A DNA stretch of 64,000 nucleotides from Ignavibacteriota bacterium (lineage in GTDB: Bacteria; Bacteroidota; Ignavibacteria; Ignavibacteriales; Ignavibacteriaceae): positions 3,767,001 to 3,831,000 of the forward strand of contig CP053446.1 in NCBI GenBank assembly GCA_013285405.1, in the 5' to 3' direction. Each line of letters opens with the position of its first letter. Within the stretch, counting starts at the first letter, position 1. This document shows positions 1 to 64,000 of the stretch, one piece after another. The notes under the pieces are model-generated. The model saw only the letters and a program-made list of their open reading frames with translations. It had not been told where the DNA came from and made no database searches. Position numbers and translations under genes: made by a program.

Positions 1-1166
1 AATAATGAACTTCCCCCGTAACTAATAAAAGGTAATGGTATTCCGATAACAGGAAGTATTCCAACTACCATCCCGAGATTAATAATAAAATGAATCAGAT
101 AAACAGTAAGTATTCCAATCGAAACTAAACTCAGAAATTCATCCTTGGTGTTGAAAGTAAGCTTTAGAATCCGAAGGAACAGGATCAGAAAAATACTAAT
201 GACTATTATGCTGCCAATAAATCCAAACTCTTCGCCGATTACGCAAAATGCAAAATCTGTCCATTGTTCAGGTATAAATTGAAGCTGGGTTTGGTTCCCT
301 GATAAAAATCCTTTTCCTAAAAGTCCACCTGACCCTATCGCTACTTTCGCCTGAATAGTATTATATCCAGAACCAAGCGGATCTGCATTAGGATCCAGGA
401 ATGATTGAATCCGTCTTTGCTGATGTGGACTTAATGCATGATAAACGTAATCAGCAAAAAATCCGCTTGCCAAACCGATTGCAAAGATTGATGCACTAAA
501 AAATAAATTTCTCTTGAATGTAATAAGTAAAGCAATCACCAAAAGCATTGCGATTATGAAATAGACAGTACCAAATATTGATGCTATTGCAACAAATGCA
601 GGAGATAAAACTACGAATAATGAAAATGAGCTAATCCCCTTCCAGAAAAACATCATCAGAATAACACCCATAAAAACAATAGATGTGCCCATATCCGGTT
701 CAAGCAAAATTAGCATCACTGGTGTAAAACCAATTATTAAAGTAAAAAGAATATCTTTAAAGGAATCAATATTAGAACTATTTCTGCTTAGATAAGCTGC
801 GATTGCCATAATTGTAGCAATCTTTGCAAGTTCAGATGGCTGGAATCCAACTGCACCAATGACAAGCCAGCTTTTGGATCCGGATATTTGTCTCCCAATA
901 CCTAATACAGCTACAAGTAAAAGTAACGATACAATGTATCCCGGGATAGCCAATGTTTTAAAAACATTTGTTGGTAGTGAATATGTAATAAAGAAAATAA
1001 TGAAAGCAAAAACTCCCCATACTATCTGCCTTTGAAAATTTTCTTGTGCAAATGTATTATTGATTGTCGAACTGTAAATTGCAAGTAATCCAAATCCGAA
1101 CAGCGCTAATGCAGGCAGGAAGAGACCAAAGTCAAATTTATCTTTTATGTTATAATCAATTCTCAC
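1..1166 (-). CDS. rodA: Rod shape-determining protein RodA (SEDS glycosyltransferase), 3' end cut by window edge
   Basis: RodA polymerises lipid II glycan strands in the inner membrane, paired with PBP2, for side-wall elongation. Reading the minus strand from a GTG at 1164-1166 gives about 388 residues of a multi-pass membrane protein. It carries typical SEDS stretches: GSKSWLVIG then [10 protein letters not shown] after the first helices, LEPDMGTS, and near the window edge [12 protein letters not shown]. The C-terminal end lies outside the window, so it is partial. It starts 13 bp after the stop of mrdA and is last in the mreBCD-mrdA-rodA run. The GTG start is chosen because the first helix follows after about ten residues and no earlier in-frame start fits the spacing. 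Confidence 0.93.
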
Positions 1167-1179
1167 TTATACTCTTTCC

Positions 1180-2979
1180 TCAATGAGTTTTGACAACTGC
1201 AATTTGATTTTCAAGAGTACTTCCTTCTCCCTTAAAGCTATTCATATATGCTTGTATTACATTTTTAGCAATCGGTGCTGCATGAGTTCCACCGAAACCA
1301 ACGTTTTCAACCAGAACAGCAATTGCAATTTTTGGGTTTTCATACGGAGCAAAACCTACAAACCAGGCATGGTCTTCTCCGTGTGGGTTTTGGGCTGTTC
1401 CTGTTTTACCACAGATTTCTACATCAGGCAGTTTTATATGAGTTGCTGTTCCATGACCATTCACTACCAAGTACATTCCTTTTTTTACTATATCTAACGC
1501 CTCCTGGCTTACACCAGTACTAATTTCTTTAAATTCGAGAGGTACTAGCTTTTCAGTATTTATATCTATATATCCCTTGACAACATGTGGAATTTTTGTC
1601 TTCCCATTATTTGCTATAAGACTTGCATACATCGCTAATTGTAAAGGAGTAACGCTGACTTCACCCTGTCCGATACCAAGACTTGCCATAATACTCCTCG
1701 GCCATTTTTCACCGTATCTTTTTATATAGTAATTTTCATCTGGAATTAAACCGGGAACTTCTTCAGTCAGATCAACACCTGTAATTTTTCCAAATCCGAA
1801 TTTTGTCGCATACTCTTTCCATTTATCAATACCAATTTTATAAATGAGTCTATAGAAAAAAGAGTTACAGGATTTTTCAATTGCGGTAACTACATTAACG
1901 GTACCATGATTTCCGTGACATTTGAAGAATCTTCCAAAAGTAAAACCACCACCACATGTGATAGTATAAGATTCATCAATCACGCCCATGTCAAGTGCAG
2001 CAATTGCAGCAAGCATTTTAAAAGTTGAACCCGGCGGATGAATCGACATTGTTGCACGATTAAATAATGGTGTAAAAGGATTAGAGTAGATGCTGTCTAA
2101 AAAACTTCTTGGTGTGAAATATGAAAATCTATTAAGATCATAATCAGGTGAACTTACCATTGCTAAAATTTCACCGGAAGTAGGTTCAATAGCAACTAAC
2201 GCACCTCTTTTACCTTTGAATTGTTCTTCCGCTATTCTTTGAGCAGAAGCTTCGATACCAAGAACCAGATCTTTTCCCTTAATTGGAACGATGTCATCTT
2301 TTCCTTCCTGAAATCTTCCAATCTGTCTTTGCCGCGAATCCACAAGAACATATTTGTAACCTTTAGTACCGATGATTAATTTTTCATAAGTTTTTTCAAT
2401 ACCATTGTGACCAACATAGTCACCCGGGTTATAAAGTTCCTTTTCCTTGGCAAGTTGTTCAGGTGAGATTTCTTTAGTGTATCCAAAAGTATGGGATGCT
2501 ATAACCTGAGCAGGGTAAAAGCGCTGCATTTCGATAATATAATCAACACCAGTCAGATGTTCAGAATTTTCTTCATACCAGGCAATAACCTGGAAGTCAA
2601 CACCTCTGCGAACTTTAACCGGTAAAAATTTAGAATAGATTTTATTTTTCTTCAATAATCCTTTAATATATCCGGGTTCTGTACCTATGACAGCTTCTAA
2701 AATTTTATTGAGGCTTGTATCATAGTATGCCGGAGTTATCCTAAGAGTGTACGCAGGTACATTACTGACCAGCACTTTATAATTTCTATCATAAAAAACT
2801 CCACGCAGCGGCTGAAGTTCAATACTTTTTATACTATTATCTGTAGATTTTTTATCATATTCAATTGTATAAACGATTTGCATCTGGAATAATCTTCCGG
2901 CAAGAATTATCATCGTTGCAATAATAATTGCGAAGATAATCGTTTTACGTCTCAGCGAACCAAAATTTTCAGTCTTCAA
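1180..2979 (-). CDS. mrdA: Penicillin-binding protein 2 (peptidoglycan transpeptidase, elongasome)
   Basis: This class B PBP cross-links new peptidoglycan during elongation together with RodA. The 599-residue protein has a short cytoplasmic N-terminus, one membrane anchor at about residues 12-32, a PBP dimerisation domain, then the transpeptidase domain. The three catalytic motifs are visible: SxxK at S318-TFK321, SxN as SCN near residue 370, and KTG at K525-TG. Length matches the PBP2 family. Its ATG overlaps the mreD stop by 4 bp, which implies translational coupling. Orthology to MrdA rather than FtsI is supported by the mreBCD and rodA neighbours. Confidence 0.96.
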   Translation of the reverse strand: MKTENFGSLRRKTIIFAIIIATMIILAGRLFQMQIVYTIEYDKKSTDNSIKSIELQPLRGVFYDRNYKVLVSNVPAYTLRITPAYYDTSLNKILEAVIGTEPGYIKGLLKKNKIYSKFLPVKVRRGVDFQVIAWYEENSEHLTGVDYIIEMQRFYPAQVIASHTFGYTKEISPEQLAKEKELYNPGDYVGHNGIEKTYEKLIIGTKGYKYVLVDSRQRQIGRFQEGKDDIVPIKGKDLVLGIEASAQRIAEEQFKGKRGALVAIEPTSGEILAMVSSPDYDLNRFSYFTPRSFLDSIYSNPFTPLFNRATMSIHPPGSTFKMLAAIAALDMGVIDESYTITCGGGFTFGRFFKCHGNHGTVNVVTAIEKSCNSFFYRLIYKIGIDKWKEYATKFGFGKITGVDLTEEVPGLIPDENYYIKRYGEKWPRSIMASLGIGQGEVSVTPLQLAMYASLIANNGKTKIPHVVKGYIDINTEKLVPLEFKEISTGVSQEALDIVKKGMYLVVNGHGTATHIKLPDVEICGKTGTAQNPHGEDHAWFVGFAPYENPKIAIAVLVENVGFGGTHAAPIAKNVIQAYMNSFKGEGSTLENQIAVVKTH

Positions 2980-3464
2980 TCGAATGCTCTTCTATAAGGG
3001 ACAATTACCACTAAAATACTAACCACAGCAGTATAAATTGAAGGTAATAATGCGTGATTAAATAATGCCTGAACAAAGTTTGTATTAAAATCAATAACTG
3101 AGAATAGCGAAAAAATCGTTGCATTTATCAGAGCACATATCACGACAACTAATGAGAACGAATATGTGAACAGATATTTCTCGCGTTTGGTTTCTCCTGA
3201 AAAATAACCTGCAATAAAGCCGGCGACAGTTAATGAAAGCATATTGCTTCCAACAAGATTTCCTGAGATTAAATCATACAACAAACCATACAGAGCACCA
3301 TTGACAGTTCCAATTATCTGACCATTTGCAATAGCGAAATACACTACTGAAATCAAAAGAAGGTTTGGCACAACTTCCTGTATTGAAACAAACGGAATTA
3401 TTGTTAATTGTATTATAACAACAGGTATGAAAATGAGCAGTGGTATAAAATATTTCAGTTTCAT
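2976..3464 (-). CDS. mreD: Rod shape-determining protein MreD
   Basis: MreD is a small integral membrane partner of MreC in the rod complex. The 162-residue product is almost entirely hydrophobic, with about five or six predicted helices and the conserved glycine-rich stretch NGALYGLLYDLISGNLVG typical of MreD. It overlaps mreC upstream and mrdA downstream by 4 bp each, so the three genes are probably translationally coupled. The family is poorly conserved in sequence; the call rests on size, hydrophobicity, that motif and position. Confidence 0.9.
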   Translation of the reverse strand: MKLKYFIPLLIFIPVVIIQLTIIPFVSIQEVVPNLLLISVVYFAIANGQIIGTVNGALYGLLYDLISGNLVGSNMLSLTVAGFIAGYFSGETKREKYLFTYSFSLVVVICALINATIFSLFSVIDFNTNFVQALFNHALLPSIYTAVVSILVVIVPYRRAFD

Positions 3465-4294
3465 TGCTTGTTATAAAAATTCAGTTCAAGATTATTTTTT
3501 TCCACGTTCTCAACCTGCATCAAAACAAATACTGTTTCAACACTTAATACTTCTTCAAATGGATTTATTTGGATCAGATTAAGCAGACCACTTTTATCTT
3601 CTTCAATCTTCGAGACTACTCCAACTGGAATTGGAACAGGTATAATAGAGCTTATGTCTGAGGTTACGATTCTGTCGCCAATATCAAAATCAAATGTTCT
3701 TGGAACATCTACGATCAATAATTTTTCTCCATCCCATTTCATAATTCCATTTAACCGGTTTTTTTCATTTTTTACTGTCAGCTTGAGATCAACATTTTTA
3801 ATTGTTCTGATTATTGAAAAATTTTCTGAACAGGATTGAACGATACCAACCAATCCGCGATAGCTAATAACAGGCATTCCCGGTTTTATACCTCTGTTAA
3901 TTCCTGCGTTAATGGTGATTGTGTTTTGAGTTATAGATAAAGATTTTGATACTATATTCGCCGGCATAAGTGGTAACGAAATAGTGTCTTTCATTGCTAA
4001 CATACCTTTAAGCTCACTATTTAAAATACCTTGTTCTCTTAAAATGCTCATCTGCAGCATCAATTCTGCATTCAATTCTCTTAATGCCAGGTTTTCCTTT
4101 TTTAATTGTGTGATGTTAAATAAGTCGTAGAATATAGCTGTAACAGAAGCAAAACTGCCAAAAGCCAGTGCACGTACTTTTTGAACTTGTGGATTATTAT
4201 TCTGAGTGAGGAGTGAAAGACTAATAATAACCAGTAAAATTAAAACCAGATATTCCCTGAATTGATTCCAAACATATAAGATCAGCTTGAACAT
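3461..4294 (-). CDS. mreC: Rod shape-determining protein MreC
   Basis: MreC is a periplasmic scaffold linking MreB filaments to the PBP2/RodA synthase. The 277-residue protein has an N-terminal anchor (about residues 15-30), a coiled coil at about 60-95 (LKKENLALRELNAEL), then the beta-rich MreC core with the family pattern NAGINRGIKPGMPV followed by GLVGIV. Its start shares one base with the end of mreB (ATG overlapping the TAA/TGA junction) and its end overlaps mreD by 4 bp. Confidence 0.95.
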   Translation of the reverse strand: MFKLILYVWNQFREYLVLILLVIISLSLLTQNNNPQVQKVRALAFGSFASVTAIFYDLFNITQLKKENLALRELNAELMLQMSILREQGILNSELKGMLAMKDTISLPLMPANIVSKSLSITQNTITINAGINRGIKPGMPVISYRGLVGIVQSCSENFSIIRTIKNVDLKLTVKNEKNRLNGIMKWDGEKLLIVDVPRTFDFDIGDRIVTSDISSIIPVPIPVGVVSKIEEDKSGLLNLIQINPFEEVLSVETVFVLMQVENVEKNNLELNFYNKQ

Positions 4295-5319
4295 TAATAT
4301 CTTCTGTTACGAATAAGAACCTTTGAATATTCATTAAGATTTTCAATTACTTTTCCTGCACCACGTGCAACCGCAGTCAACGGGTCTTCAGCAACATGAA
4401 CCGGCAGATTAGTTTCCATTTTAATTCGCTCGTCGAGACCTTTTAACAAAGCTCCGCCACCGGTCAGCATCACTCCACGATCAAGAATATCAGCAGATAA
4501 TTCCGGTGGTGTTCGTTCAAGAGTTTGTCGTACAGTATTTACAATCTGTGTAATTGCTTCATTTAGTGCTTCACGAATTTCAACAGAACTGACTTCAGTG
4601 GTTTTGGGAATACCACCGACAAGATCACGACCTTTGACTTGAATTGTAATTTCTTCTTTCAAAGGAACGGCTGATCCTACTTCACACTTAATTGCTTCGG
4701 CTGTTCTTTCACCAATAAGAATGTTATGATTTCTTTTGAAGAATTGCATAATTGCATAATTCATTTCATCACCAGCAATCCTGATTGATTCTTCGTTAAC
4801 AATTCCAGAAAGTGCAATCACCGCTATTTCAGTTGTTCCTCCGCCAATATCAATAATCATATTTCCAACCGGTGCATGAACATCAATTCCGATTCCAATA
4901 GCAGCAGCCATTGGTTCAGCAACAAGGTGAACTTCTTTTGCGCCTGCATGTTCAGCACTATCCCTGACTGCTCTCTTTTCAACTTCAGTGACTCCACTGG
5001 GTACTGCAACCACAACTCTTCTACTGCTTAATGCGCCAGCCTTCACACGTTTAATGAATGCACGAATCATTCCTTCAGCAATTTCAAAATCTGCAATAAC
5101 ACCATCCCGCATTGGACGGGTTACTTTAATTTCTTTATGTTCTCTTCCCTGCATTTCTTTAGCTTTATTTCCAAGCGCGATAATTCTTTTTGAACTTTTA
5201 TCAAAGGCTACTATTGAAGGCTCATTCAACACAATACCTTTCCCTTTAACGTAGATCAGCGTGTTGGCAGTTCCAAGATCTATTGCAATGTCTGTTGAAA
5301 AAAAGTCAATTAATCCCAT
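4294..5319 (-). CDS. mreB: Cell shape-determining actin-like ATPase MreB
   Basis: MreB forms membrane-bound actin-like filaments that direct rod elongation. The 341-residue protein shows the actin-fold phosphate-1 loop (DLGTANTLIYVKGKGIVLNE, about residues 15-35), the phosphate-2 loop (IDIGGGTTEIAVI) and the adenosine motif (MLTGGGALLKG). Length is normal. It is the first mre gene, 8 bp after purH, so it is probably transcribed with the purine genes upstream. No missing residue was noticed. Confidence 0.97.
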   Translation of the reverse strand: MGLIDFFSTDIAIDLGTANTLIYVKGKGIVLNEPSIVAFDKSSKRIIALGNKAKEMQGREHKEIKVTRPMRDGVIADFEIAEGMIRAFIKRVKAGALSSRRVVVAVPSGVTEVEKRAVRDSAEHAGAKEVHLVAEPMAAAIGIGIDVHAPVGNMIIDIGGGTTEIAVIALSGIVNEESIRIAGDEMNYAIMQFFKRNHNILIGERTAEAIKCEVGSAVPLKEEITIQVKGRDLVGGIPKTTEVSSVEIREALNEAITQIVNTVRQTLERTPPELSADILDRGVMLTGGGALLKGLDERIKMETNLPVHVAEDPLTAVARGAGKVIENLNEYSKVLIRNRRY

Positions 5320-5327
5320 AAATCCTC

Positions 5328-6845
5328 TTAATGTTTAAAGTGCCTTATTCCTGTAAAAACCATAGAAATATTTTTATGGTTAGCAGCATCAATTACTTCC
5401 TGATCTCTGACTGAACCACCCGGCTGAATTACAGATACGGCACCACAATTTACAATTTCAATTAAACCATCTGCAAAAGGAAAAAATGCATCCGATGCAG
5501 CAACAGATCCTGTAAGATCCAATCCGTGCTCCTCTGCTTTCATCTTCGCAATCTTTGCTGAATCGATTCTCGACATCTGTCCTGCACCAACACCAAGTGT
5601 TGCTTTATCTTTTACAAATACAATTGCGTTTGATTTTGTGTACTTTGCAATCTTCCATGCAAATTTCAGGTCTTCCAATTCATCAGCAGTAGGTTTTTTA
5701 TCGGTTACGGTTTTTAGTTTATTTTCATCAAGATCCAATAAATCTGCATCCTGAACTATAGCACCACCGGGAACCGACCTGAATGTAATCTTATCAGTCA
5801 AAACAGATTTTTTTTGTTTTAATAATCTTCTATCTTTTTTCTTTTTTAATATTGCAACAGCACCTGCAGTATATTCCGGGGCGCATACAACTTCCAGGAA
5901 AATTTCATTCAATTTTTCCGCAAGTTTTTCATCAACAATAGAAGTAAAAGCAACAATTCCTCCAAAAGAAGAAACCGGGTCACATTTTAATGCTTTCAGA
6001 TAAGCTGCGATTGAATTTTCTCCGATAGCCGCACCAGCCGGATTGTTATGCTTGATGATACTGCATGCGTTTTTTCCAAGACTCTCTGCCAATTCAACTG
6101 CTGAAACAAGATCCAGAATATTATTATACGAAAGTTCTTTTCCATGTAAGAATTCAAAGTTTTCATAAAACTCACCATACACGCCTGCTTGCTGGTGTGG
6201 ATTTTCTCCGTAGCGTAATGCAGAAGCAAGTTTAAAACTTATATTAAAATAATTTGAAGATAAATTCATTTTGGTTTGTAATGAGTTTACAATGTGAGAA
6301 TCGTAATCCGCCGTGTGTGCAATCGCTGCAATTGCCAATTTCTGTCTTGTTTCCTGACTGATGTTTCCGGCTTTTAACTCTTCAAGAAAAGGTTTGTATT
6401 GAGCGGTGTCAGTTAGTATTGAAACATACTTATTATTTTTTGCTGCAGCTCTGATCATTGTTGGACCACCGATATCAATATTCTCAATAAGAGTATCAAG
6501 ATCAGCATCCGGATTTTTTGAAATTTCTTTGAAGGGATATAGATTAACGCAAACAATTTCTATCGGAAAAATATTGTTTTCTTCGGCTTCTCTCTGATCG
6601 GAGGAATTATCTCTTCGCATCAAGATTCCTCCGCTGATTTTTGGGTGAAGAGTTTTTACTCTGCCATGAAATATTTCAGGAAATCCTGTAACGTCTTTAA
6701 TTTCAGTTACGGAGATTCCACTTTCTGATAAGAGTCTGAATGTATTACCAGTAGCAATCAGTTCAAAACCAAGTTCTTGCAGACCTGCTGCAAAATCAAT
6801 AATTCCTGACTTATCAAAAACACTGATTAGAGCTAATTTTTTCAA
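5328..6845 (-). CDS. purH: Bifunctional AICAR formyltransferase / IMP cyclohydrolase
   Basis: PurH catalyses the last two steps of IMP synthesis: AICAR to FAICAR with 10-formyl-THF, then ring closure. The 505-residue protein has the N-terminal MGS-like cyclohydrolase domain (about 1-145, with FHGRVKTLHPKISGGIL) and the C-terminal formyltransferase domain with the KHNNPAG motif that carries the catalytic Lys-His. Length is close to the usual 510-530. It sits 30 bp after purN and 8 bp before mreB, and the operon couples purine synthesis to cell-shape genes. Confidence 0.96.
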   Translation of the reverse strand: MKKLALISVFDKSGIIDFAAGLQELGFELIATGNTFRLLSESGISVTEIKDVTGFPEIFHGRVKTLHPKISGGILMRRDNSSDQREAEENNIFPIEIVCVNLYPFKEISKNPDADLDTLIENIDIGGPTMIRAAAKNNKYVSILTDTAQYKPFLEELKAGNISQETRQKLAIAAIAHTADYDSHIVNSLQTKMNLSSNYFNISFKLASALRYGENPHQQAGVYGEFYENFEFLHGKELSYNNILDLVSAVELAESLGKNACSIIKHNNPAGAAIGENSIAAYLKALKCDPVSSFGGIVAFTSIVDEKLAEKLNEIFLEVVCAPEYTAGAVAILKKKKDRRLLKQKKSVLTDKITFRSVPGGAIVQDADLLDLDENKLKTVTDKKPTADELEDLKFAWKIAKYTKSNAIVFVKDKATLGVGAGQMSRIDSAKIAKMKAEEHGLDLTGSVAASDAFFPFADGLIEIVNCGAVSVIQPGGSVRDQEVIDAANHKNISMVFTGIRHFKH

Positions 6846-6875
6846 TGCATCATATGAGGTTTGTATGAATAAAAA

Positions 6876-7484
6876 TTAAATTGAGACCCGCACCCTGCTA
6901 TTCTCAACAAAGACTTTGCCAAGTGCAAATTTCTCAATCACGTATGGCAAGAGTTGATGTTCAACGTCCAGAACACGTTCGGCAATCTCTTCTGGTGAAT
7001 TAACACCTGAAATATCTACACATCTCTGGGCGATAATTCTTCCTGTGTCGTAAGTTTCGTCCACAAAATGTACAGTTGCACCGGATACCTGAGCTGAAGA
7101 TTTATAAACTGCCTGATGCACTTTAATCCCGAACATTCCAGGTCCACCAAAATGCGGAAGCAATGCAGGATGTATGTTGATAATCTTGCTTCGAAAGGTT
7201 TTTATAAAATTTTCGGGAATAAGTTTTAAAAATCCTGCAAGTACAATCAATCCCACATTTAAATTTATAAGAACAGATATAAGTTCGTCGAAGGAGATAA
7301 ATCCTTCTTTCTTACCAACACAAAAAACCGGGATCGAAAATTTTTTAGCTATATCGAACGCAGGACAATATAATTTATCACCAACCACTGCTTTTACCTC
7401 GACAATATTTTTCAGAATTGGTGACTCGAGTATAGCTTTTAGGTTTGAACCCCGACCTGATACAAAGACCGCCAGTGCTAACAC
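6876..7484 (-). CDS. purN: Phosphoribosylglycinamide formyltransferase (GART)
   Basis: PurN transfers a formyl group from 10-formyl-THF to GAR in purine synthesis. The 202-residue protein has the N-terminal GRGSNLKAI phosphate-binding motif and the catalytic region NIHPALLPHFGG followed by the loop with GATVHFVDETYDTG. The start is a GTG at 7482-7484 with an AGGAA Shine-Dalgarno-like stretch just upstream; no in-frame ATG is available nearby. It is the first gene after the TPR protein and has its own promoter-like signal. Confidence 0.94.
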   Translation of the reverse strand: MLALAVFVSGRGSNLKAILESPILKNIVEVKAVVGDKLYCPAFDIAKKFSIPVFCVGKKEGFISFDELISVLINLNVGLIVLAGFLKLIPENFIKTFRSKIINIHPALLPHFGGPGMFGIKVHQAVYKSSAQVSGATVHFVDETYDTGRIIAQRCVDISGVNSPEEIAERVLDVEHQLLPYVIEKFALGKVFVENSRVRVSI

Positions 7485-7505
7485 ATTCCTGTTAAATTAT
7501 TTGGT

Positions 7506-7537
7506 CAAAACTACTTAAACAGAATTAATTTATCAAA
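7506..7537 (-). promoter_or_regulatory. Bacteroidota-type promoter for purN
   Basis: On the minus strand TTTG (7534-7537), 20 bases, then TAGTTTTG (7506-7513) match the Bacteroidota -33/-7 consensus TTTG-N(19-21)-TAnnTTTG. The predicted start of transcription is about 15 bases before the purN GTG. Motif match only. Confidence 0.55.
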
Positions 7538-7556
7538 TAACTATGCTGTCATACAA

Positions 7557-9083
7557 TTATTTTTCTTCAAGAGTGAACGAAAGGTAACTGAGTTTATCCT
7601 TGAGTTTATTTTCATAATAATAATTTCTGAATTGACCAGCGTAGCCGATAAAAAATTCAGCATCTACATTATTGTTCAATTCTTTGCTGGCTCTTGCAGC
7701 ATAATAACAAGCGAAGGGTTTTACCCAGAGTTCACATTCATTAAAATTAAAAACAGCAACAGCGTACTCGAGTGATTTTTTAAATTTACCCTGATAAAAA
7801 AGTGCGTTGCTGAAACACAGGATAGCCTCAGCGCGTAAAGTATCAGAGACAGGAAGTTCAATAAATTTTTCGAGTGAATCCACTGCAGCTTTAAACTTTC
7901 CTGCATCAATCATATTATTTATCAGGATCAACTTCAATTCATTTGAAGCTGGAAGTTTAGTTAAATATTCTTCCCCTTTTTTCTTTGCATACGCGTCATC
8001 ATCTAAATCCATATTCCCTTCATCAGTTTTATCAAAGTATAATAATGCTGAGAGCGAATCTCCTTCGATAAGATGGCTCAATCCGATTTTTAATGCTACA
8101 ACACTTTTAAAATGATCATCAACAGTTTGTTCAAGAAACCTGTTGTAATATTTTCTTGATTCATCGTAATCACCTTTGGCGTAAAGAATATTCCCCATAA
8201 GCATTGCCGAATAATTTTTCAACTGAATGAAATTTGTATCTGTCGAAGAATAAATTGTCATATAATTTCTTGACGCACTTGATAAATCAAAAGTCTTTAC
8301 CTGAAGATTTGCTAATGCGAAGCGGAACAATAAATTTTTTGGAAATCTGAATATCAACTCATTTAATAGTTTCTTTGATTGAGCGTACTTAAGCAGGAAT
8401 TCTGAAAATATCTGAGACAGATAAAACTTAGCTTCAACTTTTGCAAAATTTCCTTTCTTCGATGCAATCTCAAGAAACTGCAATCCTTTCTTTTTATCAC
8501 CAGCCATTCCAACTAAATTTATTGCCCAGGACCATGTTTGCGGAGCCTGAGATATTGCAAAGTTGAACAATCCTTTTCCCATATATGCATCATAGTATAA
8601 ACTGTCTTTGGCTAAAAGTTCATCAGAATATAGATGAAATTTTCTTGCAGCAAATACAGCATCAAAATAGTTTTCATCTCTTGTGTAAGCAAAAGTACGA
8701 TTTCCATAAACGGAACTGAGAATGTATAAACTAAAAAGGTCTGATGAATCACTCTTTAATTTTATCTCAGCTTTTTCAATTGCTGAGTCACTAAGTTCTA
8801 TGAATTTATTTAAATTACTTTCATCTTTGCTATCAAGATAGAACCAGAGGTAACTTATAGACTTATAATGATATCCTGCAGGATGATCCGGGTACTTACT
8901 TAAAATTGAATTAAATGTTTTATCAGATGATTTAAAGTTGAAATTGTAAAGGGCTTCAAGTCCGGTTGATATTCTGGTTTTAAGATCTGATTGAGGATAG
9001 ATAAAAGTTACATTTAAAGATAAAAAGCAAATTATAACAAGAATAATCTTATATAAATTTTTTAGAAGGTTGTGAGATAACAT
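7557..9083 (-). CDS. Secreted tetratricopeptide-repeat protein, function unknown
   Basis: A 508-residue protein with an N-terminal hydrophobic signal (about residues 12-30, ending near IYPQS) followed by alpha-helical repeats spaced at roughly 35-40 residues (patterns such as YYDAYMGKGLFNFA and GDYDESRKYYNRFL). This fits a periplasmic or outer-membrane-associated TPR scaffold. No catalytic motif was found. It lies between pyrG (45 bp upstream) and purN (72 bp downstream) on the same strand, but purN has its own promoter-like signal. I cannot assign a process; a role in envelope assembly would be a guess. Confidence 0.8.
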   Translation of the reverse strand: MLSHNLLKNLYKIILVIICFLSLNVTFIYPQSDLKTRISTGLEALYNFNFKSSDKTFNSILSKYPDHPAGYHYKSISYLWFYLDSKDESNLNKFIELSDSAIEKAEIKLKSDSSDLFSLYILSSVYGNRTFAYTRDENYFDAVFAARKFHLYSDELLAKDSLYYDAYMGKGLFNFAISQAPQTWSWAINLVGMAGDKKKGLQFLEIASKKGNFAKVEAKFYLSQIFSEFLLKYAQSKKLLNELIFRFPKNLLFRFALANLQVKTFDLSSASRNYMTIYSSTDTNFIQLKNYSAMLMGNILYAKGDYDESRKYYNRFLEQTVDDHFKSVVALKIGLSHLIEGDSLSALLYFDKTDEGNMDLDDDAYAKKKGEEYLTKLPASNELKLILINNMIDAGKFKAAVDSLEKFIELPVSDTLRAEAILCFSNALFYQGKFKKSLEYAVAVFNFNECELWVKPFACYYAARASKELNNNVDAEFFIGYAGQFRNYYYENKLKDKLSYLSFTLEEK

Positions 9084-9128
9084 TTTATCTGGCGGTAAAA
9101 GAATTAAATGCTTTTAAAAAAATGATTT

Positions 9129-10757
<1,629 letters not shown>

Positions 10758-10776
10758 TTAGTTTTTTTTTTGCTTT

Positions 10777-10807
10777 CAAATATAGAGTAAGAGGTTTTGA
10801 TAAACAA
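10777..10807 (-). promoter_or_regulatory. Bacteroidota-type promoter for pyrG
   Basis: On the minus strand TTG (10805-10807), 20 bases, then TATATTTG (10777-10784), an exact TAnnTTTG box 19 bases before the pyrG ATG. Motif match only. Confidence 0.55.
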
Positions 10808-10847
10808 TCAGCAGTAAGGGAGGGAGATGGTTGATTAAAGAATTTAA

Positions 10848-10869
10848 AAAGCCGCTCAATAGCGGCTTT
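10848..10869 (-). terminator. Rho-independent terminator closing the T9SS array
   Basis: Minus-strand reading: AAAGCCGCT, loop ATTG, AGCGGCTTT followed by TTAAATT. The nine-pair stem with a GC core and T-rich tail sits 25 bases after the stop of the last large T9SS gene and before the pyrG promoter, so it separates the two transcription units. Confidence 0.8.
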
Positions 10870-10893
10870 GAAAAATTCAAACAATATATATGG

Positions 10894-13500
10894 TCACTTA
10901 ATTAAAATCATCTTTTTTGAACTAATATATTTCTCAGCGATTAGCTGATAAATATAAACACCACTTGAAAGATCACTTGCATCAAACTGAACTTCATACC
11001 TTCCTGCTTGCTGAATTTCATTAACTAACACTTTAACTCTTCTGCCAAGTATGTCATAAATTACAAGATTTACTAAAGTCCCTCCTTTGAAGGGATTTAG
11101 GGAGGCAGGCAGATCATACTTTATTGTTGAAATTGGATTGAAAGGGTTAGGATAATTTTGTAATAATAAAAACACTGAAGGACGTTCTATTATTACACAA
11201 ACAATTTTAGAGTATTCAAAACTTCCATCGTAATCAACCTGTTTAAGGCGATAAAAATAATATCCTGGTTCATTTGTAAAGTCTACAAAAGTGTAAGAAT
11301 GCTCTTCTGTTGTCGTCCCGTTGCCATGTACAAAACCGATGCGTTGCCAAACTTGGCTATCAGATTCACTTTTTTCTACCTCAAATCCTTTGTTATTAAT
11401 TTCACTTGCGGTTAACCAACTAAGAATCACTTTGTTATTAATTGTCTCGCTGTAAAAAGATATTAACTCAACCGGGACATAAGTTGAATCGTAATATTTC
11501 ATTATCAACCCTAATTCTCCAACGGCATAACCAGAACCAGAATTCAATAAATTTAATCCTGTTATTCTGACACCATTAAGTTCTGTGAACTCAAACCAGT
11601 TTTCTCCTCCGTCAGTAGAACGATAAGTCTTATATCCAATTATGAAAATAGTGCTGTCTTTGTATGTACTAAGTTTTGCAATACTAAAACCTGTGAGATT
11701 CTGATTCTGAACCCAGATAACTCCTCCATCTGTGGTTTTATAAAGTTTATTACTTTCAAGTAAAAAACCATTTTGATAATCTATGAAAAAAACATCCCTG
11801 GATTGCCCAATATTAATATTTAATTGCTCAATCCAGTTTTGTCCACCATCTTTTGTCTTAAAAGGCCTGGCATTCCCATTTGCAGTCCATCCATAAAGAG
11901 AATCAACAAAATAAATACTGCTAAATCCTATACTAAGTGGTGCATTCAACTGAGCAAACCAGTTATCTCCTCCATCTGTAGTTTTGAGTATCCCACCTCG
12001 GCTTGTCACCGCCCAACCAGTTGTTGGGTTAATAAAAAAGATTTTTCTTATTTGTCCAATCGTGTCAGAAAGTCCCGTTCTGTTTATCAGATTCCAGGTT
12101 ACTCCTGCATCAGTTGTCTTCAGTATTCTGCTCGGTGCTCCTCCAACAAAACCCGTCAAACTATCTGTAAAGGTTAAACAGGCTAGGGTTGTTGTAAATA
12201 AATTTATAGGGAAGTTGGGTATTCCTGACCAGCTTTCTCCTCCATCTGTTGTTTTATAAACAGGTCCTCCTATCCACGTTCCTCCTGCTATGTATCCTGT
12301 CATCTCGCTTGTAAAAAACACATCAGCAAAGTTGTCGTTTATTATCATACGTTTCCAGACATCATAACTTCCTTCTGCTTTCCATAATTTTAATCCTGTT
12401 CCTGTATTGTATCCTGTTCTTCCTTCTTCAATATATTGTAATTCATATTCTCCTATTCCTCCTGTTATTGTCCAGTTTTGTCCACGGTTTGTTGTCTTCC
12501 AAATTCCTATGTTACTCATTACCACGTAACCAGTATCAATACTTATATATTTAATACAGTTCACTTCACTTGTTGTCATCATTCCTCCGGTTACCCACGT
12601 GTTCCCACCATCACTGCTGTAAATGTTTTTTGCCGGATAACTTGTTCCTCCATAACCTGCTGCTGCTATGTGCAGCGAGTCTATTACATCAATACTAAAT
12701 AATGGATAAGCATCTCCGGCTTGTATTATTTCCCAGTTGGTTCCTCCATCGGTTGTTCTCAAAACTTTTCCGTTGGCTGCTATAAATCCATAATTCTCAT
12801 TCATAAAATCTATCCACCAATAATCAGATGTATAACCGGGTGTTTCTATATTTTGCCAAGTTTGTCCGCCGTCTGCTGTCTTGATAAGTGAGTTTGCATT
12901 TCCACAAGCCCAGCCAAGTGTATCGTTTATCATTTGCAATCCCCACAAGTCGCCGGTTACATTGCTTGTAACTTGTGTAAATGTTTCTCCGCCGTCCGTT
13001 GAGCGGAGTATAAGTCCACCAAATCCACTTGCAATTACAATCTGTCCGTCATAACTTCTTACTTTAAGTATTGGTGTTGTTGTGTTTGTTTCGCTTACTG
13101 TCCAACTTGTGCCTCCATCAGTACTCTTTATCAATGCACCGAGATCGCCAACTGCCCAACCTGTGCCTGCCTGTCCGGTAGGCAGGTCTTTATTTACAAA
13201 ATTAATTCCCAGATAATCTACTCTCGGTACTTTGGGATTTAACTCTGTCCAAACTCCTGTGCTTACTAAAGGAAATAATTTTCTCTTTTCTTCATCAAGA
13301 TTCTTTCCTAAATATTTTTGTCCGTAACTCTGGTAGTTTTCACTCAACTCAATTCCTCTTCGGTACTGGACAGGTTTTTCCCGCAAACGGGGCAGGTCTT
13401 TTGTTGTGTCTTGCTGTTGTGCAGTAATAAAACAATTAAACAATAAAACAATTATTAATGTTGTTTTTCCAGTAAGGAGGGATTTCATTGCGTTCAACAT
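10894..13500 (-). CDS. T9SS-secreted Ycf48-like beta-propeller protein, array copy 1
   Basis: An 868-residue secreted protein. A signal peptide (about 5-28) is followed by around a dozen Ycf48/BNR-like repeats with the TTDGGxNW signature, which should fold as one or two beta-propellers. Then comes a fibronectin-like segment beginning PVELISF and a C-terminal T9SS type A sorting domain (NYPNPFNP, then SSGVYIYQL, ending KKMILIK). Such domains send proteins through the type IX system to the cell surface. The N-terminal 400 residues are almost identical to copy 2, whereas the C-terminal half differs. Two palindromic elements lie in frame: seven codons (LPTGQAG) near residue 110 and eleven codons (ASLNPFKGGTL) in the sorting domain. 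Ligand or activity unknown. Confidence 0.88.
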   Translation of the reverse strand: MLNAMKSLLTGKTTLIIVLLFNCFITAQQQDTTKDLPRLREKPVQYRRGIELSENYQSYGQKYLGKNLDEEKRKLFPLVSTGVWTELNPKVPRVDYLGINFVNKDLPTGQAGTGWAVGDLGALIKSTDGGTSWTVSETNTTTPILKVRSYDGQIVIASGFGGLILRSTDGGETFTQVTSNVTGDLWGLQMINDTLGWACGNANSLIKTADGGQTWQNIETPGYTSDYWWIDFMNENYGFIAANGKVLRTTDGGTNWEIIQAGDAYPLFSIDVIDSLHIAAAGYGGTSYPAKNIYSSDGGNTWVTGGMMTTSEVNCIKYISIDTGYVVMSNIGIWKTTNRGQNWTITGGIGEYELQYIEEGRTGYNTGTGLKLWKAEGSYDVWKRMIINDNFADVFFTSEMTGYIAGGTWIGGPVYKTTDGGESWSGIPNFPINLFTTTLACLTFTDSLTGFVGGAPSRILKTTDAGVTWNLINRTGLSDTIGQIRKIFFINPTTGWAVTSRGGILKTTDGGDNWFAQLNAPLSIGFSSIYFVDSLYGWTANGNARPFKTKDGGQNWIEQLNINIGQSRDVFFIDYQNGFLLESNKLYKTTDGGVIWVQNQNLTGFSIAKLSTYKDSTIFIIGYKTYRSTDGGENWFEFTELNGVRITGLNLLNSGSGYAVGELGLIMKYYDSTYVPVELISFYSETINNKVILSWLTASEINNKGFEVEKSESDSQVWQRIGFVHGNGTTTEEHSYTFVDFTNEPGYYFYRLKQVDYDGSFEYSKIVCVIIERPSVFLLLQNYPNPFNPISTIKYDLPASLNPFKGGTLVNLVIYDILGRRVKVLVNEIQQAGRYEVQFDASDLSSGVYIYQLIAEKYISSKKMILIK
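11073..11105. repeat. 33-bp palindromic element in frame in the sorting domain of copy 1
   Basis: On the coding strand CTAAATCCCT, a 7-base loop, then AGGGACTTTAG can pair with one bulge. The same 33-bp element, differing at a few bases, occurs at 43134-43166 at the homologous place of another T9SS gene. It encodes ASLNPFKGGTL, is absent from array copies 2-4, and is a multiple of three. Confidence 0.75.
13166..13186. repeat. 21-bp palindromic element in frame (LPTGQAG), copy 1
   Basis: Arms CCTGCCT and AGGCAGG flank a CCGG-centred core; all 10 positions pair if G-T is allowed. On the coding strand it adds about seven codons (LPTGQAG) between D and TGWAVG, where the fifth T9SS protein has no insertion. 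Confidence 0.85.
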
Positions 13501-13560
13501 TTTCTCATCTCTTCATAATGTTATTTTTTAATTCCATTTTAAATTAATGAATTTCCCTAA

Positions 13561-13926
13561 CTAAGCTACAAATCTATTATCCAGAAAATATTTCCAGGCG
13601 TGTTTTGTTGGTGTAACTGCGTTGTTTGCATTGTTAACGCTGTCTTGTATTATATCTGTAACTTGCACAATTTTTACTCGGTGAGTCTCGCCGTCTATGA
13701 TTATGTCTTGGTCAAATAAACTGTCCAAGGTGACAATGTTAGATTCGGGAATGCCTCGGGCATTTTGGTAGTAATCTTTTACATCAATTGATGTTTGATC
13801 AAGTGAGTTATATACAACAAGAACACGATTGGCATCAGGAATCCCTGCAAAGGTTGGTGTTTGTGCTTCAGCTATATTAAAGCTGAAAAGAAAAAGTATA
13901 GAAAACAGTAAAAATGAATTTTTCAT
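13561..13926 (-). CDS. Small secreted protein, truncated TIGR03790-like N-terminal domain, copy 1
   Basis: About 121 residues from an ATG at 13924-13926, which has AGGGAG seven bases upstream; an in-frame start 12 codons earlier lacks this. A signal peptide (to about residue 21, AEAQ) is followed by NRVLVVYNSLDQTS, DVKDYYQNARGIPESNIV and a final HAWKYFLDNRF. The pattern resembles the start of TIGR03790-type proteins as I recall them, which are several hundred residues long, so this is either a domain fragment or a stand-alone mini-protein. It begins about 50 bases after the stop of copy 2 and precedes copy 1. Its protein is identical to the copy at 16585-16950. Function unknown. Confidence 0.65.
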   Translation of the reverse strand: MKNSFLLFSILFLFSFNIAEAQTPTFAGIPDANRVLVVYNSLDQTSIDVKDYYQNARGIPESNIVTLDSLFDQDIIIDGETHRVKIVQVTDIIQDSVNNANNAVTPTKHAWKYFLDNRFVA

Positions 13927-13977
13927 TTTGCACTCCCTTTTTTTAAGTGATGAAATCCGCAATGAGAGCGGAGTTAA

Positions 13978-16524
13978 TTATTTGAGTAAAACCAACTTCT
14001 TAACATCATAAAATCCTTTGTCTGTTGTCATTTTATAAAAGTAAACTCCAGAAGCAAAATCGTTCAATTTAACCTCTAGATTATAAATTCCTTTTTCTTT
14101 TTCCTCATTTAATATTTGCTTTACAAGTTCTCCATTAATTGAATAAAGGTTGATTTCAACGAAAGATTTTTGGGGAAGAGTAAAAGAAATATTTGCTATT
14201 GGATTGGCAGGATTGGGGTAATTCTGAGAAAGATAGAAGTTGAGAGAAGATATTTCTATCTCTATTATGGTTGAATATTCAAAAGTTCCATTAAAGTCAA
14301 TTTGCTTTATCTGATAATAAATTTTGCTGCCGTATATTTTATGGTCAATAAATGAATATTCACTTTTTTCAGTTGTTGTGCCAGCGCCTCTAACAAATCC
14401 TATTTTGACCCAGTTATTATTGTCGTAAGATCGAAATAATTCAAATCCGAGGTTATTTATTTCGGTAACGGTAATCCAACTTAAATGAATTTTATTATCA
14501 GTATACTCCGCAGAGAAATCTATTAGTTCAACTGGAATATAGGTTGTATCGTTATAACTTAAAACCAAACCTAAGCTGCCAACCGCATAGCCTTGTATGT
14601 TAGTTGGTGCATAGAAACTATTAATACCTGTTGGTACATCATTGGTAAATTCATACCAGGTATTACTGTAATCGTTTGTTATATAGTATTGCGAAAAACC
14701 TATAATAACCCAATGAATAGGATCTGGGAAAAAATAAAATTTACGGGCACCTATAACCTCTGGAATTCCTGTCCAAGTCAAACCTCCATCAATTGTTTTA
14801 AACAAAGAATTGTTTATTGAAGAATATTTTGCAAACCAACCGCTATCCGTATTAGTAAAGTAAACGTCATCTGAATTCCAAATAATTGTATTTGTTTGTT
14901 GAATCCAGTTATTACCTCCATCAGTTGTCTTATAAGGTCTTCCACCTGATACCCAACCATATAAAGTATCGGAAAAATTTATACTAGTAAAATGAACGCT
15001 CGCTGGAGCTGTAAACTGTGTAAACCAGTTTTCACCTCTGTCTGTAGATTTATAAATTACATTACTTCGTACTGCCCAGCCAATTTCCTGGTTTACAAAA
15101 AATATTTTTCCTGCTCCGCCCTGTCCTCCATTAGGAACGTACCACGTTACTCCACCATCAGTAGTTTTATTAATTTGGTAGCTTCCTACAAAACCTGTAA
15201 GGCTATCCAGAAATAATAATTCGTTACCACTTGGTGCTCCATTTACAACATTCCAACTGATTCCGCTATCGTTAGTTTTGTATAAACTGCCATATTCGTA
15301 GCTTGGACTTACAACAAATCCTTTCTGTTCGCTTGTAAAAAACACATCAGCAAAGTTGTCGTTTATTATCATACGTTTCCAGACATCATAACTTCCTTCT
15401 GCTTTCCATAATTTTAATCCTGTTCCTGTATTGTATCCTGTTCTTCCTTCTTCAATATATTGTAATTCATATTCTCCTATTCCTCCTGTTATTGTCCAGT
15501 TTTGTCCACGGTTTGTTGTCTTCCAAATTCCTATGTTACTCATTACTACATAACCAGTATCAATACTAATATATTTAATACAGTTCACTTCACTTGTTGT
15601 CATCATTCCTCCGGTTACCCACGTGTTCCCACCATCACTGCTGTAAATGTTTTTTGCCGGATAACTTGTTCCTCCATAACCTGCTGCTGCTATGTGCAGC
15701 GAGTCTATTACATCAATACTAAATAATGGATAAGCATCTCCGGCTTGTATTATTTCCCAGTTGGTTCCTCCATCGGTTGTTCTCAAAACTTTTCCGTTGG
15801 CTGCTATAAATCCATAATTCTCATTCATAAAATCTATCCACCAATAATCAGATGTATAACCGGGTGTTTCTATATTTTGCCAAGTTTGTCCGCCGTCTGC
15901 TGTCTTGATAAGTGAGTTTGCATTTCCACAAGCCCAGCCAAGTGTATCGTTTATCATTTGCAATCCCCACAAGTCGCCGGTTACATTGCTTGTAACTTGT
16001 GTAAATGTTTCTCCGCCGTCCGTTGAGCGGAGTATAAGTCCACCAAATCCACTTGCAATTACAATCTGTCCGTCATAACTTCTTACTTTAAGTATTGGTG
16101 TTGTTGTGTTTGTTTCGCTTACTGTCCAACTTGTGCCTCCATCAGTACTCTTTATCAATGCACCGAGATCGCCAACTGCCCAACCTGTGCCTGCCTGTCC
16201 GGTAGGCAGGTCTTTATTTACAAAATTAATTCCCAGATAATCTACTCTCGGTACTTTGGGATTTAACTCTGTCCAAACTCCTGTGCTTACTAAAGGAAAT
16301 AATTTTCTCTTTTCTTCATCAAGATTCTTTCCTAAATATTTTTGTCCGTAACTCTGGTAGTTTTCACTCAACTCAATTCCTCTTCGGTGCTGGACAGGTT
16401 TTTCCCGCAAACGGGGCAGGTCTTTTGTTGTGTCTTGCTGTTGTGCAGTAATAAAACAATTAAACAATAAAACAATTATTAATGTTGTTTTTCCAGTAAG
16501 GAGGGATTTCATTGCGTTCAACAT
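13978..16524 (-). CDS. T9SS-secreted Ycf48-like beta-propeller protein, array copy 2 (mosaic)
   Basis: An 848-residue protein with the same plan as copy 1: signal peptide, TTDGGxNW propeller repeats, a PVELIDF fibronectin-like segment and a T9SS sorting domain (NYPNPANP to KKLVLLK). It is a mosaic. The N-terminal 400 residues match copy 1 with a single substitution noticed (H for Y), while the last 80 residues match copy 3, and the middle is unique. It carries the in-frame LPTGQAG palindrome. The small secreted gene follows its stop by about 50 bases, suggesting a shared transcript. Likely surface-exposed; ligand unknown. Confidence 0.88.
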   Translation of the reverse strand: MLNAMKSLLTGKTTLIIVLLFNCFITAQQQDTTKDLPRLREKPVQHRRGIELSENYQSYGQKYLGKNLDEEKRKLFPLVSTGVWTELNPKVPRVDYLGINFVNKDLPTGQAGTGWAVGDLGALIKSTDGGTSWTVSETNTTTPILKVRSYDGQIVIASGFGGLILRSTDGGETFTQVTSNVTGDLWGLQMINDTLGWACGNANSLIKTADGGQTWQNIETPGYTSDYWWIDFMNENYGFIAANGKVLRTTDGGTNWEIIQAGDAYPLFSIDVIDSLHIAAAGYGGTSYPAKNIYSSDGGNTWVTGGMMTTSEVNCIKYISIDTGYVVMSNIGIWKTTNRGQNWTITGGIGEYELQYIEEGRTGYNTGTGLKLWKAEGSYDVWKRMIINDNFADVFFTSEQKGFVVSPSYEYGSLYKTNDSGISWNVVNGAPSGNELLFLDSLTGFVGSYQINKTTDGGVTWYVPNGGQGGAGKIFFVNQEIGWAVRSNVIYKSTDRGENWFTQFTAPASVHFTSINFSDTLYGWVSGGRPYKTTDGGNNWIQQTNTIIWNSDDVYFTNTDSGWFAKYSSINNSLFKTIDGGLTWTGIPEVIGARKFYFFPDPIHWVIIGFSQYYITNDYSNTWYEFTNDVPTGINSFYAPTNIQGYAVGSLGLVLSYNDTTYIPVELIDFSAEYTDNKIHLSWITVTEINNLGFELFRSYDNNNWVKIGFVRGAGTTTEKSEYSFIDHKIYGSKIYYQIKQIDFNGTFEYSTIIEIEISSLNFYLSQNYPNPANPIANISFTLPQKSFVEINLYSINGELVKQILNEEKEKGIYNLEVKLNDFASGVYFYKMTTDKGFYDVKKLVLLK
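16190..16210. repeat. 21-bp palindromic element in frame (LPTGQAG), copy 2
   Basis: Identical to the element at 13166-13186 and at the same codon position of array copy 2; it lies within the 1.9-kb repeat, so it was probably copied with it. Confidence 0.85.
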
Positions 16525-16584
16525 TTTCTCATCTCTTCATAATGTTATTTTTTAATTCCATTTTAAATTAATGAATTTCCCTAA

Positions 16585-16950
16585 CTAAGCTACAAATCTA
16601 TTATCCAGAAAATATTTCCAGGCGTGTTTTGTTGGTGTAACTGCGTTGTTTGCATTGTTAACGCTGTCTTGTATTATATCTGTAACTTGCACAATTTTTA
16701 CTCGGTGAGTCTCGCCGTCTATGATTATGTCTTGGTCAAATAAACTGTCCAAGGTGACAATGTTAGATTCGGGAATGCCTCGGGCATTTTGGTAGTAATC
16801 TTTTACATCAATTGATGTTTGATCAAGTGAGTTATATACAACAAGAACACGATTGGCATCAGGAATCCCTGCAAAGGTTGGTGTTTGTGCTTCAGCTATA
16901 TTAAAGCTGAAAAGAAAAAGTATAGAAAACAGTAAAAATGAATTTTTCAT
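16585..16950 (-). CDS. Small secreted protein, truncated TIGR03790-like N-terminal domain, copy 2
   Basis: Same 121-residue product as 13561-13926. The start at 16948-16950 is preceded by AAGGAG, which changes to AGGGAG in copy 1 by a single base in the leader. It begins about 50 bases after the stop of array copy 3 and ends 60 bases before copy 2. That two identical small frames stay open suggests either recent duplication or selection; the sequence cannot distinguish them. Confidence 0.65.
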   Translation of the reverse strand: MKNSFLLFSILFLFSFNIAEAQTPTFAGIPDANRVLVVYNSLDQTSIDVKDYYQNARGIPESNIVTLDSLFDQDIIIDGETHRVKIVQVTDIIQDSVNNANNAVTPTKHAWKYFLDNRFVA

Positions 16951-17001
16951 TTTGCACTCCTTTTTTTTAAGTGATGAAATCCGCAATGAGAGCGGAGTTA
17001 A

Positions 17002-19494
17002 TTATTTGAGTAAAACCAACTTCTTAACATCATAAAATCCTTTGTCTGTTGTCATTTTATAAAAGTAAACTCCAGAAGCAAAATCGTTCAATTTAACCTC
17101 TAGATTATAAATTCCTTTTTCTTTTTCCTCATTTAATATTTGCTTTACAAGTTCTCCATTAATTGAATAAAGGTTGATTTCAACGAAAGATTTTTGGGGA
17201 AGAGTAAAAGAAATATTTGCTATTGGATTGGCAGGATTGGGAAAATTTTGAAATAGTTCATACTCTAAAGGAACTGAAAAATAAATTTCTATTTCTTCGC
17301 TATAATTATATGTACCGTCAAAGTCTGTTTGCTTCAGTCTGTAACAATAAACTCCTGACTCAGTTAAAATATCTTTGTATGAATAGTAATTAATTTCCGT
17401 AGAGTTTCCTTTACCTTCAATAAAATCTAAATCAATCCATTCCTGCTCATTCAGTTTTTTTCTTTGTATATAAAAACCTCTGTTATTAGTTTCGGTAGCA
17501 GTAGTCCATTGAAGGTTGGTTTCATTTTCGTTTAACCAACCTTCAAAGTTTATTAACTCTACTGGAACTGTTTCATCATAGTATTTAAAGATTAAACCCG
17601 TGTTGCCAACCAGGAATCCAGAATTAACAGCAAATAAGTCGATTGTCATCCTCCATCCTTGATTGGCTAGTTCAGGGAATTCAGTCCAGTTAATACCCGC
17701 ATTTGTTGTCCTATATACCCTATCACCAGTAATGAATATATTCTCTGAATCAAAATAACCAAATCGTCCAGATCCGAAACCAGTTAGTAATGAATCTAAA
17801 GTCCAATTTATACCTCCATCAATAGTCTTATAAAGCTTATTCCAGTCTAATAACCATCCATTAAGTGTATCTTTAAAATATACGTCATCTGTTTGATAAA
17901 AGTTTAAATTTGTTTGTTCAATCCAATTCTCTCCTCCATCTGTTGTTTTAAATGGTCTTCTATTAAGAATAGAAGCCCAGCCATATAAGGAATCTATAAA
18001 ATGAATACTTGAAAAATATCCAGCACCTGGTGAATTTAATTGCACGAACCAGTTTTCTCCCCTGTCTGTTGTTTTCATAATTTGTTTACTCTTAATTGCC
18101 CAGCTAATTAATTGAGTTTGGGAGAAAAATTTTATGATTGCTCCAATAGTATCTGTTAATCCGGTTATATTTGTTAAATACCAGTTTTCTCCGCTATCAA
18201 TTGTCTTATATATTTTCGGTCTTGATACACCTATAAAACCATTTGAACTGTCAAGAAAATTCATTGCATCCATATACAAAATTTGATTGTAAGGGAATGT
18301 CAGTAAGGTATCTAAGGTGTATCCTCCATCGTTTGTCGTGTATATAAGGTCCTTACTGTTTATTATACCCTTATACTCATCACTAAAAAAAATATTAAGT
18401 AAATCAGCATTTACAATTGTTCTACTCCAGTTTTCACCTTCATTTGTGGTTTTTGCAAGAAGCATTTTACCTCCGGTAACAAAGCCCTTTTCTTCTGTTG
18501 GGAAAGATAAGTTTGTTGTCAATGCTTTTGAACTTCCTAGATTAAGATCAATAATTTCATACCAACTAACACCACCGTTAGTAGATTTATAGAAGCCGCC
18601 TGAAGATGCTAAACATCCTTTTACTTCATCCATAAATTTTATTTTATTTATTTCCGGTGCACTTATTCCTCCTCCTCCTGCATACAACCAATTATTACCG
18701 CCGTCGGAAGTATAAACAACCTTTCCAGCAAAGCCCCCTGCAGATGCTCTGAGTGTATCAATAGCATAAATTGTGTAGAGACTTCTCGTATCTCCAGCTA
18801 TTTGTGTTATCCAGCTTACTCCACCATCTGTTGTTTTCAACACAATACCCGAACTTGTGCACATATAACCAAATGATGTGTCAATGAAACTTACATCCCA
18901 GTATGGTGCAGTTGGATATGGCATAGATTGTTGCACCCAGATTAATCCGCCATCAGTTGTTTTTAAAGCAGTTCCTCTTTCTCCTACCATCCATCCAATC
19001 TCATCGGTTATCATCTGCAGATTCCAGATGTTTCTTGTCGTCGGGCTTGACAACTGGATCCACGTTTCTCCTGCATCTTCTGAGATTATAATTATTCCTC
19101 CATCGCCTGCTGCTATAACTCTTTGTCCGTTATTTACTGAAGCAACTGTTCTTAATGTATTTTCAACTCCGCTTTCATACCATATCCACTTCTGTCCTCC
19201 ATTCGTTGTTTTAATTACTGCACCGCCTTCGCCTACTGCCCAGCCGGTGCCTGCCTGTCCGGTAGGCAGGTCTGCATTTGCAAAATCAATTCCCCAATAA
19301 TCCACTCTTGGTATTAATGGATGAACTTCAGTCCATACCCCGGTAGATTGAAGTGGGAAGAGAGAATAGTCACGAGTTAATCCAGGCTGTACAGATCGTT
19401 CCTCTTGCTGGGCATAGTTCATCGAAGGTAATAATAGTAAGACAAGCAGCAGTGAGAGGAGAAAATTAAATTTCAGGGATTTTTTGTTAAACAT
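17002..19494 (-). CDS. T9SS-secreted Ycf48-like beta-propeller protein, array copy 3
   Basis: An 830-residue protein: signal peptide (MFNKKSLKFNFLLSLLLVLL, cleaved near NYAQQ), around a dozen TTDGGxxW repeats, a PVELINFEGW fibronectin-like segment and a type A sorting domain. The N-terminal 330 residues are nearly identical to copy 4, not to copies 1 and 2, while the C-terminal 80 residues match copy 2. It carries the in-frame LPTGQAG element. A small secreted gene follows. Confidence 0.88.
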   Translation of the reverse strand: MFNKKSLKFNFLLSLLLVLLLLPSMNYAQQEERSVQPGLTRDYSLFPLQSTGVWTEVHPLIPRVDYWGIDFANADLPTGQAGTGWAVGEGGAVIKTTNGGQKWIWYESGVENTLRTVASVNNGQRVIAAGDGGIIIISEDAGETWIQLSSPTTRNIWNLQMITDEIGWMVGERGTALKTTDGGLIWVQQSMPYPTAPYWDVSFIDTSFGYMCTSSGIVLKTTDGGVSWITQIAGDTRSLYTIYAIDTLRASAGGFAGKVVYTSDGGNNWLYAGGGGISAPEINKIKFMDEVKGCLASSGGFYKSTNGGVSWYEIIDLNLGSSKALTTNLSFPTEEKGFVTGGKMLLAKTTNEGENWSRTIVNADLLNIFFSDEYKGIINSKDLIYTTNDGGYTLDTLLTFPYNQILYMDAMNFLDSSNGFIGVSRPKIYKTIDSGENWYLTNITGLTDTIGAIIKFFSQTQLISWAIKSKQIMKTTDRGENWFVQLNSPGAGYFSSIHFIDSLYGWASILNRRPFKTTDGGENWIEQTNLNFYQTDDVYFKDTLNGWLLDWNKLYKTIDGGINWTLDSLLTGFGSGRFGYFDSENIFITGDRVYRTTNAGINWTEFPELANQGWRMTIDLFAVNSGFLVGNTGLIFKYYDETVPVELINFEGWLNENETNLQWTTATETNNRGFYIQRKKLNEQEWIDLDFIEGKGNSTEINYYSYKDILTESGVYCYRLKQTDFDGTYNYSEEIEIYFSVPLEYELFQNFPNPANPIANISFTLPQKSFVEINLYSINGELVKQILNEEKEKGIYNLEVKLNDFASGVYFYKMTTDKGFYDVKKLVLLK
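18431..19494. repeat. About 1.06-kb direct repeat shared by array copies 3 and 4, unit A
   Basis: The 5' third of copy 3 matches 21409-22472 at an offset of 2978 bp, with scattered substitutions and a more divergent signal-peptide region. It extends about 18 bases upstream of the start codon. Ends are approximate. Confidence 0.75.
19250..19270. repeat. 21-bp palindromic element in frame (LPTGQAG), copy 3
   Basis: Same 21 bases as at 13166-13186, at the homologous codon position of array copy 3 although the surrounding sequence is quite different from copies 1 and 2. This suggests insertion before the two subfamilies split, or spread by conversion. Confidence 0.85.
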
Positions 19495-19575
19495 ATAAAT
19501 ACCCGTGATAATTGCTGATTTAATTTTAAGAAATTAATTTTTGAAACGCAAATAATGATGTTATAGTAACTTCTT

Positions 19576-19591
19576 GAGACTTCTGAAAAAT
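19576..19591. repeat. 16-bp dispersed repeat GAGACTTCTGAAAAAT, copy 1
   Basis: Exact 16-base match to 30046-30061, both in non-coding DNA. It lies in the 153-bp gap (19495-19647) between array copy 3 and the third small gene, where nothing else was recognised. Confidence 0.6.
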
Positions 19592-19647
19592 CAGGTTATA
19601 AAGCCAAAAATACTTTGAATTAATTTTTTTCTTTTTTTTATGAGTTT

Positions 19648-19980
19648 TTATTCAACGATTATATCAGCTATTACTTCTTTAACATAGTGCCAGCCCCCAT
19701 CTCCCTGTAATGTGGTGTCAACTATCTCTTCATTATTCCAACGGAATTCACAGCCGTAAGAAGCAGGATCAGACAATGTGATCGGAACAATATTTATCGG
19801 ATCTGGGATACTTCTTTTCTCAACATAGTAATTTTTTATTTTAAGTGAAGTTGAATCACCATTCATTGGGTTGGTATAAACTACTAAAACTCTTTCAGGG
19901 CTTGGAATTTCATCGGTAGTTTGAGCAAAAATTAATATAGATAGGAGTAATATCTGAGAACAAGTAAATAAAATTTTCAT
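19648..19980 (-). CDS. Small secreted protein, truncated TIGR03790-like N-terminal domain, copy 3 (divergent)
   Basis: A 110-residue protein with a signal peptide (about 1-19, LIFAQ) and the same core pattern as the other two small genes: ERVLVVYTNPMNGDS, KIKNYYVEKRSIPDPINIVPI. The rest diverges and ends GWHYVKEVIADIIVE. A GGGAGAGG stretch lies just before its ATG. It starts 11 bases after the stop of array copy 4, so the two are very likely co-transcribed. Activity unknown. Confidence 0.65.
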   Translation of the reverse strand: MKILFTCSQILLLSILIFAQTTDEIPSPERVLVVYTNPMNGDSTSLKIKNYYVEKRSIPDPINIVPITLSDPASYGCEFRWNNEEIVDTTLQGDGGWHYVKEVIADIIVE

Positions 19981-19991
19981 AACCTCTCCCG

Positions 19992-22472
19992 TTATTTGAT
20001 GAATAATAATTTTTTTGTTTGTGAAAAACCCGTAGAGCTTTTAAGCGTATAGAAATAAACACCCGTGGATAATTCTCTCAAATCAATTTCTTTTGTATAT
20101 ATGCCAGCCTGAGTGTTCTCGTAAATCAGAGTTGAAACTTTTTCACCTTTGATATCATACAGATACATTTCAATAAAAGATTCCAGCGGGACGATATATT
20201 TTATTATGGTGGTTGGATTAGTTGGGTTCGGGTAATTCTGAAAGAGTTCAAAATTATTTAAGTAAATTTTTATTTCAATAATATTAGAATATTTAAATAA
20301 ACCATTGTAATCAATTTGTTTAAGTCTATAAAAGTACATTTGATTTTCAATATTGGTATCTTCAAACGAATAATTTTGTCTTTCTGATGTTGTGCCTTTA
20401 CCAGAAACAGTACCTATAACTTCCCAATGAACTTTGTTTTTTGAGCGTTGTATTTCAAATCCCATATTGTTTTTTTCAGTTGCTGATTGCCAGCTTAATA
20501 ATACATTCAAATTTCTTAACTCTGCTTTGAAGCCTGTTAATTCAACTGGAACTATTGTTGTGTCCAAATAATTCATAACAAGACCTCTTACTCCTATCGG
20601 GACACAAAAATAATTATAAGGTGCATAAAGATTTAAAAAAGAAGTACCTACATCCGACATTATATTAATCCAGGTATTTCCTGTGTCTATGCTTTCATAG
20701 ATATTCCAAGTAATTAGAAAGTGGGTATTACTAATTAATTTGAATCGCGAAGTGTAGGCTGAGATTTGAGTATCCTGATACCAAGTAATTCCTCCATCAT
20801 TAGTCCTATAAAGCTTATTCTCGCTTAATAACCATCCGTTAAGCGTATCTTTAAAATATACATCATTAGTCTGATAAAAGTTTAAATTTGTTTGTTCAGT
20901 CCAATTTTCTCCTCCATCTGTTGTTTTAAATGGTCTTCTACTTAATACTGATATCCAACCATATAAAGAATCAACAAAATGAATACCGGAAAAATATCCG
21001 GCTCCTGGCATATTTAATTGCACAAACCAATTCTCTCCCCCGTCATTTGTTTTCATTATGCGTTTATTGCTAATTGCCCAACCTATATCCTTTGTCAAAA
21101 AGAAAAACTTAATTATTACCCAGGATGAATCCACTAACCCTGTTATATTGGTTCTATGCCAGCCTTGCCCTCCATTTGTGGTTTTGTAAATTCTTGCAGG
21201 CAATGTTCCGATGAAGCCGTTCAGACTATCTGTAAATGTCATTCCTTCCATAGAAAAAATTTCATTGTACGGAAAAGTTAAAATAGTATCTAAAGATTGT
21301 CCTCCGTCATTTGTTGTGTAAATTAGGTCGGTACTGTTTATAAACCCATTTTGTTCATCCTTAAAGTAAACATTAAATAAATCTGCATTCACTATTGTTC
21401 TTCGCCAGCTTTCACCTTCATTTGTGGTTTTTGCAAGAAGCATTTTACCTCCGGTAACAAAACCTTTTTCTTCTGTTGGGAGAGATAAGTTTGTTGTAAA
21501 TACTGAGGAAAATTCCTGATTAAGATCATTATTTTCATACCAACTAACACCTCCGTTAGTAGATTTATAGAAGCCGCCTGAAGATGCTAAAAATCCTTTT
21601 ACTTCATCCATAAATTTTATTTTATTTATTTCTGGTGCACTTATTCCTCCTCCTCCTGCATTTAACCAGTTAATACCTCCATCCGTTGTATAAACAACCT
21701 TTCCTGCGAAGCCCCCTGCAGATGCTCTGAGTGTATCAATAGCATAAATTGTGTAAAGACTTCTTGTATCTCCAGCTATTTGTGTTATCCAGCTTACTCC
21801 ACCATCTGTTGTTTTCAACACAATACCCGAACTTGTGCACATATAACCAAATGATGTGTCAATGAAACTTACATCCCAGTATGGTGCAGTTGGATATGGC
21901 ATAGATTGTTGCACCCAGATTAATCCGCCATCAGTTGTTTTTAAAGCAGTTCCTCTTTCTCCTACCATCCATCCAATCTCATCGGTTATCATCTGCAGAT
22001 TCCAGATGTTTCTTGTCGTCGGGCTTGACAACTGGATCCACGTTTCTCCTGCATCTTCTGAGATTATAATTATTCCTCCATCGCCTGCTGCTATAACTCT
22101 TTGTCCGTTATTTACTGAAGCAACTGTTCTCAGTGTGTTCTCAACTCCGCTTTCATACCATATCCACTTCTGTCCTCCATTCGTTGTTTTAATTACTGCA
22201 CCGCCTTCGCCTACTGCCCAGCCGGTGCCTGCCTGTCCGGTAGGCAGGTCTGCATTTGCAAAATCAATTCCCCAATAATCCACTCTTGGTATTAATGGAT
22301 GAACTTCTGTCCATACCCCGGTGGATTTTAAAGGGAAAAGAGATTTATCCCGAGTTAATTGTGGTTGTAAGGATCGTTCTTCCTGCTGGGCATAGTCCAA
22401 GGAAGCAAACAATAGTAAGACAAGCAGCAGTGAGAGGAGAAAATTAAATTTCAGGGATTTTTTGTTAAACAT
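19992..22472 (-). CDS. T9SS-secreted Ycf48-like beta-propeller protein, array copy 4
   Basis: An 826-residue protein and the first gene of the minus-strand array. It has a signal peptide, TTDGGxxW propeller repeats, a PVELTGFKAEL fibronectin-like segment, and a T9SS sorting domain (NYPNPTNP, STGVYFYTL, ending KKLLFIK). The N-terminal third nearly equals copy 3 and the C-terminal part is unlike the other three. It carries the in-frame LPTGQAG element. Array transcription probably begins in the 366-bp region upstream. Confidence 0.88.
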   Translation of the reverse strand: MFNKKSLKFNFLLSLLLVLLLFASLDYAQQEERSLQPQLTRDKSLFPLKSTGVWTEVHPLIPRVDYWGIDFANADLPTGQAGTGWAVGEGGAVIKTTNGGQKWIWYESGVENTLRTVASVNNGQRVIAAGDGGIIIISEDAGETWIQLSSPTTRNIWNLQMITDEIGWMVGERGTALKTTDGGLIWVQQSMPYPTAPYWDVSFIDTSFGYMCTSSGIVLKTTDGGVSWITQIAGDTRSLYTIYAIDTLRASAGGFAGKVVYTTDGGINWLNAGGGGISAPEINKIKFMDEVKGFLASSGGFYKSTNGGVSWYENNDLNQEFSSVFTTNLSLPTEEKGFVTGGKMLLAKTTNEGESWRRTIVNADLFNVYFKDEQNGFINSTDLIYTTNDGGQSLDTILTFPYNEIFSMEGMTFTDSLNGFIGTLPARIYKTTNGGQGWHRTNITGLVDSSWVIIKFFFLTKDIGWAISNKRIMKTNDGGENWFVQLNMPGAGYFSGIHFVDSLYGWISVLSRRPFKTTDGGENWTEQTNLNFYQTNDVYFKDTLNGWLLSENKLYRTNDGGITWYQDTQISAYTSRFKLISNTHFLITWNIYESIDTGNTWINIMSDVGTSFLNLYAPYNYFCVPIGVRGLVMNYLDTTIVPVELTGFKAELRNLNVLLSWQSATEKNNMGFEIQRSKNKVHWEVIGTVSGKGTTSERQNYSFEDTNIENQMYFYRLKQIDYNGLFKYSNIIEIKIYLNNFELFQNYPNPTNPTTIIKYIVPLESFIEMYLYDIKGEKVSTLIYENTQAGIYTKEIDLRELSTGVYFYTLKSSTGFSQTKKLLFIK
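21409..22472. repeat. About 1.06-kb direct repeat shared by array copies 3 and 4, unit B
   Basis: Partner of 18431-19494 at an offset of 2978 bp. The match is interrupted by small clusters of differences, so it looks older than the 1.9-kb repeat or partly re-diversified. Confidence 0.75.
22228..22248. repeat. 21-bp palindromic element in frame (LPTGQAG), copy 4
   Basis: Same 21 bases and codon position as in the other three array genes. Confidence 0.85.
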
Positions 22473-22838
22473 ATAAATACCCGTGATAATATTTGTTAGA
22501 AATGTAAAAAATTATTTTGAGAAAAGCGAGAGCGTATAGGTAAATTTTCAGTAATGATGTTTTCATAAAACTAAGAATCTATAGAATTGATATAGAAACT
22601 CAGACTTATCCACCTTGGTGGTTATGACTACTTTTAATAAATAAGCTGTTGGACTAACCTGCGATTGTTACAGCGCTGGAATAGATTAAGGTCAATTTAT
22701 TAGCAATTTAAAGTAAAATAAAATCAAGGATTGCATTTTCACTCTTCATAGATGAGGATAATCTTTCGTTAATTAATTTCACTTTAGATTTGCCATTAGG
22801 CATGAATTTTCTTATTCTTACAAAAAGAGATTAATAAA
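22473..22838. other. Divergent intergenic region, 366 bp
   Basis: Separates the minus-strand T9SS array from plus-strand genes and should contain promoters for both. A TAGATTTG box at 22785-22792 fits a plus-strand -7 element but lacks a good -33 partner. No RNA gene, repeat or open frame was recognised. Confidence 0.4.
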
Positions 22839-23255
22839 TTGGAACCCAGTATTAAAATATCTGCAATATTTCCTGTTAGTGCTAAGAAACTATACGATTC
22901 ATGGTTAAATAGTAAAATTCATACTACTTTTACAGGAACTAAGGCTCACATTGAACCAAGAAATGGTTCATCATTCTCGATCGCAAATGGTTTTATAACC
23001 GGAACGAATATGATTTTACAGCCTTTTGGACGAATAGTTCAAAGCTGGAGAACAACAGATTTTCCTGAGGGAGCAATAGATTCCAAAGTTGAAATCCTGT
23101 TTGAAAAACACAACAACAGTACAAAGCTTACCATAATACATACTCAGCTTCCATCAGGAGAGGAAAAAAAATATGAAAAATGCTGGAAGGAACATTACTT
23201 AAAACCGATGAAGGCATACTTTCAAAAAGCTAAAGCCAGCAGCAAAACAAAATAG
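22839..23255 (+). CDS. SRPBCC (AHSA1/START-like) domain protein
   Basis: A 138-residue protein starting at a TTG. It shows the family pattern: an N-terminal strand with FPVSAKKLYDSWLNSK, then FTGTKAHIEP, NGFITGTNMILQPFGRIVQSWRTTDFPEG, and a C-terminal helix after HTQLPSGEEKKYEKCWKEHY. These proteins form a helix-grip fold that holds hydrophobic ligands or, in the Aha1-like group, contacts chaperones; the ligand cannot be told from sequence. No signal peptide, so cytoplasmic. Confidence 0.82.
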   Translation: MEPSIKISAIFPVSAKKLYDSWLNSKIHTTFTGTKAHIEPRNGSSFSIANGFITGTNMILQPFGRIVQSWRTTDFPEGAIDSKVEILFEKHNNSTKLTIIHTQLPSGEEKKYEKCWKEHYLKPMKAYFQKAKASSKTK

Positions 23256-23285
23256 AGATTTCGATACATACCCTCCAAAATCAAC

Positions 23286-23317
23286 TTGAACTGCCTTCAA
23301 AATTTCAATTATATTTG
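23286..23317 (+). promoter_or_regulatory. Bacteroidota-type promoter for the Sel1 gene
   Basis: TTG (23286-23288), 21 bases, then TATATTTG (23310-23317), an exact TAnnTTTG box 30 bases before the TTG start of the next gene. Motif match only. Confidence 0.5.
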
Positions 23318-23346
23318 ATATTATTTTTAGAAGATTTAAAAAGCAA

Positions 23347-24903
23347 TTGTTGAAAAAAATTTGTTTCTCTTTAATATTTAGCGGTTTATTTTGCCTGACG
23401 ACATTTGCACAGGATACCACTCAAAGTCTTGCATTCAAAAATAAAGGACCACAGCAAACTTCACCACATTTTTACAGACCTGATCTGGCTTACCAGATAT
23501 GGCAAAAGTTTAGATTAACTCAGGAAGCAAATGCTGGTGATCCGCTTGCACAACACGAACTTGGCTTGAGATTTTTACTTGGTGAAGGGATTCCTGCTGA
23601 TACAGTTCAAGCAATTTATTGGATTAAGAAAGCTGCTGATCAAAACCTGACTTCTGCTAAATATAATTACGCAATTATGCTGTTTAATGGAATCGGGGTT
23701 TCGTGGGATCCTTATACTGCATTTAAGCTTTTCCAAAGTGCTGCTAATGATGGAATGGTTCAGGCACAGTATGTTGTTGGAATTTTATACACCGATAACC
23801 TTACTGTAAAACGGGATTATAATCTGGCTTACTACTGGATTAAAAAAGCCGCTGATGAGGATTATGAACCAGCGAAAGAAATTGCAGCGAAACTTGAACC
23901 CAAAGTTTCACAAAATGTTGTTGATTCACTTCTGAGTCAATCAGGAAAACCTGAAGAAAAAAATCCTATACCTGATCCATCAGAAAACCTTACTTCAAAT
24001 CTTGGTTTGGTTTTTATTGATTTCGATTCAATTAGTGATTCTTCTATAGTTATTTCCGATAGTGTTTTAATTGAACAGTTAGAAATTATTGGTTCTGATA
24101 GTCTTTCGAAAATCTTATTAGCTGAAAAACCAAAATCACTAAAAGATTTGTGTACTCCGGGAAATGTTGAGATTCTGAAAACGCTTGCTGAAATAGGAAG
24201 TCCTGAAGCTCAAAGCATCATCGGTCGGATGTATGAACAAGGAATTTATTTTAAGAGTAACCTGGTAGATGCAGCTACATATTATTATTTGTCTCTAAGA
24301 AATGATTCTCCTTCCGGCACATACTTGCTCTGGCAATTATCACAGAAAGAAAATTTTATACAAATAGTTGAGCAGGAAAGTAATAATGGTAATGTAGTTG
24401 CTAAATATTTATGGTACGGCTTAACTGCTGTTGGTTTTGATAAAAGGATTACGATTACAGATGCGATCAATTTACTGGATGAGTCTGCAAATGCTTTATA
24501 CCTTCCGGCAATCGTTGAATCAGGATTGAATTACTACTCAAACAGATTTGGAAGATATAATCCTGATACAGGATTGACTCTCTGGAAAGATGCAGAGAAA
24601 CTCGGAAGTAAAGAGGCTGGAATCAGATTAACTGTTTCAAAGCTGCTTGATGAATTCAGTAGTTACAATAAAACTGAAGATTTCAAAAAAATAAAAAAAG
24701 CTGCTGAAGAAGGTTCTCTGTTCGCTATGGTTTCAACTGGAATTTGCTATGCTAATGGGTTTGGCGTATCTCCATCAAAATCTGATGCGGTAAATTATTT
24801 TAAGATGGCAGCACAGCGTGGAAGCAGATTCGCTTATGAAGAATTGAAACGCATTTATGATGAAATGAGACCTGAAGATCCACAATTTCTAATTTCAAAT
24901 TGA
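23347..24903 (+). CDS. Secreted Sel1-repeat protein
   Basis: A 518-residue protein with a TTG start and signal peptide (to about residue 22, TTFAQ). Sel1-like repeats are clear at about 55-175 (GDPLAQHELGLRFLLGEG, YWIKKAADQ, AQYVVGILY, YWIKKAADE) and again in the second half (GSPEAQSIIGRMYEQG; GSLFAMVSTGICYANGFG). A low-complexity acidic/serine linker lies between. Such repeats mediate protein contacts in the periplasm. Its stop is 4 bases before the aminotransferase start, so the two are probably co-transcribed. Confidence 0.85.
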   Translation: MLKKICFSLIFSGLFCLTTFAQDTTQSLAFKNKGPQQTSPHFYRPDLAYQIWQKFRLTQEANAGDPLAQHELGLRFLLGEGIPADTVQAIYWIKKAADQNLTSAKYNYAIMLFNGIGVSWDPYTAFKLFQSAANDGMVQAQYVVGILYTDNLTVKRDYNLAYYWIKKAADEDYEPAKEIAAKLEPKVSQNVVDSLLSQSGKPEEKNPIPDPSENLTSNLGLVFIDFDSISDSSIVISDSVLIEQLEIIGSDSLSKILLAEKPKSLKDLCTPGNVEILKTLAEIGSPEAQSIIGRMYEQGIYFKSNLVDAATYYYLSLRNDSPSGTYLLWQLSQKENFIQIVEQESNNGNVVAKYLWYGLTAVGFDKRITITDAINLLDESANALYLPAIVESGLNYYSNRFGRYNPDTGLTLWKDAEKLGSKEAGIRLTVSKLLDEFSSYNKTEDFKKIKKAAEEGSLFAMVSTGICYANGFGVSPSKSDAVNYFKMAAQRGSRFAYEELKRIYDEMRPEDPQFLISN

Positions 24904-24907
24904 AGTT

Positions 24908-26074
24908 ATGAATCACCTGCCAAAACTACCTGAATGGGGTACAAGTATTTTCACAATTATGTCAAGGATGGCTGCTGAGTACAATGCATTAAATCTTGCA
25001 CAAGGTTTTCCTGACTGGAATTGTGATGATGAGCTGATTGATCTTGTTCACCATTTCCAGAAAAAAGGATTTAACCAATATGCGCCGATGCAGGGTATTC
25101 AATCACTTCGTAAAATTATTTCAGAAAAGATTGAAAAACTTTACAACAGACATTATGATTCTGAAGAAGAAATAACAATAACCGCCGGTGCAACTCAGGC
25201 ATTGTTTACAGCAATAAGCTGTGTTGTGAAAGCTGGTGATGAAATAATAGTATTTGAACCTGCTTATGATAGTTACGTACCTGATATTCTTTCCAATTAT
25301 GGAATCCCGGTTTACATTCCACTCCTTCCCGGAAATTACTCAGTCGATTGGGATCTTGTCCGAAAAAAAATTACCAGCAAAACAAAAGCAATTATTATCA
25401 ATACACCACATAATCCAACAGGAAGTCTTCTGAATGAAAATGACATTATTCAACTTGAACAGATTATAAAGGAAACCGGAATATTAATAATCAGTGATGA
25501 AGTATATGAGCATATTACTTTTGATGGCAATAAACATTTGAGTCTTGCAAGTTCAGAGGAATTAGCTAAACGAACATTCGTCATTTCTTCATTCGGGAAA
25601 ACATATCACACAACCGGTTGGAAGATGGGTTATTGTGCAGCACCTGAGTTTCTTACAAAAGAATTCAGAAAGATGCATCAATTTGTAGTATTTTCTGTTA
25701 ACACTCCCATTCAATTTGCTTATGCAGAATTTATGAAACAGGAAGAAAAATATCTGTCGCTTGGTAAATTTTATGAGCTCAAACGTGATGTCTTTCTGAG
25801 TGAAATTCAATCTGCTTCCGGACAATCAAAATTCAAAACTCAAAAATGTTCAGGTACATATTTCCAGCTTCTGGATTACTCTGATATCTCTGATAAACCT
25901 GACTTAGAATTTGCAGAATATTTAACTAAAGAAGTCGGTGTAGCCGTAATTCCTCTTTCACCTTTTTACAATGATCGAAAAAGCAGATCAATAATCAGAG
26001 TTTGTTTTGCTAAATCTGATAATGTGCTCATAGAAGCAGCAAAAAAGCTCAACAAAATAACTGACGTTATATGA
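24908..26074 (+). CDS. Class I/II pyridoxal-phosphate aminotransferase, methionine/kynurenine aminotransferase-like
   Basis: A 388-residue fold-type I aminotransferase. It shows LAQGFPDW near the N-terminus, ITAGATQALF, the NTPHNPTG motif, SDEVYEH with the PLP-contacting Asp, and the Schiff-base lysine in SSFGKTYHTTGWK, followed by a C-terminal arginine in IIRVCFAKS for the carboxylate. The GFP start and WKMGY context resemble YbdL-type methionine aminotransferase, which converts oxo-acids in methionine salvage; substrate assignment is inference. Its end overlaps the next gene by 4 bp. Confidence 0.88.
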   Translation: MNHLPKLPEWGTSIFTIMSRMAAEYNALNLAQGFPDWNCDDELIDLVHHFQKKGFNQYAPMQGIQSLRKIISEKIEKLYNRHYDSEEEITITAGATQALFTAISCVVKAGDEIIVFEPAYDSYVPDILSNYGIPVYIPLLPGNYSVDWDLVRKKITSKTKAIIINTPHNPTGSLLNENDIIQLEQIIKETGILIISDEVYEHITFDGNKHLSLASSEELAKRTFVISSFGKTYHTTGWKMGYCAAPEFLTKEFRKMHQFVVFSVNTPIQFAYAEFMKQEEKYLSLGKFYELKRDVFLSEIQSASGQSKFKTQKCSGTYFQLLDYSDISDKPDLEFAEYLTKEVGVAVIPLSPFYNDRKSRSIIRVCFAKSDNVLIEAAKKLNKITDVI

Positions 26075-27090
26075 ACAGAACTGAACAAATTAATCTTCGG
26101 AAAAAAGCAGCTCACATTTCACTTGCAATCGGCATTGGAATGTTCATCACAAAGATGACAGCTTATTTAATTACCGGGTCAGTAGCAATTTTTTCTGATG
26201 CTGCTGAATCTGTTGTTCATGTAGCCGCAACAGGAATGGCATTGTTCAGTATTATTTTAAGTTCCAAACCTGCTGATGAATCACATCTTTACGGTCATGG
26301 CAATGTTGAATATTTTTCTGCTGGGGTTGAAGGACTTCTAATTCTGCTGGCAGCTGGTGTAATAATTTATGAGGCAGTCAGCGATTTAATTGCTGGTCCT
26401 GTTTTACAATCCTTAAATGTTGGAGTAATTTTCATAAGCATTGCGGGAGTTGTTAATCTTGGACTTGGCTATTATCTGATAAAAACCGGAAAGAAAACAA
26501 ATTCAATAACTCTGATTGCTGACGGCAAACACGTACTGACAGATGCTTACACAAGCATCGGAGTTCTGGTTGGAGTAATATTGGTAATATTCACAGGTTA
26601 TATTCTGCTCGATCCAATTCTTGCCATCATAGTTGCAATAAATATTATTTTCACCGGTTATAAACTAATAAGTGAATCAGTGCGCGGTTTGATGATGGAA
26701 ACTGACCCTCAGATTCTTAAAAATATTTCGGATAAACTCATCTCAATGAAAAAAGATTATTGGATAGATGTTCACGAATTGCGTTACTGGCAATCCGGTG
26801 ACAGAATGTTTATTGATTTTCATTTGATACTTCCCTATTACTTTACTATCGAGCAATCTCATAAAGAAGAAAAGAGGATTGAAGAAGAGCTTGGTAAAGA
26901 TTTTCCTAACCTGTTTGCAGGAAAGTCAGGTTCTCAGCTAAAAATTCATTTTGATTTTTGCACATCAGAGCTTTGTAAATTCTGCGGATATAAAATCTGT
27001 AATGTACGAACTGAGGAAAAGAAAGTTAACTTTGAATGGAATGTTGAGAAGCTGGCAGGTAAAGCAGTGTATAAGATTTTACCTAAGTAA
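26071..27090 (+). CDS. Cation diffusion facilitator (CDF) family transporter
   Basis: A 339-residue inner-membrane exporter of divalent metals. It has about six helices in the first 200 residues, with metal-site segments SDAAESVVHVAA in helix 2 and HVLTDAYTS (HxxxD) in helix 5, then a cytoplasmic domain with WIDVHELRYWQSGDRMFIDFHL. The C-terminus has a Cys-rich tail (CTSELCKFCGYKICN) that may bind metal and is not part of the usual CDF core. Metal specificity cannot be read. Start overlaps the aminotransferase stop by 4 bp. Confidence 0.9.
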   Translation: MNRTEQINLRKKAAHISLAIGIGMFITKMTAYLITGSVAIFSDAAESVVHVAATGMALFSIILSSKPADESHLYGHGNVEYFSAGVEGLLILLAAGVIIYEAVSDLIAGPVLQSLNVGVIFISIAGVVNLGLGYYLIKTGKKTNSITLIADGKHVLTDAYTSIGVLVGVILVIFTGYILLDPILAIIVAINIIFTGYKLISESVRGLMMETDPQILKNISDKLISMKKDYWIDVHELRYWQSGDRMFIDFHLILPYYFTIEQSHKEEKRIEEELGKDFPNLFAGKSGSQLKIHFDFCTSELCKFCGYKICNVRTEEKKVNFEWNVEKLAGKAVYKILPK

Positions 27091-28297
27091 TGGTCTTAGG
27101 ATCTTTAACTTTTGTTAAAATCAGTAATCCAATAATAAAGAAAAATGCTATCGAGATGATGGCGATTCTCTGATCGCCTGATAAAAAGCTGACCAATCCA
27201 AAAACTAATGGTCCAATAACCGCAGAACTTTTTCCAAAGAATGAATAAAATCCGAAGAACTCGGTTTTTTTCTCAGGTGGAGTTAATTTGCTCATCAAAC
27301 TTCTGCTGGTTGATTGACTTGAACCCATTGCCGAACCAGCTATCAATCCAACAATATAAAAACCTGTTTTATCATACACGAAAAATGCTAATGCAACAGT
27401 AACGAGCCACATAAATAATGTTATGACAATAGTTTTCTTCTGCCCGATTTTATCTGCAATTATTCCAAACAGCACAGAACCTAAAATCGCAGTTGTCTGA
27501 ACAACAATAAAAAAGATAAGAAGTTCCATTTCTGAAAAACCGAGTGTTGTACTTGCATAGTTTCCTGAAAAGAAAATTACTGTATTCACTCCTTCTATAT
27601 AAAAAAAGTAAGCGACCAGAAAAATTGCGAGGTTCTTGTAATTTTTTAAATGCGTTAAAGTTGTCCAGACTCTTCCTAATCCAATTGAAATAAATGATTG
27701 GTGTGTCTCAACTTTGTTTCTCGTTTCCTTCAAAAAGAAAAATAGCGGCAGAGAAAAAAACAAAAAGAAAGCCGCAGCAACTGGAAAAGTTTCTTTAATC
27801 ATTGATGCTTCAATCAGAGGAAAAACTATTGCCAGTGTGGCTAATGAACCGAGATATCCCATACCAAAACCATAACCGCTAACTCTGCCATAATTTTTTG
27901 GAGTTGTAATTTCCGGAAGGAAAGCATCGTAAAAAACAAGACCTGCTTCAAAACCAACATTTGCAATAACGAAAATGACAATCCCCCAGAAAATTTGTCC
28001 GGGTCCGATAAAATAAAGTGAAGCCGTTCCAATAACGCAAAGTGATGTGAAGAAAAGAAGAAATCTTTTTTTGCCTGCACTAAAGTCAGCGATTGCACCA
28101 AGTACAGGTGAAATTATTGCAGTAATAATCATTGCAATACTTGTGCTGATACTCCAGTATAAATCACCGATTGCTTCATTTCCTGCAACCGTTTTCTTAA
28201 AGTAAACTGCATAAAGAAAAGTTACAACGATGATTGAAAAAGAAGTGTTGGCAAAATCAAAGAGAGTCCAGACAAATACTCTTCCTTTGTCTTTCAT
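27083..28297 (-). CDS. MFS transporter, UMF1 (Atg22-like) family
   Basis: A 404-residue protein with about 12 helices, opening with WTLFDFANTSFS and containing SPVLGAIADFSAGKKR between helices 2 and 3 and GRVSGYGFGMGYLGSL, all typical of bacterial UMF1 transporters. Substrate unknown. It overlaps the CDF gene tail-to-tail by 8 bp and lies 3 bases after nusB on the same strand, so it is probably co-transcribed with nusB. Confidence 0.88.
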   Translation of the reverse strand: MKDKGRVFVWTLFDFANTSFSIIVVTFLYAVYFKKTVAGNEAIGDLYWSISTSIAMIITAIISPVLGAIADFSAGKKRFLLFFTSLCVIGTASLYFIGPGQIFWGIVIFVIANVGFEAGLVFYDAFLPEITTPKNYGRVSGYGFGMGYLGSLATLAIVFPLIEASMIKETFPVAAAFFLFFSLPLFFFLKETRNKVETHQSFISIGLGRVWTTLTHLKNYKNLAIFLVAYFFYIEGVNTVIFFSGNYASTTLGFSEMELLIFFIVVQTTAILGSVLFGIIADKIGQKKTIVITLFMWLVTVALAFFVYDKTGFYIVGLIAGSAMGSSQSTSRSLMSKLTPPEKKTEFFGFYSFFGKSSAVIGPLVFGLVSFLSGDQRIAIISIAFFFIIGLLILTKVKDPKTIT

Positions 28298-28300
28298 CGG

Positions 28301-28777
28301 CTATTGCTTTGAAGGTGATATTGATTCTTCGACAAGACCCCTGCCAGTTTTATTTAATCTTCCCTCTTTTTTTTCTTCAGCAAGTACTGCATCGAGTATT
28401 CCATTAATAAATTTTGCACTTCCTGCTGTACTGAAATCTTTTGCAATTTCTATTGATTCGTTGATAGATACTTTTGGAGGTATATCCGGAAAAAATAAAA
28501 GTTCACAGATACCTATCCGCAGAAGAATTTTATCAATTAATGCAATCCGGTTCATTTCCCAGTTCGTTACTCTCCCTACTATTCGCATATCCAGTGCTTC
28601 AAGATTGTCAAGTACTTTTCTAACGAGGTTTTTAGCAAATTTTTTTTCTACTTCTTCACTAATATCGCTTAGGATTTCTTTTGAGAGTGGCTGAAGTGAT
28701 TCTTTATTCATTTCATACGCATATAAAATTTGCAGAACTTTCTCTCTTACTATCCTGCGTTTCGATTTGTTGGTCAT
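28301..28777 (-). CDS. nusB: Transcription antitermination protein NusB
   Basis: NusB binds boxA RNA with S10 to allow rRNA antitermination. The 158-residue all-helical protein has the N-terminal RRIVREKVLQILYAYE arginine-rich RNA-binding helix, the central IDKILLRIGICELLFFPDIPPKVSINESIEIAKDFS block and KFINGILDAVL near the end. Length is normal apart from a short basic tail. Confidence 0.94.
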   Translation of the reverse strand: MTNKSKRRIVREKVLQILYAYEMNKESLQPLSKEILSDISEEVEKKFAKNLVRKVLDNLEALDMRIVGRVTNWEMNRIALIDKILLRIGICELLFFPDIPPKVSINESIEIAKDFSTAGSAKFINGILDAVLAEEKKEGRLNKTGRGLVEESISPSKQ

Positions 28778-28843
28778 TTTTTAAGAACAATTTTAAATTT
28801 CAATATTCAGACTTAATCTTGCTGCAAATATCAGAACAGTTTT

Positions 28844-29866
28844 TTATAAAGCAAAATTCCAAAAATTAAATACAGCAATACATTCTCGGATCTTGGTAAA
28901 GATCTTATCATTAAATTCTTGTTTGTGAGCTGATTGAGCAACTTTAATATCAAGATTGAAAAACTTACTAATCTCAATCGCTCTTGGCAAATGGTATGCA
29001 TCCGATATTATTATTATATCAGAAATATTTTTTTGATTAGCAACAAGTTCATCTGAGATCCACCTGATTTGATCACTCGTTGATGAAGTGACGTTCTCTA
29101 TCACAACTTTTGATGTATCAACTCCTTTTATGCGGGCATACTCGAATGCTACTTCGGATTCGCTCAACTCTCCCGGAGCTTTACCGCCTGTTAAAACAAT
29201 TTCTCCTGCAAATCCGTCTTTTAAAAGCTCCAATGCTTTATCTACTCTCGAAGAAAGTGTTGGACTTGGAATATTTCCACTCCATACAGCAGCACCTAAA
29301 ACTACTGCAACATTTTTTTTACTTTTTACCAGCACCCATCTTCCCGATGTATAGCTTATATTATCTATGAAAAGTATAATGGCAATCAGAAACAGCAGTA
29401 GTATAAAGAATGACCTGGTGATAATCCGAATAATCGAAACCTTTTTAGCGCTGATTACCTGACTCCAGATGAACACTAAAAAATAAATCAAAGAAAAAAA
29501 GTAGAAAAGGAATAATAATCCTGTGAGCACTTTATTAAACGGTTGATCGAAGAAATAAGCGGAAGTTTTAATTATTTCAACCTTCGTTGATATTATTGAT
29601 ACCAATATCAAAAAATAACTTATAAGTATAAAAATATTGATACTCTTAACTGATATTATTTGCTTTCCTTTCCTCAGGGAAATAAAAATCCCTGCAATAA
29701 TTCCGGCATAGATTAATAAATTAATAAAGTTTCCTGTCTTCAGAATAGAAAAATTATTTATGGAAAGATCCTGATTGTAATATTTAAATAGATACAGAAT
29801 TATCAACTGCATAAATAATAAAATAACAGAGATCAGAATTTTTCTATTTGCTGTAACTTTCGACAT
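28844..29866 (-). CDS. YdcF-like (DUF218) membrane protein
   Basis: A 340-residue protein with about five membrane helices in its first 175 residues and a C-terminal DUF218 domain: VVLGAAVWSGNIPSPTLSSRVDKAL, GEIVLTGGKAPGE, E-S-E-A type segment SESEVAFEYA, then ENVTSSTSDQI and IIISDAYHLPRA. This domain family includes SanA and YdcF, linked to envelope integrity and S-adenosylmethionine binding; the exact role here is unknown. Stand-alone gene on the minus strand. Confidence 0.85.
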   Translation of the reverse strand: MSKVTANRKILISVILLFMQLIILYLFKYYNQDLSINNFSILKTGNFINLLIYAGIIAGIFISLRKGKQIISVKSINIFILISYFLILVSIISTKVEIIKTSAYFFDQPFNKVLTGLLFLFYFFSLIYFLVFIWSQVISAKKVSIIRIITRSFFILLLFLIAIILFIDNISYTSGRWVLVKSKKNVAVVLGAAVWSGNIPSPTLSSRVDKALELLKDGFAGEIVLTGGKAPGELSESEVAFEYARIKGVDTSKVVIENVTSSTSDQIRWISDELVANQKNISDIIIISDAYHLPRAIEISKFFNLDIKVAQSAHKQEFNDKIFTKIRECIAVFNFWNFAL

Positions 29867-30045
29867 ACAATGATGATAATTGTTTATTCACATTGAGAGT
29901 AAAATAGATTTACTTGCTCTTTTGAGCTATCTCGATTTTTAATTAAAGTAATTGGACACACTGAAAACTAATGAGAGGAAGATATATATCAAATATCGAA
30001 TTGTATCCGCAAATACTATGAAGTCATTCACTCGAGTAAGTTTTA

Positions 30046-30061
30046 GAGACTTCTGAAAAAT
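30046..30061. repeat. 16-bp dispersed repeat GAGACTTCTGAAAAAT, copy 2
   Basis: Exact match to 19576-19591, in the gap between the YdcF and VanZ genes (29867-30154). Confidence 0.6.
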
Positions 30062-30069
30062 TCTAATTT

Positions 30070-30117
30070 GTCATATTGAACGACCTGCCTGCCGGCAAGA
30101 CAGGAGTGAAATATCTT
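30070..30117. repeat. Nested dispersed repeat with a CCTGCC palindrome in its centre
   Basis: Outer part GTCATATTGAAC ... GTGAAATATCTT resembles the family GTCATTCYGA ... GAATCT seen at 59526-59553. A CCTGCC...ACAGG palindrome of the type found in the array genes sits in its middle (30084-30104). The rest of the gap 29867-30154 holds nothing recognised. Confidence 0.55.
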
Positions 30118-30154
30118 GTCTTTAAATTGAAAATAGTGATACATCGATAATAAT

Positions 30155-30565
30155 TCAGATGCTCTTATATTCTGATTTGTACTTAAATCTGTTTTTAAGA
30201 TACAAAACAAGTAATACTCCTATTATCGCTCCGGAAGCATCAGCTATCCAATCAAGTAATTCAGCAGATCTGCCGGGAATCAGCATCTGATGAAGCTCAT
30301 CTGCAATGCCATATAATAAACTAATAATTAAAGTTGCTGCTGGCGCGTAGTTAAAAAGTATTTCAAACCTTCGCTGGTAAATCAATGTTAGATGAACTAA
30401 AACAGACAGAACAAAATAAGCAATGAAGTGATTTAATTTATCTGATAATCCAATACTCGGTAGTTCCTGAACAGGCAAAGTTGTTGCAGTGAAAAGTACA
30501 AGCCAGTAAATAATTAATGGCAGGTAAACTAATATTACTTTTCGTTTTTGCAGATATTCAAACAA
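30155..30565 (-). CDS. VanZ-like membrane protein
   Basis: A 136-residue protein with four predicted helices and the VanZ-family pattern: LSDKLNHFIAYFVLSVL in the second helix, GIADELHQMLIPGRSAELLDWIADASGAIIG near the end. The family is named for low-level teicoplanin resistance but most members, including ones like this, have no known function. It overlaps nnr by 8 bp and follows it on the same strand. Confidence 0.85.
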   Translation of the reverse strand: MFEYLQKRKVILVYLPLIIYWLVLFTATTLPVQELPSIGLSDKLNHFIAYFVLSVLVHLTLIYQRRFEILFNYAPAATLIISLLYGIADELHQMLIPGRSAELLDWIADASGAIIGVLLVLYLKNRFKYKSEYKSI

Positions 30566-32120
30566 CAGAATTTCTCAGGAATTTTATTGTTTGTGGTACA
30601 TAATTTTGAATATCTGTAGCAAGAATATCAAGATTTGTTCTTTTATGAACTAACAGATCTGCAGCAAGACTATGAATATAAACAGCAGAAACGATTGCTT
30701 TTTCAGTATCTTTTTGTTGTGATAAAATTCCCGCGATGAATCCGGTTAGAACATCACCTGTCCCAAATTTTGCGAGTGCTGGATTTCCGGTTGTATTTAT
30801 TAATGCTTCACCTTCTGGGTTGAATATTATGGTTGGAGCACCTTTCAGTACAAGATATGCACCAGTCCTAAGTGAAAATAATTTTCCGAATTTTAAGACA
30901 TCTTTTTTTAATTCAGATACTGTAATACCAATCATATTAGCAAATTCAGCATGATGAGGTGTGAGTACTACATTTTTTAAATTTATTTTTTTGTACCGAT
31001 TGTTTCCAAGCGCAAAAACCGCATCAGCATCTATTACAAATTTTTTCGATTTATACTTTTTTAAAATGCTAATAACAGCATTTTGTGTTTCTCTTTCTCT
31101 TCCAAGCCCAGGACCAATTGCAATAATATCCGCCCAGCGAATTTTTTCCTCAAGTTCTGAAATATTTTTTTCACTAAGATATTCCTTCCCGGAATCTTCA
31201 TACGATTTAACAACAACTTCACCAAGTTTTCTATGGACAAGCTCTCTTACAGATTTAGGAAAGCAAAGTATTGATGCACCAGCGCCAACTTTCAAAACTG
31301 ATGTTGAAGTTAGAACAGCAGCACCCGGCAAGGAACCTGAGCCAGCAATTGTAAGTACTTTTCCCGCAGAATATTTATGTAAGTTTTTAGCTTTTACCGG
31401 TAAACCAGCAAGCGCATCTTCAGGTTCAATTAAAAATTCTGCGGGTTTGAATTTATTGTAAAGTGAATCAGGAATTCCGATTCCACCTTTTTCAACCTCA
31501 CCCGAATAAACATATCCATCATTGAAAAACAATCCTTTCTTCAATTGCCCAAGCGTAATGGTAAAGTCGGCATTGAAAGCATTTTCAGCATAACCGGTAT
31601 CAGCATTCAAACCAGTTGGGATGTCAATCGCAACACGAATAATTTTAAGTCTATTAACATAATTTATGATTGATAAATATGGTTCACGAAGCGAGCCTGT
31701 AATTCCACTGCCTAACAAAGCATCACAAATTATCCTGCAATCTTTTAATGTTTTCAAAGTTGAAACTGAAGTAAACTTTTTTAGAAATATTGATTTATTT
31801 GATTGCGATAGTTTTTTCAGAATTTTAAAATTGAATTTACAATCAGCAGACATTTCATTTTCATTACCGGCATAAATGACAACAACTTCAAAACCAGCAT
31901 TAGAGAAATGTCTGGCTGCAGCAAACCCGTCTCCTCCGTTATTTCCTTTGCCGCACAGGAAACCAATTTTGAAATAATTCGGATATGAGGTTCTATCCAT
32001 TATCTTTAGGAATATTTCGCGGGAAGCATTTTCCATCAAAATAATTCCGGGAATACCAAATTGTCTGATAGCAATTTCATCAATCTGTCGGATCTGTTTT
32101 GTGGAATAAAGCGGAATCAT
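30558..32120 (-). CDS. nnr: Bifunctional NAD(P)H-hydrate epimerase / ADP-dependent dehydratase
   Basis: Nnr repairs hydrated NAD(P)H. The 520-residue fusion has the N-terminal YjeF epimerase domain (about 1-215: GNNGGDGFAAARHF, DALLGSGITG, AIDIPTGLNAD) and the C-terminal ribokinase-like dehydratase domain (about 225-520: GSGSLPGAAVLTS, AIGPGLGR, TPHHAEF, and GTGDVLTG with the catalytic Asp). Length is typical. It lies 50 bp after nuoN. Confidence 0.95.
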   Translation of the reverse strand: MIPLYSTKQIRQIDEIAIRQFGIPGIILMENASREIFLKIMDRTSYPNYFKIGFLCGKGNNGGDGFAAARHFSNAGFEVVVIYAGNENEMSADCKFNFKILKKLSQSNKSIFLKKFTSVSTLKTLKDCRIICDALLGSGITGSLREPYLSIINYVNRLKIIRVAIDIPTGLNADTGYAENAFNADFTITLGQLKKGLFFNDGYVYSGEVEKGGIGIPDSLYNKFKPAEFLIEPEDALAGLPVKAKNLHKYSAGKVLTIAGSGSLPGAAVLTSTSVLKVGAGASILCFPKSVRELVHRKLGEVVVKSYEDSGKEYLSEKNISELEEKIRWADIIAIGPGLGRERETQNAVISILKKYKSKKFVIDADAVFALGNNRYKKINLKNVVLTPHHAEFANMIGITVSELKKDVLKFGKLFSLRTGAYLVLKGAPTIIFNPEGEALINTTGNPALAKFGTGDVLTGFIAGILSQQKDTEKAIVSAVYIHSLAADLLVHKRTNLDILATDIQNYVPQTIKFLRNSVV

Positions 32121-32169
32121 AATTAATTAAGTCTCATTTAAAGAAATTATCTGACATTTAAATATCACA

Positions 32170-33594
32170 TTAAAGGTAAGCTGTAATCAGATCTAATAAA
32201 GAACCTGGAATAATACCAAACAAAATAACCAGCAATACTGATACAGCTACTCCAAATAAACCACTTTTACTTTTTGAGTGCTCAATTTCGTGTTCAGTTT
32301 CTTTGAAATACATCAGGACAACTATCCTGAGGTAAAAATATACACTAATTATACTTGAAATAATTCCGAGGATTGCAAGCCAGGTTAAACCTGATTTGAT
32401 AGCGGCAACGAAAACATAATACTTTGCAAAAAATCCTGCTAACGGAGGAAGCCCTGCAAGAGAAAACATTATAATTGCAAGTAATGCAGCAAGAACCGGA
32501 CTCTTGGTACCCAAACCTGAATATGAATTTATATCAAGATTGGAATCATCATCACCTTCAATCAATGAAATGATTCCAAACGCTGCCAGGTTCATGAATG
32601 TATAAACAGCAAGATAGAAAACTACACCAGCAACACCCGAAGATGTTCCTGCTGCTAAACCGATAAGAATGTAACCGGCATGGGAAATTGATGAGTATGC
32701 CAGCATTCTTTTAATATTTGTTTGAGCAATCGCAACTATACTTCCATACAGCATTGAAAAAACAGAAAGCACTGCTAAATATGGAAGAAAGATACTTGAA
32801 CTTTGACCTGAGAATAATGCAGTGAGTGCAGCAAGAATAGCTGAGAATGCTGCTGCTTTTCCGATAGTTGAAAACAAACCGGTAACCGTTGTTGGCGCAC
32901 CTTCATAAACATCAGGCACCCACATGTGAAAGGGAAAGGCTGCAATTTTAAATGAGAATCCGATAAGGAATAAAAGGATGCCAGCAAGAAAAAGAATATT
33001 GCCAGAGTATTCAGAAAAGCCAGCAGTAATCATATCTATTGAAGTAGTTTTTGTTGAACCATAAATAAGTGCTATTCCGTAAACTAAAAATCCTGTAGCA
33101 AATGCACCCAATAAAAAATATTTTAATGAAGCTTCAATTGCTTTCTCTTTTTTTCTGTTTACTCCTGCAAGCACATAAAAACATACAGACATTATTTCAA
33201 GACCAAGAAAAATCATAAACAAACTTTTAGCACCAGCCATAAACATCATACCTAAAACAGAACTTTGGATGAGGATATAATATTCGCTGTAATTAATCCC
33301 GTACTTTTTTGAATAATCAATTGATAAGAAGCAAACCAGTGCTGCTCCAACATTAAAGATAAAATAAAATACATTTGTAATACCGCCTGTTGACAACATA
33401 CTTTGAAAAATCACTGATTGATTCTGTACAGTAAGCAAGGAATAAAGTGCGGCTGCTGTGAAGAGTATTATCGAAAACCATGGCAGAATTCGTTTTCCTG
33501 AATCCATATACAATTCTAAAATTATAGACAGGACTATTCCACCCCCGATAATAACGAGTGGTATTATATTAAAAAAATCTTGTAAGCTTATCAT
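32170..33594 (-). CDS. nuoN: NADH-quinone oxidoreductase subunit N
   Basis: NuoN is one of three antiporter-like proton-channel subunits in the membrane arm of complex I. The 474-residue protein has about 14 helices and the family stretch FPFHMWVPDVYEGAPTTVTGLF with the helix-7/8 proton path, followed by MLAYSSISHAGYILIG. It is separated from nuoM by an antiporter gene and a 152-bp gap, so it may have its own promoter. Confidence 0.95.
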   Translation of the reverse strand: MISLQDFFNIIPLVIIGGGIVLSIILELYMDSGKRILPWFSIILFTAAALYSLLTVQNQSVIFQSMLSTGGITNVFYFIFNVGAALVCFLSIDYSKKYGINYSEYYILIQSSVLGMMFMAGAKSLFMIFLGLEIMSVCFYVLAGVNRKKEKAIEASLKYFLLGAFATGFLVYGIALIYGSTKTTSIDMITAGFSEYSGNILFLAGILLFLIGFSFKIAAFPFHMWVPDVYEGAPTTVTGLFSTIGKAAAFSAILAALTALFSGQSSSIFLPYLAVLSVFSMLYGSIVAIAQTNIKRMLAYSSISHAGYILIGLAAGTSSGVAGVVFYLAVYTFMNLAAFGIISLIEGDDDSNLDINSYSGLGTKSPVLAALLAIIMFSLAGLPPLAGFFAKYYVFVAAIKSGLTWLAILGIISSIISVYFYLRIVVLMYFKETEHEIEHSKSKSGLFGVAVSVLLVILFGIIPGSLLDLITAYL

Positions 33595-33746
33595 AATTGT
33601 ACTCTATGAAGATTGTGTTTTCATCAATAATTTTTTGAAATACTATTTTAATTCACAGATAGTTCCGGATCATTTTTCCAGGTAAACTAAAAACAAAAAT
33701 ATTCACTATCTCTGCAATGATTTTAAATTCATATAAAGATTCAATA

Positions 33747-35186
33747 TCAAGATTTACCAAAATAAAAAACTAACCAGACTAAAGTAAATATCGGTAGAAG
33801 AACCGGAACTGAATATTTAAATAAATAACCGAAAAAACTTGGCATTTTAATTCCGGCTCTTTCACTGATTGACTTGACCATGAAATTTGGACCATTTCCA
33901 ATGTAAGTCATCGCACCAAAAAAAACAGCAGCGACCGATACAGCAGAAAGATAAATCGGAAAATCTCCGGAAAATTGTGATACCTGCGAAGGAATGTTTA
34001 CATCCATTCCGGATTTACCCATTGCAGCGCTTAAAAAATTCAAATAAGTTGGAGCATTATCCAGGAATGCAGACAAAATACCTGTAGCCCAATAAAAAAT
34101 TCCCGGCGTTAAAGCCTGACCATTAGCTTTAGCAGTTTCAGCAATTAGTTGAAGTGCTGGCATCATAGTAGCAAATATTCCTAAAAACAAATACGTAACT
34201 TCTTTCATCGGTTCAAAATCAAATTCATTCGCTTTTAATATTTCCGGTTTTGTGAATTTGTATGCGGCAAAAATTATACTGATCATAATAATTTCTCTTA
34301 TTCCCAAAGGAAACGGATCGAGACTTGGAACCCAGCTAATTACTGCCGGGTCAATGAAAACTGAAATTAAAATTATTAAAAGTAAGAGCACATTTTTAAT
34401 TCCCTGAAATTCAATTTTACCTGAATAAGTTTGTTCTTTTTCATTAGCCGAGATGTTACGCGAATCAATAATAAAAAAGATAGCCATTACAATTAGTATC
34501 GTTGGCAGCCAAATATACCAGACGTTCTCTATTACCCAGAAAAATTCTACACCTTTCAGAAATCCAAGAAATAATGGTGGATCCCCAATTGGTGTTAATG
34601 CGCCACCGATATTACTCACCGTAAAAATAAAAAAGATTATATGATAAGGTTTAATTCTGTCTTTATTCAATTTTAAGAATGGTCTTATCAACAACATTGA
34701 TGCACCAGTAGTACCTATAACGTTTGCTATAACTGCACCGAATAAAAAAATTAATGAATTCAACATCGGTGTTGCCTTCCTGTCCACTTTTATTAATATT
34801 CCACCTGCAGCAACAAAGAGAGATCCGAGCAAAGCAATAAATGATATATATTCATCAAGTGTATGAAGGACAGTGTGGGAATCACGCAGGATAAACAGAT
34901 AATATCCAACAGTGATCGATCCTAAAACAATAGAAATGATCGCATAATTTTTTTCAAAAAAATGACGATAGAACAAAGGACCGGTAGCAATAATCAAAAG
35001 CAGAGTGATAAAAGGAATCACCATAAAAACATCAGGTAAATTATGAGCTTCTGAATAATTGGTATCCGAATTCTCAATGAAGGATGTTGTGTCTGCTACA
35101 TTTTGTACTGATGCATTTAATTCAACATTAAATGACAATAATATTATGGTCAATATGATTGCATTGAAAAATACCTTACAAATCAT
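33747..35186 (-). CDS. NhaD/ArsB-type ion transporter, probable Na+/H+ antiporter
   Basis: A 479-residue protein with an N-terminal signal-like helix and about 12 membrane helices. It shows the ion-transporter (IT) superfamily pattern: IANVIGTTGASMLLIRP, SNIGGALTPIGDPPLFLGFLKG, DNAPTYLNFLSAAMG and FGAMTYIGNGPNFMVKSI. TPIGDPP and the NAPT motif are typical of NhaD-like sodium/proton antiporters. It sits 7 bases after nuoM and in the same orientation, between nuoM and nuoN, which suggests that Na+ and H+ gradients are handled together. Substrate is inferred from family and place. Confidence 0.85.
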   Translation of the reverse strand: MICKVFFNAIILTIILLSFNVELNASVQNVADTTSFIENSDTNYSEAHNLPDVFMVIPFITLLLIIATGPLFYRHFFEKNYAIISIVLGSITVGYYLFILRDSHTVLHTLDEYISFIALLGSLFVAAGGILIKVDRKATPMLNSLIFLFGAVIANVIGTTGASMLLIRPFLKLNKDRIKPYHIIFFIFTVSNIGGALTPIGDPPLFLGFLKGVEFFWVIENVWYIWLPTILIVMAIFFIIDSRNISANEKEQTYSGKIEFQGIKNVLLLLIILISVFIDPAVISWVPSLDPFPLGIREIIMISIIFAAYKFTKPEILKANEFDFEPMKEVTYLFLGIFATMMPALQLIAETAKANGQALTPGIFYWATGILSAFLDNAPTYLNFLSAAMGKSGMDVNIPSQVSQFSGDFPIYLSAVSVAAVFFGAMTYIGNGPNFMVKSISERAGIKMPSFFGYLFKYSVPVLLPIFTLVWLVFYFGKS

Positions 35187-35193
35187 ACCGAAC

Positions 35194-36717
35194 CTATTCT
35201 AAATTTAATTTTTCAGGATTGATTACTTTTTCAATTACTTTTTCGGAGGATTTTTCCGAAATGTTGAGGAATGTACTTGGGTAAATTCCTATCCATACTA
35301 TAAAAATAAATATCGGAATCAGTACAAGTTTTTCTCTGAAGTTAAGATCAGTTAAAGAGTTCAAGCTGTTATTGGTTACTTCACCAAATACCACTTTTTT
35401 ATACATCCATAATAAATAGATAGCTGCGAAGATTACACCGGAAGCAGAAAATATAGCAAACCACCAACTGTTCAAAACTGAGGATTTGAAAGCACCGGTT
35501 AAAATTAAAAATTCACCAATGAAGCCATTCAATCCGGGTAATCCGATTGAAGAAAGTGAAGTAAACAAAAATGCAAATGAGAACCAGGGAACAAGTTTTG
35601 CAATTCCTCCATAATCAGCAATTTTTCTTGTATGAGTTCTTTCATAAATCATTCCCACTAAAAGGAAGAGTGCGCCTGTTGATAATCCATGATTTACCAT
35701 CTGGATTACCGCACCCTGAACTGATTCCTCGTTCAATGCAAAAATTCCAAGCATTACAAAACCTAAGTGAGAAACTGATGAGTAAGCAACCAGTTTTTTC
35801 ATATCTGTCTGAACCATTGCAACGAGTGCCCCATAAATTATTCCAATCACCGCAAGAACTGAAATCAATCCTGCATAATCAAGAGTAGCTTGTGGAAACA
35901 ATGGAAGATTGAATCGCAAAAATCCGTACGTGCCCATCTTCAATAAAACTCCTGCCAGAATAACACTTCCGGCAGTTGGTGCTTCAACGTGTGCATCAGG
36001 AAGCCATGTATGAAATGGAAATAACGGTACTTTAATTGCAAAGCTTAATGCAAAAGCTAGAAATAATAATCCCTGAATTGTATGATCAATCGTTGGTCCA
36101 GTTTTGTATAAATCAAGCAAGTTTGTTGTAAATCCGCCAAGCAATTCTGACGAATAAACTACAAGCCAGACAATTGCAACAAGCATTAACAAACTGCCAG
36201 CCATCGTGTAAATAAAGAACTTAATAGATGCGTAAATTCTTCTTTCGCCACCCCAAATACCGATAATGAAATACATCGGAATGAGCATTGCTTCCCAAAA
36301 AACATAAAACAGAAAAATATCAAGAGATGCAAATACACCGAGCATCCCTAATTCAAGAAAGAGCATGAAGAATGTGAATTCTTTTACTTTATGTTTAATA
36401 CTGCTCCAGCTTGAAATAAGAGTTAATGGAGTAAGAAAAGTTGTAAGCAGAATTAATAGAAGTGACATACCATCGGTTCCAACATTATAACTTATGTTGA
36501 GATCTTTTATCCAGTTAAATTTATGAACAAACTGGAAATCTGTGGATTGATTATCAAAATAAAAATAAATAATTAATGAAATTATAAAAGCAATGAGTGA
36601 AATTGCCAGCCCGGTGTACTTAATCAGTTTAGCTTTTTCTTTATGAATGAAAAGAATGAGGATTGAACCGATTACCGGAACAGCTAGCAAATATGTTAAT
36701 AAATATGATTGTTCCAT
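35194..36717 (-). CDS. nuoM: NADH-quinone oxidoreductase subunit M
   Basis: An antiporter-like membrane subunit of complex I. The 507-residue protein has about 14 helices and typical NuoM stretches: FYVFWEAMLIPMYFIIGIWGG with the helix-5 glutamate, FPFHTWLPDAHVEAPTAGS, then GVLLKMGTYGFLRF and KKLVAYSSVSHLGFV. It begins 3 bases after the nuoL stop. Length is normal. Confidence 0.96.
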   Translation of the reverse strand: MEQSYLLTYLLAVPVIGSILILFIHKEKAKLIKYTGLAISLIAFIISLIIYFYFDNQSTDFQFVHKFNWIKDLNISYNVGTDGMSLLLILLTTFLTPLTLISSWSSIKHKVKEFTFFMLFLELGMLGVFASLDIFLFYVFWEAMLIPMYFIIGIWGGERRIYASIKFFIYTMAGSLLMLVAIVWLVVYSSELLGGFTTNLLDLYKTGPTIDHTIQGLLFLAFALSFAIKVPLFPFHTWLPDAHVEAPTAGSVILAGVLLKMGTYGFLRFNLPLFPQATLDYAGLISVLAVIGIIYGALVAMVQTDMKKLVAYSSVSHLGFVMLGIFALNEESVQGAVIQMVNHGLSTGALFLLVGMIYERTHTRKIADYGGIAKLVPWFSFAFLFTSLSSIGLPGLNGFIGEFLILTGAFKSSVLNSWWFAIFSASGVIFAAIYLLWMYKKVVFGEVTNNSLNSLTDLNFREKLVLIPIFIFIVWIGIYPSTFLNISEKSSEKVIEKVINPEKLNLE

Positions 36718-36720
36718 TTA

Positions 36721-38709
36721 CTAATGTCTTAGAATTATCCAGAATAGAGCGATTAAAATTCCCAGAACCATCATGAGTGCATACGATTGAGCAACTCCGG
36801 TCTGAATTTTTTTGATTACTCCGGAAAGCGCATCAATAAGTTTTGCAATGTAGTTTATAAGACCATCTATTACTTTATTGTCAGTAAAGTTCCAGAGTAT
36901 TTTTTCAGATCCTTTAACGATTGGATTTACTATCGTAGCCTCGTAAGCTTCATCAAGAATATATTTGTTCAGCAAAGTATGATAAATACCTTTAAATCTG
37001 GAAGCTGTCTTATCTGCAACTTCAGGTTTTTTCAAATAAACAAAACGCGCATAAAGAATTGCACTTACTGCAGCGATGATCGAAATTAACATCAATAATA
37101 ATTCTTGGGAATGTGAGTGACTTCCAAAATCCATCAATTTAATTTCCGCTGTTTTAAATATTGGAGCTAACCACGAATGAAAAAGATTGCCATGTTCACC
37201 CGAAAAAATTTCAGGGATACCGATGAATCCACCGATTGCCGATAAGATTGCCAAAATAATTAAGGGGATTGTCATCAGTTTTGGTGATTCGTGTGGATGA
37301 GGCCCATCCCCAACCCCTTCCCCAAGGAAAGTGGCTTTTGATGAAGAATGATGAGTAATCTTAAATTTTTCTTTTCCTTCGAATGTTAAAAAGTAAAGTC
37401 TGAACATATAAAAAGCAGTCATCATTGCTGTAAGCAATCCAATCAGCCAAAAAACAATTCCAAGGTTCGTGAATGAATACCAGAGAATTTCATCTTTACT
37501 GAAAAATCCTGATAGCGGTGGAATACCTGAAATAGCAACAGCAGCAACTAAAAAAGTTCCATAAGTGATAGGCAGATATTTTTTCAAACCACCGTAGTGT
37601 CTTATATCCTGCTGTTCATGCATTGCATGAATTACTGAACCGGCACCAAGGAAGAGCAGTGCTTTGAAGAATGCGTGAGTCATCACATGAAATATTCCTG
37701 CAGAGAAAGCGCCCGCACCCATTGCTAAAAACATATATCCAAGCTGGCTGACAGTTGAATAAGCCAAAACTTTTTTAATATCATTTTGAACCAGACCGAT
37801 AGTTGCAGCAAAGAAAGCAGTGAACACTCCAATTACAGCAACAACCATCATTGCAGCAGGAGCAGATGCATAAATGATACTGCATCTTGCAACCATGTAA
37901 ACACCTGCAGTCACCATTGTTGCAGCATGAATGAGAGCAGAAACCGGTGTCGGACCAGCCATCGCATCCGGAAGCCAAACAAGCAGCGGAATTTGTGCAG
38001 ACTTACCCGTTGCACCGATGAATAAAAATATCCCAATTAAAACAAAGATATGTTCCGGTACACTGAAAGAAACTGCTCGGGCAAAAACATCTGAAAATAC
38101 AAGCGTTCCGAATGTTGAATAGATCAGAAACATTCCGATAAGAAATCCGAAATCACCAATCCTGTTAACAATGAAGGCTTTTAATCCAGCCGCAGATGTT
38201 GTACTCTTTTCAAATTTTCTATCATACCAAAATCCGATAAGTAAGTAAGAACATAATCCCACACCTTCCCATCCGAGAAACAGAAGAAGAAAATTATCTG
38301 CTAACACCAGATTCATCATTGCAAAGATGAAGAGATTCAGATATGCAAAAAATCTCCAGAAACTTTTATCGCCGTGCATATAACCGATTGAGTAAACGTG
38401 GATGATAAATCCAACTCCGGTTACGATGAGCGACATAACAAGTGAAAGCTGATCAACCTGGTAAGAAAAGCTGATGTTCAATCCGCCAACAGCAATCCAC
38501 TGAAAAAGCGTTATGATATTTAATCGCTGTTCTGCAGGAAGCGATAGAGTTTCGAAAAATGCACCAACTGTTACAACAAAAGATAATCCAATTGCACCGC
38601 TGCCGACAATCCCGATAAGTTTTTCACTTTTAATTTTTGGTCCGATTAAACCATTAAATAAAAATCCGAGTAACGGAAAAAGGACAGTGAGATAAATTAA
38701 ATCAATCAT
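36721..38709 (-). CDS. nuoL: NadH-quinone oxidoreductase subunit L
   Basis: The distal antiporter-like subunit of complex I with the long lateral helix. I place the start at the ATG at 38707-38709 (MIDLIYL), about 662 residues; a nine-codon in-frame extension would be encoded by a dispersed repeat. Conserved parts include NRIGDFGFLIGMFLI, LLVWLPDAMAGPTPVSALIHAATMVTAGVY and KKVLAYSTVSQLGYMF. A Gly-rich loop near residue 465 (TFLGEGVGDGP, just before HPHESP) coincides with a 32-bp dispersed repeat. It is 150 bp from nuoK. Confidence 0.95.
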   Translation of the reverse strand: MIDLIYLTVLFPLLGFLFNGLIGPKIKSEKLIGIVGSGAIGLSFVVTVGAFFETLSLPAEQRLNIITLFQWIAVGGLNISFSYQVDQLSLVMSLIVTGVGFIIHVYSIGYMHGDKSFWRFFAYLNLFIFAMMNLVLADNFLLLFLGWEGVGLCSYLLIGFWYDRKFEKSTTSAAGLKAFIVNRIGDFGFLIGMFLIYSTFGTLVFSDVFARAVSFSVPEHIFVLIGIFLFIGATGKSAQIPLLVWLPDAMAGPTPVSALIHAATMVTAGVYMVARCSIIYASAPAAMMVVAVIGVFTAFFAATIGLVQNDIKKVLAYSTVSQLGYMFLAMGAGAFSAGIFHVMTHAFFKALLFLGAGSVIHAMHEQQDIRHYGGLKKYLPITYGTFLVAAVAISGIPPLSGFFSKDEILWYSFTNLGIVFWLIGLLTAMMTAFYMFRLYFLTFEGKEKFKITHHSSSKATFLGEGVGDGPHPHESPKLMTIPLIILAILSAIGGFIGIPEIFSGEHGNLFHSWLAPIFKTAEIKLMDFGSHSHSQELLLMLISIIAAVSAILYARFVYLKKPEVADKTASRFKGIYHTLLNKYILDEAYEATIVNPIVKGSEKILWNFTDNKVIDGLINYIAKLIDALSGVIKKIQTGVAQSYALMMVLGILIALFWIILRH
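37301..37332. repeat. 32-bp dispersed element in frame inside nuoL
   Basis: On the coding strand this reads as TTTCC-TTGG-GGAA followed by GGGGTTGGGGATGGGCC. It aligns with intergenic copies at 38713-38744 and 43365-43396, which share a C/T-rich arm, its G/A-rich partner, then GGGGTTAGGCC-like sequence. In the protein it supplies the loop residues TFLGEGVGDGP. Confidence 0.65.
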
Positions 38710-38712
38710 AAC

Positions 38713-38744
38713 GGCCCCACTCCGTCTCTCCGCCAAGGGGAGAG
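38713..38744. repeat. 32-bp dispersed element between nuoK and nuoL
   Basis: Minus strand: CTCTCCCCTTGGCGGAGAG then ACGGAGTGGGGCC; the CTCTCC and GGAGAG arms pair. It lies just upstream of the nuoL start and opens a spurious nine-codon extension of that frame. Confidence 0.65.
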
Positions 38745-38823
38745 TGATACGCTTTCATATAAATTTATAATTTCCATAAATTAAATTTTCTGAGTCATCA
38801 ATCTTACTTCAAAAATTCTTTTT

Positions 38824-38853
38824 CTCTATCCTCCCCCTTCGGGGGAGATAGAG
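38824..38853. repeat. Strong hairpin between nuoK and nuoL
   Basis: CTCTATC and GATAGAG outer arms and CCCCC-TTCG-GGGGG inner stem form a 30-base hairpin 6 bases after the nuoK stop. It has no T-run on the minus strand, so it is not a classic terminator; it could stabilise or process the nuoJK message. Confidence 0.65.
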
Positions 38854-38859
38854 GAAGCC

Positions 38860-39165
38860 TTACCACTTTAAAATATTTATTTCATCAATATTAACTGTGA
38901 GCTTATTTCTGAAGATTGCAATTATAATTGCCAATCCAACTGCTGCTTCTGCTGCGGCAACTGACATGACAAAAAAAACAAAAAGCTGCCCGCCAACATC
39001 TCCCAAATAAGATGAAAATGTAATCAGTGTTAGATTTGCTGAATTCAACATCAACTCAACACACATAAAAACAACGATTGCATTTCGGCGTGTAAGAACT
39101 CCAACTATTCCCACCGTAAACATAAACGCACTTAATACTAAATAATATTCAATTGGTATTTGCAT
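38860..39165 (-). CDS. nuoK: NADH-quinone oxidoreductase subunit K
   Basis: A 101-residue subunit with three helices and the conserved membrane glutamates: one in [15 protein letters not shown] (helix 2) and one in [15 protein letters not shown] (helix 3), both part of the central proton axis. Length is exactly the family size. It starts 2 bases after the nuoJ stop. Confidence 0.96.
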
Positions 39166-39167
39166 AT

Positions 39168-39683
39168 CTATTCAAATTTCTTTTTTGCTAAAACCAATGC
39201 ACCAATCGTTGCTGCAAGTAATAAGTAGCCAGCAGCTTCAAACGGCAAAATGTAATTAGTGAACATTTCTCTTCCGATATTTTCAACAGTTCCGGTTTCA
39301 ACACTTTTAGTAAATTCCGGTGTTACTGATTGAGAAGGGTTTGATAAAAATATTATATAGACAATTTGTATTAGCACAAGCGTAACGATTACAACAACAA
39401 AAATTCTAAGCTTAGCTTTTTGTTCAAAAAAATTTTTTTCTTTTTCAGGATTCAAAAGCATAATCACAAAAAGGAAGAACACCATAATCGCACCAGCATA
39501 AACGATGACCTGAGCAACTGCAATGAACTGTGCATTAAGCAGTAAATACAATCCGGCAAGTGAAGCAAAATTCAACACAAGAAATAACGCTGAGAGAACC
39601 GGGTTAGGTCGTGTAATCATCAGCACTGCTGATACAGCACAAATCGATGCGAATACGATAAAGAGAATGGTTTCTAAAGTCAT
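39168..39683 (-). CDS. nuoJ: NADH-quinone oxidoreductase subunit J
   Basis: A 171-residue membrane subunit with five helices. Helix 3 shows the conserved [20 protein letters not shown] with the E-channel-adjacent tyrosine and pi-bulge glycine. It is the first nuo gene here; the nuoA-I genes that normally precede it are not upstream, where a four-helix-bundle pseudogene and asnS lie instead. Confidence 0.95.
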
Positions 39684-39690
39684 TACCCCT

Positions 39691-39736
39691 CTATCGATGG
39701 TAGATGTTTAATGGAAGATGGGAGATGTAGATAACC
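39691..39736. repeat. Left arm of inverted CATCTTCCATC-type repeats
   Basis: Degenerate short repeats (GGTAGATG, ATGGAAGATGGGAGATG) that are the reverse complement of the arm at 40144-40214. It begins 7 bases upstream of the nuoJ start and flanks the four-helix-bundle pseudogene. Confidence 0.7.
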
Positions 39737-39744
39737 ATTATAAA

Positions 39745-40122
39745 TCAGTATTGCTTATTTAAATTTTGTTGTGCTGTTAATTTAATTGAAGTGAAAATCT
39801 TTTTAAAATCAAAACTTTCTTTTAATAGAAATTATAAATCAGAATTCTTAAAATCATCCTTTGGAATTGCATCCAAAACTCTCAGCCTGTGATTACTCTC
39901 TCTTGATTCTTTCAATACAACACCATTTTTTTGTATAAAATCTTTCAATGATTCAGCAGCTTGCGCTTCTTCGTAATTGCTACCAACAGATGTAGAAGCT
40001 TTTGTCAAGTGATAAGTTATTAGAGCATTCCCTTTCGTATTCAGTAAAGATTCAAGAAATAATGAACACTTAACTCCAAATTCAAAAGTTCTATTTAATA
40101 ACTCCTCAGTTTTCGGATTCAT
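39745..40122 (-). pseudogene. Four-helix-bundle (23S rRNA intervening-sequence type) protein with in-frame stop
   Basis: The open frame runs from ATG at 40120-40122 to a TAA at 39832-39834, giving 96 residues (MNPKTEELLNRTFEFGVKC, SVGSNYEEAQAAES, KESRESNHRLRVLDA). Reading on in the same frame after the TAA gives FLLKESFDFKKIFTSIKLTA and QQNLNKQY to a TGA at 39745-39747. That is the normal C-terminal helix of this family, and the total of 125 codons fits its usual length of about 120. So the gene carries one nonsense codon and is probably broken, unless the stop is an assembly error or read through. It lies between asnS and nuoJ, flanked by inverted repeat arms. Confidence 0.8.
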
Positions 40123-40143
40123 TTAATCAATGCTTAAAAATTT

Positions 40144-40214
40144 TTCCATCTTACATCTTCCATCAGCCATCTACCATTTCCCATCTTCCATCAACCGTCT
40201 AACATCTTCCATTT
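40144..40214. repeat. Right arm of inverted CATCTTCCATC-type repeats
   Basis: About six degenerate units (CATCTTCCATC, CATCTACCATTTCC, CATCTTCCATCAACC) ending 2 bases before the asnS stop codon on this strand. Inverted with respect to 39691-39736. The array is too irregular for CRISPR. Confidence 0.7.
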
Positions 40215-40215
40215 C

Positions 40216-41511
40216 TCAAGGAGTATTACGGTAAATCATTCTCGGAAAAGGAATTGCTTCTCTTAAATGATCGAGTCCGCAAATCCAGCTTACTGTTCGC
40301 TCAAGTCCGATTCCAAAACCAGCGTGAGGAACGGTTCCATATCTTCTTAAATCCAGATACCATTCAAAAACTTCCTGAGGAAGATTGTGTTCTTTGATTC
40401 TTGAGATGAGTTCATCCAAACTATCTTCTCTCTGACTTCCACCAATTATTTCGCCGTATCCTTCAGGTGCAAGTACATCAACTGCCAACGCAACTTTTGG
40501 ATTTTCAGGATCACGTTTCATATAAAAAGCTTTTACTTCCGCAGGATAACGGTGAACCATAACTGGTTTATCAAATTGTTGAACGATAACAGTTTCATCA
40601 GGTGCACCGAAATCATTTCCCCATTCAAACTTTACTCCGTTCTTGTGCAGAATCTGAACTGCTTCATCATAACTTATTCTTGGAAAAGGTTTAACAACTT
40701 TTTCAAGTTTTGATGTATCACGTTCTAAAATTTTTAACTCTTCTGCTCTTTCCTTTAAAACTGTTTGAACAATATATTCAAGCATTGATTCAGCTAAATC
40801 CATATCGTCATTTAAATCTGCATACGCAACTTCAGGTTCACACATCCAGAATTCAGTCAGGTGTCTTCTTGTTTTTGATTTCTCAGCTCTGAATGTTGGA
40901 CCAAAAGTATAAACTTTTCCGTGAGCCATTGCACCGGCTTCTGCATAAAGCTGTCCTGACTGAGTTAAGTATGCATTTCCAAGATCGAAGTACGGAGTTT
41001 CAAATAATGTTGAAGTTCCTTCAACCGCATTTGGAGTAAGAATCGGTGGATCCATTAAAACAAAATCGCGTTCATCAAAAAAATCTCTGATAGCTTTTAT
41101 TATGCGATGACGAATTCTCATTATCGCAACCTGTTTTTTTGAACGAAGCCAGAGATGACGATTATCAAGTAAAAATTCCGGTCCGTGTTCTTTTGGAGTG
41201 ATCGGATAATCTTTTGCATCCTGAATTACAGTCAAACCTGTTGCATCAATTTCAACTCCACCAACCTGTCGGGTATCTTCCTTAACTTTTCCAGTTACAA
41301 TTATGGAAGATTCCTGTCCGATTTTATCAGCCAACTCAAAAATTTCATCAGAAACATTTCCTTTGAAGTAAACACACTGAACATAACCAGTTCCGTCTCG
41401 TAAAATTACAAACCTGATTTTTCCGCTTGATCGTTTATTAAATAGCCAGCCGTGAAGCGTTACTTCCTGACCGATAAAGTCTTTGAGTTTATTGATGAAT
41501 ACTTTCTGCAT
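40216..41511 (-). CDS. asnS: Asparagine-tRNA ligase
   Basis: AsnRS charges tRNA-Asn. The 431-residue class IIb synthetase has an N-terminal OB-fold anticodon domain ([20 protein letters not shown]), motif 2 ([18 protein letters not shown]) and motif 3 ([15 protein letters not shown]), plus IIGGSQRE typical of AsnRS rather than AspRS. I choose the ATG at 41509-41511; the in-frame start at 41544 would lie inside the -7 promoter box at 41542-41549. Length suits the compact bacterial/archaeal form. Confidence 0.94.
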
Positions 41512-41541
41512 TAATGTAGTTTTTTTGTAAAAAATTGAAGC

Positions 41542-41549
41542 CAAATATA
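41542..41549 (-). promoter_or_regulatory. TATATTTG -7 box upstream of asnS
   Basis: Exact TAnnTTTG match on the minus strand 31 bases before the chosen asnS start. No good TTG/TTTG partner is seen 20 bases further up, so support is partial. Confidence 0.4.
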
Positions 41550-41589
41550 AAGATTTTTTTGATTTGGTGGATAAAAAAATGTTCCGTTC

Positions 41590-41629
41590 CTCAGTTCTCC
41601 TCCAAAGGAGTCCTTCGGACAGAACTGAG
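41590..41629. repeat. Dispersed three-stem repeat (CTCC-AAA-GGAG / TCC-TTC-GGA)
   Basis: Outer nine-base perfect arms CTCAGTTCT and AGAACTGAG enclose two small hairpins, CTCCAAAGGAG and TCCTTCGGA. The inner pair recurs at 59474-59493 (CTCCGAAGGAG, TCCTTTGGA) with different outer arms. It occupies the 262-bp gap between asnS and the next T9SS gene; the rest of that gap shows nothing clear. Confidence 0.65.
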
Positions 41630-41773
41630 CAAAATGATGTTGGATGAAGAACATTATAAAATCTCAGAACTGTCCCAACTTGTCGGGATGATCTTCGGCC
41701 ATAATAGTACTCGACTTTGTTAAATTATTTTTTTATGTTTCCGATAAGTTTAATTTTATAATGGGGTAAAATT

Positions 41774-43345
41774 ATGCAAACACTTAAAATATTTCTTCTG
41801 GTTTTTTTGCTTTCAATTAGTGTATCTGCACAGTGGTATCAGCAAAACAGTAATGTGACCTTAAATCTCAATTCAATATTTTTCATCAATGTAAATCTTG
41901 GCTGGGCAGTCGGCGATGAAGGCATTGTTCTAAAAACTACTGATGGTGGAAATAATTGGATTGTTCAGACCGGTTTAACAACTGATAACCTCTACTCAGT
42001 TTATTTCTTAAACAACAATACCGGATGGATTGTAGGAGAGGATGTAAGCATTATGAAATCAACCGATGGTGGTAGTAATTGGTTTTTACAAATAGCTAAT
42101 CCTCCTTTTCCAGTTGATTTGCATTCAGTACAGTTTCTGGATTTAAATAATGGATGGGCAGTCGGAAACTATATGTATTCAAGCACAGGTTATGATAGTT
42201 ATATAATTCAAACTACTAATGGGGGTGCATCCTGGCAGGACAATTATGGATTTATGGATGAAAAACTATTTTCTATTTTCTTTGTGAATAGTAGTCTGGG
42301 TTTTAGCTCTGGCTCAGAAGTTTTCAAGACAACAGATACCGGCTTAAACTGGAATCCGGTGTTTAACTCAGCTTTTATGGATGAATTTTATGCAGTTTTT
42401 TTCATCAATTCCAATACTGGATGGATTGCAGGGAAGAATGCACAATGGTCGAAGGGCTTGATTTACAAAACAACCGACAGCGGACTTAACTGGTCTTTAC
42501 TTAGAAGTGATACATTAAAAACTTACACATCTGTTTTCTTTGCCGATGCTAACAACGGATGGGTAACTGGATGGGCAGGAAATATTTTATATTCTTCAAA
42601 CGGTGGAACAAACTGGTCAATGCAGGTTAGTGGAACAACTTCTAATCTTAATTCAATATTTTTCGTCGATAATTCAGTCGGATGGGCTGCTGGTAGTAAT
42701 GGAACAATTCTTAAAACAAATAATGGTGGAACACCAGTGGAATTAATTTCTTTTGCTGCTAATCATATTAAAAATGATAATTTAATAGAATTAACCTGGT
42801 CAACCGCAACAGAAACAAATAACTCTGGTTTTGAGATTCATCGCGGAGTTTATCCTGCAAACAGCGGGACTCAGAATGACAACAACGAGTGGAAGAAAAT
42901 AGGATTTGTTCCCGGACACGGAACAACAACGGAAACACAGCATTACTCATTTACTGATAATGATGTGAAGCCGGGCAAATGTCAATACAAACTAAAGCAA
43001 ATTGACTACGACGGAACATTTGAGTATTCACAAATTGTAGAAGTAGAAATTCCATTCGTTAATGAGTTTTCACTTTCACAAAACTACCCCAACCCGTTTA
43101 ACCCAACAACAAAAATAAAATTTACAATACCGGCCTCCCTAAATCCCTCCAAAGTAGGGACTTTAGTGCAATTAAAGGTATTTGATATTTTGGGAAAAGA
43201 GATTGCATTATTGATTAATGAGGAAAAGCAATCCGGAACGTATGAAATAGAATTTGATGGCAGTAGTCTTTCTAGTGGAGTTTACCTTTACAGATTAACT
43301 GCAGGTAATTTTAATGAAACTAAGAAATTTGTTTTATTAAAATGA
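41774..43345 (+). CDS. T9SS-secreted Ycf48-like beta-propeller protein (fifth paralog)
   Basis: A 523-residue secreted protein: signal peptide (to about residue 21, VSAQ), six or seven repeats of the GWAVG...TTDGGNNW type forming one propeller, a PVELISFAAN fibronectin-like segment and a type A T9SS sorting domain (NYPNPFNP, SSGVYLYRL, KKFVLLK). Unlike the array genes, it has no LPTGQAG insertion in its first repeat. It does have the 33-bp element (ASLNPSKVGTL) in its sorting domain and a likely repeat insertion near residue 360 (RGVYPANSGTQND). Probably displayed on the cell surface; activity unknown. Confidence 0.9.
   Translation: MQTLKIFLLVFLLSISVSAQWYQQNSNVTLNLNSIFFINVNLGWAVGDEGIVLKTTDGGNNWIVQTGLTTDNLYSVYFLNNNTGWIVGEDVSIMKSTDGGSNWFLQIANPPFPVDLHSVQFLDLNNGWAVGNYMYSSTGYDSYIIQTTNGGASWQDNYGFMDEKLFSIFFVNSSLGFSSGSEVFKTTDTGLNWNPVFNSAFMDEFYAVFFINSNTGWIAGKNAQWSKGLIYKTTDSGLNWSLLRSDTLKTYTSVFFADANNGWVTGWAGNILYSSNGGTNWSMQVSGTTSNLNSIFFVDNSVGWAAGSNGTILKTNNGGTPVELISFAANHIKNDNLIELTWSTATETNNSGFEIHRGVYPANSGTQNDNNEWKKIGFVPGHGTTTETQHYSFTDNDVKPGKCQYKLKQIDYDGTFEYSQIVEVEIPFVNEFSLSQNYPNPFNPTTKIKFTIPASLNPSKVGTLVQLKVFDILGKEIALLINEEKQSGTYEIEFDGSSLSSGVYLYRLTAGNFNETKKFVLLK
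42832..42880. repeat. Probable GTCATTCTGA...GAATCTCA dispersed repeat, in frame
   Basis: Read on the minus strand this begins GTCATTCTGAGTCCCGC and ends GATGAATCTCA, matching the ends of the repeat at 59526-59553 (GTCATTCCGAA ... GGAATCTTT). In the protein it encodes EIHRGVYPANSGTQND, whose second half looks foreign to the fibronectin-like segment of other T9SS proteins here. Confidence 0.5.
43134..43166. repeat. 33-bp palindromic element in frame in the sorting domain
   Basis: Same 33-bp element as at 11073-11105 in reverse orientation with respect to the window but the same orientation to its gene. Arms CTAAATCCCT and AGGGACTTTAG. It encodes ASLNPSKVGTL between the strand IKFTIP and VQLKVFDILG. 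Confidence 0.75.
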
Positions 43346-43364
43346 AGTTTGAAAAATCGTTCTG

Positions 43365-43396
43365 CCCTCTCCTTCGGAGAGGGACGGGGTTAGGCC
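43365..43396. repeat. 32-bp dispersed element before a T9SS gene remnant
   Basis: CCCTCTCC-TTC-GGAGAGGG hairpin then ACGGGGTTAGGCC; a copy of the element at 38713-38744 and, within nuoL, 37301-37332. Confidence 0.7.
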
Positions 43397-43403
43397 TTCT
43401 AAT

Positions 43404-43502
43404 GGAATATATTTTTATCAGTTGCTTGTCTCGTCTTTGCAAAGCAAAGACGGAAAAGTCGGTACATTTTCAGAAACGAAGAAGATGATTTTAATAAGAT
43501 AG
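43404..43502 (+). pseudogene. Remnant of a T9SS sorting-domain gene (3' end only)
   Basis: The frame from 43404 to TAG at 43500-43502 reads GIYFYQLLVSS ... TFSETKKMILIR, the usual end of a type A T9SS sorting domain. No start or upstream domain remains; the 32-bp element lies directly before it. A perfect hairpin, CGTCTTTGC-AAA-GCAAAGACG at 43432-43452, sits in the middle and encodes extra residues (SLQSKDGK), so it is another in-frame palindrome. The remnant lies 58 bases after the fifth T9SS gene. Confidence 0.75.
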
Positions 43503-43504
43503 AG

Positions 43505-43600
43505 CAAGTTTAAGTTTAAGAGTAAGTGTATGATCAAGATTAAGAAAAACAAATTAAAATCTTTCTCTTACTCTTTAACTTAATCTTACTCTTTTATTCT
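43505..43600. repeat. Low-complexity inverted repeat (TTTAAGAGTAAG / CTTACTCTTTAA)
   Basis: Left part TTTAAGTTTAAGAGTAAG (43509-43526) is largely complementary to CTTACTCTTTAACTTAA further on, with degenerate repeats around both. It fills the gap 43346-43679 before the C69 peptidase. Same style as the arms at 39691 and the dyad at 60506. Confidence 0.55.
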
Positions 43601-43679
43601 AATAACTTTTCATAATTCCTAACAACTTTTTTATCTTTCTGATATTAATTATCGATTAAACTAAACCTGAGGAATAAAT

Positions 43680-45281
43680 ATGACCAGAATATTTTTACCA
43701 ATCATCTTCATACTTTTCCAGTTAGCTAACTATTCCCAAAATCAACAAAATAAAAATGACAAACCCGATTGGGAGGGAGGATACCCCGATGGCTGCACAA
43801 CTGTTGCAGTAGGAAAACTTGCAACATTCGATGGCTCATCAATGACATCACACACAGATGATAGTCACAGAACTCGAAGCAATCTCGATATTGTTCCTGC
43901 AATGCGACACGAAAATGGTGAACTGGTTACTTTGTATAAAAGAGGTAATGATGATACTCAGAAAATGCCTTCGTACAAAAATATTCCGACAGGACAAATT
44001 CCTCAACTTGATTACACTTATGGCTATATAAATACAGCATATCCGTGCATCAACGATCAGCAGGTTGCAATTGGTGAAACTACATTCGGTGGACGAGAAG
44101 AACTCAGAACCGATAAAGGACTAATTGATTGTCAGCGATTATGTCAGCTAATGCTCGAGCGAGGAAAAACCGCACGCGAAGCTATTCAGATTGCTGGTGA
44201 ACTCTTAGAAGTTTATGGATGGATTGATGATGGTGAAATGCTGACAATAGCTGATCCAAATGAAGTTTGGGTTCTGGAAATAGTTGGTCCGGGCAAAGAT
44301 AAAATCGGTGCTGTGTGGGTCGCGCAAAGAGTTCCTGACGATCACATTTTTGTTGGTGCAAATGGAAGCCGGATCAGACAGATAGACACTGAGAATCCTG
44401 ATTATTTTATGTACTCAGAAAATGTTTTTGAAGTTGCAAAAGAAAATGGATGGTGGAAACCAGAAGACGGTCCTTTAGAATTTTGCTATGCTTATGCTGA
44501 CCGAAATTCTCTTGCAACAAGAAGAAGAGAATGGCGAGTTTTTGATCTCGTTGCTCCATCATTAAAATTGGATCCTAATTCTGAAAATTATCCATTCTCA
44601 GTAAAACCAGACGAAAAGATCACACTTGAAAAAATGGTTGAAATATTTTCAGATTATTATGAAGGAACAGAATTTAATTTCGTAAAAGATTTAACTGTAA
44701 CTGATGACAGTGGAAAAACCGTTCTCTCCCCTCTTGCAAATCCATTTATGCCTTATGATATGAACAAACTTTTAAAAATTAATGGTGGCTGGGGCTGGCG
44801 CGGTGAAAGAACTATTGCAAGATGGTACACAATGTATGCGACAATTATTCAATGTAGGAGTTGGCTTCCGAATGAGATTGGTGGACTTGTCTGGTTAGCA
44901 TGGGATAATGTTGCAACTTCGATTTATGCTCCATTTTATGCAGGAATTACTCGAGTCCATAAAACATCTTCAACCGATGGAAGAGTAACAGGTTTCTCCC
45001 GAAACTCTGCCTGGTGGGCTTTTAATCATCTGGGAACTCTTGCAGCTCAAAGATGGGGAGATATGCGTCATGATGTTAGATCGGTCTGGGATCCATGGCA
45101 GGCTGAGTTGTTTGCAAATCAAAAATCTTTTGAGAATGAAGTTCTTGAACAATGGGGTGCTGACCGGGAGAAAGCAAAAGAAATGTTAACAATGTATTGT
45201 ATCGAAACGCAGATTGCTATTGTTCAACGTGCATGGGAACTTGGTGAAGAACTCTGGACTAAATATGATGAATTGTTCTAA
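43680..45281 (+). CDS. C69-family dipeptidase
   Basis: A 533-residue secreted N-terminal-nucleophile peptidase. A signal peptide (about 1-19) is followed by a short stretch and then Cys39 in DGCTTVAVG, the residue expected to become the catalytic N-terminal cysteine after processing. Further family patterns: GSSMTSHTDDS, QVAIGETTFGG, VWVAQRVPDDHIFVGAN and RNSAWWAFNHL. Such enzymes cleave dipeptides in the periplasm. A GAGGAAT ribosome site lies just before the ATG. It meets the SNF2-like gene tail to tail, 10 bases apart. Confidence 0.88.
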   Translation: MTRIFLPIIFILFQLANYSQNQQNKNDKPDWEGGYPDGCTTVAVGKLATFDGSSMTSHTDDSHRTRSNLDIVPAMRHENGELVTLYKRGNDDTQKMPSYKNIPTGQIPQLDYTYGYINTAYPCINDQQVAIGETTFGGREELRTDKGLIDCQRLCQLMLERGKTAREAIQIAGELLEVYGWIDDGEMLTIADPNEVWVLEIVGPGKDKIGAVWVAQRVPDDHIFVGANGSRIRQIDTENPDYFMYSENVFEVAKENGWWKPEDGPLEFCYAYADRNSLATRRREWRVFDLVAPSLKLDPNSENYPFSVKPDEKITLEKMVEIFSDYYEGTEFNFVKDLTVTDDSGKTVLSPLANPFMPYDMNKLLKINGGWGWRGERTIARWYTMYATIIQCRSWLPNEIGGLVWLAWDNVATSIYAPFYAGITRVHKTSSTDGRVTGFSRNSAWWAFNHLGTLAAQRWGDMRHDVRSVWDPWQAELFANQKSFENEVLEQWGADREKAKEMLTMYCIETQIAIVQRAWELGEELWTKYDELF

Positions 45282-45291
45282 CTGAAAAAAA

Positions 45292-47985
45292 TTATTTGTT
45301 AGATAATGAAATTCCAACTCTGATCAGGAATTTCGAAAGCAAATTTCCATCAAGAAGAGTTACATTATTGTGCAATTTTGCTTCATCAATTTTGGGCAAT
45401 GTTGTTCTGGATATAATAAAAATTTTATCCTGTTTTCGTGCATCAGTTTCAGTAATGATATTTTCAAGTGCAGATTTATTGATTTTATTTTCCAAAATCG
45501 CACGTGCATTAAGAAAAAATGTGTGATTATTACGCTGTGCTCTTCCGATTATATTGAATGAATTGGAATTCGGTAGTTCAAGAATATCTACATCCGAATA
45601 TCCAATAAGTGTGAAGAATTTTACCAGCATCTTTCGAAATTCATCAATAGTCATTTTTGTAATAACATCAGTCATCAATTCAGTATCTTCTAAAAGTTTT
45701 GACTCACCGCTCCCTGGCATTCCAAATATTTCAAGCCATTCATCGATTGTAATCAATTCCTCATAAAGCTTTGGCTGCATCAATTCGAATACATTCCGAT
45801 TCAATAAATCACCTTCAAGCAGCATCTCTCTTACTTTTTGATCCAGAGTTCCGGTAGAATAGTAATTCAGTACGTTCACACTCTCTTTAAATACTTCTTC
45901 TCCCGTCTTTGTGAACATATCTTCAAGTTCCCAATTTAGCATCGGGTTCCACCATTGATCAAAATTAATTAAATAAGGAATTTCAATATCAGAAATCTTT
46001 AATCTTGAAATTTTGGAATCTGAGATGAATGCGACAACATCTTTTTTCTGATGGAAATCATTTAATAATTCTTTCAATTCTTCCACAGCCAATCCGTTCG
46101 GGGCAAGTACATTTTTAATTCCATGATCATTTAATAGCTCACTTATCTTTTTAACTCCAAGTTTTTCATATTGAGATAATACCAGTACTTTTTTCCCATT
46201 CGCCTTTATATTCATAATGTGATGCAACAGCAATGCAGTCTTGGGACTCATTGATTTGCCTGATGCAAAATTTCCCAGTTGATTGAGCTTGTGATAAAGT
46301 GTAAAAATATTCGCAGCAAACCGTAATGGATTACCAGATTCAAGAACGCGACGTAAATCTTTTCTTGCTTCAACTAATGCAGTTTTAAATTCCGCAGCCT
46401 GTTTTTCATCTGTCTCACACCAAAATTCATTCACAATAAATTTAGAAGCATCGGATATTATTGATGCTTTGGTCCTGATTTGTACTTTGTCAATTTTCAC
46501 AAGAGGATTTAACAGCTTATTAAGTTCCTGCTGAATATTTGTATTAAGAACTGCCGTAGTTGCCCATAAAATTTTTGATTTTACAGAAGCTAAAAATTCA
46601 GCACCACTTTCACCCATAGCAAGAATATTATCTACCGAATCAAGCACGAGGCAATCAAATTTATCGAGGCGTTTTTCATCAAGTAATTTCATTCTGAAAT
46701 CATTTATTGCTGTATCAATATCAGTTAGTACAATTGATCTGGATAATTCCCACATCTCTGCTCGCTCATCATTGTTCCCGTGAATGATATTGAAATCTAA
46801 ATCAGGACAGTGTTTTTGTATTTTATCGCTCCAACCTATTTCCTGATTTAAATGTTTTGCAAAATTCGGATTTCCGAGCTTCGTGAAATCAGTTACAATG
46901 AGAGCAGATTTAATTGCTCTATTGCCAAATAAAATCTTCAAAGCAGCAACAGCTTCTTTTTCCGAATCGATTCCGAATTCATCCTGAAGTAACGCATATT
47001 CATTCTCTGCTAAAAACTTTGCACCAGCTTCTTCATATTTTTTAAGCTTAATGTGAAGTCTGACATTCTTTTCCCAATCAATTCTTTTTACATTACCAAG
47101 AATGTATTTTAACTGATCCTGTAGTTCTGGATCGCCCTTTAACCTACCAGCGTTTTTATCCGATTTGTCATTTACTTTTGAAGCAGCGAGATAATAAAGA
47201 ATCGATGGTGCCACTGATAAATTAAAATTAGCATAAAAGTTTTTGCCTCGCACAAGTTGGAAGTTTTGCGTATCGGATATTGAAGGATTTGAAAACCCTG
47301 GAAATTTGATTTGTTTTTGGCTGAATTTGTAGTTACCCATTGAAGGAACTTTTATCCTGAAAGTTTTCTTCATATCAGGCATACCGGGAAGCGGAAATTT
47401 TTCTACTTTTAACTTTTTGAACTTTAATATCTCAACATTTTTAACTTTAACTTTTTTGGAAGAATTTGCTATATCCTCGAAATCCAACAAATCAATTTTT
47501 ATTATTTCAGTTACAAGATTACTCAGGTAATCAAAAATTGTTGGTACTGATAAAACGAATTCGTAGTTAGATGGAGGTAAATTATCAAACTTAACTTTAA
47601 AAGCTTTCGCTCCTGGATTTTTGAATGAGAACTCTACTTGTTTTAATGAAAAATTGCGTGGTTTAATCTCAACATTTCTAAATACAAATGAATTCTCAAC
47701 AACATCTGCAATCATGAAAAAGATTGCATTGCTTCTGACTTTTTTGAACTCACAGTTTTTTAATTCATCTGTTACTTCCGGCTCATTCATATCAAATTTA
47801 AATTCCGAATGATCAGGAAAGATAAATTCGATTTGCTGCTCACCAAGGTCTGCTAAATATGAAGAGATTGATTCAACGGGATGGTTATGAATAACCGGTT
47901 TTTTTAACCAGTTGGAAAAATTAAAATCATCAGCCTCTTTAATCTTTGATATTCTCGAGGCAACTTTAGAACGTACATTTGGCAT
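45292..47985 (-). CDS. SNF2-like protein with lost ATPase motifs and a degenerate Mrr-like C-terminal domain
   Basis: An 897-residue protein. The first 290 residues are of unknown fold. About 325-755 follows the SNF2 (helicase superfamily 2) plan, but the key residues are gone: LLQDEFGIDSEKEAVAALKI (G338-I-D-S-E) stands where LADEMGLGKT should be, so the Walker A Lys-Thr is lost; D449-S-V-D replaces the DEAH/DEAQ box; and after LINFDQWWNPMLNWELEDMF the arginine-finger HRIGQ is replaced by F691-TKTG. The tail (about 778-893) resembles an Mrr-type restriction-endonuclease fold (MTIDEFRKMLVKFFTLIGY, NNVTLLDGNLLSKFL) without the catalytic D-x-K residues. It follows the 177-residue gene by 8 bases. 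Likely a structural or regulatory pseudo-enzyme on nucleic acid; role unknown. Confidence 0.75.
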   Translation of the reverse strand: MPNVRSKVASRISKIKEADDFNFSNWLKKPVIHNHPVESISSYLADLGEQQIEFIFPDHSEFKFDMNEPEVTDELKNCEFKKVRSNAIFFMIADVVENSFVFRNVEIKPRNFSLKQVEFSFKNPGAKAFKVKFDNLPPSNYEFVLSVPTIFDYLSNLVTEIIKIDLLDFEDIANSSKKVKVKNVEILKFKKLKVEKFPLPGMPDMKKTFRIKVPSMGNYKFSQKQIKFPGFSNPSISDTQNFQLVRGKNFYANFNLSVAPSILYYLAASKVNDKSDKNAGRLKGDPELQDQLKYILGNVKRIDWEKNVRLHIKLKKYEEAGAKFLAENEYALLQDEFGIDSEKEAVAALKILFGNRAIKSALIVTDFTKLGNPNFAKHLNQEIGWSDKIQKHCPDLDFNIIHGNNDERAEMWELSRSIVLTDIDTAINDFRMKLLDEKRLDKFDCLVLDSVDNILAMGESGAEFLASVKSKILWATTAVLNTNIQQELNKLLNPLVKIDKVQIRTKASIISDASKFIVNEFWCETDEKQAAEFKTALVEARKDLRRVLESGNPLRFAANIFTLYHKLNQLGNFASGKSMSPKTALLLHHIMNIKANGKKVLVLSQYEKLGVKKISELLNDHGIKNVLAPNGLAVEELKELLNDFHQKKDVVAFISDSKISRLKISDIEIPYLINFDQWWNPMLNWELEDMFTKTGEEVFKESVNVLNYYSTGTLDQKVREMLLEGDLLNRNVFELMQPKLYEELITIDEWLEIFGMPGSGESKLLEDTELMTDVITKMTIDEFRKMLVKFFTLIGYSDVDILELPNSNSFNIIGRAQRNNHTFFLNARAILENKINKSALENIITETDARKQDKIFIISRTTLPKIDEAKLHNNVTLLDGNLLSKFLIRVGISLSNK

Positions 47986-47993
47986 TAGTTCTT

Positions 47994-48527
47994 TTAATCA
48001 ATGGACTTTTGTTGCTGCACTTGTTCACAGGCAAGTTTCAGTCTTTCAAAAGGTTCAAGCAAATTCCGCTGTTCTGCTAATTTATTAAGTTGATCACGGA
48101 TTGGAGCAAGCTCAGTCTCAAATTTTTTTGAAGTTTCTATCATCATTTTTCCACCACCCGTTCCAGGGAAAGCGATTGCCTCAGCTTTGGTACTTGATCG
48201 TGATTTTCCATCAGCTTCGTTGAATACTCTTACAACACGAATCCCTTGTTTATTATTAGCTCCAAGGAAGAAAGGATCTTTTACAAGAATTAAATCAACA
48301 TGTTCATTTATTGCACTCAGCAGAGGCACAGAAATCAATTCAACCAGAATATGTTCAAGTAACACATCTCCATAAAGTGTTTTCTGAAATCCGGTTGGTT
48401 TTATTGGTGATGTAACTCTAAACTCCAAAGGTTTTGTTTCAGCATCTGTAACAAGAATAGCCCCGATAATTCCACCACCATCTTCTGAGGTGTACGTTTC
48501 TAAAAAGGCAATTTTTCCAATTTCCAT
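47994..48527 (-). CDS. Conserved hypothetical protein, partner of the SNF2-like gene
   Basis: A 177-residue soluble protein with no signal peptide. The N-terminal half is beta-rich (IGKIAFLETYTSEDGGGIIG, AILVTDAETKPLEFRVTSPI) with KTLYGDVLLEHILVELISVPLL; the C-terminal third is a predicted helical region (KKFETELAPIRDQLNKLAEQ). I recognise no named family. It starts the two-gene unit, 8 bases before the SNF2-like frame, so the two products are likely made together and may form a complex. Confidence 0.75.
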   Translation of the reverse strand: MEIGKIAFLETYTSEDGGGIIGAILVTDAETKPLEFRVTSPIKPTGFQKTLYGDVLLEHILVELISVPLLSAINEHVDLILVKDPFFLGANNKQGIRVVRVFNEADGKSRSSTKAEAIAFPGTGGGKMMIETSKKFETELAPIRDQLNKLAEQRNLLEPFERLKLACEQVQQQKSID

Positions 48528-48856
48528 TATAAAACTCCAAAATGAATAATGAATAGACTCAATCGTCCTGAATTAACATATTCAGTGCCACTTTTGACGT
48601 TAAAATCTTAAAATGAATCATGTAAAATTGAGAGGTTATGAAAATTATTTAATCGTATTGTTAAGCTTAATTGATGGCTTTGAGGAAGATGAATATTTCA
48701 AAATTTCATGCTAATAAGTTAAAAATGCTATCGAATGTCAAAATTACTTTTGGAAATCTATTACAAAAGGATTGTAAACTTCCGTAAAAATTACCGTAAT
48801 CGTAAAAATAAATTAACAGTATTCTCGCAACTATGATTTAGAGGTGACTGGTTGAT
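48528..48856. other. Intergenic region, 329 bp
   Basis: Lies upstream of the SNF2-like pair and downstream of the histidine kinase. It is AT-rich; I see no RNA gene, no strong hairpin and no supported frame (a 33-codon frame from 48613 has no support). Confidence 0.4.
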
Positions 48857-50569
48857 TTAAATTTTTATACTTGGGAAGGTTATAACAATTGTAGTTCCCT
48901 GTCCTTCGGAACTTAATATTTCGAATTTGCCTTTGTTCAATGAAACATATTTTTTAGTGAGTAACAAGCCCAGTCCTGAACCTGGTTCCTTTTCAGTTCC
49001 CTGAGTTGAAAACATAACATCGGAATTAATCAGTATTTGATTTTCCTCTGATATTCCAATTCCCTCATCAGTTATACTTATTTGTGCAGCTAAGGAATCG
49101 GTATTGCTGTTGTGAGCTTCTTCAGCAAAAATTTTAATTGCACTCTGCCTCGGTGAGAATTTCAGAGAATTCGAAATGACATTTCTGAAAGTAGTAACAA
49201 GCATTTCCTCATCAGCAACAAGAGTATAGTTCTGTTTTAACTCCACTTTTATTGCAATATTTTTTTTCTGTGTTCTGTACTTCAAAGAATCTATCGCTTC
49301 TTTGATAACTTCATTTAATAATACTTTCTTAGGAATATAATCGTATTTGTTAAGCTGAAGTCTTGAATAGTGAAGTAAATTATTCGTCATTTCAAATAAA
49401 GTATTAGAAGAATCATTAATCACATTAATGTATTCTTTGATATCCCTGTGAGTGAGATTATCAAAATCAGTTCTTAGTATTTCAGCAAAACCTAATAAAG
49501 AATTAAATGGTGAACGAAGGTCGTGGGAGATAAGTGAGAACAATCTATCTTTTGAAGTATTCATATCTTTCAACTTAACAATCATCTCTTTGCGTTCTTC
49601 TTCAACTATCTTTCTTTCGATTGCTCTTGAAATAGGATAAGAAATTACATCAAGAATCTGCTGGTGAGCCAAAGTATAAGTCAAAGCATCCTTGTAATCC
49701 TGAACCACCATTACACCAATAGTTTTTTCCTTTATCTTTAGTGGTACTCCAAGCCATATTGGGGATTGCGGTCCTATTAATTCTATTTCACCTTTCTTTC
49801 TAAGGTCTTCATCTTTGTGAAGATCAACTAATGCAGATTTACCTGTTCTTAAAACATATTCAGTAAGACCCTTTCCAAGTTTTTTTGATGAAGAATCATT
49901 ATCCGCTTCGTCAACAAAATAAGGGAAAGTTAATAAATCAGAATCTTTCTTGTAGTAGGCTATATAAAAATTATCTGCTTTCATTAATTTTGTGATGCAC
50001 GAATGAATAAACTTAAATAATTCACTTATATTTTTTTCTGAGTTTGCAGCTTCAAGTATTTCCAGAATTATTTGTTTTAGTTTCTCTTCTCTTAATTTTT
50101 CACTTATGTCACGCAGCAGCCCGATCTGCGAAACTTTTATTTGTTCAAGATTAAAAAATGATATAGAATTATCTTCAATCCATTTTTTCTCACCACTCTT
50201 TGTTTCTACAAAATAGATTGTCAATTTTTCTTCTATCTGAGGCAGATCCTTTTTACCATTCATTGGATAATTGGATACATATTCATCATACTTAGTTAAG
50301 ACTAAACTCTCAAAACCCTTCTCATTCAACTCAGAAATGTTGTATCCTAAAAGTCTGCTAACTGCTGGATTAATGAAATTGTATTTATGAAGTGTATGAT
50401 CAAAATTGTAAAATACCTGATCAGAAATGACTGAGTGATGGTTGGCTGATTCAACTACTGTCTGAAGTTTTAATGGTTTTATTTCGGTGTCTAGCAATTT
50501 AAGCTCTGAATTTGTCAGGAAAACAGTGAAAAAGTCAATTTTTATGCCGATAACAATCTTTTCATACAA
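48857..50569 (-). CDS. Cytoplasmic PAS-GAF sensor histidine kinase
   Basis: A 570-residue kinase without membrane helices. Order: a PAS domain (about 45-165, VSRLLGYNISELNEKGFESLV), a GAF domain (about 180-330, with WLGVPLKIKEKTIGVMVVQDY), a HisKA dimerisation helix with the phospho-acceptor in SLISHDLRSPFNSLLGFAE, and an HATPase domain with N-box NVISNSLKFS, G1 DEGIGIS and G2 GSGLGLLLTKKY. No response regulator is adjacent, so its partner is elsewhere. It is divergent from feoA. Confidence 0.9.
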   Translation of the reverse strand: MYEKIVIGIKIDFFTVFLTNSELKLLDTEIKPLKLQTVVESANHHSVISDQVFYNFDHTLHKYNFINPAVSRLLGYNISELNEKGFESLVLTKYDEYVSNYPMNGKKDLPQIEEKLTIYFVETKSGEKKWIEDNSISFFNLEQIKVSQIGLLRDISEKLREEKLKQIILEILEAANSEKNISELFKFIHSCITKLMKADNFYIAYYKKDSDLLTFPYFVDEADNDSSSKKLGKGLTEYVLRTGKSALVDLHKDEDLRKKGEIELIGPQSPIWLGVPLKIKEKTIGVMVVQDYKDALTYTLAHQQILDVISYPISRAIERKIVEEERKEMIVKLKDMNTSKDRLFSLISHDLRSPFNSLLGFAEILRTDFDNLTHRDIKEYINVINDSSNTLFEMTNNLLHYSRLQLNKYDYIPKKVLLNEVIKEAIDSLKYRTQKKNIAIKVELKQNYTLVADEEMLVTTFRNVISNSLKFSPRQSAIKIFAEEAHNSNTDSLAAQISITDEGIGISEENQILINSDVMFSTQGTEKEPGSGLGLLLTKKYVSLNKGKFEILSSEGQGTTIVITFPSIKI

Positions 50570-50641
50570 ATTCTAATGAACTGTTTAATTGTGATGATGA
50601 ACATTTTGTCTTGGCAAATTTACTTAATCCGGTAGTTTTTA

Positions 50642-50672
50642 TTGACATTTTGAAAGTAATCGCTTATTTTTA
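50642..50672 (+). promoter_or_regulatory. Promoter-like signal for the feo operon
   Basis: TTG (50642-50644, as TTGACA), 20 bases, TATTTTTA (50665-50672). It is close to the Bacteroidota -33/-7 pattern and also to a sigma-70 TTGACA-N17-TATTTT. An 11-bp palindrome AGATTAAATCT (50676-50686) follows and could be an operator, for instance for Fur; that is speculation. Confidence 0.45.
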
Positions 50673-50710
50673 TGTAGATTAAATCTTAATAATATTCAAA
50701 GTGTTGGAAA

Positions 50711-50932
50711 ATGCGTACTGCAGCAGAACTAAGCTATAACGAAAAGGGTGTCATCTCAGAAATTGATACTACTCATCCTTCAAGCAAAAGAATATTGGAA
50801 CATGGCTTTACTCCAGGACAAATAATAGAACTGATGTGTAAATCTACATTTAACGATCCGATTGCGGTTTCAATTCGGGGAACACTAATAGCAATCCGGA
50901 AAAGCGAAGCGGATTGCATTAAACTTAAATGA
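50711..50932 (+). CDS. feoA: Ferrous iron transport protein A
   Basis: FeoA is a small SH3-like cytosolic protein needed for FeoB-driven Fe2+ uptake. The 73-residue product shows SKRILEHGFTPGQIIELM and the DPIAVSIRGTLIAIRKSEAD core typical of the family. It overlaps feoB by 4 bp. Confidence 0.93.
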   Translation: MRTAAELSYNEKGVISEIDTTHPSSKRILEHGFTPGQIIELMCKSTFNDPIAVSIRGTLIAIRKSEADCIKLK

Positions 50933-52962
50933 AAAGTGATATCGGTATTCAGACTCCGCTGATTACTTTAGTCGGTCCACCAAATTCAGGGAAGACTACT
51001 CTATTTAATATTCTTAGCGGCAAAAATTATAAGACTGTGAACTATCCTGGTTCAACGGTAGAATATTTCACAGGTAAAATATTACCCAAATATAATTTAG
51101 AAGCTGAGATACTTGATTCGCCGGGAATCGTTAGTTTAATTCCAGAATCACCCGATGAGAAAGTTGCAATTGATTCGTTGTATTCACATCCAAAGCTTGG
51201 ATCTCCGGATTTACTTATTGTGACGATCGATTCTTGCCAGCTTTCAAGACATCTCTTGTTACCGAAACAATTAATAAGTGCCGGCTTTAATGTGATAATA
51301 GTCATTACTATGACTGATATACTCAGCAAACGAGGATTACAAGTATCTGAAAAAAAATTAAGAGAAGCTTTGAAATGTGATGTTGTACTGGTAAATGGAA
51401 GAACAAAAGAAGGATTACAAAAATTAATTGATTTGATGAGTTCTAATCTTGAGAGTAACTATCAAATTTCAAATAAAATTACACCTTATCCAAATCTTAA
51501 AGACAATACACAATTACTCGATTCCTTCAATGAGATTGAGAAAATTATCCAGCAAGTTTATGAACCAATTAGCAGCGATCTTAAAATTGATTTAAAATCT
51601 GCAAACAAAGAACTAAAAGTTTTAACTGATAGCAACCTTTCAAATAACTTCCCTATTGATCAGGCTACATTAAAAATTGATAAAATATTATTACACAGAT
51701 TTTGGGGATTTGTCATCTTTTTGATTGTGATGGGAATAACATTCACAAGCATATTCTGGTTGGCACAACCACTAATGAATTTTGTTGATGAGCTGTTCAC
51801 TAATCTTAACAACCTGGTAGTAAACAATTTTGATAAAGGATGGTTTACATATCTGGTTTCAGATGGAATAATTTCAGGTACCGGATCCGTACTCGTATTT
51901 GTTCCACAAATTTTAATTTTATTCCTGATTCTAGGGTTGCTTGAAGATTCAGGTTATCTTGCACGTGGAGCTATGTTGATTGACAAACCATTATCCAAAG
52001 TTGGATTAAATGGTAGATCATTTGTTCCAATGTTATCTGGATTTGCATGCGCCATTCCAGCAATGATTGCTGCGCGTACTATCCCAAATCGTAAAGAACG
52101 ATTATTCACAATCTTTATTATACCATTAATGAGTTGCAGTGCAAGGCTACCGGTGTACGCATTATTGATTGCTTATATTATCCCGCAGGATAAACCCTGG
52201 ATAGGCGGATTTATTCTGGGTGGTATTTATTTATTCAGTATGATTATCTCATTGTTAGTCGCGTGGATAATAAATAAATTCTCAAATAAAATATTCAAGG
52301 AACAAGAATCATCAACATTTATTCTGGAACTTCCATCCTACCGAATACCAAAATTTAGTGCAGTCCTGAATCATACTTATAACAGTTCCAAACATTATAT
52401 TCTTAAAGCAGGACCAACCATTCTGGGATTTTCATTAGTCCTATGGTTTCTTACTTTCTTTCCAAACATTAATCCGGATATTAAAACTGATGAAGTACCT
52501 CCGAGTCAGGTAGAAAACGTGGTACGCGCAGAAAGACTCCAGAACTCTTATGCCGCTGATCTTGGCAAAATTATACAACCGGTTATGACTCCGATAGGAA
52601 TGGATTGGAGAATTGGTGTGTCACTAATTTCTGCATTTGCAGCACGCGAAGTTTTTGTTTCATCGCTCGCATTAACATTTAAAGTCACCACCGATGTTGA
52701 TGAAAAGCCAAACACTTTGCTTACATCACTTAGAAGCGCAAAGATTGAATCAACAGGACAACAATTATTCACAACTGCAACTTCCATCGGACTAATTGTG
52801 TTTTTCATATTCGCACTCCAATGTTTGTCAACAGTTGCTGTTTCTAAAAAAGAAACTGGTGGCTGGACAATTCCATTACTGCAAGTTTTTGTTTTTACAG
52901 TACTTGCTTATTCGATGACTTTAATTACTGTGAACGGTTTAAGATTTTTTGGAATTCAATGA
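50929..52962 (+). CDS. feoB: Ferrous iron transporter FeoB
   Basis: FeoB is the inner-membrane Fe2+ permease with an N-terminal G domain. The 677-residue protein has G1 GPPNSGKTTLFN (about residue 16), G3 DSPG and a variant G4 MTDILSKRG, a linker to about residue 240, then the membrane part with GSVLVFVPQILILFLILGLLEDSGYLARGA and GFACAIPAMIAARTIPNRKERL, the conserved gate repeat. G4 reads T-x-D rather than N-x-x-D, so nucleotide specificity could be relaxed. It sits between feoA and a Fur-family gene. Confidence 0.95.
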   Translation: MKSDIGIQTPLITLVGPPNSGKTTLFNILSGKNYKTVNYPGSTVEYFTGKILPKYNLEAEILDSPGIVSLIPESPDEKVAIDSLYSHPKLGSPDLLIVTIDSCQLSRHLLLPKQLISAGFNVIIVITMTDILSKRGLQVSEKKLREALKCDVVLVNGRTKEGLQKLIDLMSSNLESNYQISNKITPYPNLKDNTQLLDSFNEIEKIIQQVYEPISSDLKIDLKSANKELKVLTDSNLSNNFPIDQATLKIDKILLHRFWGFVIFLIVMGITFTSIFWLAQPLMNFVDELFTNLNNLVVNNFDKGWFTYLVSDGIISGTGSVLVFVPQILILFLILGLLEDSGYLARGAMLIDKPLSKVGLNGRSFVPMLSGFACAIPAMIAARTIPNRKERLFTIFIIPLMSCSARLPVYALLIAYIIPQDKPWIGGFILGGIYLFSMIISLLVAWIINKFSNKIFKEQESSTFILELPSYRIPKFSAVLNHTYNSSKHYILKAGPTILGFSLVLWFLTFFPNINPDIKTDEVPPSQVENVVRAERLQNSYAADLGKIIQPVMTPIGMDWRIGVSLISAFAAREVFVSSLALTFKVTTDVDEKPNTLLTSLRSAKIESTGQQLFTTATSIGLIVFFIFALQCLSTVAVSKKETGGWTIPLLQVFVFTVLAYSMTLITVNGLRFFGIQ

Positions 52963-53036
52963 GGTGTATTATTATGAATAAAATTATTATTTTGCCAATG
53001 ATTAGCTGTGGTCATATTTAAATCGAATAATATAAA

Positions 53037-53492
53037 TTGAAAAACAAACAAGCAGAAGATATATTCAGGAATTTCCTGAAAGCCGGTAAGAATAGAATAA
53101 CTCCTGAAAGATTTGAAGTTCTTGAAGCTGCATTGGAGTACGAAGGTCATTTCGGTGCCGATGATTTATACATCATCATGAAAAATGCAAATTCAAGAGT
53201 TTCCAGAGCTACTGTTTACAAAACGCTTGAATTACTTTCTCAGTGTGAACTTCTTTCAAAAAGAAATTTCGGTGATAACGTTAATAGATTTGAAAGCAGC
53301 TTTAAACGTCAGGTTCACGATCATTTAATATGTGTAGTTTGCGGTAAAATAGTTGAATTCGCTGATCCAAGGATTAAGCAGATTCCAGAACAAATTAGCG
53401 AAGAATTAGGTTTCAACTTCGAGAGCTATTCATTTAATATTTTTGCCCGCTGTAAAGATCCAAAAAAATGTAAACAATCCAGAGAGAAATGA
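53037..53492 (+). CDS. Fur-family metal-dependent repressor
   Basis: A 151-residue winged-helix regulator starting at a TTG. It has NRITPERFEVLEAAL, helix-turn-helix ADDLYIIMKNANSRVSRATVYKTLELL, then the dimerisation domain with the zinc-site cysteines in CVVCG and a second pair in CKDPKKC, and HDHLICVVCGKIVEF. Position after feoAB points to iron control of this operon (Fur), though Zur or PerR specificity cannot be excluded from sequence. It overlaps the MBL gene by 4 bp. Confidence 0.88.
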   Translation: MKNKQAEDIFRNFLKAGKNRITPERFEVLEAALEYEGHFGADDLYIIMKNANSRVSRATVYKTLELLSQCELLSKRNFGDNVNRFESSFKRQVHDHLICVVCGKIVEFADPRIKQIPEQISEELGFNFESYSFNIFARCKDPKKCKQSREK

Positions 53493-54181
53493 CAGAACAG
53501 ATATATCCGCTTCAATGGAAGAAAAAAGATTTCTCAATAAAGATATTTTGTTCGATACCGAACATTGCCACAGGAATTTTACTGAAAGCTGGTGATTCAA
53601 ATTTCGTTATTGATCCGGGTGATGGAATACTTAGAGATTTAAATTCTGAACTGGGAGTTAAGAAATTGTTAGAACTTTCAGATGTATTTATAACACATGG
53701 TCATCATGATCATGTCGGTGGTGTATGGTCGTTATTAACATATCTGAGAGTGATGCAAAAAAAATCTCCGCTTACAATCCACTATCCTGAAGGTTGTGTT
53801 GAAATTGAAAGCATTTATAACGCGTTTAAAAAAGTTTACTCCCGTTCAATCACTTACAAAATAAATCTGAAGCCTATCAAAAAGACAAACGGTTTTACTA
53901 CCGGAAATATTTCGGTCAAACCTTTCCCAGTTATACATAAAGAACTCTTATCTAATGGGAAAAAACGACAGGTGCCTGCACTTGGATACAATTTCATTTA
54001 CGATAATATGAAAATTTGTTATGGAGGTGATACAGCATATTGTGATGAACTTGTCGTTCATGCAAAAAATGCTGATCTCGCAATTCTTGAAGCTGGGCAC
54101 GATGAAGAAACACCCGATGATATGCATATGACAAAAACTGAGGCTGTTTCAATCGGCAAATCAGCAAAAAAATATTTTTAG
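53489..54181 (+). CDS. MBL-fold metallo-hydrolase
   Basis: A 230-residue cytoplasmic metallo-beta-lactamase-fold protein with the dinuclear site motif THGHHDHVGG (HxHxDH), then PVIHKE, CYGGDTAYCDELV and ILEAGHDEE. The sequence resembles ribonuclease Z-like short hydrolases but lacks a clear exosite; substrate unknown. Coupled to the Fur-family gene through a 4-bp overlap. Confidence 0.85.
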   Translation: MTEQIYPLQWKKKDFSIKIFCSIPNIATGILLKAGDSNFVIDPGDGILRDLNSELGVKKLLELSDVFITHGHHDHVGGVWSLLTYLRVMQKKSPLTIHYPEGCVEIESIYNAFKKVYSRSITYKINLKPIKKTNGFTTGNISVKPFPVIHKELLSNGKKRQVPALGYNFIYDNMKICYGGDTAYCDELVVHAKNADLAILEAGHDEETPDDMHMTKTEAVSIGKSAKKYF

Positions 54182-54213
54182 TTCATGTTCCAGAATAAAC
54201 AAATCGGTCAGTT

Positions 54214-55260
54214 ATGAAAAATTTAAAATTAGTTCACTTAAAAGTCTGCCTTATTATTTCAATATCACAGCTCTCTTTCACACAGCAGGATTTTACTTTT
54301 GAAGGAGAAAATCATTTGAGCAACATCCGAATGCTTACCGATAGCGGCGAGAATGCGGAAGCATATCTTTCATTTGATGAAAGTAAATTAATTTTTCAGT
54401 CAACAACCGGCGATATGAAATGTGATCAGATATTTACGATGAATATTGATGGAAGTGATAAGCAAATGGTTTCAACAGGAAAAGGAAGAACAACCTGCGC
54501 ATATTTTTTACCCGGTGATGATAAGATAATTTATGCATCAACACATTTAGCTGATGAAGAATGTCCAACGCCTCCTGACAGAGCAAAAGGATACGTTTGG
54601 CAGCTATATAAATCATTCGATATTTTTTCAGCGAATGCAGATGGCAGTGAATTATCAAGACTAACATTCTCCGATGGATATGATGCAGAAGCAACTGTTT
54701 CTCCCAAAGGAGATAAAATTGTTTTTACATCAACAAGAGATGGAGATCCTGAAATTTATGTGATGGATATTGATGGTTCAAATCAAAAGAGATTGACTTT
54801 TGAAAAAGGATATGATGGTGGTGCATTCTTTTCTCTTGACGGAAGTAAAATAGTTTTTCGTGCAAGCAGACCTAAAACAGAAGAAGAACTTAAAGATTAT
54901 CAGGAGCTTGCAGACGACGGATTATTTCGCCCAACGGTTCTTGAACTTTATGTTATGAACGCTGACGGATCAGATATCAAACAAATAACAAATTTTGGTA
55001 AAGCAAGTTTTGCGCCTTTCTTTTTTCCTGATGGAGAGAAAATTATTTTTTCTTCAAATGTTAACAGCGAAAGTGGACGTGACTTCGATCTTTATATGAT
55101 AAATGTTGATGGAACCGGATTTGAGCAAATTACTTTCAATAAAACCTTCGATGGTTTCCCGATGTTCACCAGGGATGGTAAGCAGCTCATCTTTTGCTCC
55201 AACAGATTTAACAAAAATGAAGGCGACACAAATGTTTTTATTACTGACTGGACTGACTAG
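54214..55260 (+). CDS. Secreted TolB-like WD40/PD40 beta-propeller protein
   Basis: A 348-residue protein with a signal peptide (to about residue 24, LSFTQ) and at least five PD40 repeats of the form FSPxGxKIVFxSxRDGxxEIYVMxxDGS (for example VSPKGDKIVFTSTRDGDPEI). It is likely periplasmic and may bind peptides as TolB does; a function cannot be stated. Followed 32 bases later by the M28 peptidase, which is preceded by GGAGAG. Confidence 0.87.
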   Translation: MKNLKLVHLKVCLIISISQLSFTQQDFTFEGENHLSNIRMLTDSGENAEAYLSFDESKLIFQSTTGDMKCDQIFTMNIDGSDKQMVSTGKGRTTCAYFLPGDDKIIYASTHLADEECPTPPDRAKGYVWQLYKSFDIFSANADGSELSRLTFSDGYDAEATVSPKGDKIVFTSTRDGDPEIYVMDIDGSNQKRLTFEKGYDGGAFFSLDGSKIVFRASRPKTEEELKDYQELADDGLFRPTVLELYVMNADGSDIKQITNFGKASFAPFFFPDGEKIIFSSNVNSESGRDFDLYMINVDGTGFEQITFNKTFDGFPMFTRDGKQLIFCSNRFNKNEGDTNVFITDWTD

Positions 55261-55292
55261 TTAGGAATCAATTAATTTTTTCGGAGAGTGCA

Positions 55293-57092
55293 ATGTATTC
55301 TAAAAGTTTAATTCTTACCGTTTTATTATTTACAATTTCTAATATTGCTGTTTATAATCAACAAGCAGATAATCCTGAAGTAACTACAGAAGAAATTAAA
55401 GAGCACATCAGTTTTTTAGCTTCAGATAAATTAAAAGGAAGAGACAGCGGAACAGAAGAATTATTCGGTGCTGCTGTTTATATCTCAGATGAATTTAAAA
55501 ATTATGGGCTGGAACCTTTATTCAAAGATGGATTTTTACAAGAATTTCCTTTCGTAAAAACAATTGAACTTACTGATAAGAACAGTCTTTCCTTTTCAAC
55601 TAATAGAAGTGAAGTTGAACTAAAGTTAAGAGAAGATTATATCACGTTACCTTTTTCCGGCAACACAGATGTGAATGGCAGCCTGGTTTTTGCTGGTTTT
55701 GGAATATCAGCTTCCGATCTTAATTATGATGATTATTCGGGCATTGATGTGAAAAATAAAATTGTAATTGTTTTCAGAAACACACCTGAACCGGCGGTTG
55801 CACATTCTGGTTTTGATGCTCATTCACCGCTGAGAAAAAAATCGTCAGTTGCAAGAGACAAAGGTGCTGCCGGGATTATATTTATTAATCCTTATGATTC
55901 AAATAAAACCTCAGATGATTTAGTGGAATTTAGTTTTGACAGAGGAGGTGCCATGAGTGATTTCTCTGTTCAAAGTGTTAAACGAATTTTTATCGAAGAA
56001 TTATTACATAACGAAGGAATAAATCTTAAAGACGTTTACAATAAAATTCTTGAATCAAAAAAACCATCGTCTTTTGAACTAAAGAATTCGTCCGCAAAAA
56101 TTTCAACTGAAGTTAAAGAAGTTGAAGCAGTTAGCTGGAATGTTGCTGGATACCTTGAGGGAAAAGATCCCGAACTAAGAAATGAATTGATAATTATTGG
56201 CGCTCACTTCGATCATCTTGGAATGGGTGGCGAAGGTTCTCTTTATCGCGGCGATAAACCTCAAATTCATAATGGCGCTGATGATAACGCTTCAGGAACA
56301 ACCGGTGTTTTAGAATTAGCAGAAAAATTTGCTTCTCGGAAAAATAATTTAAAAAGAAGTATAGTATTCATAACTTTTTCAGGTGAAGAGCTTGGTTTAC
56401 TTGGTTCGAATTATTTTGTAAATAATCTGCCCTTCCCTGTCGAAGACGCAATAACAATGGTGAATATGGATATGATCGGAAGATTAAAAGACAGTTCTCT
56501 AATTGTTTATGGAACAGGTACTTCATCGGATTGGAAAGATATTCTGAATAATTATAATAAATACGGATTCAAATTAACATTTAATGATGAAGGATTCGGA
56601 CCGAGTGATCATTCATCTTTTTACGGCAAGAAAATTCCGGTTCTGTTTTTTTTCACCGGTACACACGAAGATTATCATAAACCATCCGATGATACAGAAA
56701 AAATTAATTTCACCGGCGAAAAAGATATTCTAAATTATGTTTATGATATTGTTACTGCTATTGATAAGAATCCTATACGACCGGATTATCTGCTGGTTGA
56801 GAAGAAAGAATCGGGACAGATGTTTGCAAGAAAAGTTTATGTCGGTACCGTTCCTGATTTCGCAAGCAATGTTGATGGCTATAAAATCAGCGGAGTGTCT
56901 GAAGGAAGTCCTGCACAACTTGCAGGATTACAGGGCGGAGATATTATCATTTCATTCGGCGGGAAAAAGATTTCTAACATTTACGACTTCACTTATGCAC
57001 TCGGAGATTTTGTCCCCGGCGATGAAGTAGATGTGATTGTTAAACGAGGCGAAGACGAAATTACTTTTAAAGTTAAACTTGCTTCGAAGTAA
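55293..57092 (+). CDS. Secreted M28 zinc aminopeptidase with PA and PDZ domains
   Basis: A 599-residue protein with a signal peptide (about 1-22). A PA-domain segment spans about 120-250, then the M28 catalytic domain with zinc ligands visible in GAHFDHLGMG, NGADDNASGTTGVLEL, FSGEELGLLGS and NMDMIGRL, and a C-terminal PDZ domain (about 510-595, GSPAQLAGLQGGDIIISFGG). It hydrolyses N-terminal residues of peptides outside the cytoplasm. A strong terminator follows. Confidence 0.92.
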   Translation: MYSKSLILTVLLFTISNIAVYNQQADNPEVTTEEIKEHISFLASDKLKGRDSGTEELFGAAVYISDEFKNYGLEPLFKDGFLQEFPFVKTIELTDKNSLSFSTNRSEVELKLREDYITLPFSGNTDVNGSLVFAGFGISASDLNYDDYSGIDVKNKIVIVFRNTPEPAVAHSGFDAHSPLRKKSSVARDKGAAGIIFINPYDSNKTSDDLVEFSFDRGGAMSDFSVQSVKRIFIEELLHNEGINLKDVYNKILESKKPSSFELKNSSAKISTEVKEVEAVSWNVAGYLEGKDPELRNELIIIGAHFDHLGMGGEGSLYRGDKPQIHNGADDNASGTTGVLELAEKFASRKNNLKRSIVFITFSGEELGLLGSNYFVNNLPFPVEDAITMVNMDMIGRLKDSSLIVYGTGTSSDWKDILNNYNKYGFKLTFNDEGFGPSDHSSFYGKKIPVLFFFTGTHEDYHKPSDDTEKINFTGEKDILNYVYDIVTAIDKNPIRPDYLLVEKKESGQMFARKVYVGTVPDFASNVDGYKISGVSEGSPAQLAGLQGGDIIISFGGKKISNIYDFTYALGDFVPGDEVDVIVKRGEDEITFKVKLASK

Positions 57093-57117
57093 ATCAGGTA
57101 ATAAATATTCCAATGAT

Positions 57118-57150
57118 AGGCGGATCTCCTGATTCGCCTTTTTTCTTTTA
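57118..57150 (+). terminator. Rho-independent terminator after the M28 peptidase
   Basis: Stem AGGCGGATC, loop TCCT, GATTCGCCT (nine pairs, one G-T) followed by TTTTTTCTTTT. It begins 26 bases after the M28 stop and ends the feo-to-M28 plus-strand run or its last gene. Confidence 0.85.
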
Positions 57151-57192
57151 AAGAATTAATTTTGCTGATATAAATCCATCAATTGAGAAACA

Positions 57193-57612
57193 ATGAAGAG
57201 AAAGAAGAGAAAATATGCGAATGTTATAATGCTGCTGTTGATAATTTTCGTGCTCTTCTTTATAGTCTTTCAGGATAAAAATAAAGTTGTGAGTGCGGCT
57301 GAACTGGTAGAAAGTTATTCCATCGATCAGAAAACAGCAGAAAATAAATTTTTAAATAAAAATATAGAACTTTCCGGAAGTGTCAAATCTTTTATTCAAT
57401 CAGAAAACGGAAGTAGCTTTCTTGAATTGCAAACAAATACCGAGAACATGAAAATTTTTTGCATAATAAAAGATGAATCTACCGTACAAGAAGCATCAAC
57501 ATTGACTAATGACTCACTCGTTACTGTTTTTGGTAAATGCCTGGGACTAAATCCAACTGGTTACGAAAAATTTTCAAACAGTATTTTTATAGAAGTGGAA
57601 TGGATAAAATAA
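57193..57612 (+). CDS. Membrane-anchored OB-fold protein
   Basis: A 139-residue protein with a basic N-terminus and a single membrane anchor (about 10-26), followed by a tRNA_anti-like OB-fold: SAAELVESYSIDQKTAENKF, LNKNIELSGSVKSF, then LVTVFGKCLGLNPTG. Such domains are common in small envelope proteins of this phylum; ligand unknown. Its last 13 bases overlap the yjbQ start. Confidence 0.78.
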   Translation: MKRKKRKYANVIMLLLIIFVLFFIVFQDKNKVVSAAELVESYSIDQKTAENKFLNKNIELSGSVKSFIQSENGSSFLELQTNTENMKIFCIIKDESTVQEASTLTNDSLVTVFGKCLGLNPTGYEKFSNSIFIEVEWIK

Positions 57613-58043
57613 TCTGGCGTCAAAAAGAAATCTCCCTAAAGCCAAGAGAAAGAGGATTCCATATTGTAACTGATGAGATTGTTCATCAGTTGCCTGAGCT
57701 AAATAAAATTCAAATTGGTTTAATGCACATGTTAATAAAACATACATCCGCTTCAATAACTCTAAATGAAAATTTCGATCCTGATGTTCGCTCAGATATG
57801 GAGAAGTATTTTAGTCAGGCGGTAAAAGAAAATGAACCCTGGTATAATCATAATTCTGAGGGCACAGATGATATGCCTGCACACATTAAATCAACATTGA
57901 TTGGGAATTCTTTAACAATCCCGATCACGAGTGGAAAATTAAATCTCGGAACATGGCAGGGAATTTATTTGTGTGAACATCGTAATCATGCAGGAAGCAG
58001 AAAAATTATTGTAACAATATCTGGAGAAAAATTAGTTGAGTAA
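57600..58043 (+). CDS. YjbQ family (UPF0047) protein
   Basis: A 147-residue cytoplasmic protein. I start it at the ATG at 57600-57602 (MDKIIWRQKEISL) rather than an in-frame codon at 57537, which would extend into the OB-fold gene by 21 codons without homology. Signatures: HTSASITLNENFDPDVRSDM, NSEGTDDMPAHIKSTLIG, and GTWQGIYLCEHRNHAG. Some members have thiamin-phosphate synthase activity; the native role is unsettled. It overlaps the next gene by 8 bases. Confidence 0.9.
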   Translation: MDKIIWRQKEISLKPRERGFHIVTDEIVHQLPELNKIQIGLMHMLIKHTSASITLNENFDPDVRSDMEKYFSQAVKENEPWYNHNSEGTDDMPAHIKSTLIGNSLTIPITSGKLNLGTWQGIYLCEHRNHAGSRKIIVTISGEKLVE

Positions 58044-58539
58044 AAAAAGAATCTTGTTCGTATGTATGGGAAACATCTGCCGTTCACCTGCGGCGGAAGG
58101 AATTGCAAAAAAACTTTCTGCGAAGAGAGGTCTTGAAGGTAAAGTTGAAATTGATTCAGCAGGAACTCTTGATTATCATACAGGTGAATCACCTGATTCA
58201 AGAATGATAAAACATGCTTCCAAACGTGGTTATAGTCTGGATAGCAAAGCCAGGCAATTCAATCCTGAAAAAGATTTTGAACATTTCGATTATATCATCA
58301 CAATGGATAATGATAATTATTCTGAAATAATTTCACTCGATAAAAGAAATCAGTTTGCTGATAAAGTTTTTAAGATGGTGAGCTTCGGAAATAAAATAAA
58401 AGCTGATGAAGTACCTGATCCTTACTACAGCGGAAGTGATGGTTTTGAATATGTTCTTGACATTCTTGAAGATTCTATCGAAGGTTTACTTAACAGAGTT
58501 AAAGATGATATCAGAAGAGAAAATAAAAAAGCGGATTGA
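58036..58539 (+). CDS. Low-molecular-weight protein-tyrosine phosphatase
   Basis: A 167-residue protein starting at a TTG. The P-loop CX5R is C10-MGNIC-R16-S near the start, and the catalytic aspartate lies in VPDPYYSG. It removes phosphate from tyrosines or small molecules. The TTG start gives MSKKRILFVCMGNIC, the normal position of the loop. It overlaps the next gene by 35 bases. Confidence 0.93.
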   Translation: MSKKRILFVCMGNICRSPAAEGIAKKLSAKRGLEGKVEIDSAGTLDYHTGESPDSRMIKHASKRGYSLDSKARQFNPEKDFEHFDYIITMDNDNYSEIISLDKRNQFADKVFKMVSFGNKIKADEVPDPYYSGSDGFEYVLDILEDSIEGLLNRVKDDIRRENKKAD

Positions 58540-59377
58540 AGAAAAGCTCGGGAGTAAAATAAAAAGCTTCTCTTCCCTTTCCGGTGGATGTATAAGCGAT
58601 GCTTTCAAAATTTCTACTGAAAATGGAACCAGCTTTTTCCTGAAATACAATCCATCAGCTTCAAATGATATGTTTTTTAAGGAAGCAAATGGATTGAGAG
58701 AACTGGATAAATCAAACGCTATCAAAATCCCTGAAGTATTATCTGTTGATGAAGATTATATTCTTCTTGAATTTATTGCATCCGGAAACCGGAAAAAAAA
58801 ATTTTTTGAAGACTTTGGAAAGAGCTTTGCCGAAATGCATAAGTTCAAATCAGATAGCTTTGGTTTTTATGAGAATAATTACATCGGATCAAATCCGCAG
58901 ATAAATATTCCCGATGAAAAAGAGAAATCTGACTGGACAGCATTTTATCTTAACAAAAGAATTTTATTCCAACTGCAATTAGCAGAAAAACTTGGTAATT
59001 CAACTGATGAATTGAGGAAAGGAATTTCAAAACTCGAGAATAAGATCGAAGATATTATCGGTCACAATTCTGAAAAGCCTTCACTTCTTCATGGTGATCT
59101 CTGGGCGGGTAATTACATGATTGATCAAAACGGAAATGCAGTACTGATTGATCCTGCCGCTTACTATGGACATAGGGAAGCGGATCTTGGAATGACAAAA
59201 CTTTTTGGCGGATTTAATTCAGAATTCTATAAAGCTTACAACGAATCTTTTCCTTTAGAAGACGGATTCGATTACAGAGAAAATATTTACAAACTCTATC
59301 ACGTTCTTAATCATCTAAATCTTTTTGGTGGTGGATACTATTCGCAGGCAATAAGTCTCATAAAGTTTTATGTTTAA
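58505..59377 (+). CDS. Fructosamine kinase family protein
   Basis: About 290 residues from an ATG at 58505-58507. An in-frame start at 58406 would lie deep inside the phosphatase gene. The kinase-like fold shows the N-lobe SSLSGGCISDAFKI and FFLKY lysine, the catalytic HGDLWAGNYM with the expected Asp, and IDPAAYYGHREADLGMTKLF. It phosphorylates protein-bound ketosamines (deglycation) in known members. Overlap with the phosphatase gene suggests tight co-translation. Confidence 0.9.
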   Translation: MISEEKIKKRIEEKLGSKIKSFSSLSGGCISDAFKISTENGTSFFLKYNPSASNDMFFKEANGLRELDKSNAIKIPEVLSVDEDYILLEFIASGNRKKKFFEDFGKSFAEMHKFKSDSFGFYENNYIGSNPQINIPDEKEKSDWTAFYLNKRILFQLQLAEKLGNSTDELRKGISKLENKIEDIIGHNSEKPSLLHGDLWAGNYMIDQNGNAVLIDPAAYYGHREADLGMTKLFGGFNSEFYKAYNESFPLEDGFDYRENIYKLYHVLNHLNLFGGGYYSQAISLIKFYV

Positions 59378-59439
59378 TAAGATTGGATGTTTCTTTCTAC
59401 CTTTACCTACCCTAGCAGTTACACGAGTCTCTTTTTGTC

Positions 59440-59500
59440 AACCTGAACCTGCCTGACGGCAGACAGGCTCGCTTCTCCGAAGGAGTCCTTTGGACAGGTT
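59440..59500. repeat. Composite dispersed repeat in the 59378-59742 gap
   Basis: Outer arms AACCTG and CAGGTT enclose a CCTGCC...GACAGG palindrome (59448-59467), then CTCCGAAGGAG and TCCTTTGGA hairpins (59474-59493). The palindrome is of the array-gene type and the two hairpins match those at 41590-41629. Confidence 0.65.
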
Positions 59501-59525
59501 CTTCTTATTTACCAAAAACGCGATT

Positions 59526-59588
59526 AAAGATTCCGAAACAAGTTCGGAATGACAGTCGTGCAACACCCTGGTCTGACGGCAAGGCAGG
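59526..59588. repeat. Hairpin ATTCCGAA-ACAAG-TTCGGAAT and a second CCTG...GGCAGG palindrome
   Basis: 59530-59550 is a perfect eight-base stem with loop ACAAG, continuing GAC (the GTCATTCYGA family on the other strand). At 59567-59588 a further palindrome CCTGGTCTGACGGC...AAGGCAGG is related to the 21-bp element. The rest of the 365-bp gap shows no gene. Confidence 0.6.
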
Positions 59589-59742
59589 TTAGCGGCAAAT
59601 GAATACAAAGTTATCAGAAGAATAAAAGAATTGCCACAAAGACGCCAGGTCTCAAAGAATTGCAAAGACTAGTTACATTTGCAGGCACGATTCGATAATG
59701 AATGAATTATATTTAAGTTGTTCAAATAAAAAAGCTTATTAA

Positions 59743-60486
59743 ATGGAAAAAATATCGGTAACAGTAATTACCAAAAACGAAGAAAAAAATATTTCTGACT
59801 GCTTGAAGAGTGTTGAATGGGCTGATGAAATTATTGTGGTTGATTCAGAAAGTACTGATCGCACTATCGAATTAACAAAACAATTCACTAATAAAGTATT
59901 CACTCGTAAATGGGAAGGTTATGTTCCTCAAAAAAGATATGCATTAAGTCTGGCAAGTAATGAATGGGTGCTCAGTCTTGATGCAGATGAGCGAATAACT
60001 GATGAGCTGAAAAATGAAATAATGAATCTGAAACCGGACGATTTAAATGGATACAAGATCAGAAGAAAAAATTTTCTGATGAATAAAGAAATAACAAGCT
60101 GCGGCTGGGAGAAAGATTTTCAACTTCGTCTTTTCAAAAAAGATAGAACAAATCTGAACGATCGGTTGGTTCACGAAAAATTTATTGTTGATGGTAAGGT
60201 TGGAACACTTAAAAATCCGATGCTGCATTTTACTTTCTCTTCCTTTACAGATTACTTTGAAAAAATTAATAAATACACAAGCCTTAAAGCTGAAGAACTT
60301 TCAAAGAAAAAGAAAAAGATTGGCGGCTGGACGATTTTTTCACATACCATATCAGCTTTCTTTGCATTCTTTTTTATCAGAGGCGGTTTTAAAGATGGAG
60401 TTTACGGTTTGATTATCTCTTTACTTCATTCTGTAAGCACGATGATGAATTACATAAAATTATGGGAGCTTCAGAATAAAAAATGA
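59743..60486 (+). CDS. Glycosyltransferase family 2, WaaE/KdtX-like
   Basis: A 247-residue GT-A enzyme of the lipopolysaccharide core type. It opens with ISVTVITKNEEKNISDCLKSV, has the DXD-like metal site in SLDADERI, then GYKIRRKNFLMNKEI and the WaaE-type HFTFSSFTDYFEKINKYTS, and ends with two hydrophobic segments (FFAFFFIRGGFKDG). It probably adds a sugar to lipid A core or another glycolipid at the inner membrane. Sugar specificity unknown. Confidence 0.88.
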   Translation: MEKISVTVITKNEEKNISDCLKSVEWADEIIVVDSESTDRTIELTKQFTNKVFTRKWEGYVPQKRYALSLASNEWVLSLDADERITDELKNEIMNLKPDDLNGYKIRRKNFLMNKEITSCGWEKDFQLRLFKKDRTNLNDRLVHEKFIVDGKVGTLKNPMLHFTFSSFTDYFEKINKYTSLKAEELSKKKKKIGGWTIFSHTISAFFAFFFIRGGFKDGVYGLIISLLHSVSTMMNYIKLWELQNKK

Positions 60487-60505
60487 GATGGAAAGAATGA
60501 TTGAG

Positions 60506-60553
60506 TGCATTGATGCATGATTGCATGCGAACATGCAACCATGCAATAATGCA
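60506..60553. repeat. Degenerate TGCAT-type dyad between convergent genes
   Basis: Two 22-base arms (TGCATTGATGCATGATTGCATG and its partner CATGCAACC...ATAATGCA) pair at 19 of 22 positions around a CGAA loop. It lies between the glycosyltransferase (+) and the FKBP gene (-). There is no strong T-run on either side, so terminator use is uncertain. Confidence 0.7.
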
Positions 60554-60559
60554 GAATTG

Positions 60560-61396
60560 TTATTTTACGTCAACGATTTCAGTATCAAAAATAAGTGTTG
60601 AGTTAGCTGGAATTTTTTCGAGCTGCATTTCACCATAACCAAGCTGTGGTGGAATTATGAACCTTGCTTTATCTCCCTTTTTAAGAAGACGCATTCCTTC
60701 ATCCCAACCGGGTATCACTTGTCCTTGTCCGACAACAAATTGAATTGGTTCATCTCTTTCAACGGAACTATCGAATAAAGTTCCATCCTGCAGGTACCCT
60801 GAATAATTAACAGTGACCACTTTACCTGAGTCAATCATTGGACCATCGCCATGAGAAATAATAGCATATTTGAGACCGCTGGCTGTGGTTTTAAATAAAG
60901 TCGAATCAACCTCCCACATTTTGGCAACACCTTTATCTTTAACATCAAGTAATTCAATTACAACTTTTAAATCAGTATTTGGTGGAATAAATCCGACACC
61001 TGCTTCACCATAAGCAAGCTTTGAAGGAATGATCATTGTTCTTACTCCACCAGCTTTCATTCCAATGATACCTTCATCGGTTCCCTTGATAAATGAACCT
61101 GAATTCAGAACAAATTTTATCGGTTGGTTTCGCATTTTTGAATCGCCAAGAGAAAGCATATTTTTTGTTTGGTCGGTTGACCAATCTGTAAATAATTCTC
61201 CGGCAGAATCTTTTGGGACCATCCAGCCTTTGAAGTGAATAGAAACCAGATCACCAGCTTTAGCTTCTCTGCCTGTACCAAGAGAATCATCCATAAACTG
61301 TAACCCAGACTCAAGAGTTTTTATTTCCTGTCCTTTATTGCAGCCCACCAAACTAACTGTTAAAACTGCAATAAGTACAAACAATATTTTTTGCAT
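60560..61396 (-). CDS. Tandem FKBP-type peptidyl-prolyl isomerase lipoprotein
   Basis: About 278 residues from the ATG at 61394-61396; an in-frame codon 13 residues earlier would spoil the signal peptide. The signal ends with a lipobox (SLVGC), so the protein is anchored to a membrane. Two FKBP domains follow: about residues 30-145 (GDLVSIHFKGWM, GTDEGIIGMKAGGVRTMIIPSKLAYGEAGVG) and 165-275 (GKVVTVNYSGYLQDGTLFDSS, GWDEGMRLLKKGDKARFIIPPQLGYGE). The second has the better-preserved active-site residues. It would catalyse proline isomerisation in the periplasm. Confidence 0.92.
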   Translation of the reverse strand: MQKILFVLIAVLTVSLVGCNKGQEIKTLESGLQFMDDSLGTGREAKAGDLVSIHFKGWMVPKDSAGELFTDWSTDQTKNMLSLGDSKMRNQPIKFVLNSGSFIKGTDEGIIGMKAGGVRTMIIPSKLAYGEAGVGFIPPNTDLKVVIELLDVKDKGVAKMWEVDSTLFKTTASGLKYAIISHGDGPMIDSGKVVTVNYSGYLQDGTLFDSSVERDEPIQFVVGQGQVIPGWDEGMRLLKKGDKARFIIPPQLGYGEMQLEKIPANSTLIFDTEIVDVK

Positions 61397-61541
61397 TTTT
61401 TTCCTTTTAAAAATTTGACGATGAAATATATTCATAATTATTGTCTCTTTTTTATGCGTAATAATTTTATCCTATGTTTTAAGAATTGTCTGTTTTACCT
61501 TTGAAACAATTCAGGATAAACAATTAAATATTTTCAACTGT

Positions 61542-62186
61542 ATGTTAAGCGAAAAATTTTCTATTACCCGAACATTGATACTATTAACGGTAGTTTTTTT
61601 AGTTTTTAATTTTGATAACGCACAAAGCCAAAAATCTGAATCAGAATCTGTCATTGATTCAGATTTGAATTTTGAGGAGGCTGTTGCAGGAATTTCAGTT
61701 CCTGATGGTACGATTGAAAATTTAAGAATTGTTGATATTTATTATTATGGATTTGATGACAAACTTCATAAAGGACAGTTGGTGGTTCATAAAGATGTGG
61801 TATTGGATATAATTGAAATATTTGAGTTTATCAGAGAATCTCACTTCCCTGTTGAAAAAGTAATTCCAATCAGCCAATACAATTGGTCCGATGAAAAATC
61901 TATGAAGGATAATAACACATCAGCTTTCAACTACAGATTCATTTCCGGAACGAGAGTAATTTCAAATCATGCCTCCGGATTAGCAATCGATATAAACCCC
62001 CGGTTGAATCCATACATTAAGAACGGATCAAGTTTACCGGCAAATTGTATTTACGATACGACAAAAACCGGGACAATTTCAGCATCATCTCAACTTGTTA
62101 ATGAATTTAAACAGAGAGGCTGGCAATGGGGCGGCGATTGGAAGAGTCTTAAAGATTACCAGCATTTCGAAAAAAAATTAAAGTAG
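61542..62186 (+). CDS. Secreted M15-family D-Ala-D-Ala carboxypeptidase-like protein
   Basis: A 214-residue protein with a signal peptide (to about residue 30). The M15 zinc motif SxHxxGxAxD appears as SNHASGLAIDINPRLNPY and the second site as DYQHFEK after WQWGGDWKSLKD. These enzymes cleave stem peptides of peptidoglycan. Its end overlaps the next gene by 9 bp in convergent orientation. Confidence 0.87.
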   Translation: MLSEKFSITRTLILLTVVFLVFNFDNAQSQKSESESVIDSDLNFEEAVAGISVPDGTIENLRIVDIYYYGFDDKLHKGQLVVHKDVVLDIIEIFEFIRESHFPVEKVIPISQYNWSDEKSMKDNNTSAFNYRFISGTRVISNHASGLAIDINPRLNPYIKNGSSLPANCIYDTTKTGTISASSQLVNEFKQRGWQWGGDWKSLKDYQHFEKKLK

Positions 62187-63338
62187 GCTTTTCCCCTTTT
62201 CTGTTCCGAATAAATAGATAAGCGCACGCGGGATATTCTTTGACCAATCTCTTTCACCATGTTGTGAGCTTTTAGCCTTTACATAATAGAAATCTGTTCT
62301 TTCCTTGTATCCATTTTTCGTTAAAGCGTTCAGCATCTCATCAACACCTGTTTGCAATCTTGTATCAAGTTCATCATCTCCATTACAAATAAAAAGATTA
62401 ATCTCTTTCTTCTTGCCAGAATAGGATAATACATTATCAACAAAGTTATACCGATCAATTTTAAAAGCCGGAGAAAAGCAAAAGGCTTTTGAAAATATTT
62501 CAGAATATTGCCAGGCGAGAATAAAAGAAATTAATCCGCCGAGTGAACCACCGCCGTTTGCTGTATTCTGCCTGTCCGGTTTTGTCCTGTAATTCCTGTC
62601 AATAAAAGGTTTGAGCGAATCAACGATGAAATTCATATAAGCATATCCGGTATCGTTTTCAGAGTACTCATTATTCCTTTGCGGCGTATTATAAATTCCG
62701 ACAATTATTAACGGTTCAATTAATTTTTGTTTGATAAGACTATCTGCTGCTTCATCAATTTGCCAATCAACCTGAAAAGATGAAGTTGAAGGATCAACAA
62801 TATTTTGTCCGTCATGCATATATAGTACAGGATATCGTCTGTCAGATTCTGAACTATATTCCGGAGGAAGCCAAACGACAATATCTCTTGCTTTTATTCC
62901 ACTTCCTGAAAAATTTCTGTGATACTCTACAAATCCGGTTATTTGCCCTTCAATTTTTCTTTCAACCTGATCCGCCCAAAGATTGATCTTCAATGAAATT
63001 GTAGTATCACTCCAAACTATGAAAGAAAAGTTTGAAGGAATTGTTCCATCATCGTTTAATGCTTCTTTAATCCAGCTTCCGCGCGTGAATTTGAATTCAA
63101 GCTTCTTACCTCTCGGGAAGGAGAAATTTTTAACCCATTTACTTTTCACGATTTCATCAAGAGAAACAACTTCCGGCTGCCAGTTACCTAACAAATTATC
63201 GTTGCCGGTTATATAAACAGCTTCATCTGCATTTAAATCTTTTGTAAAAACTTCAAAAGTAATTGAAACTTCAGTTTGTGGAAAAGAATCAAATGAATAA
63301 AAAAAGATGAAGTAGAAGATGAGAGAATATTTTACCAT
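62178..63338 (-). CDS. Secreted esterase D-like alpha/beta hydrolase with N-terminal CBM20
   Basis: About 386 residues from an ATG at 63338; an in-frame TTG at 63369-63371 lies before the signal peptide. After the signal (to about FPQT) comes a CBM20-like starch-binding domain (about 20-115, VYITGNDNLLGNWQPEV, KWVKNFSFPRGKKLEFKFTRGSW), then an esterase domain with VWLPPEYSSESDRRYPVLYMHDGQN, the nucleophile in GGSLGGLISF and a C-terminal His in SSQHGERDW. Substrate unknown; a carbohydrate ester or siderophore-type ester is possible. Confidence 0.87.
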   Translation of the reverse strand: MVKYSLIFYFIFFYSFDSFPQTEVSITFEVFTKDLNADEAVYITGNDNLLGNWQPEVVSLDEIVKSKWVKNFSFPRGKKLEFKFTRGSWIKEALNDDGTIPSNFSFIVWSDTTISLKINLWADQVERKIEGQITGFVEYHRNFSGSGIKARDIVVWLPPEYSSESDRRYPVLYMHDGQNIVDPSTSSFQVDWQIDEAADSLIKQKLIEPLIIVGIYNTPQRNNEYSENDTGYAYMNFIVDSLKPFIDRNYRTKPDRQNTANGGGSLGGLISFILAWQYSEIFSKAFCFSPAFKIDRYNFVDNVLSYSGKKKEINLFICNGDDELDTRLQTGVDEMLNALTKNGYKERTDFYYVKAKSSQHGERDWSKNIPRALIYLFGTEKGKSLL

Positions 63339-63410
63339 ATTAATTTGATTTGAATGGCTTATTTTTTGCAAGATTAAAAAAACTTATCAGTGTTGATTAC
63401 TGAATTAATT

Positions 63411-64000
63411 ATGAATTATTGCTTCCCAAAAATAACGATTTTAGTTTTTCTTTTACTCAGCAGTTGTGCTGATCGTTCACTTTTCACTGACCCAACTGAT
63501 CCGGGTCTTGGGGGAATTTTTACTGTTATCAAAGGTAATCTTTCAGGAACATTATTGAAAAGTAAATCTCCATATTATGTATCAGAGGATATTTCTATAA
63601 ACCCCGGAATTACACTGCTCATCGAACAGGGTACATTAATTTTTTTTAAGTCGGATGCAGGATTATATATTTCAGGTGGAATAAGAGCAATTGGAAACAA
63701 GCAGTCACGGATTGTATTTGAAGGTTTTGGAAATGCTTGGAAAGGTATCCACTCTGAAAATCCGACTGATAGTTTGATTTTTATTTTCTGCGATATCAAA
63801 GAAGCTTATCTTCCTATCGGAAGCGAGTTAAAATTTGGTGCAATTGAAACCTCCAATGCCAACCTCGTTGTGAAGAATTGTTATTTCAATTTTAATTATT
63901 CACAGTACGGTGGTGGAATTACCTTGCTTTACTGCAACTCGGAAATAATCAACAATATCTTTTATGACAATGAATCTCTTGACTATGGCGGAGCAATTCT
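63411..64000 (+). CDS. Putative beta-helix lipoprotein, cut by window end
   Basis: From ATG at 63411 the frame stays open to the window end (about 196 residues). A signal with lipobox (LLLSSCADRS) is followed by repeats of short beta strands (GLYISGGIRAIGN, SRIVFEGFGNAWKGI, NANLVVKNCYFNFNYSQYGGG) that look like a right-handed parallel beta-helix. Function unknown; C-terminal part unseen. Confidence 0.75.
   Translation, partial: MNYCFPKITILVFLLLSSCADRSLFTDPTDPGLGGIFTVIKGNLSGTLLKSKSPYYVSEDISINPGITLLIEQGTLIFFKSDAGLYISGGIRAIGNKQSRIVFEGFGNAWKGIHSENPTDSLIFIFCDIKEAYLPIGSELKFGAIETSNANLVVKNCYFNFNYSQYGGGITLLYCNSEIINNIFYDNESLDYGGAI

Follow-up and report, generated by a model that had tools for sequence, protein, structure and literature searches.

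The window, a 64,000-nucleotide stretch of the single-contig, 3.86 Mb genome of an Ignavibacteriota bacterium, contains four genes in tandem whose products combine YCF48/BNR propeller domains with a C-terminal T9SS signal (Pfam), each gene holding one identical copy of the palindrome CCTGCCTGTCCGGTAGGCAGG (Table 1). With 2 mismatches allowed, shuffles of the window gave a random expectation of 0.05 such matches. The genes read on the minus strand and contain D-LPTGQAG-TGWAVG, the in-frame insertion that a preliminary description of this DNA had stated. Its further claims that a fifth, distant paralog is uninserted and that three related palindromes stand between genes also proved correct, the three relatives all being degenerate.

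Table 1. Palindromic elements and their host genes in the window, numbered from its first letter
Feature	Position	Strand	Sequence or remark
Palindromic element, copy 1	13166..13186		CCTGCCTGTCCGGTAGGCAGG; LPTGQAG encoded on minus strand; ortholog in sister species G002 without element
Palindromic element, copy 2	16190..16210		identical to CCTGCCTGTCCGGTAGGCAGG
Palindromic element, copy 3	19250..19270		identical to CCTGCCTGTCCGGTAGGCAGG
Palindromic element, copy 4	22228..22248		identical to CCTGCCTGTCCGGTAGGCAGG
T9SS-tailed YCF48/BNR propeller protein with LPTGQAG, clade A	10894..13500	-	Pfam PSII_BNR + Por_Secre_tail
Paralog, clade A, mosaic	13978..16524	-	C-terminal tail is that of the gene at 17002
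Paralog with LPTGQAG, clade B	17002..19494	-
Paralog with LPTGQAG, clade B	19992..22472	-
Distant paralog without insertion	41774..43345	+	INVNLGWAVG at that place
Degenerate intergenic copy, 1 arm mismatch	30084..30104		nested in GTCATATTGAACGA/AGTGAAATATCTTG repeat
Degenerate 20-bp intergenic copy, 16/20 positions self-complementary	59448..59467		nested in GTCAACCTGAA...-type repeat
Weak degenerate intergenic copy, 14/22 positions self-complementary	59567..59588

Because the four window genes form two pairs of tandem paralogs, their copies do not represent four independent insertions. Two more carriers of the BNR family lie elsewhere in the genome (C1:2310497 and C1:2652080), giving a clade A (10894, 13978 and 2652080) and a clade B (17002, 19992 and 2310497). 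The clades are ~41–49% identical to each other, yet the insertion is common to both. It is missing from the clade A ortholog in the sister species G002 and from paralog C of the same genome, and the orthologs in G002 and G001 lack LPTGQAG. The gene at 13978 is a mosaic, its N-terminal half being that of the gene at 10894 and its C-terminal tail identical to that of the gene at 17002; judged by sequence, the mosaic tandem T9SS/BNR genes (13978–19494) point to gene conversion. Between clades A and B no conversion tract was seen, identity not being raised beyond the level of the non-carrier G002. The shared insertion may reflect short-tract gene conversion, repeated insertion or loss, among which we prefer conversion.

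The preliminary description had placed the encoded residues in a likely surface loop, and a modest AlphaFold2 model of a protein of the window family (residues 1–300, mean pLDDT 70) supports that placement. The insert occupies residues 106–112, between predicted strands at 96–102 and 113–118, with pLDDT below 50 at residues 105–109. The model is consistent with LPTGQAG forming a flexible, low-confidence loop that joins two strands.

We searched the whole genome for the palindrome, a check that had been proposed for it. Requiring 7-bp arms around a 7-bp centre gave 52 copies, allowing a centre of 4–7 bases raised this to 64 exact-arm copies, and a reversed control pattern gave 0 matches. The element follows the pattern CCTGCCT-n5-7-AGGCAGG with a total length of 19, 20 or 21 bp; its centres vary, CCGG being the commonest, and as single-stranded DNA it folds into a hairpin. 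Only six of the 64 copies belong to the BNR family (four in the window and two elsewhere), and the large excess outside it lies in ~16 unrelated genes, in several reading phases, or between genes. Among the hit genes is PurL, identified by matches to solved structures, whose insertion falls in a stretch that is shorter in 3viu, a homologous solved structure. Others, which we take by eye from their sequences to be a helicase, a penicillin-binding protein (PBP), an ABC-F ATPase and a penicillin-acylase-like gene, include two separate insertions in the last. Larger repeats enclose many of the intergenic copies. Hairpin repeats of the GTCATTCCGAACTTGTTTCGGAATC and GTCATATTGAACGAAGTGAAATATCTTG types, longer than the element, contain the palindrome within their loop or close to it in this genome, and the two multiply together.

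Orthologs gathered with a chimeric protein query, from five genus members and others, provided the empty sites. In alignments with sister species, 13 independent coding sites show a net gap of 21 bp where the palindrome stands. No target duplication was seen at these sites; the copies are thus true insertions. Examples include the window family (GTAAATAAAGA^TACCGG) and the sites at 1392990 (TTTAAA^GATTGA) and 462044 (GCAATTGA^TTACAA). The palindromes of purL and the ABC-F gene measure 20 bp, one extra base completing 21. With duplicates collapsed, the net insertion was 21 bp for 17/17 coding copies, of which 12–13 are backed by empty sites, and for 9/18 independent non-coding copies (Fisher p=0.001), so that every coding copy passed the multiple-of-three check. 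Every in-gene insertion adds seven residues and leaves the frame intact, which makes this a tiny mobile element that alters proteins. Coding copies (17/35) were depleted relative to a coding density of 88% (p=1.6e-8), as expected if most coding insertions are purged.

Coding 21-mers also favoured one reading phase. The LPxGQAG phase was used by 12/15 in this genome and by 11/13 in other genomes, a set hand-filtered for element-like centres that leaves aside the noisier coding calls on viral contigs; pooled across phyla this amounts to 23/28 (p=1.5e-7). The element sequence contains no stop codon in any phase. Insertion preference, not selection, could contribute to the phase bias too.

We also found preferences at the target. 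The base at -1 was A in 53% of pooled flanks against a background of 33% in this genome, and this preference was weaker in other genomes. Stem-loop targets were enriched ~5–10 fold, with 3/35 sites against 0.9% in this genome (p=0.004) and 5/108 against 0.5% in other genomes for 8-bp stems (p=0.0004). Such insertions include GTCATTCCGAA^CTTGTTTCGGAATC and self-insertions into the element's own centre (CCTGCCTGCCG^GCAGGCAG). This excess fits entry into the loops of single-stranded hairpins without proving it.

The palindrome is abundant but patchy well beyond this genome. Members of the genus carry 64, 29, 17, 9, 0 and 0 copies, and the element recurs in Patescibacteria, Omnitrophota, Planctomycetota, Desulfobacterota and other Bacteroidota, as well as in viral contigs. 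Among the matches listed, at least one copy was present in 30/118 Bacteroidota genomes, most with few, and in 46/145 Patescibacteria genomes, with a maximum in the latter of at least 49 copies per 0.9 Mb; the control pattern gave two chance matches in all among the matches listed for Patescibacteria. Carriers include Uhrbacteria (69 copies), Syntrophaceae (55), Planctomycetota (25), Wolfebacteria (21) and Omnitrophota (17). Cultured isolates also carry it, namely Winogradskyella echinorum, Flavobacteriaceae R38 and Arenibacter sp. P308M17, the last with the exact 21-mer of the window. Two Bacteroidota genomes (G232 and G325) have dense palindrome clusters in which most copies lie within a larger intergenic repeat; by eye, their gene neighbourhoods looked ordinary and no candidate autonomous element was recognised there.

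Several other explanations can be set against these data. The identity of LPTGQAG in six paralogs of one genome would be explained if it were an ancestral functional motif of the BNR family and the palindrome a coincidence of codons, but homologs lack LPTGQAG, among them the G002 and G001 orthologs and paralog C, and the same DNA turns up between genes and, in several phases, within unrelated genes, leaving this idea scarcely credible. There is next to no chance that the palindrome is an assembly or library artefact such as a linker: although many carriers are metagenome-assembled genomes, the element is present in cultured isolates, its centre varies, paralogs share its position and coding copies are in frame. 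Selection for a DNA or RNA role (a terminator, or a protein-binding or uptake site), or hitchhiking in larger repeats, would account for the conservation of the sequence across phyla and for the many intergenic copies that multiply with the repeats around them. Hitchhiking fails to explain why precise 21-bp insertions, matched by clean empty sites, occur at unrelated coding positions, relatives without any palindrome argue against a conserved need, and the window had no Rfam match; we regard such a role as quite improbable.

A less remote alternative, though still an unlikely one, is that the palindrome is a REP element moved by a resident REP-associated tyrosine transposase (RAYT) in an ordinary REP/REPIN system. 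We sought Y1_Tnp genes in 59 relatives and 15 distant carriers and inspected the flanks of a subset of them. In the 59 relatives, Y1_Tnp gene number correlated weakly with palindrome copies (Spearman 0.37, p=0.004, kinship ignored), both palindrome-free genus members lack Y1_Tnp, and a palindrome lies within ~500 bp of some Y1 genes. However, where hairpins were visible beside the inspected Y1_Tnp genes they were of different sequence, and the CCTGCC palindromes near Y1_Tnp are sporadic and look like insertions into the Y1 flanks. The hairpin foot lacks a GTAG or CGTC tag, copies are mainly single and not inverted pairs, and 3/15 cross-phylum carriers, with 21, 16 and 32 copies in genomes that may be incomplete, showed no Y1_Tnp. 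Given the different flanking hairpins and the carriers in which no Y1_Tnp was detected, we assigned no RAYT. Many Y1_Tnp genes in the relatives are flanked by hairpins of their own (such as CCACGAGCTTTAGCTCGTGG and CCTCGTAGAGG), like TIR-associated tyrosine transposases.

Among known systems, MITEs resemble the window element in being non-autonomous and palindromic, but the window element is much shorter, and at its empty sites nothing except the element is missing from the alignment, without target-site duplication. Cyanobacterial small dispersed repeats (SDRs) are mobile repeats of ~21–27 bp that occur both in genes and in RNA genes. They are probably closest in size and behaviour; their sequence and host range probably differ. 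Work on SDRs (Elhai et al. 2008) is cited in PMC3116915. REPs of the GTAG/CGTC superfamilies are multi-copy palindromes of 20–40 bp, found across phyla and at times intragenic or nested in other palindromes; their defining feature is an unpaired tetranucleotide, GTAG or CGTC, at one of the ends (PMC3733652). The window element is likewise a short, multi-copy, cross-phylum palindrome that is sometimes intragenic or nested, but it has no GTAG/CGTC consensus at positions -1 to -5 and does not flank the subset of Y1 genes examined. It also differs from REPINs, whose unit is a pair of inverted REPs, since its copies in this genome stand mostly alone and, where two lie close together, a larger unit has been duplicated in tandem.

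The preliminary description had likened the element to the Rickettsia palindromic elements (RPEs), which are dispersed palindromes of ~150 bp inserted in frame into unrelated genes, housekeeping genes included (PMC10969869), and of which RPE-4/6 correspond to CGTC-tagged REPs (PMC3733652). The likeness stands for a dispersed palindrome that inserts in frame into unrelated ORFs, some of them housekeeping, as borne out by the genome-wide copies, the empty sites and the multiple-of-three test. Neither result that the preliminary description would have taken as refuting came about: homologs lack LPTGQAG, and copies are in large excess outside the BNR family. It does not extend to identity, because the window element has 19–21 bp, encodes 7 residues, bears no CGTC end tag and occurs in many phyla, not in Rickettsia alone. 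Without the length, tag and RAYT linkage that define RPEs and intragenic REPs, it belongs to neither despite like behaviour. The kind of element is already known from RPEs, intragenic REPs and SDR-like behaviour; the variant described here is new, and neither its sequence nor its peptide had a match in the literature searched.

We consider it very probable that the palindrome is a non-autonomous mobile hairpin of 19–21 bp that inserts precisely, that its in-gene survivors are those of net 21 bp, and that the window copies derive from one ancestral event. This mobile hairpin would insert precisely and leave no target-site duplication; insertions would often lie 3' of an A, and some would enter the loop of a different hairpin. 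Within genes, survival would be limited to net 21-bp insertions, mostly reading LPxGQAG or LPAGKAG, where a flexible loop is tolerated. In the window, a single insertion into an ancestral BNR/T9SS gene would have been followed by tandem duplication and probably gene conversion. Movement may proceed via single-stranded DNA through a trans-acting nuclease. Weighing against this reading, the Y1_Tnp searches and the cluster neighbourhoods yielded no mobilising gene, Y1_Tnp genes of relatives have different flanking hairpins, and three carriers showed no Y1_Tnp; clades A and B share an insertion that the G002 ortholog and paralog C lack, and the palindrome itself has only 20 bp in PurL and ABC-F. 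We put forward more tentatively, as a possibility short of an even chance, that at least five or six phyla share the near-identical 20–21 bp hairpin through horizontal transfer, and that it constitutes a specifically recognised mobile unit, moved by a single-strand nuclease and serving as a widespread source of 7-residue loops.

If the mobile-hairpin reading is right, few known mobile DNA units would be as small, and comparison with sister species gives clean pairs of sites before and after insertion, including in housekeeping genes such as purL. The mechanism by which a 21-bp hairpin moves, and the frequency with which transposition gives working proteins new loops, could be studied directly on this element, and its carriers include Patescibacteria and Omnitrophota, phyla where such elements are little studied.

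Two single copies in other genomes illustrate further contexts. One, from a WWE3 genome, interrupts a tRNA-like sequence (GTAGCTCAGTGGTAGA^GCAGCGGC, L158:2109-2160); ARAGORN calls no tRNA at the site, and we did not accept the copy as an insertion into a tRNA. In the sister species G002 a palindrome lies inside a GATTCTTCG..CAGAATGAC repeat that is itself within the coding region of a T9SS gene, forming a nested in-frame insertion.
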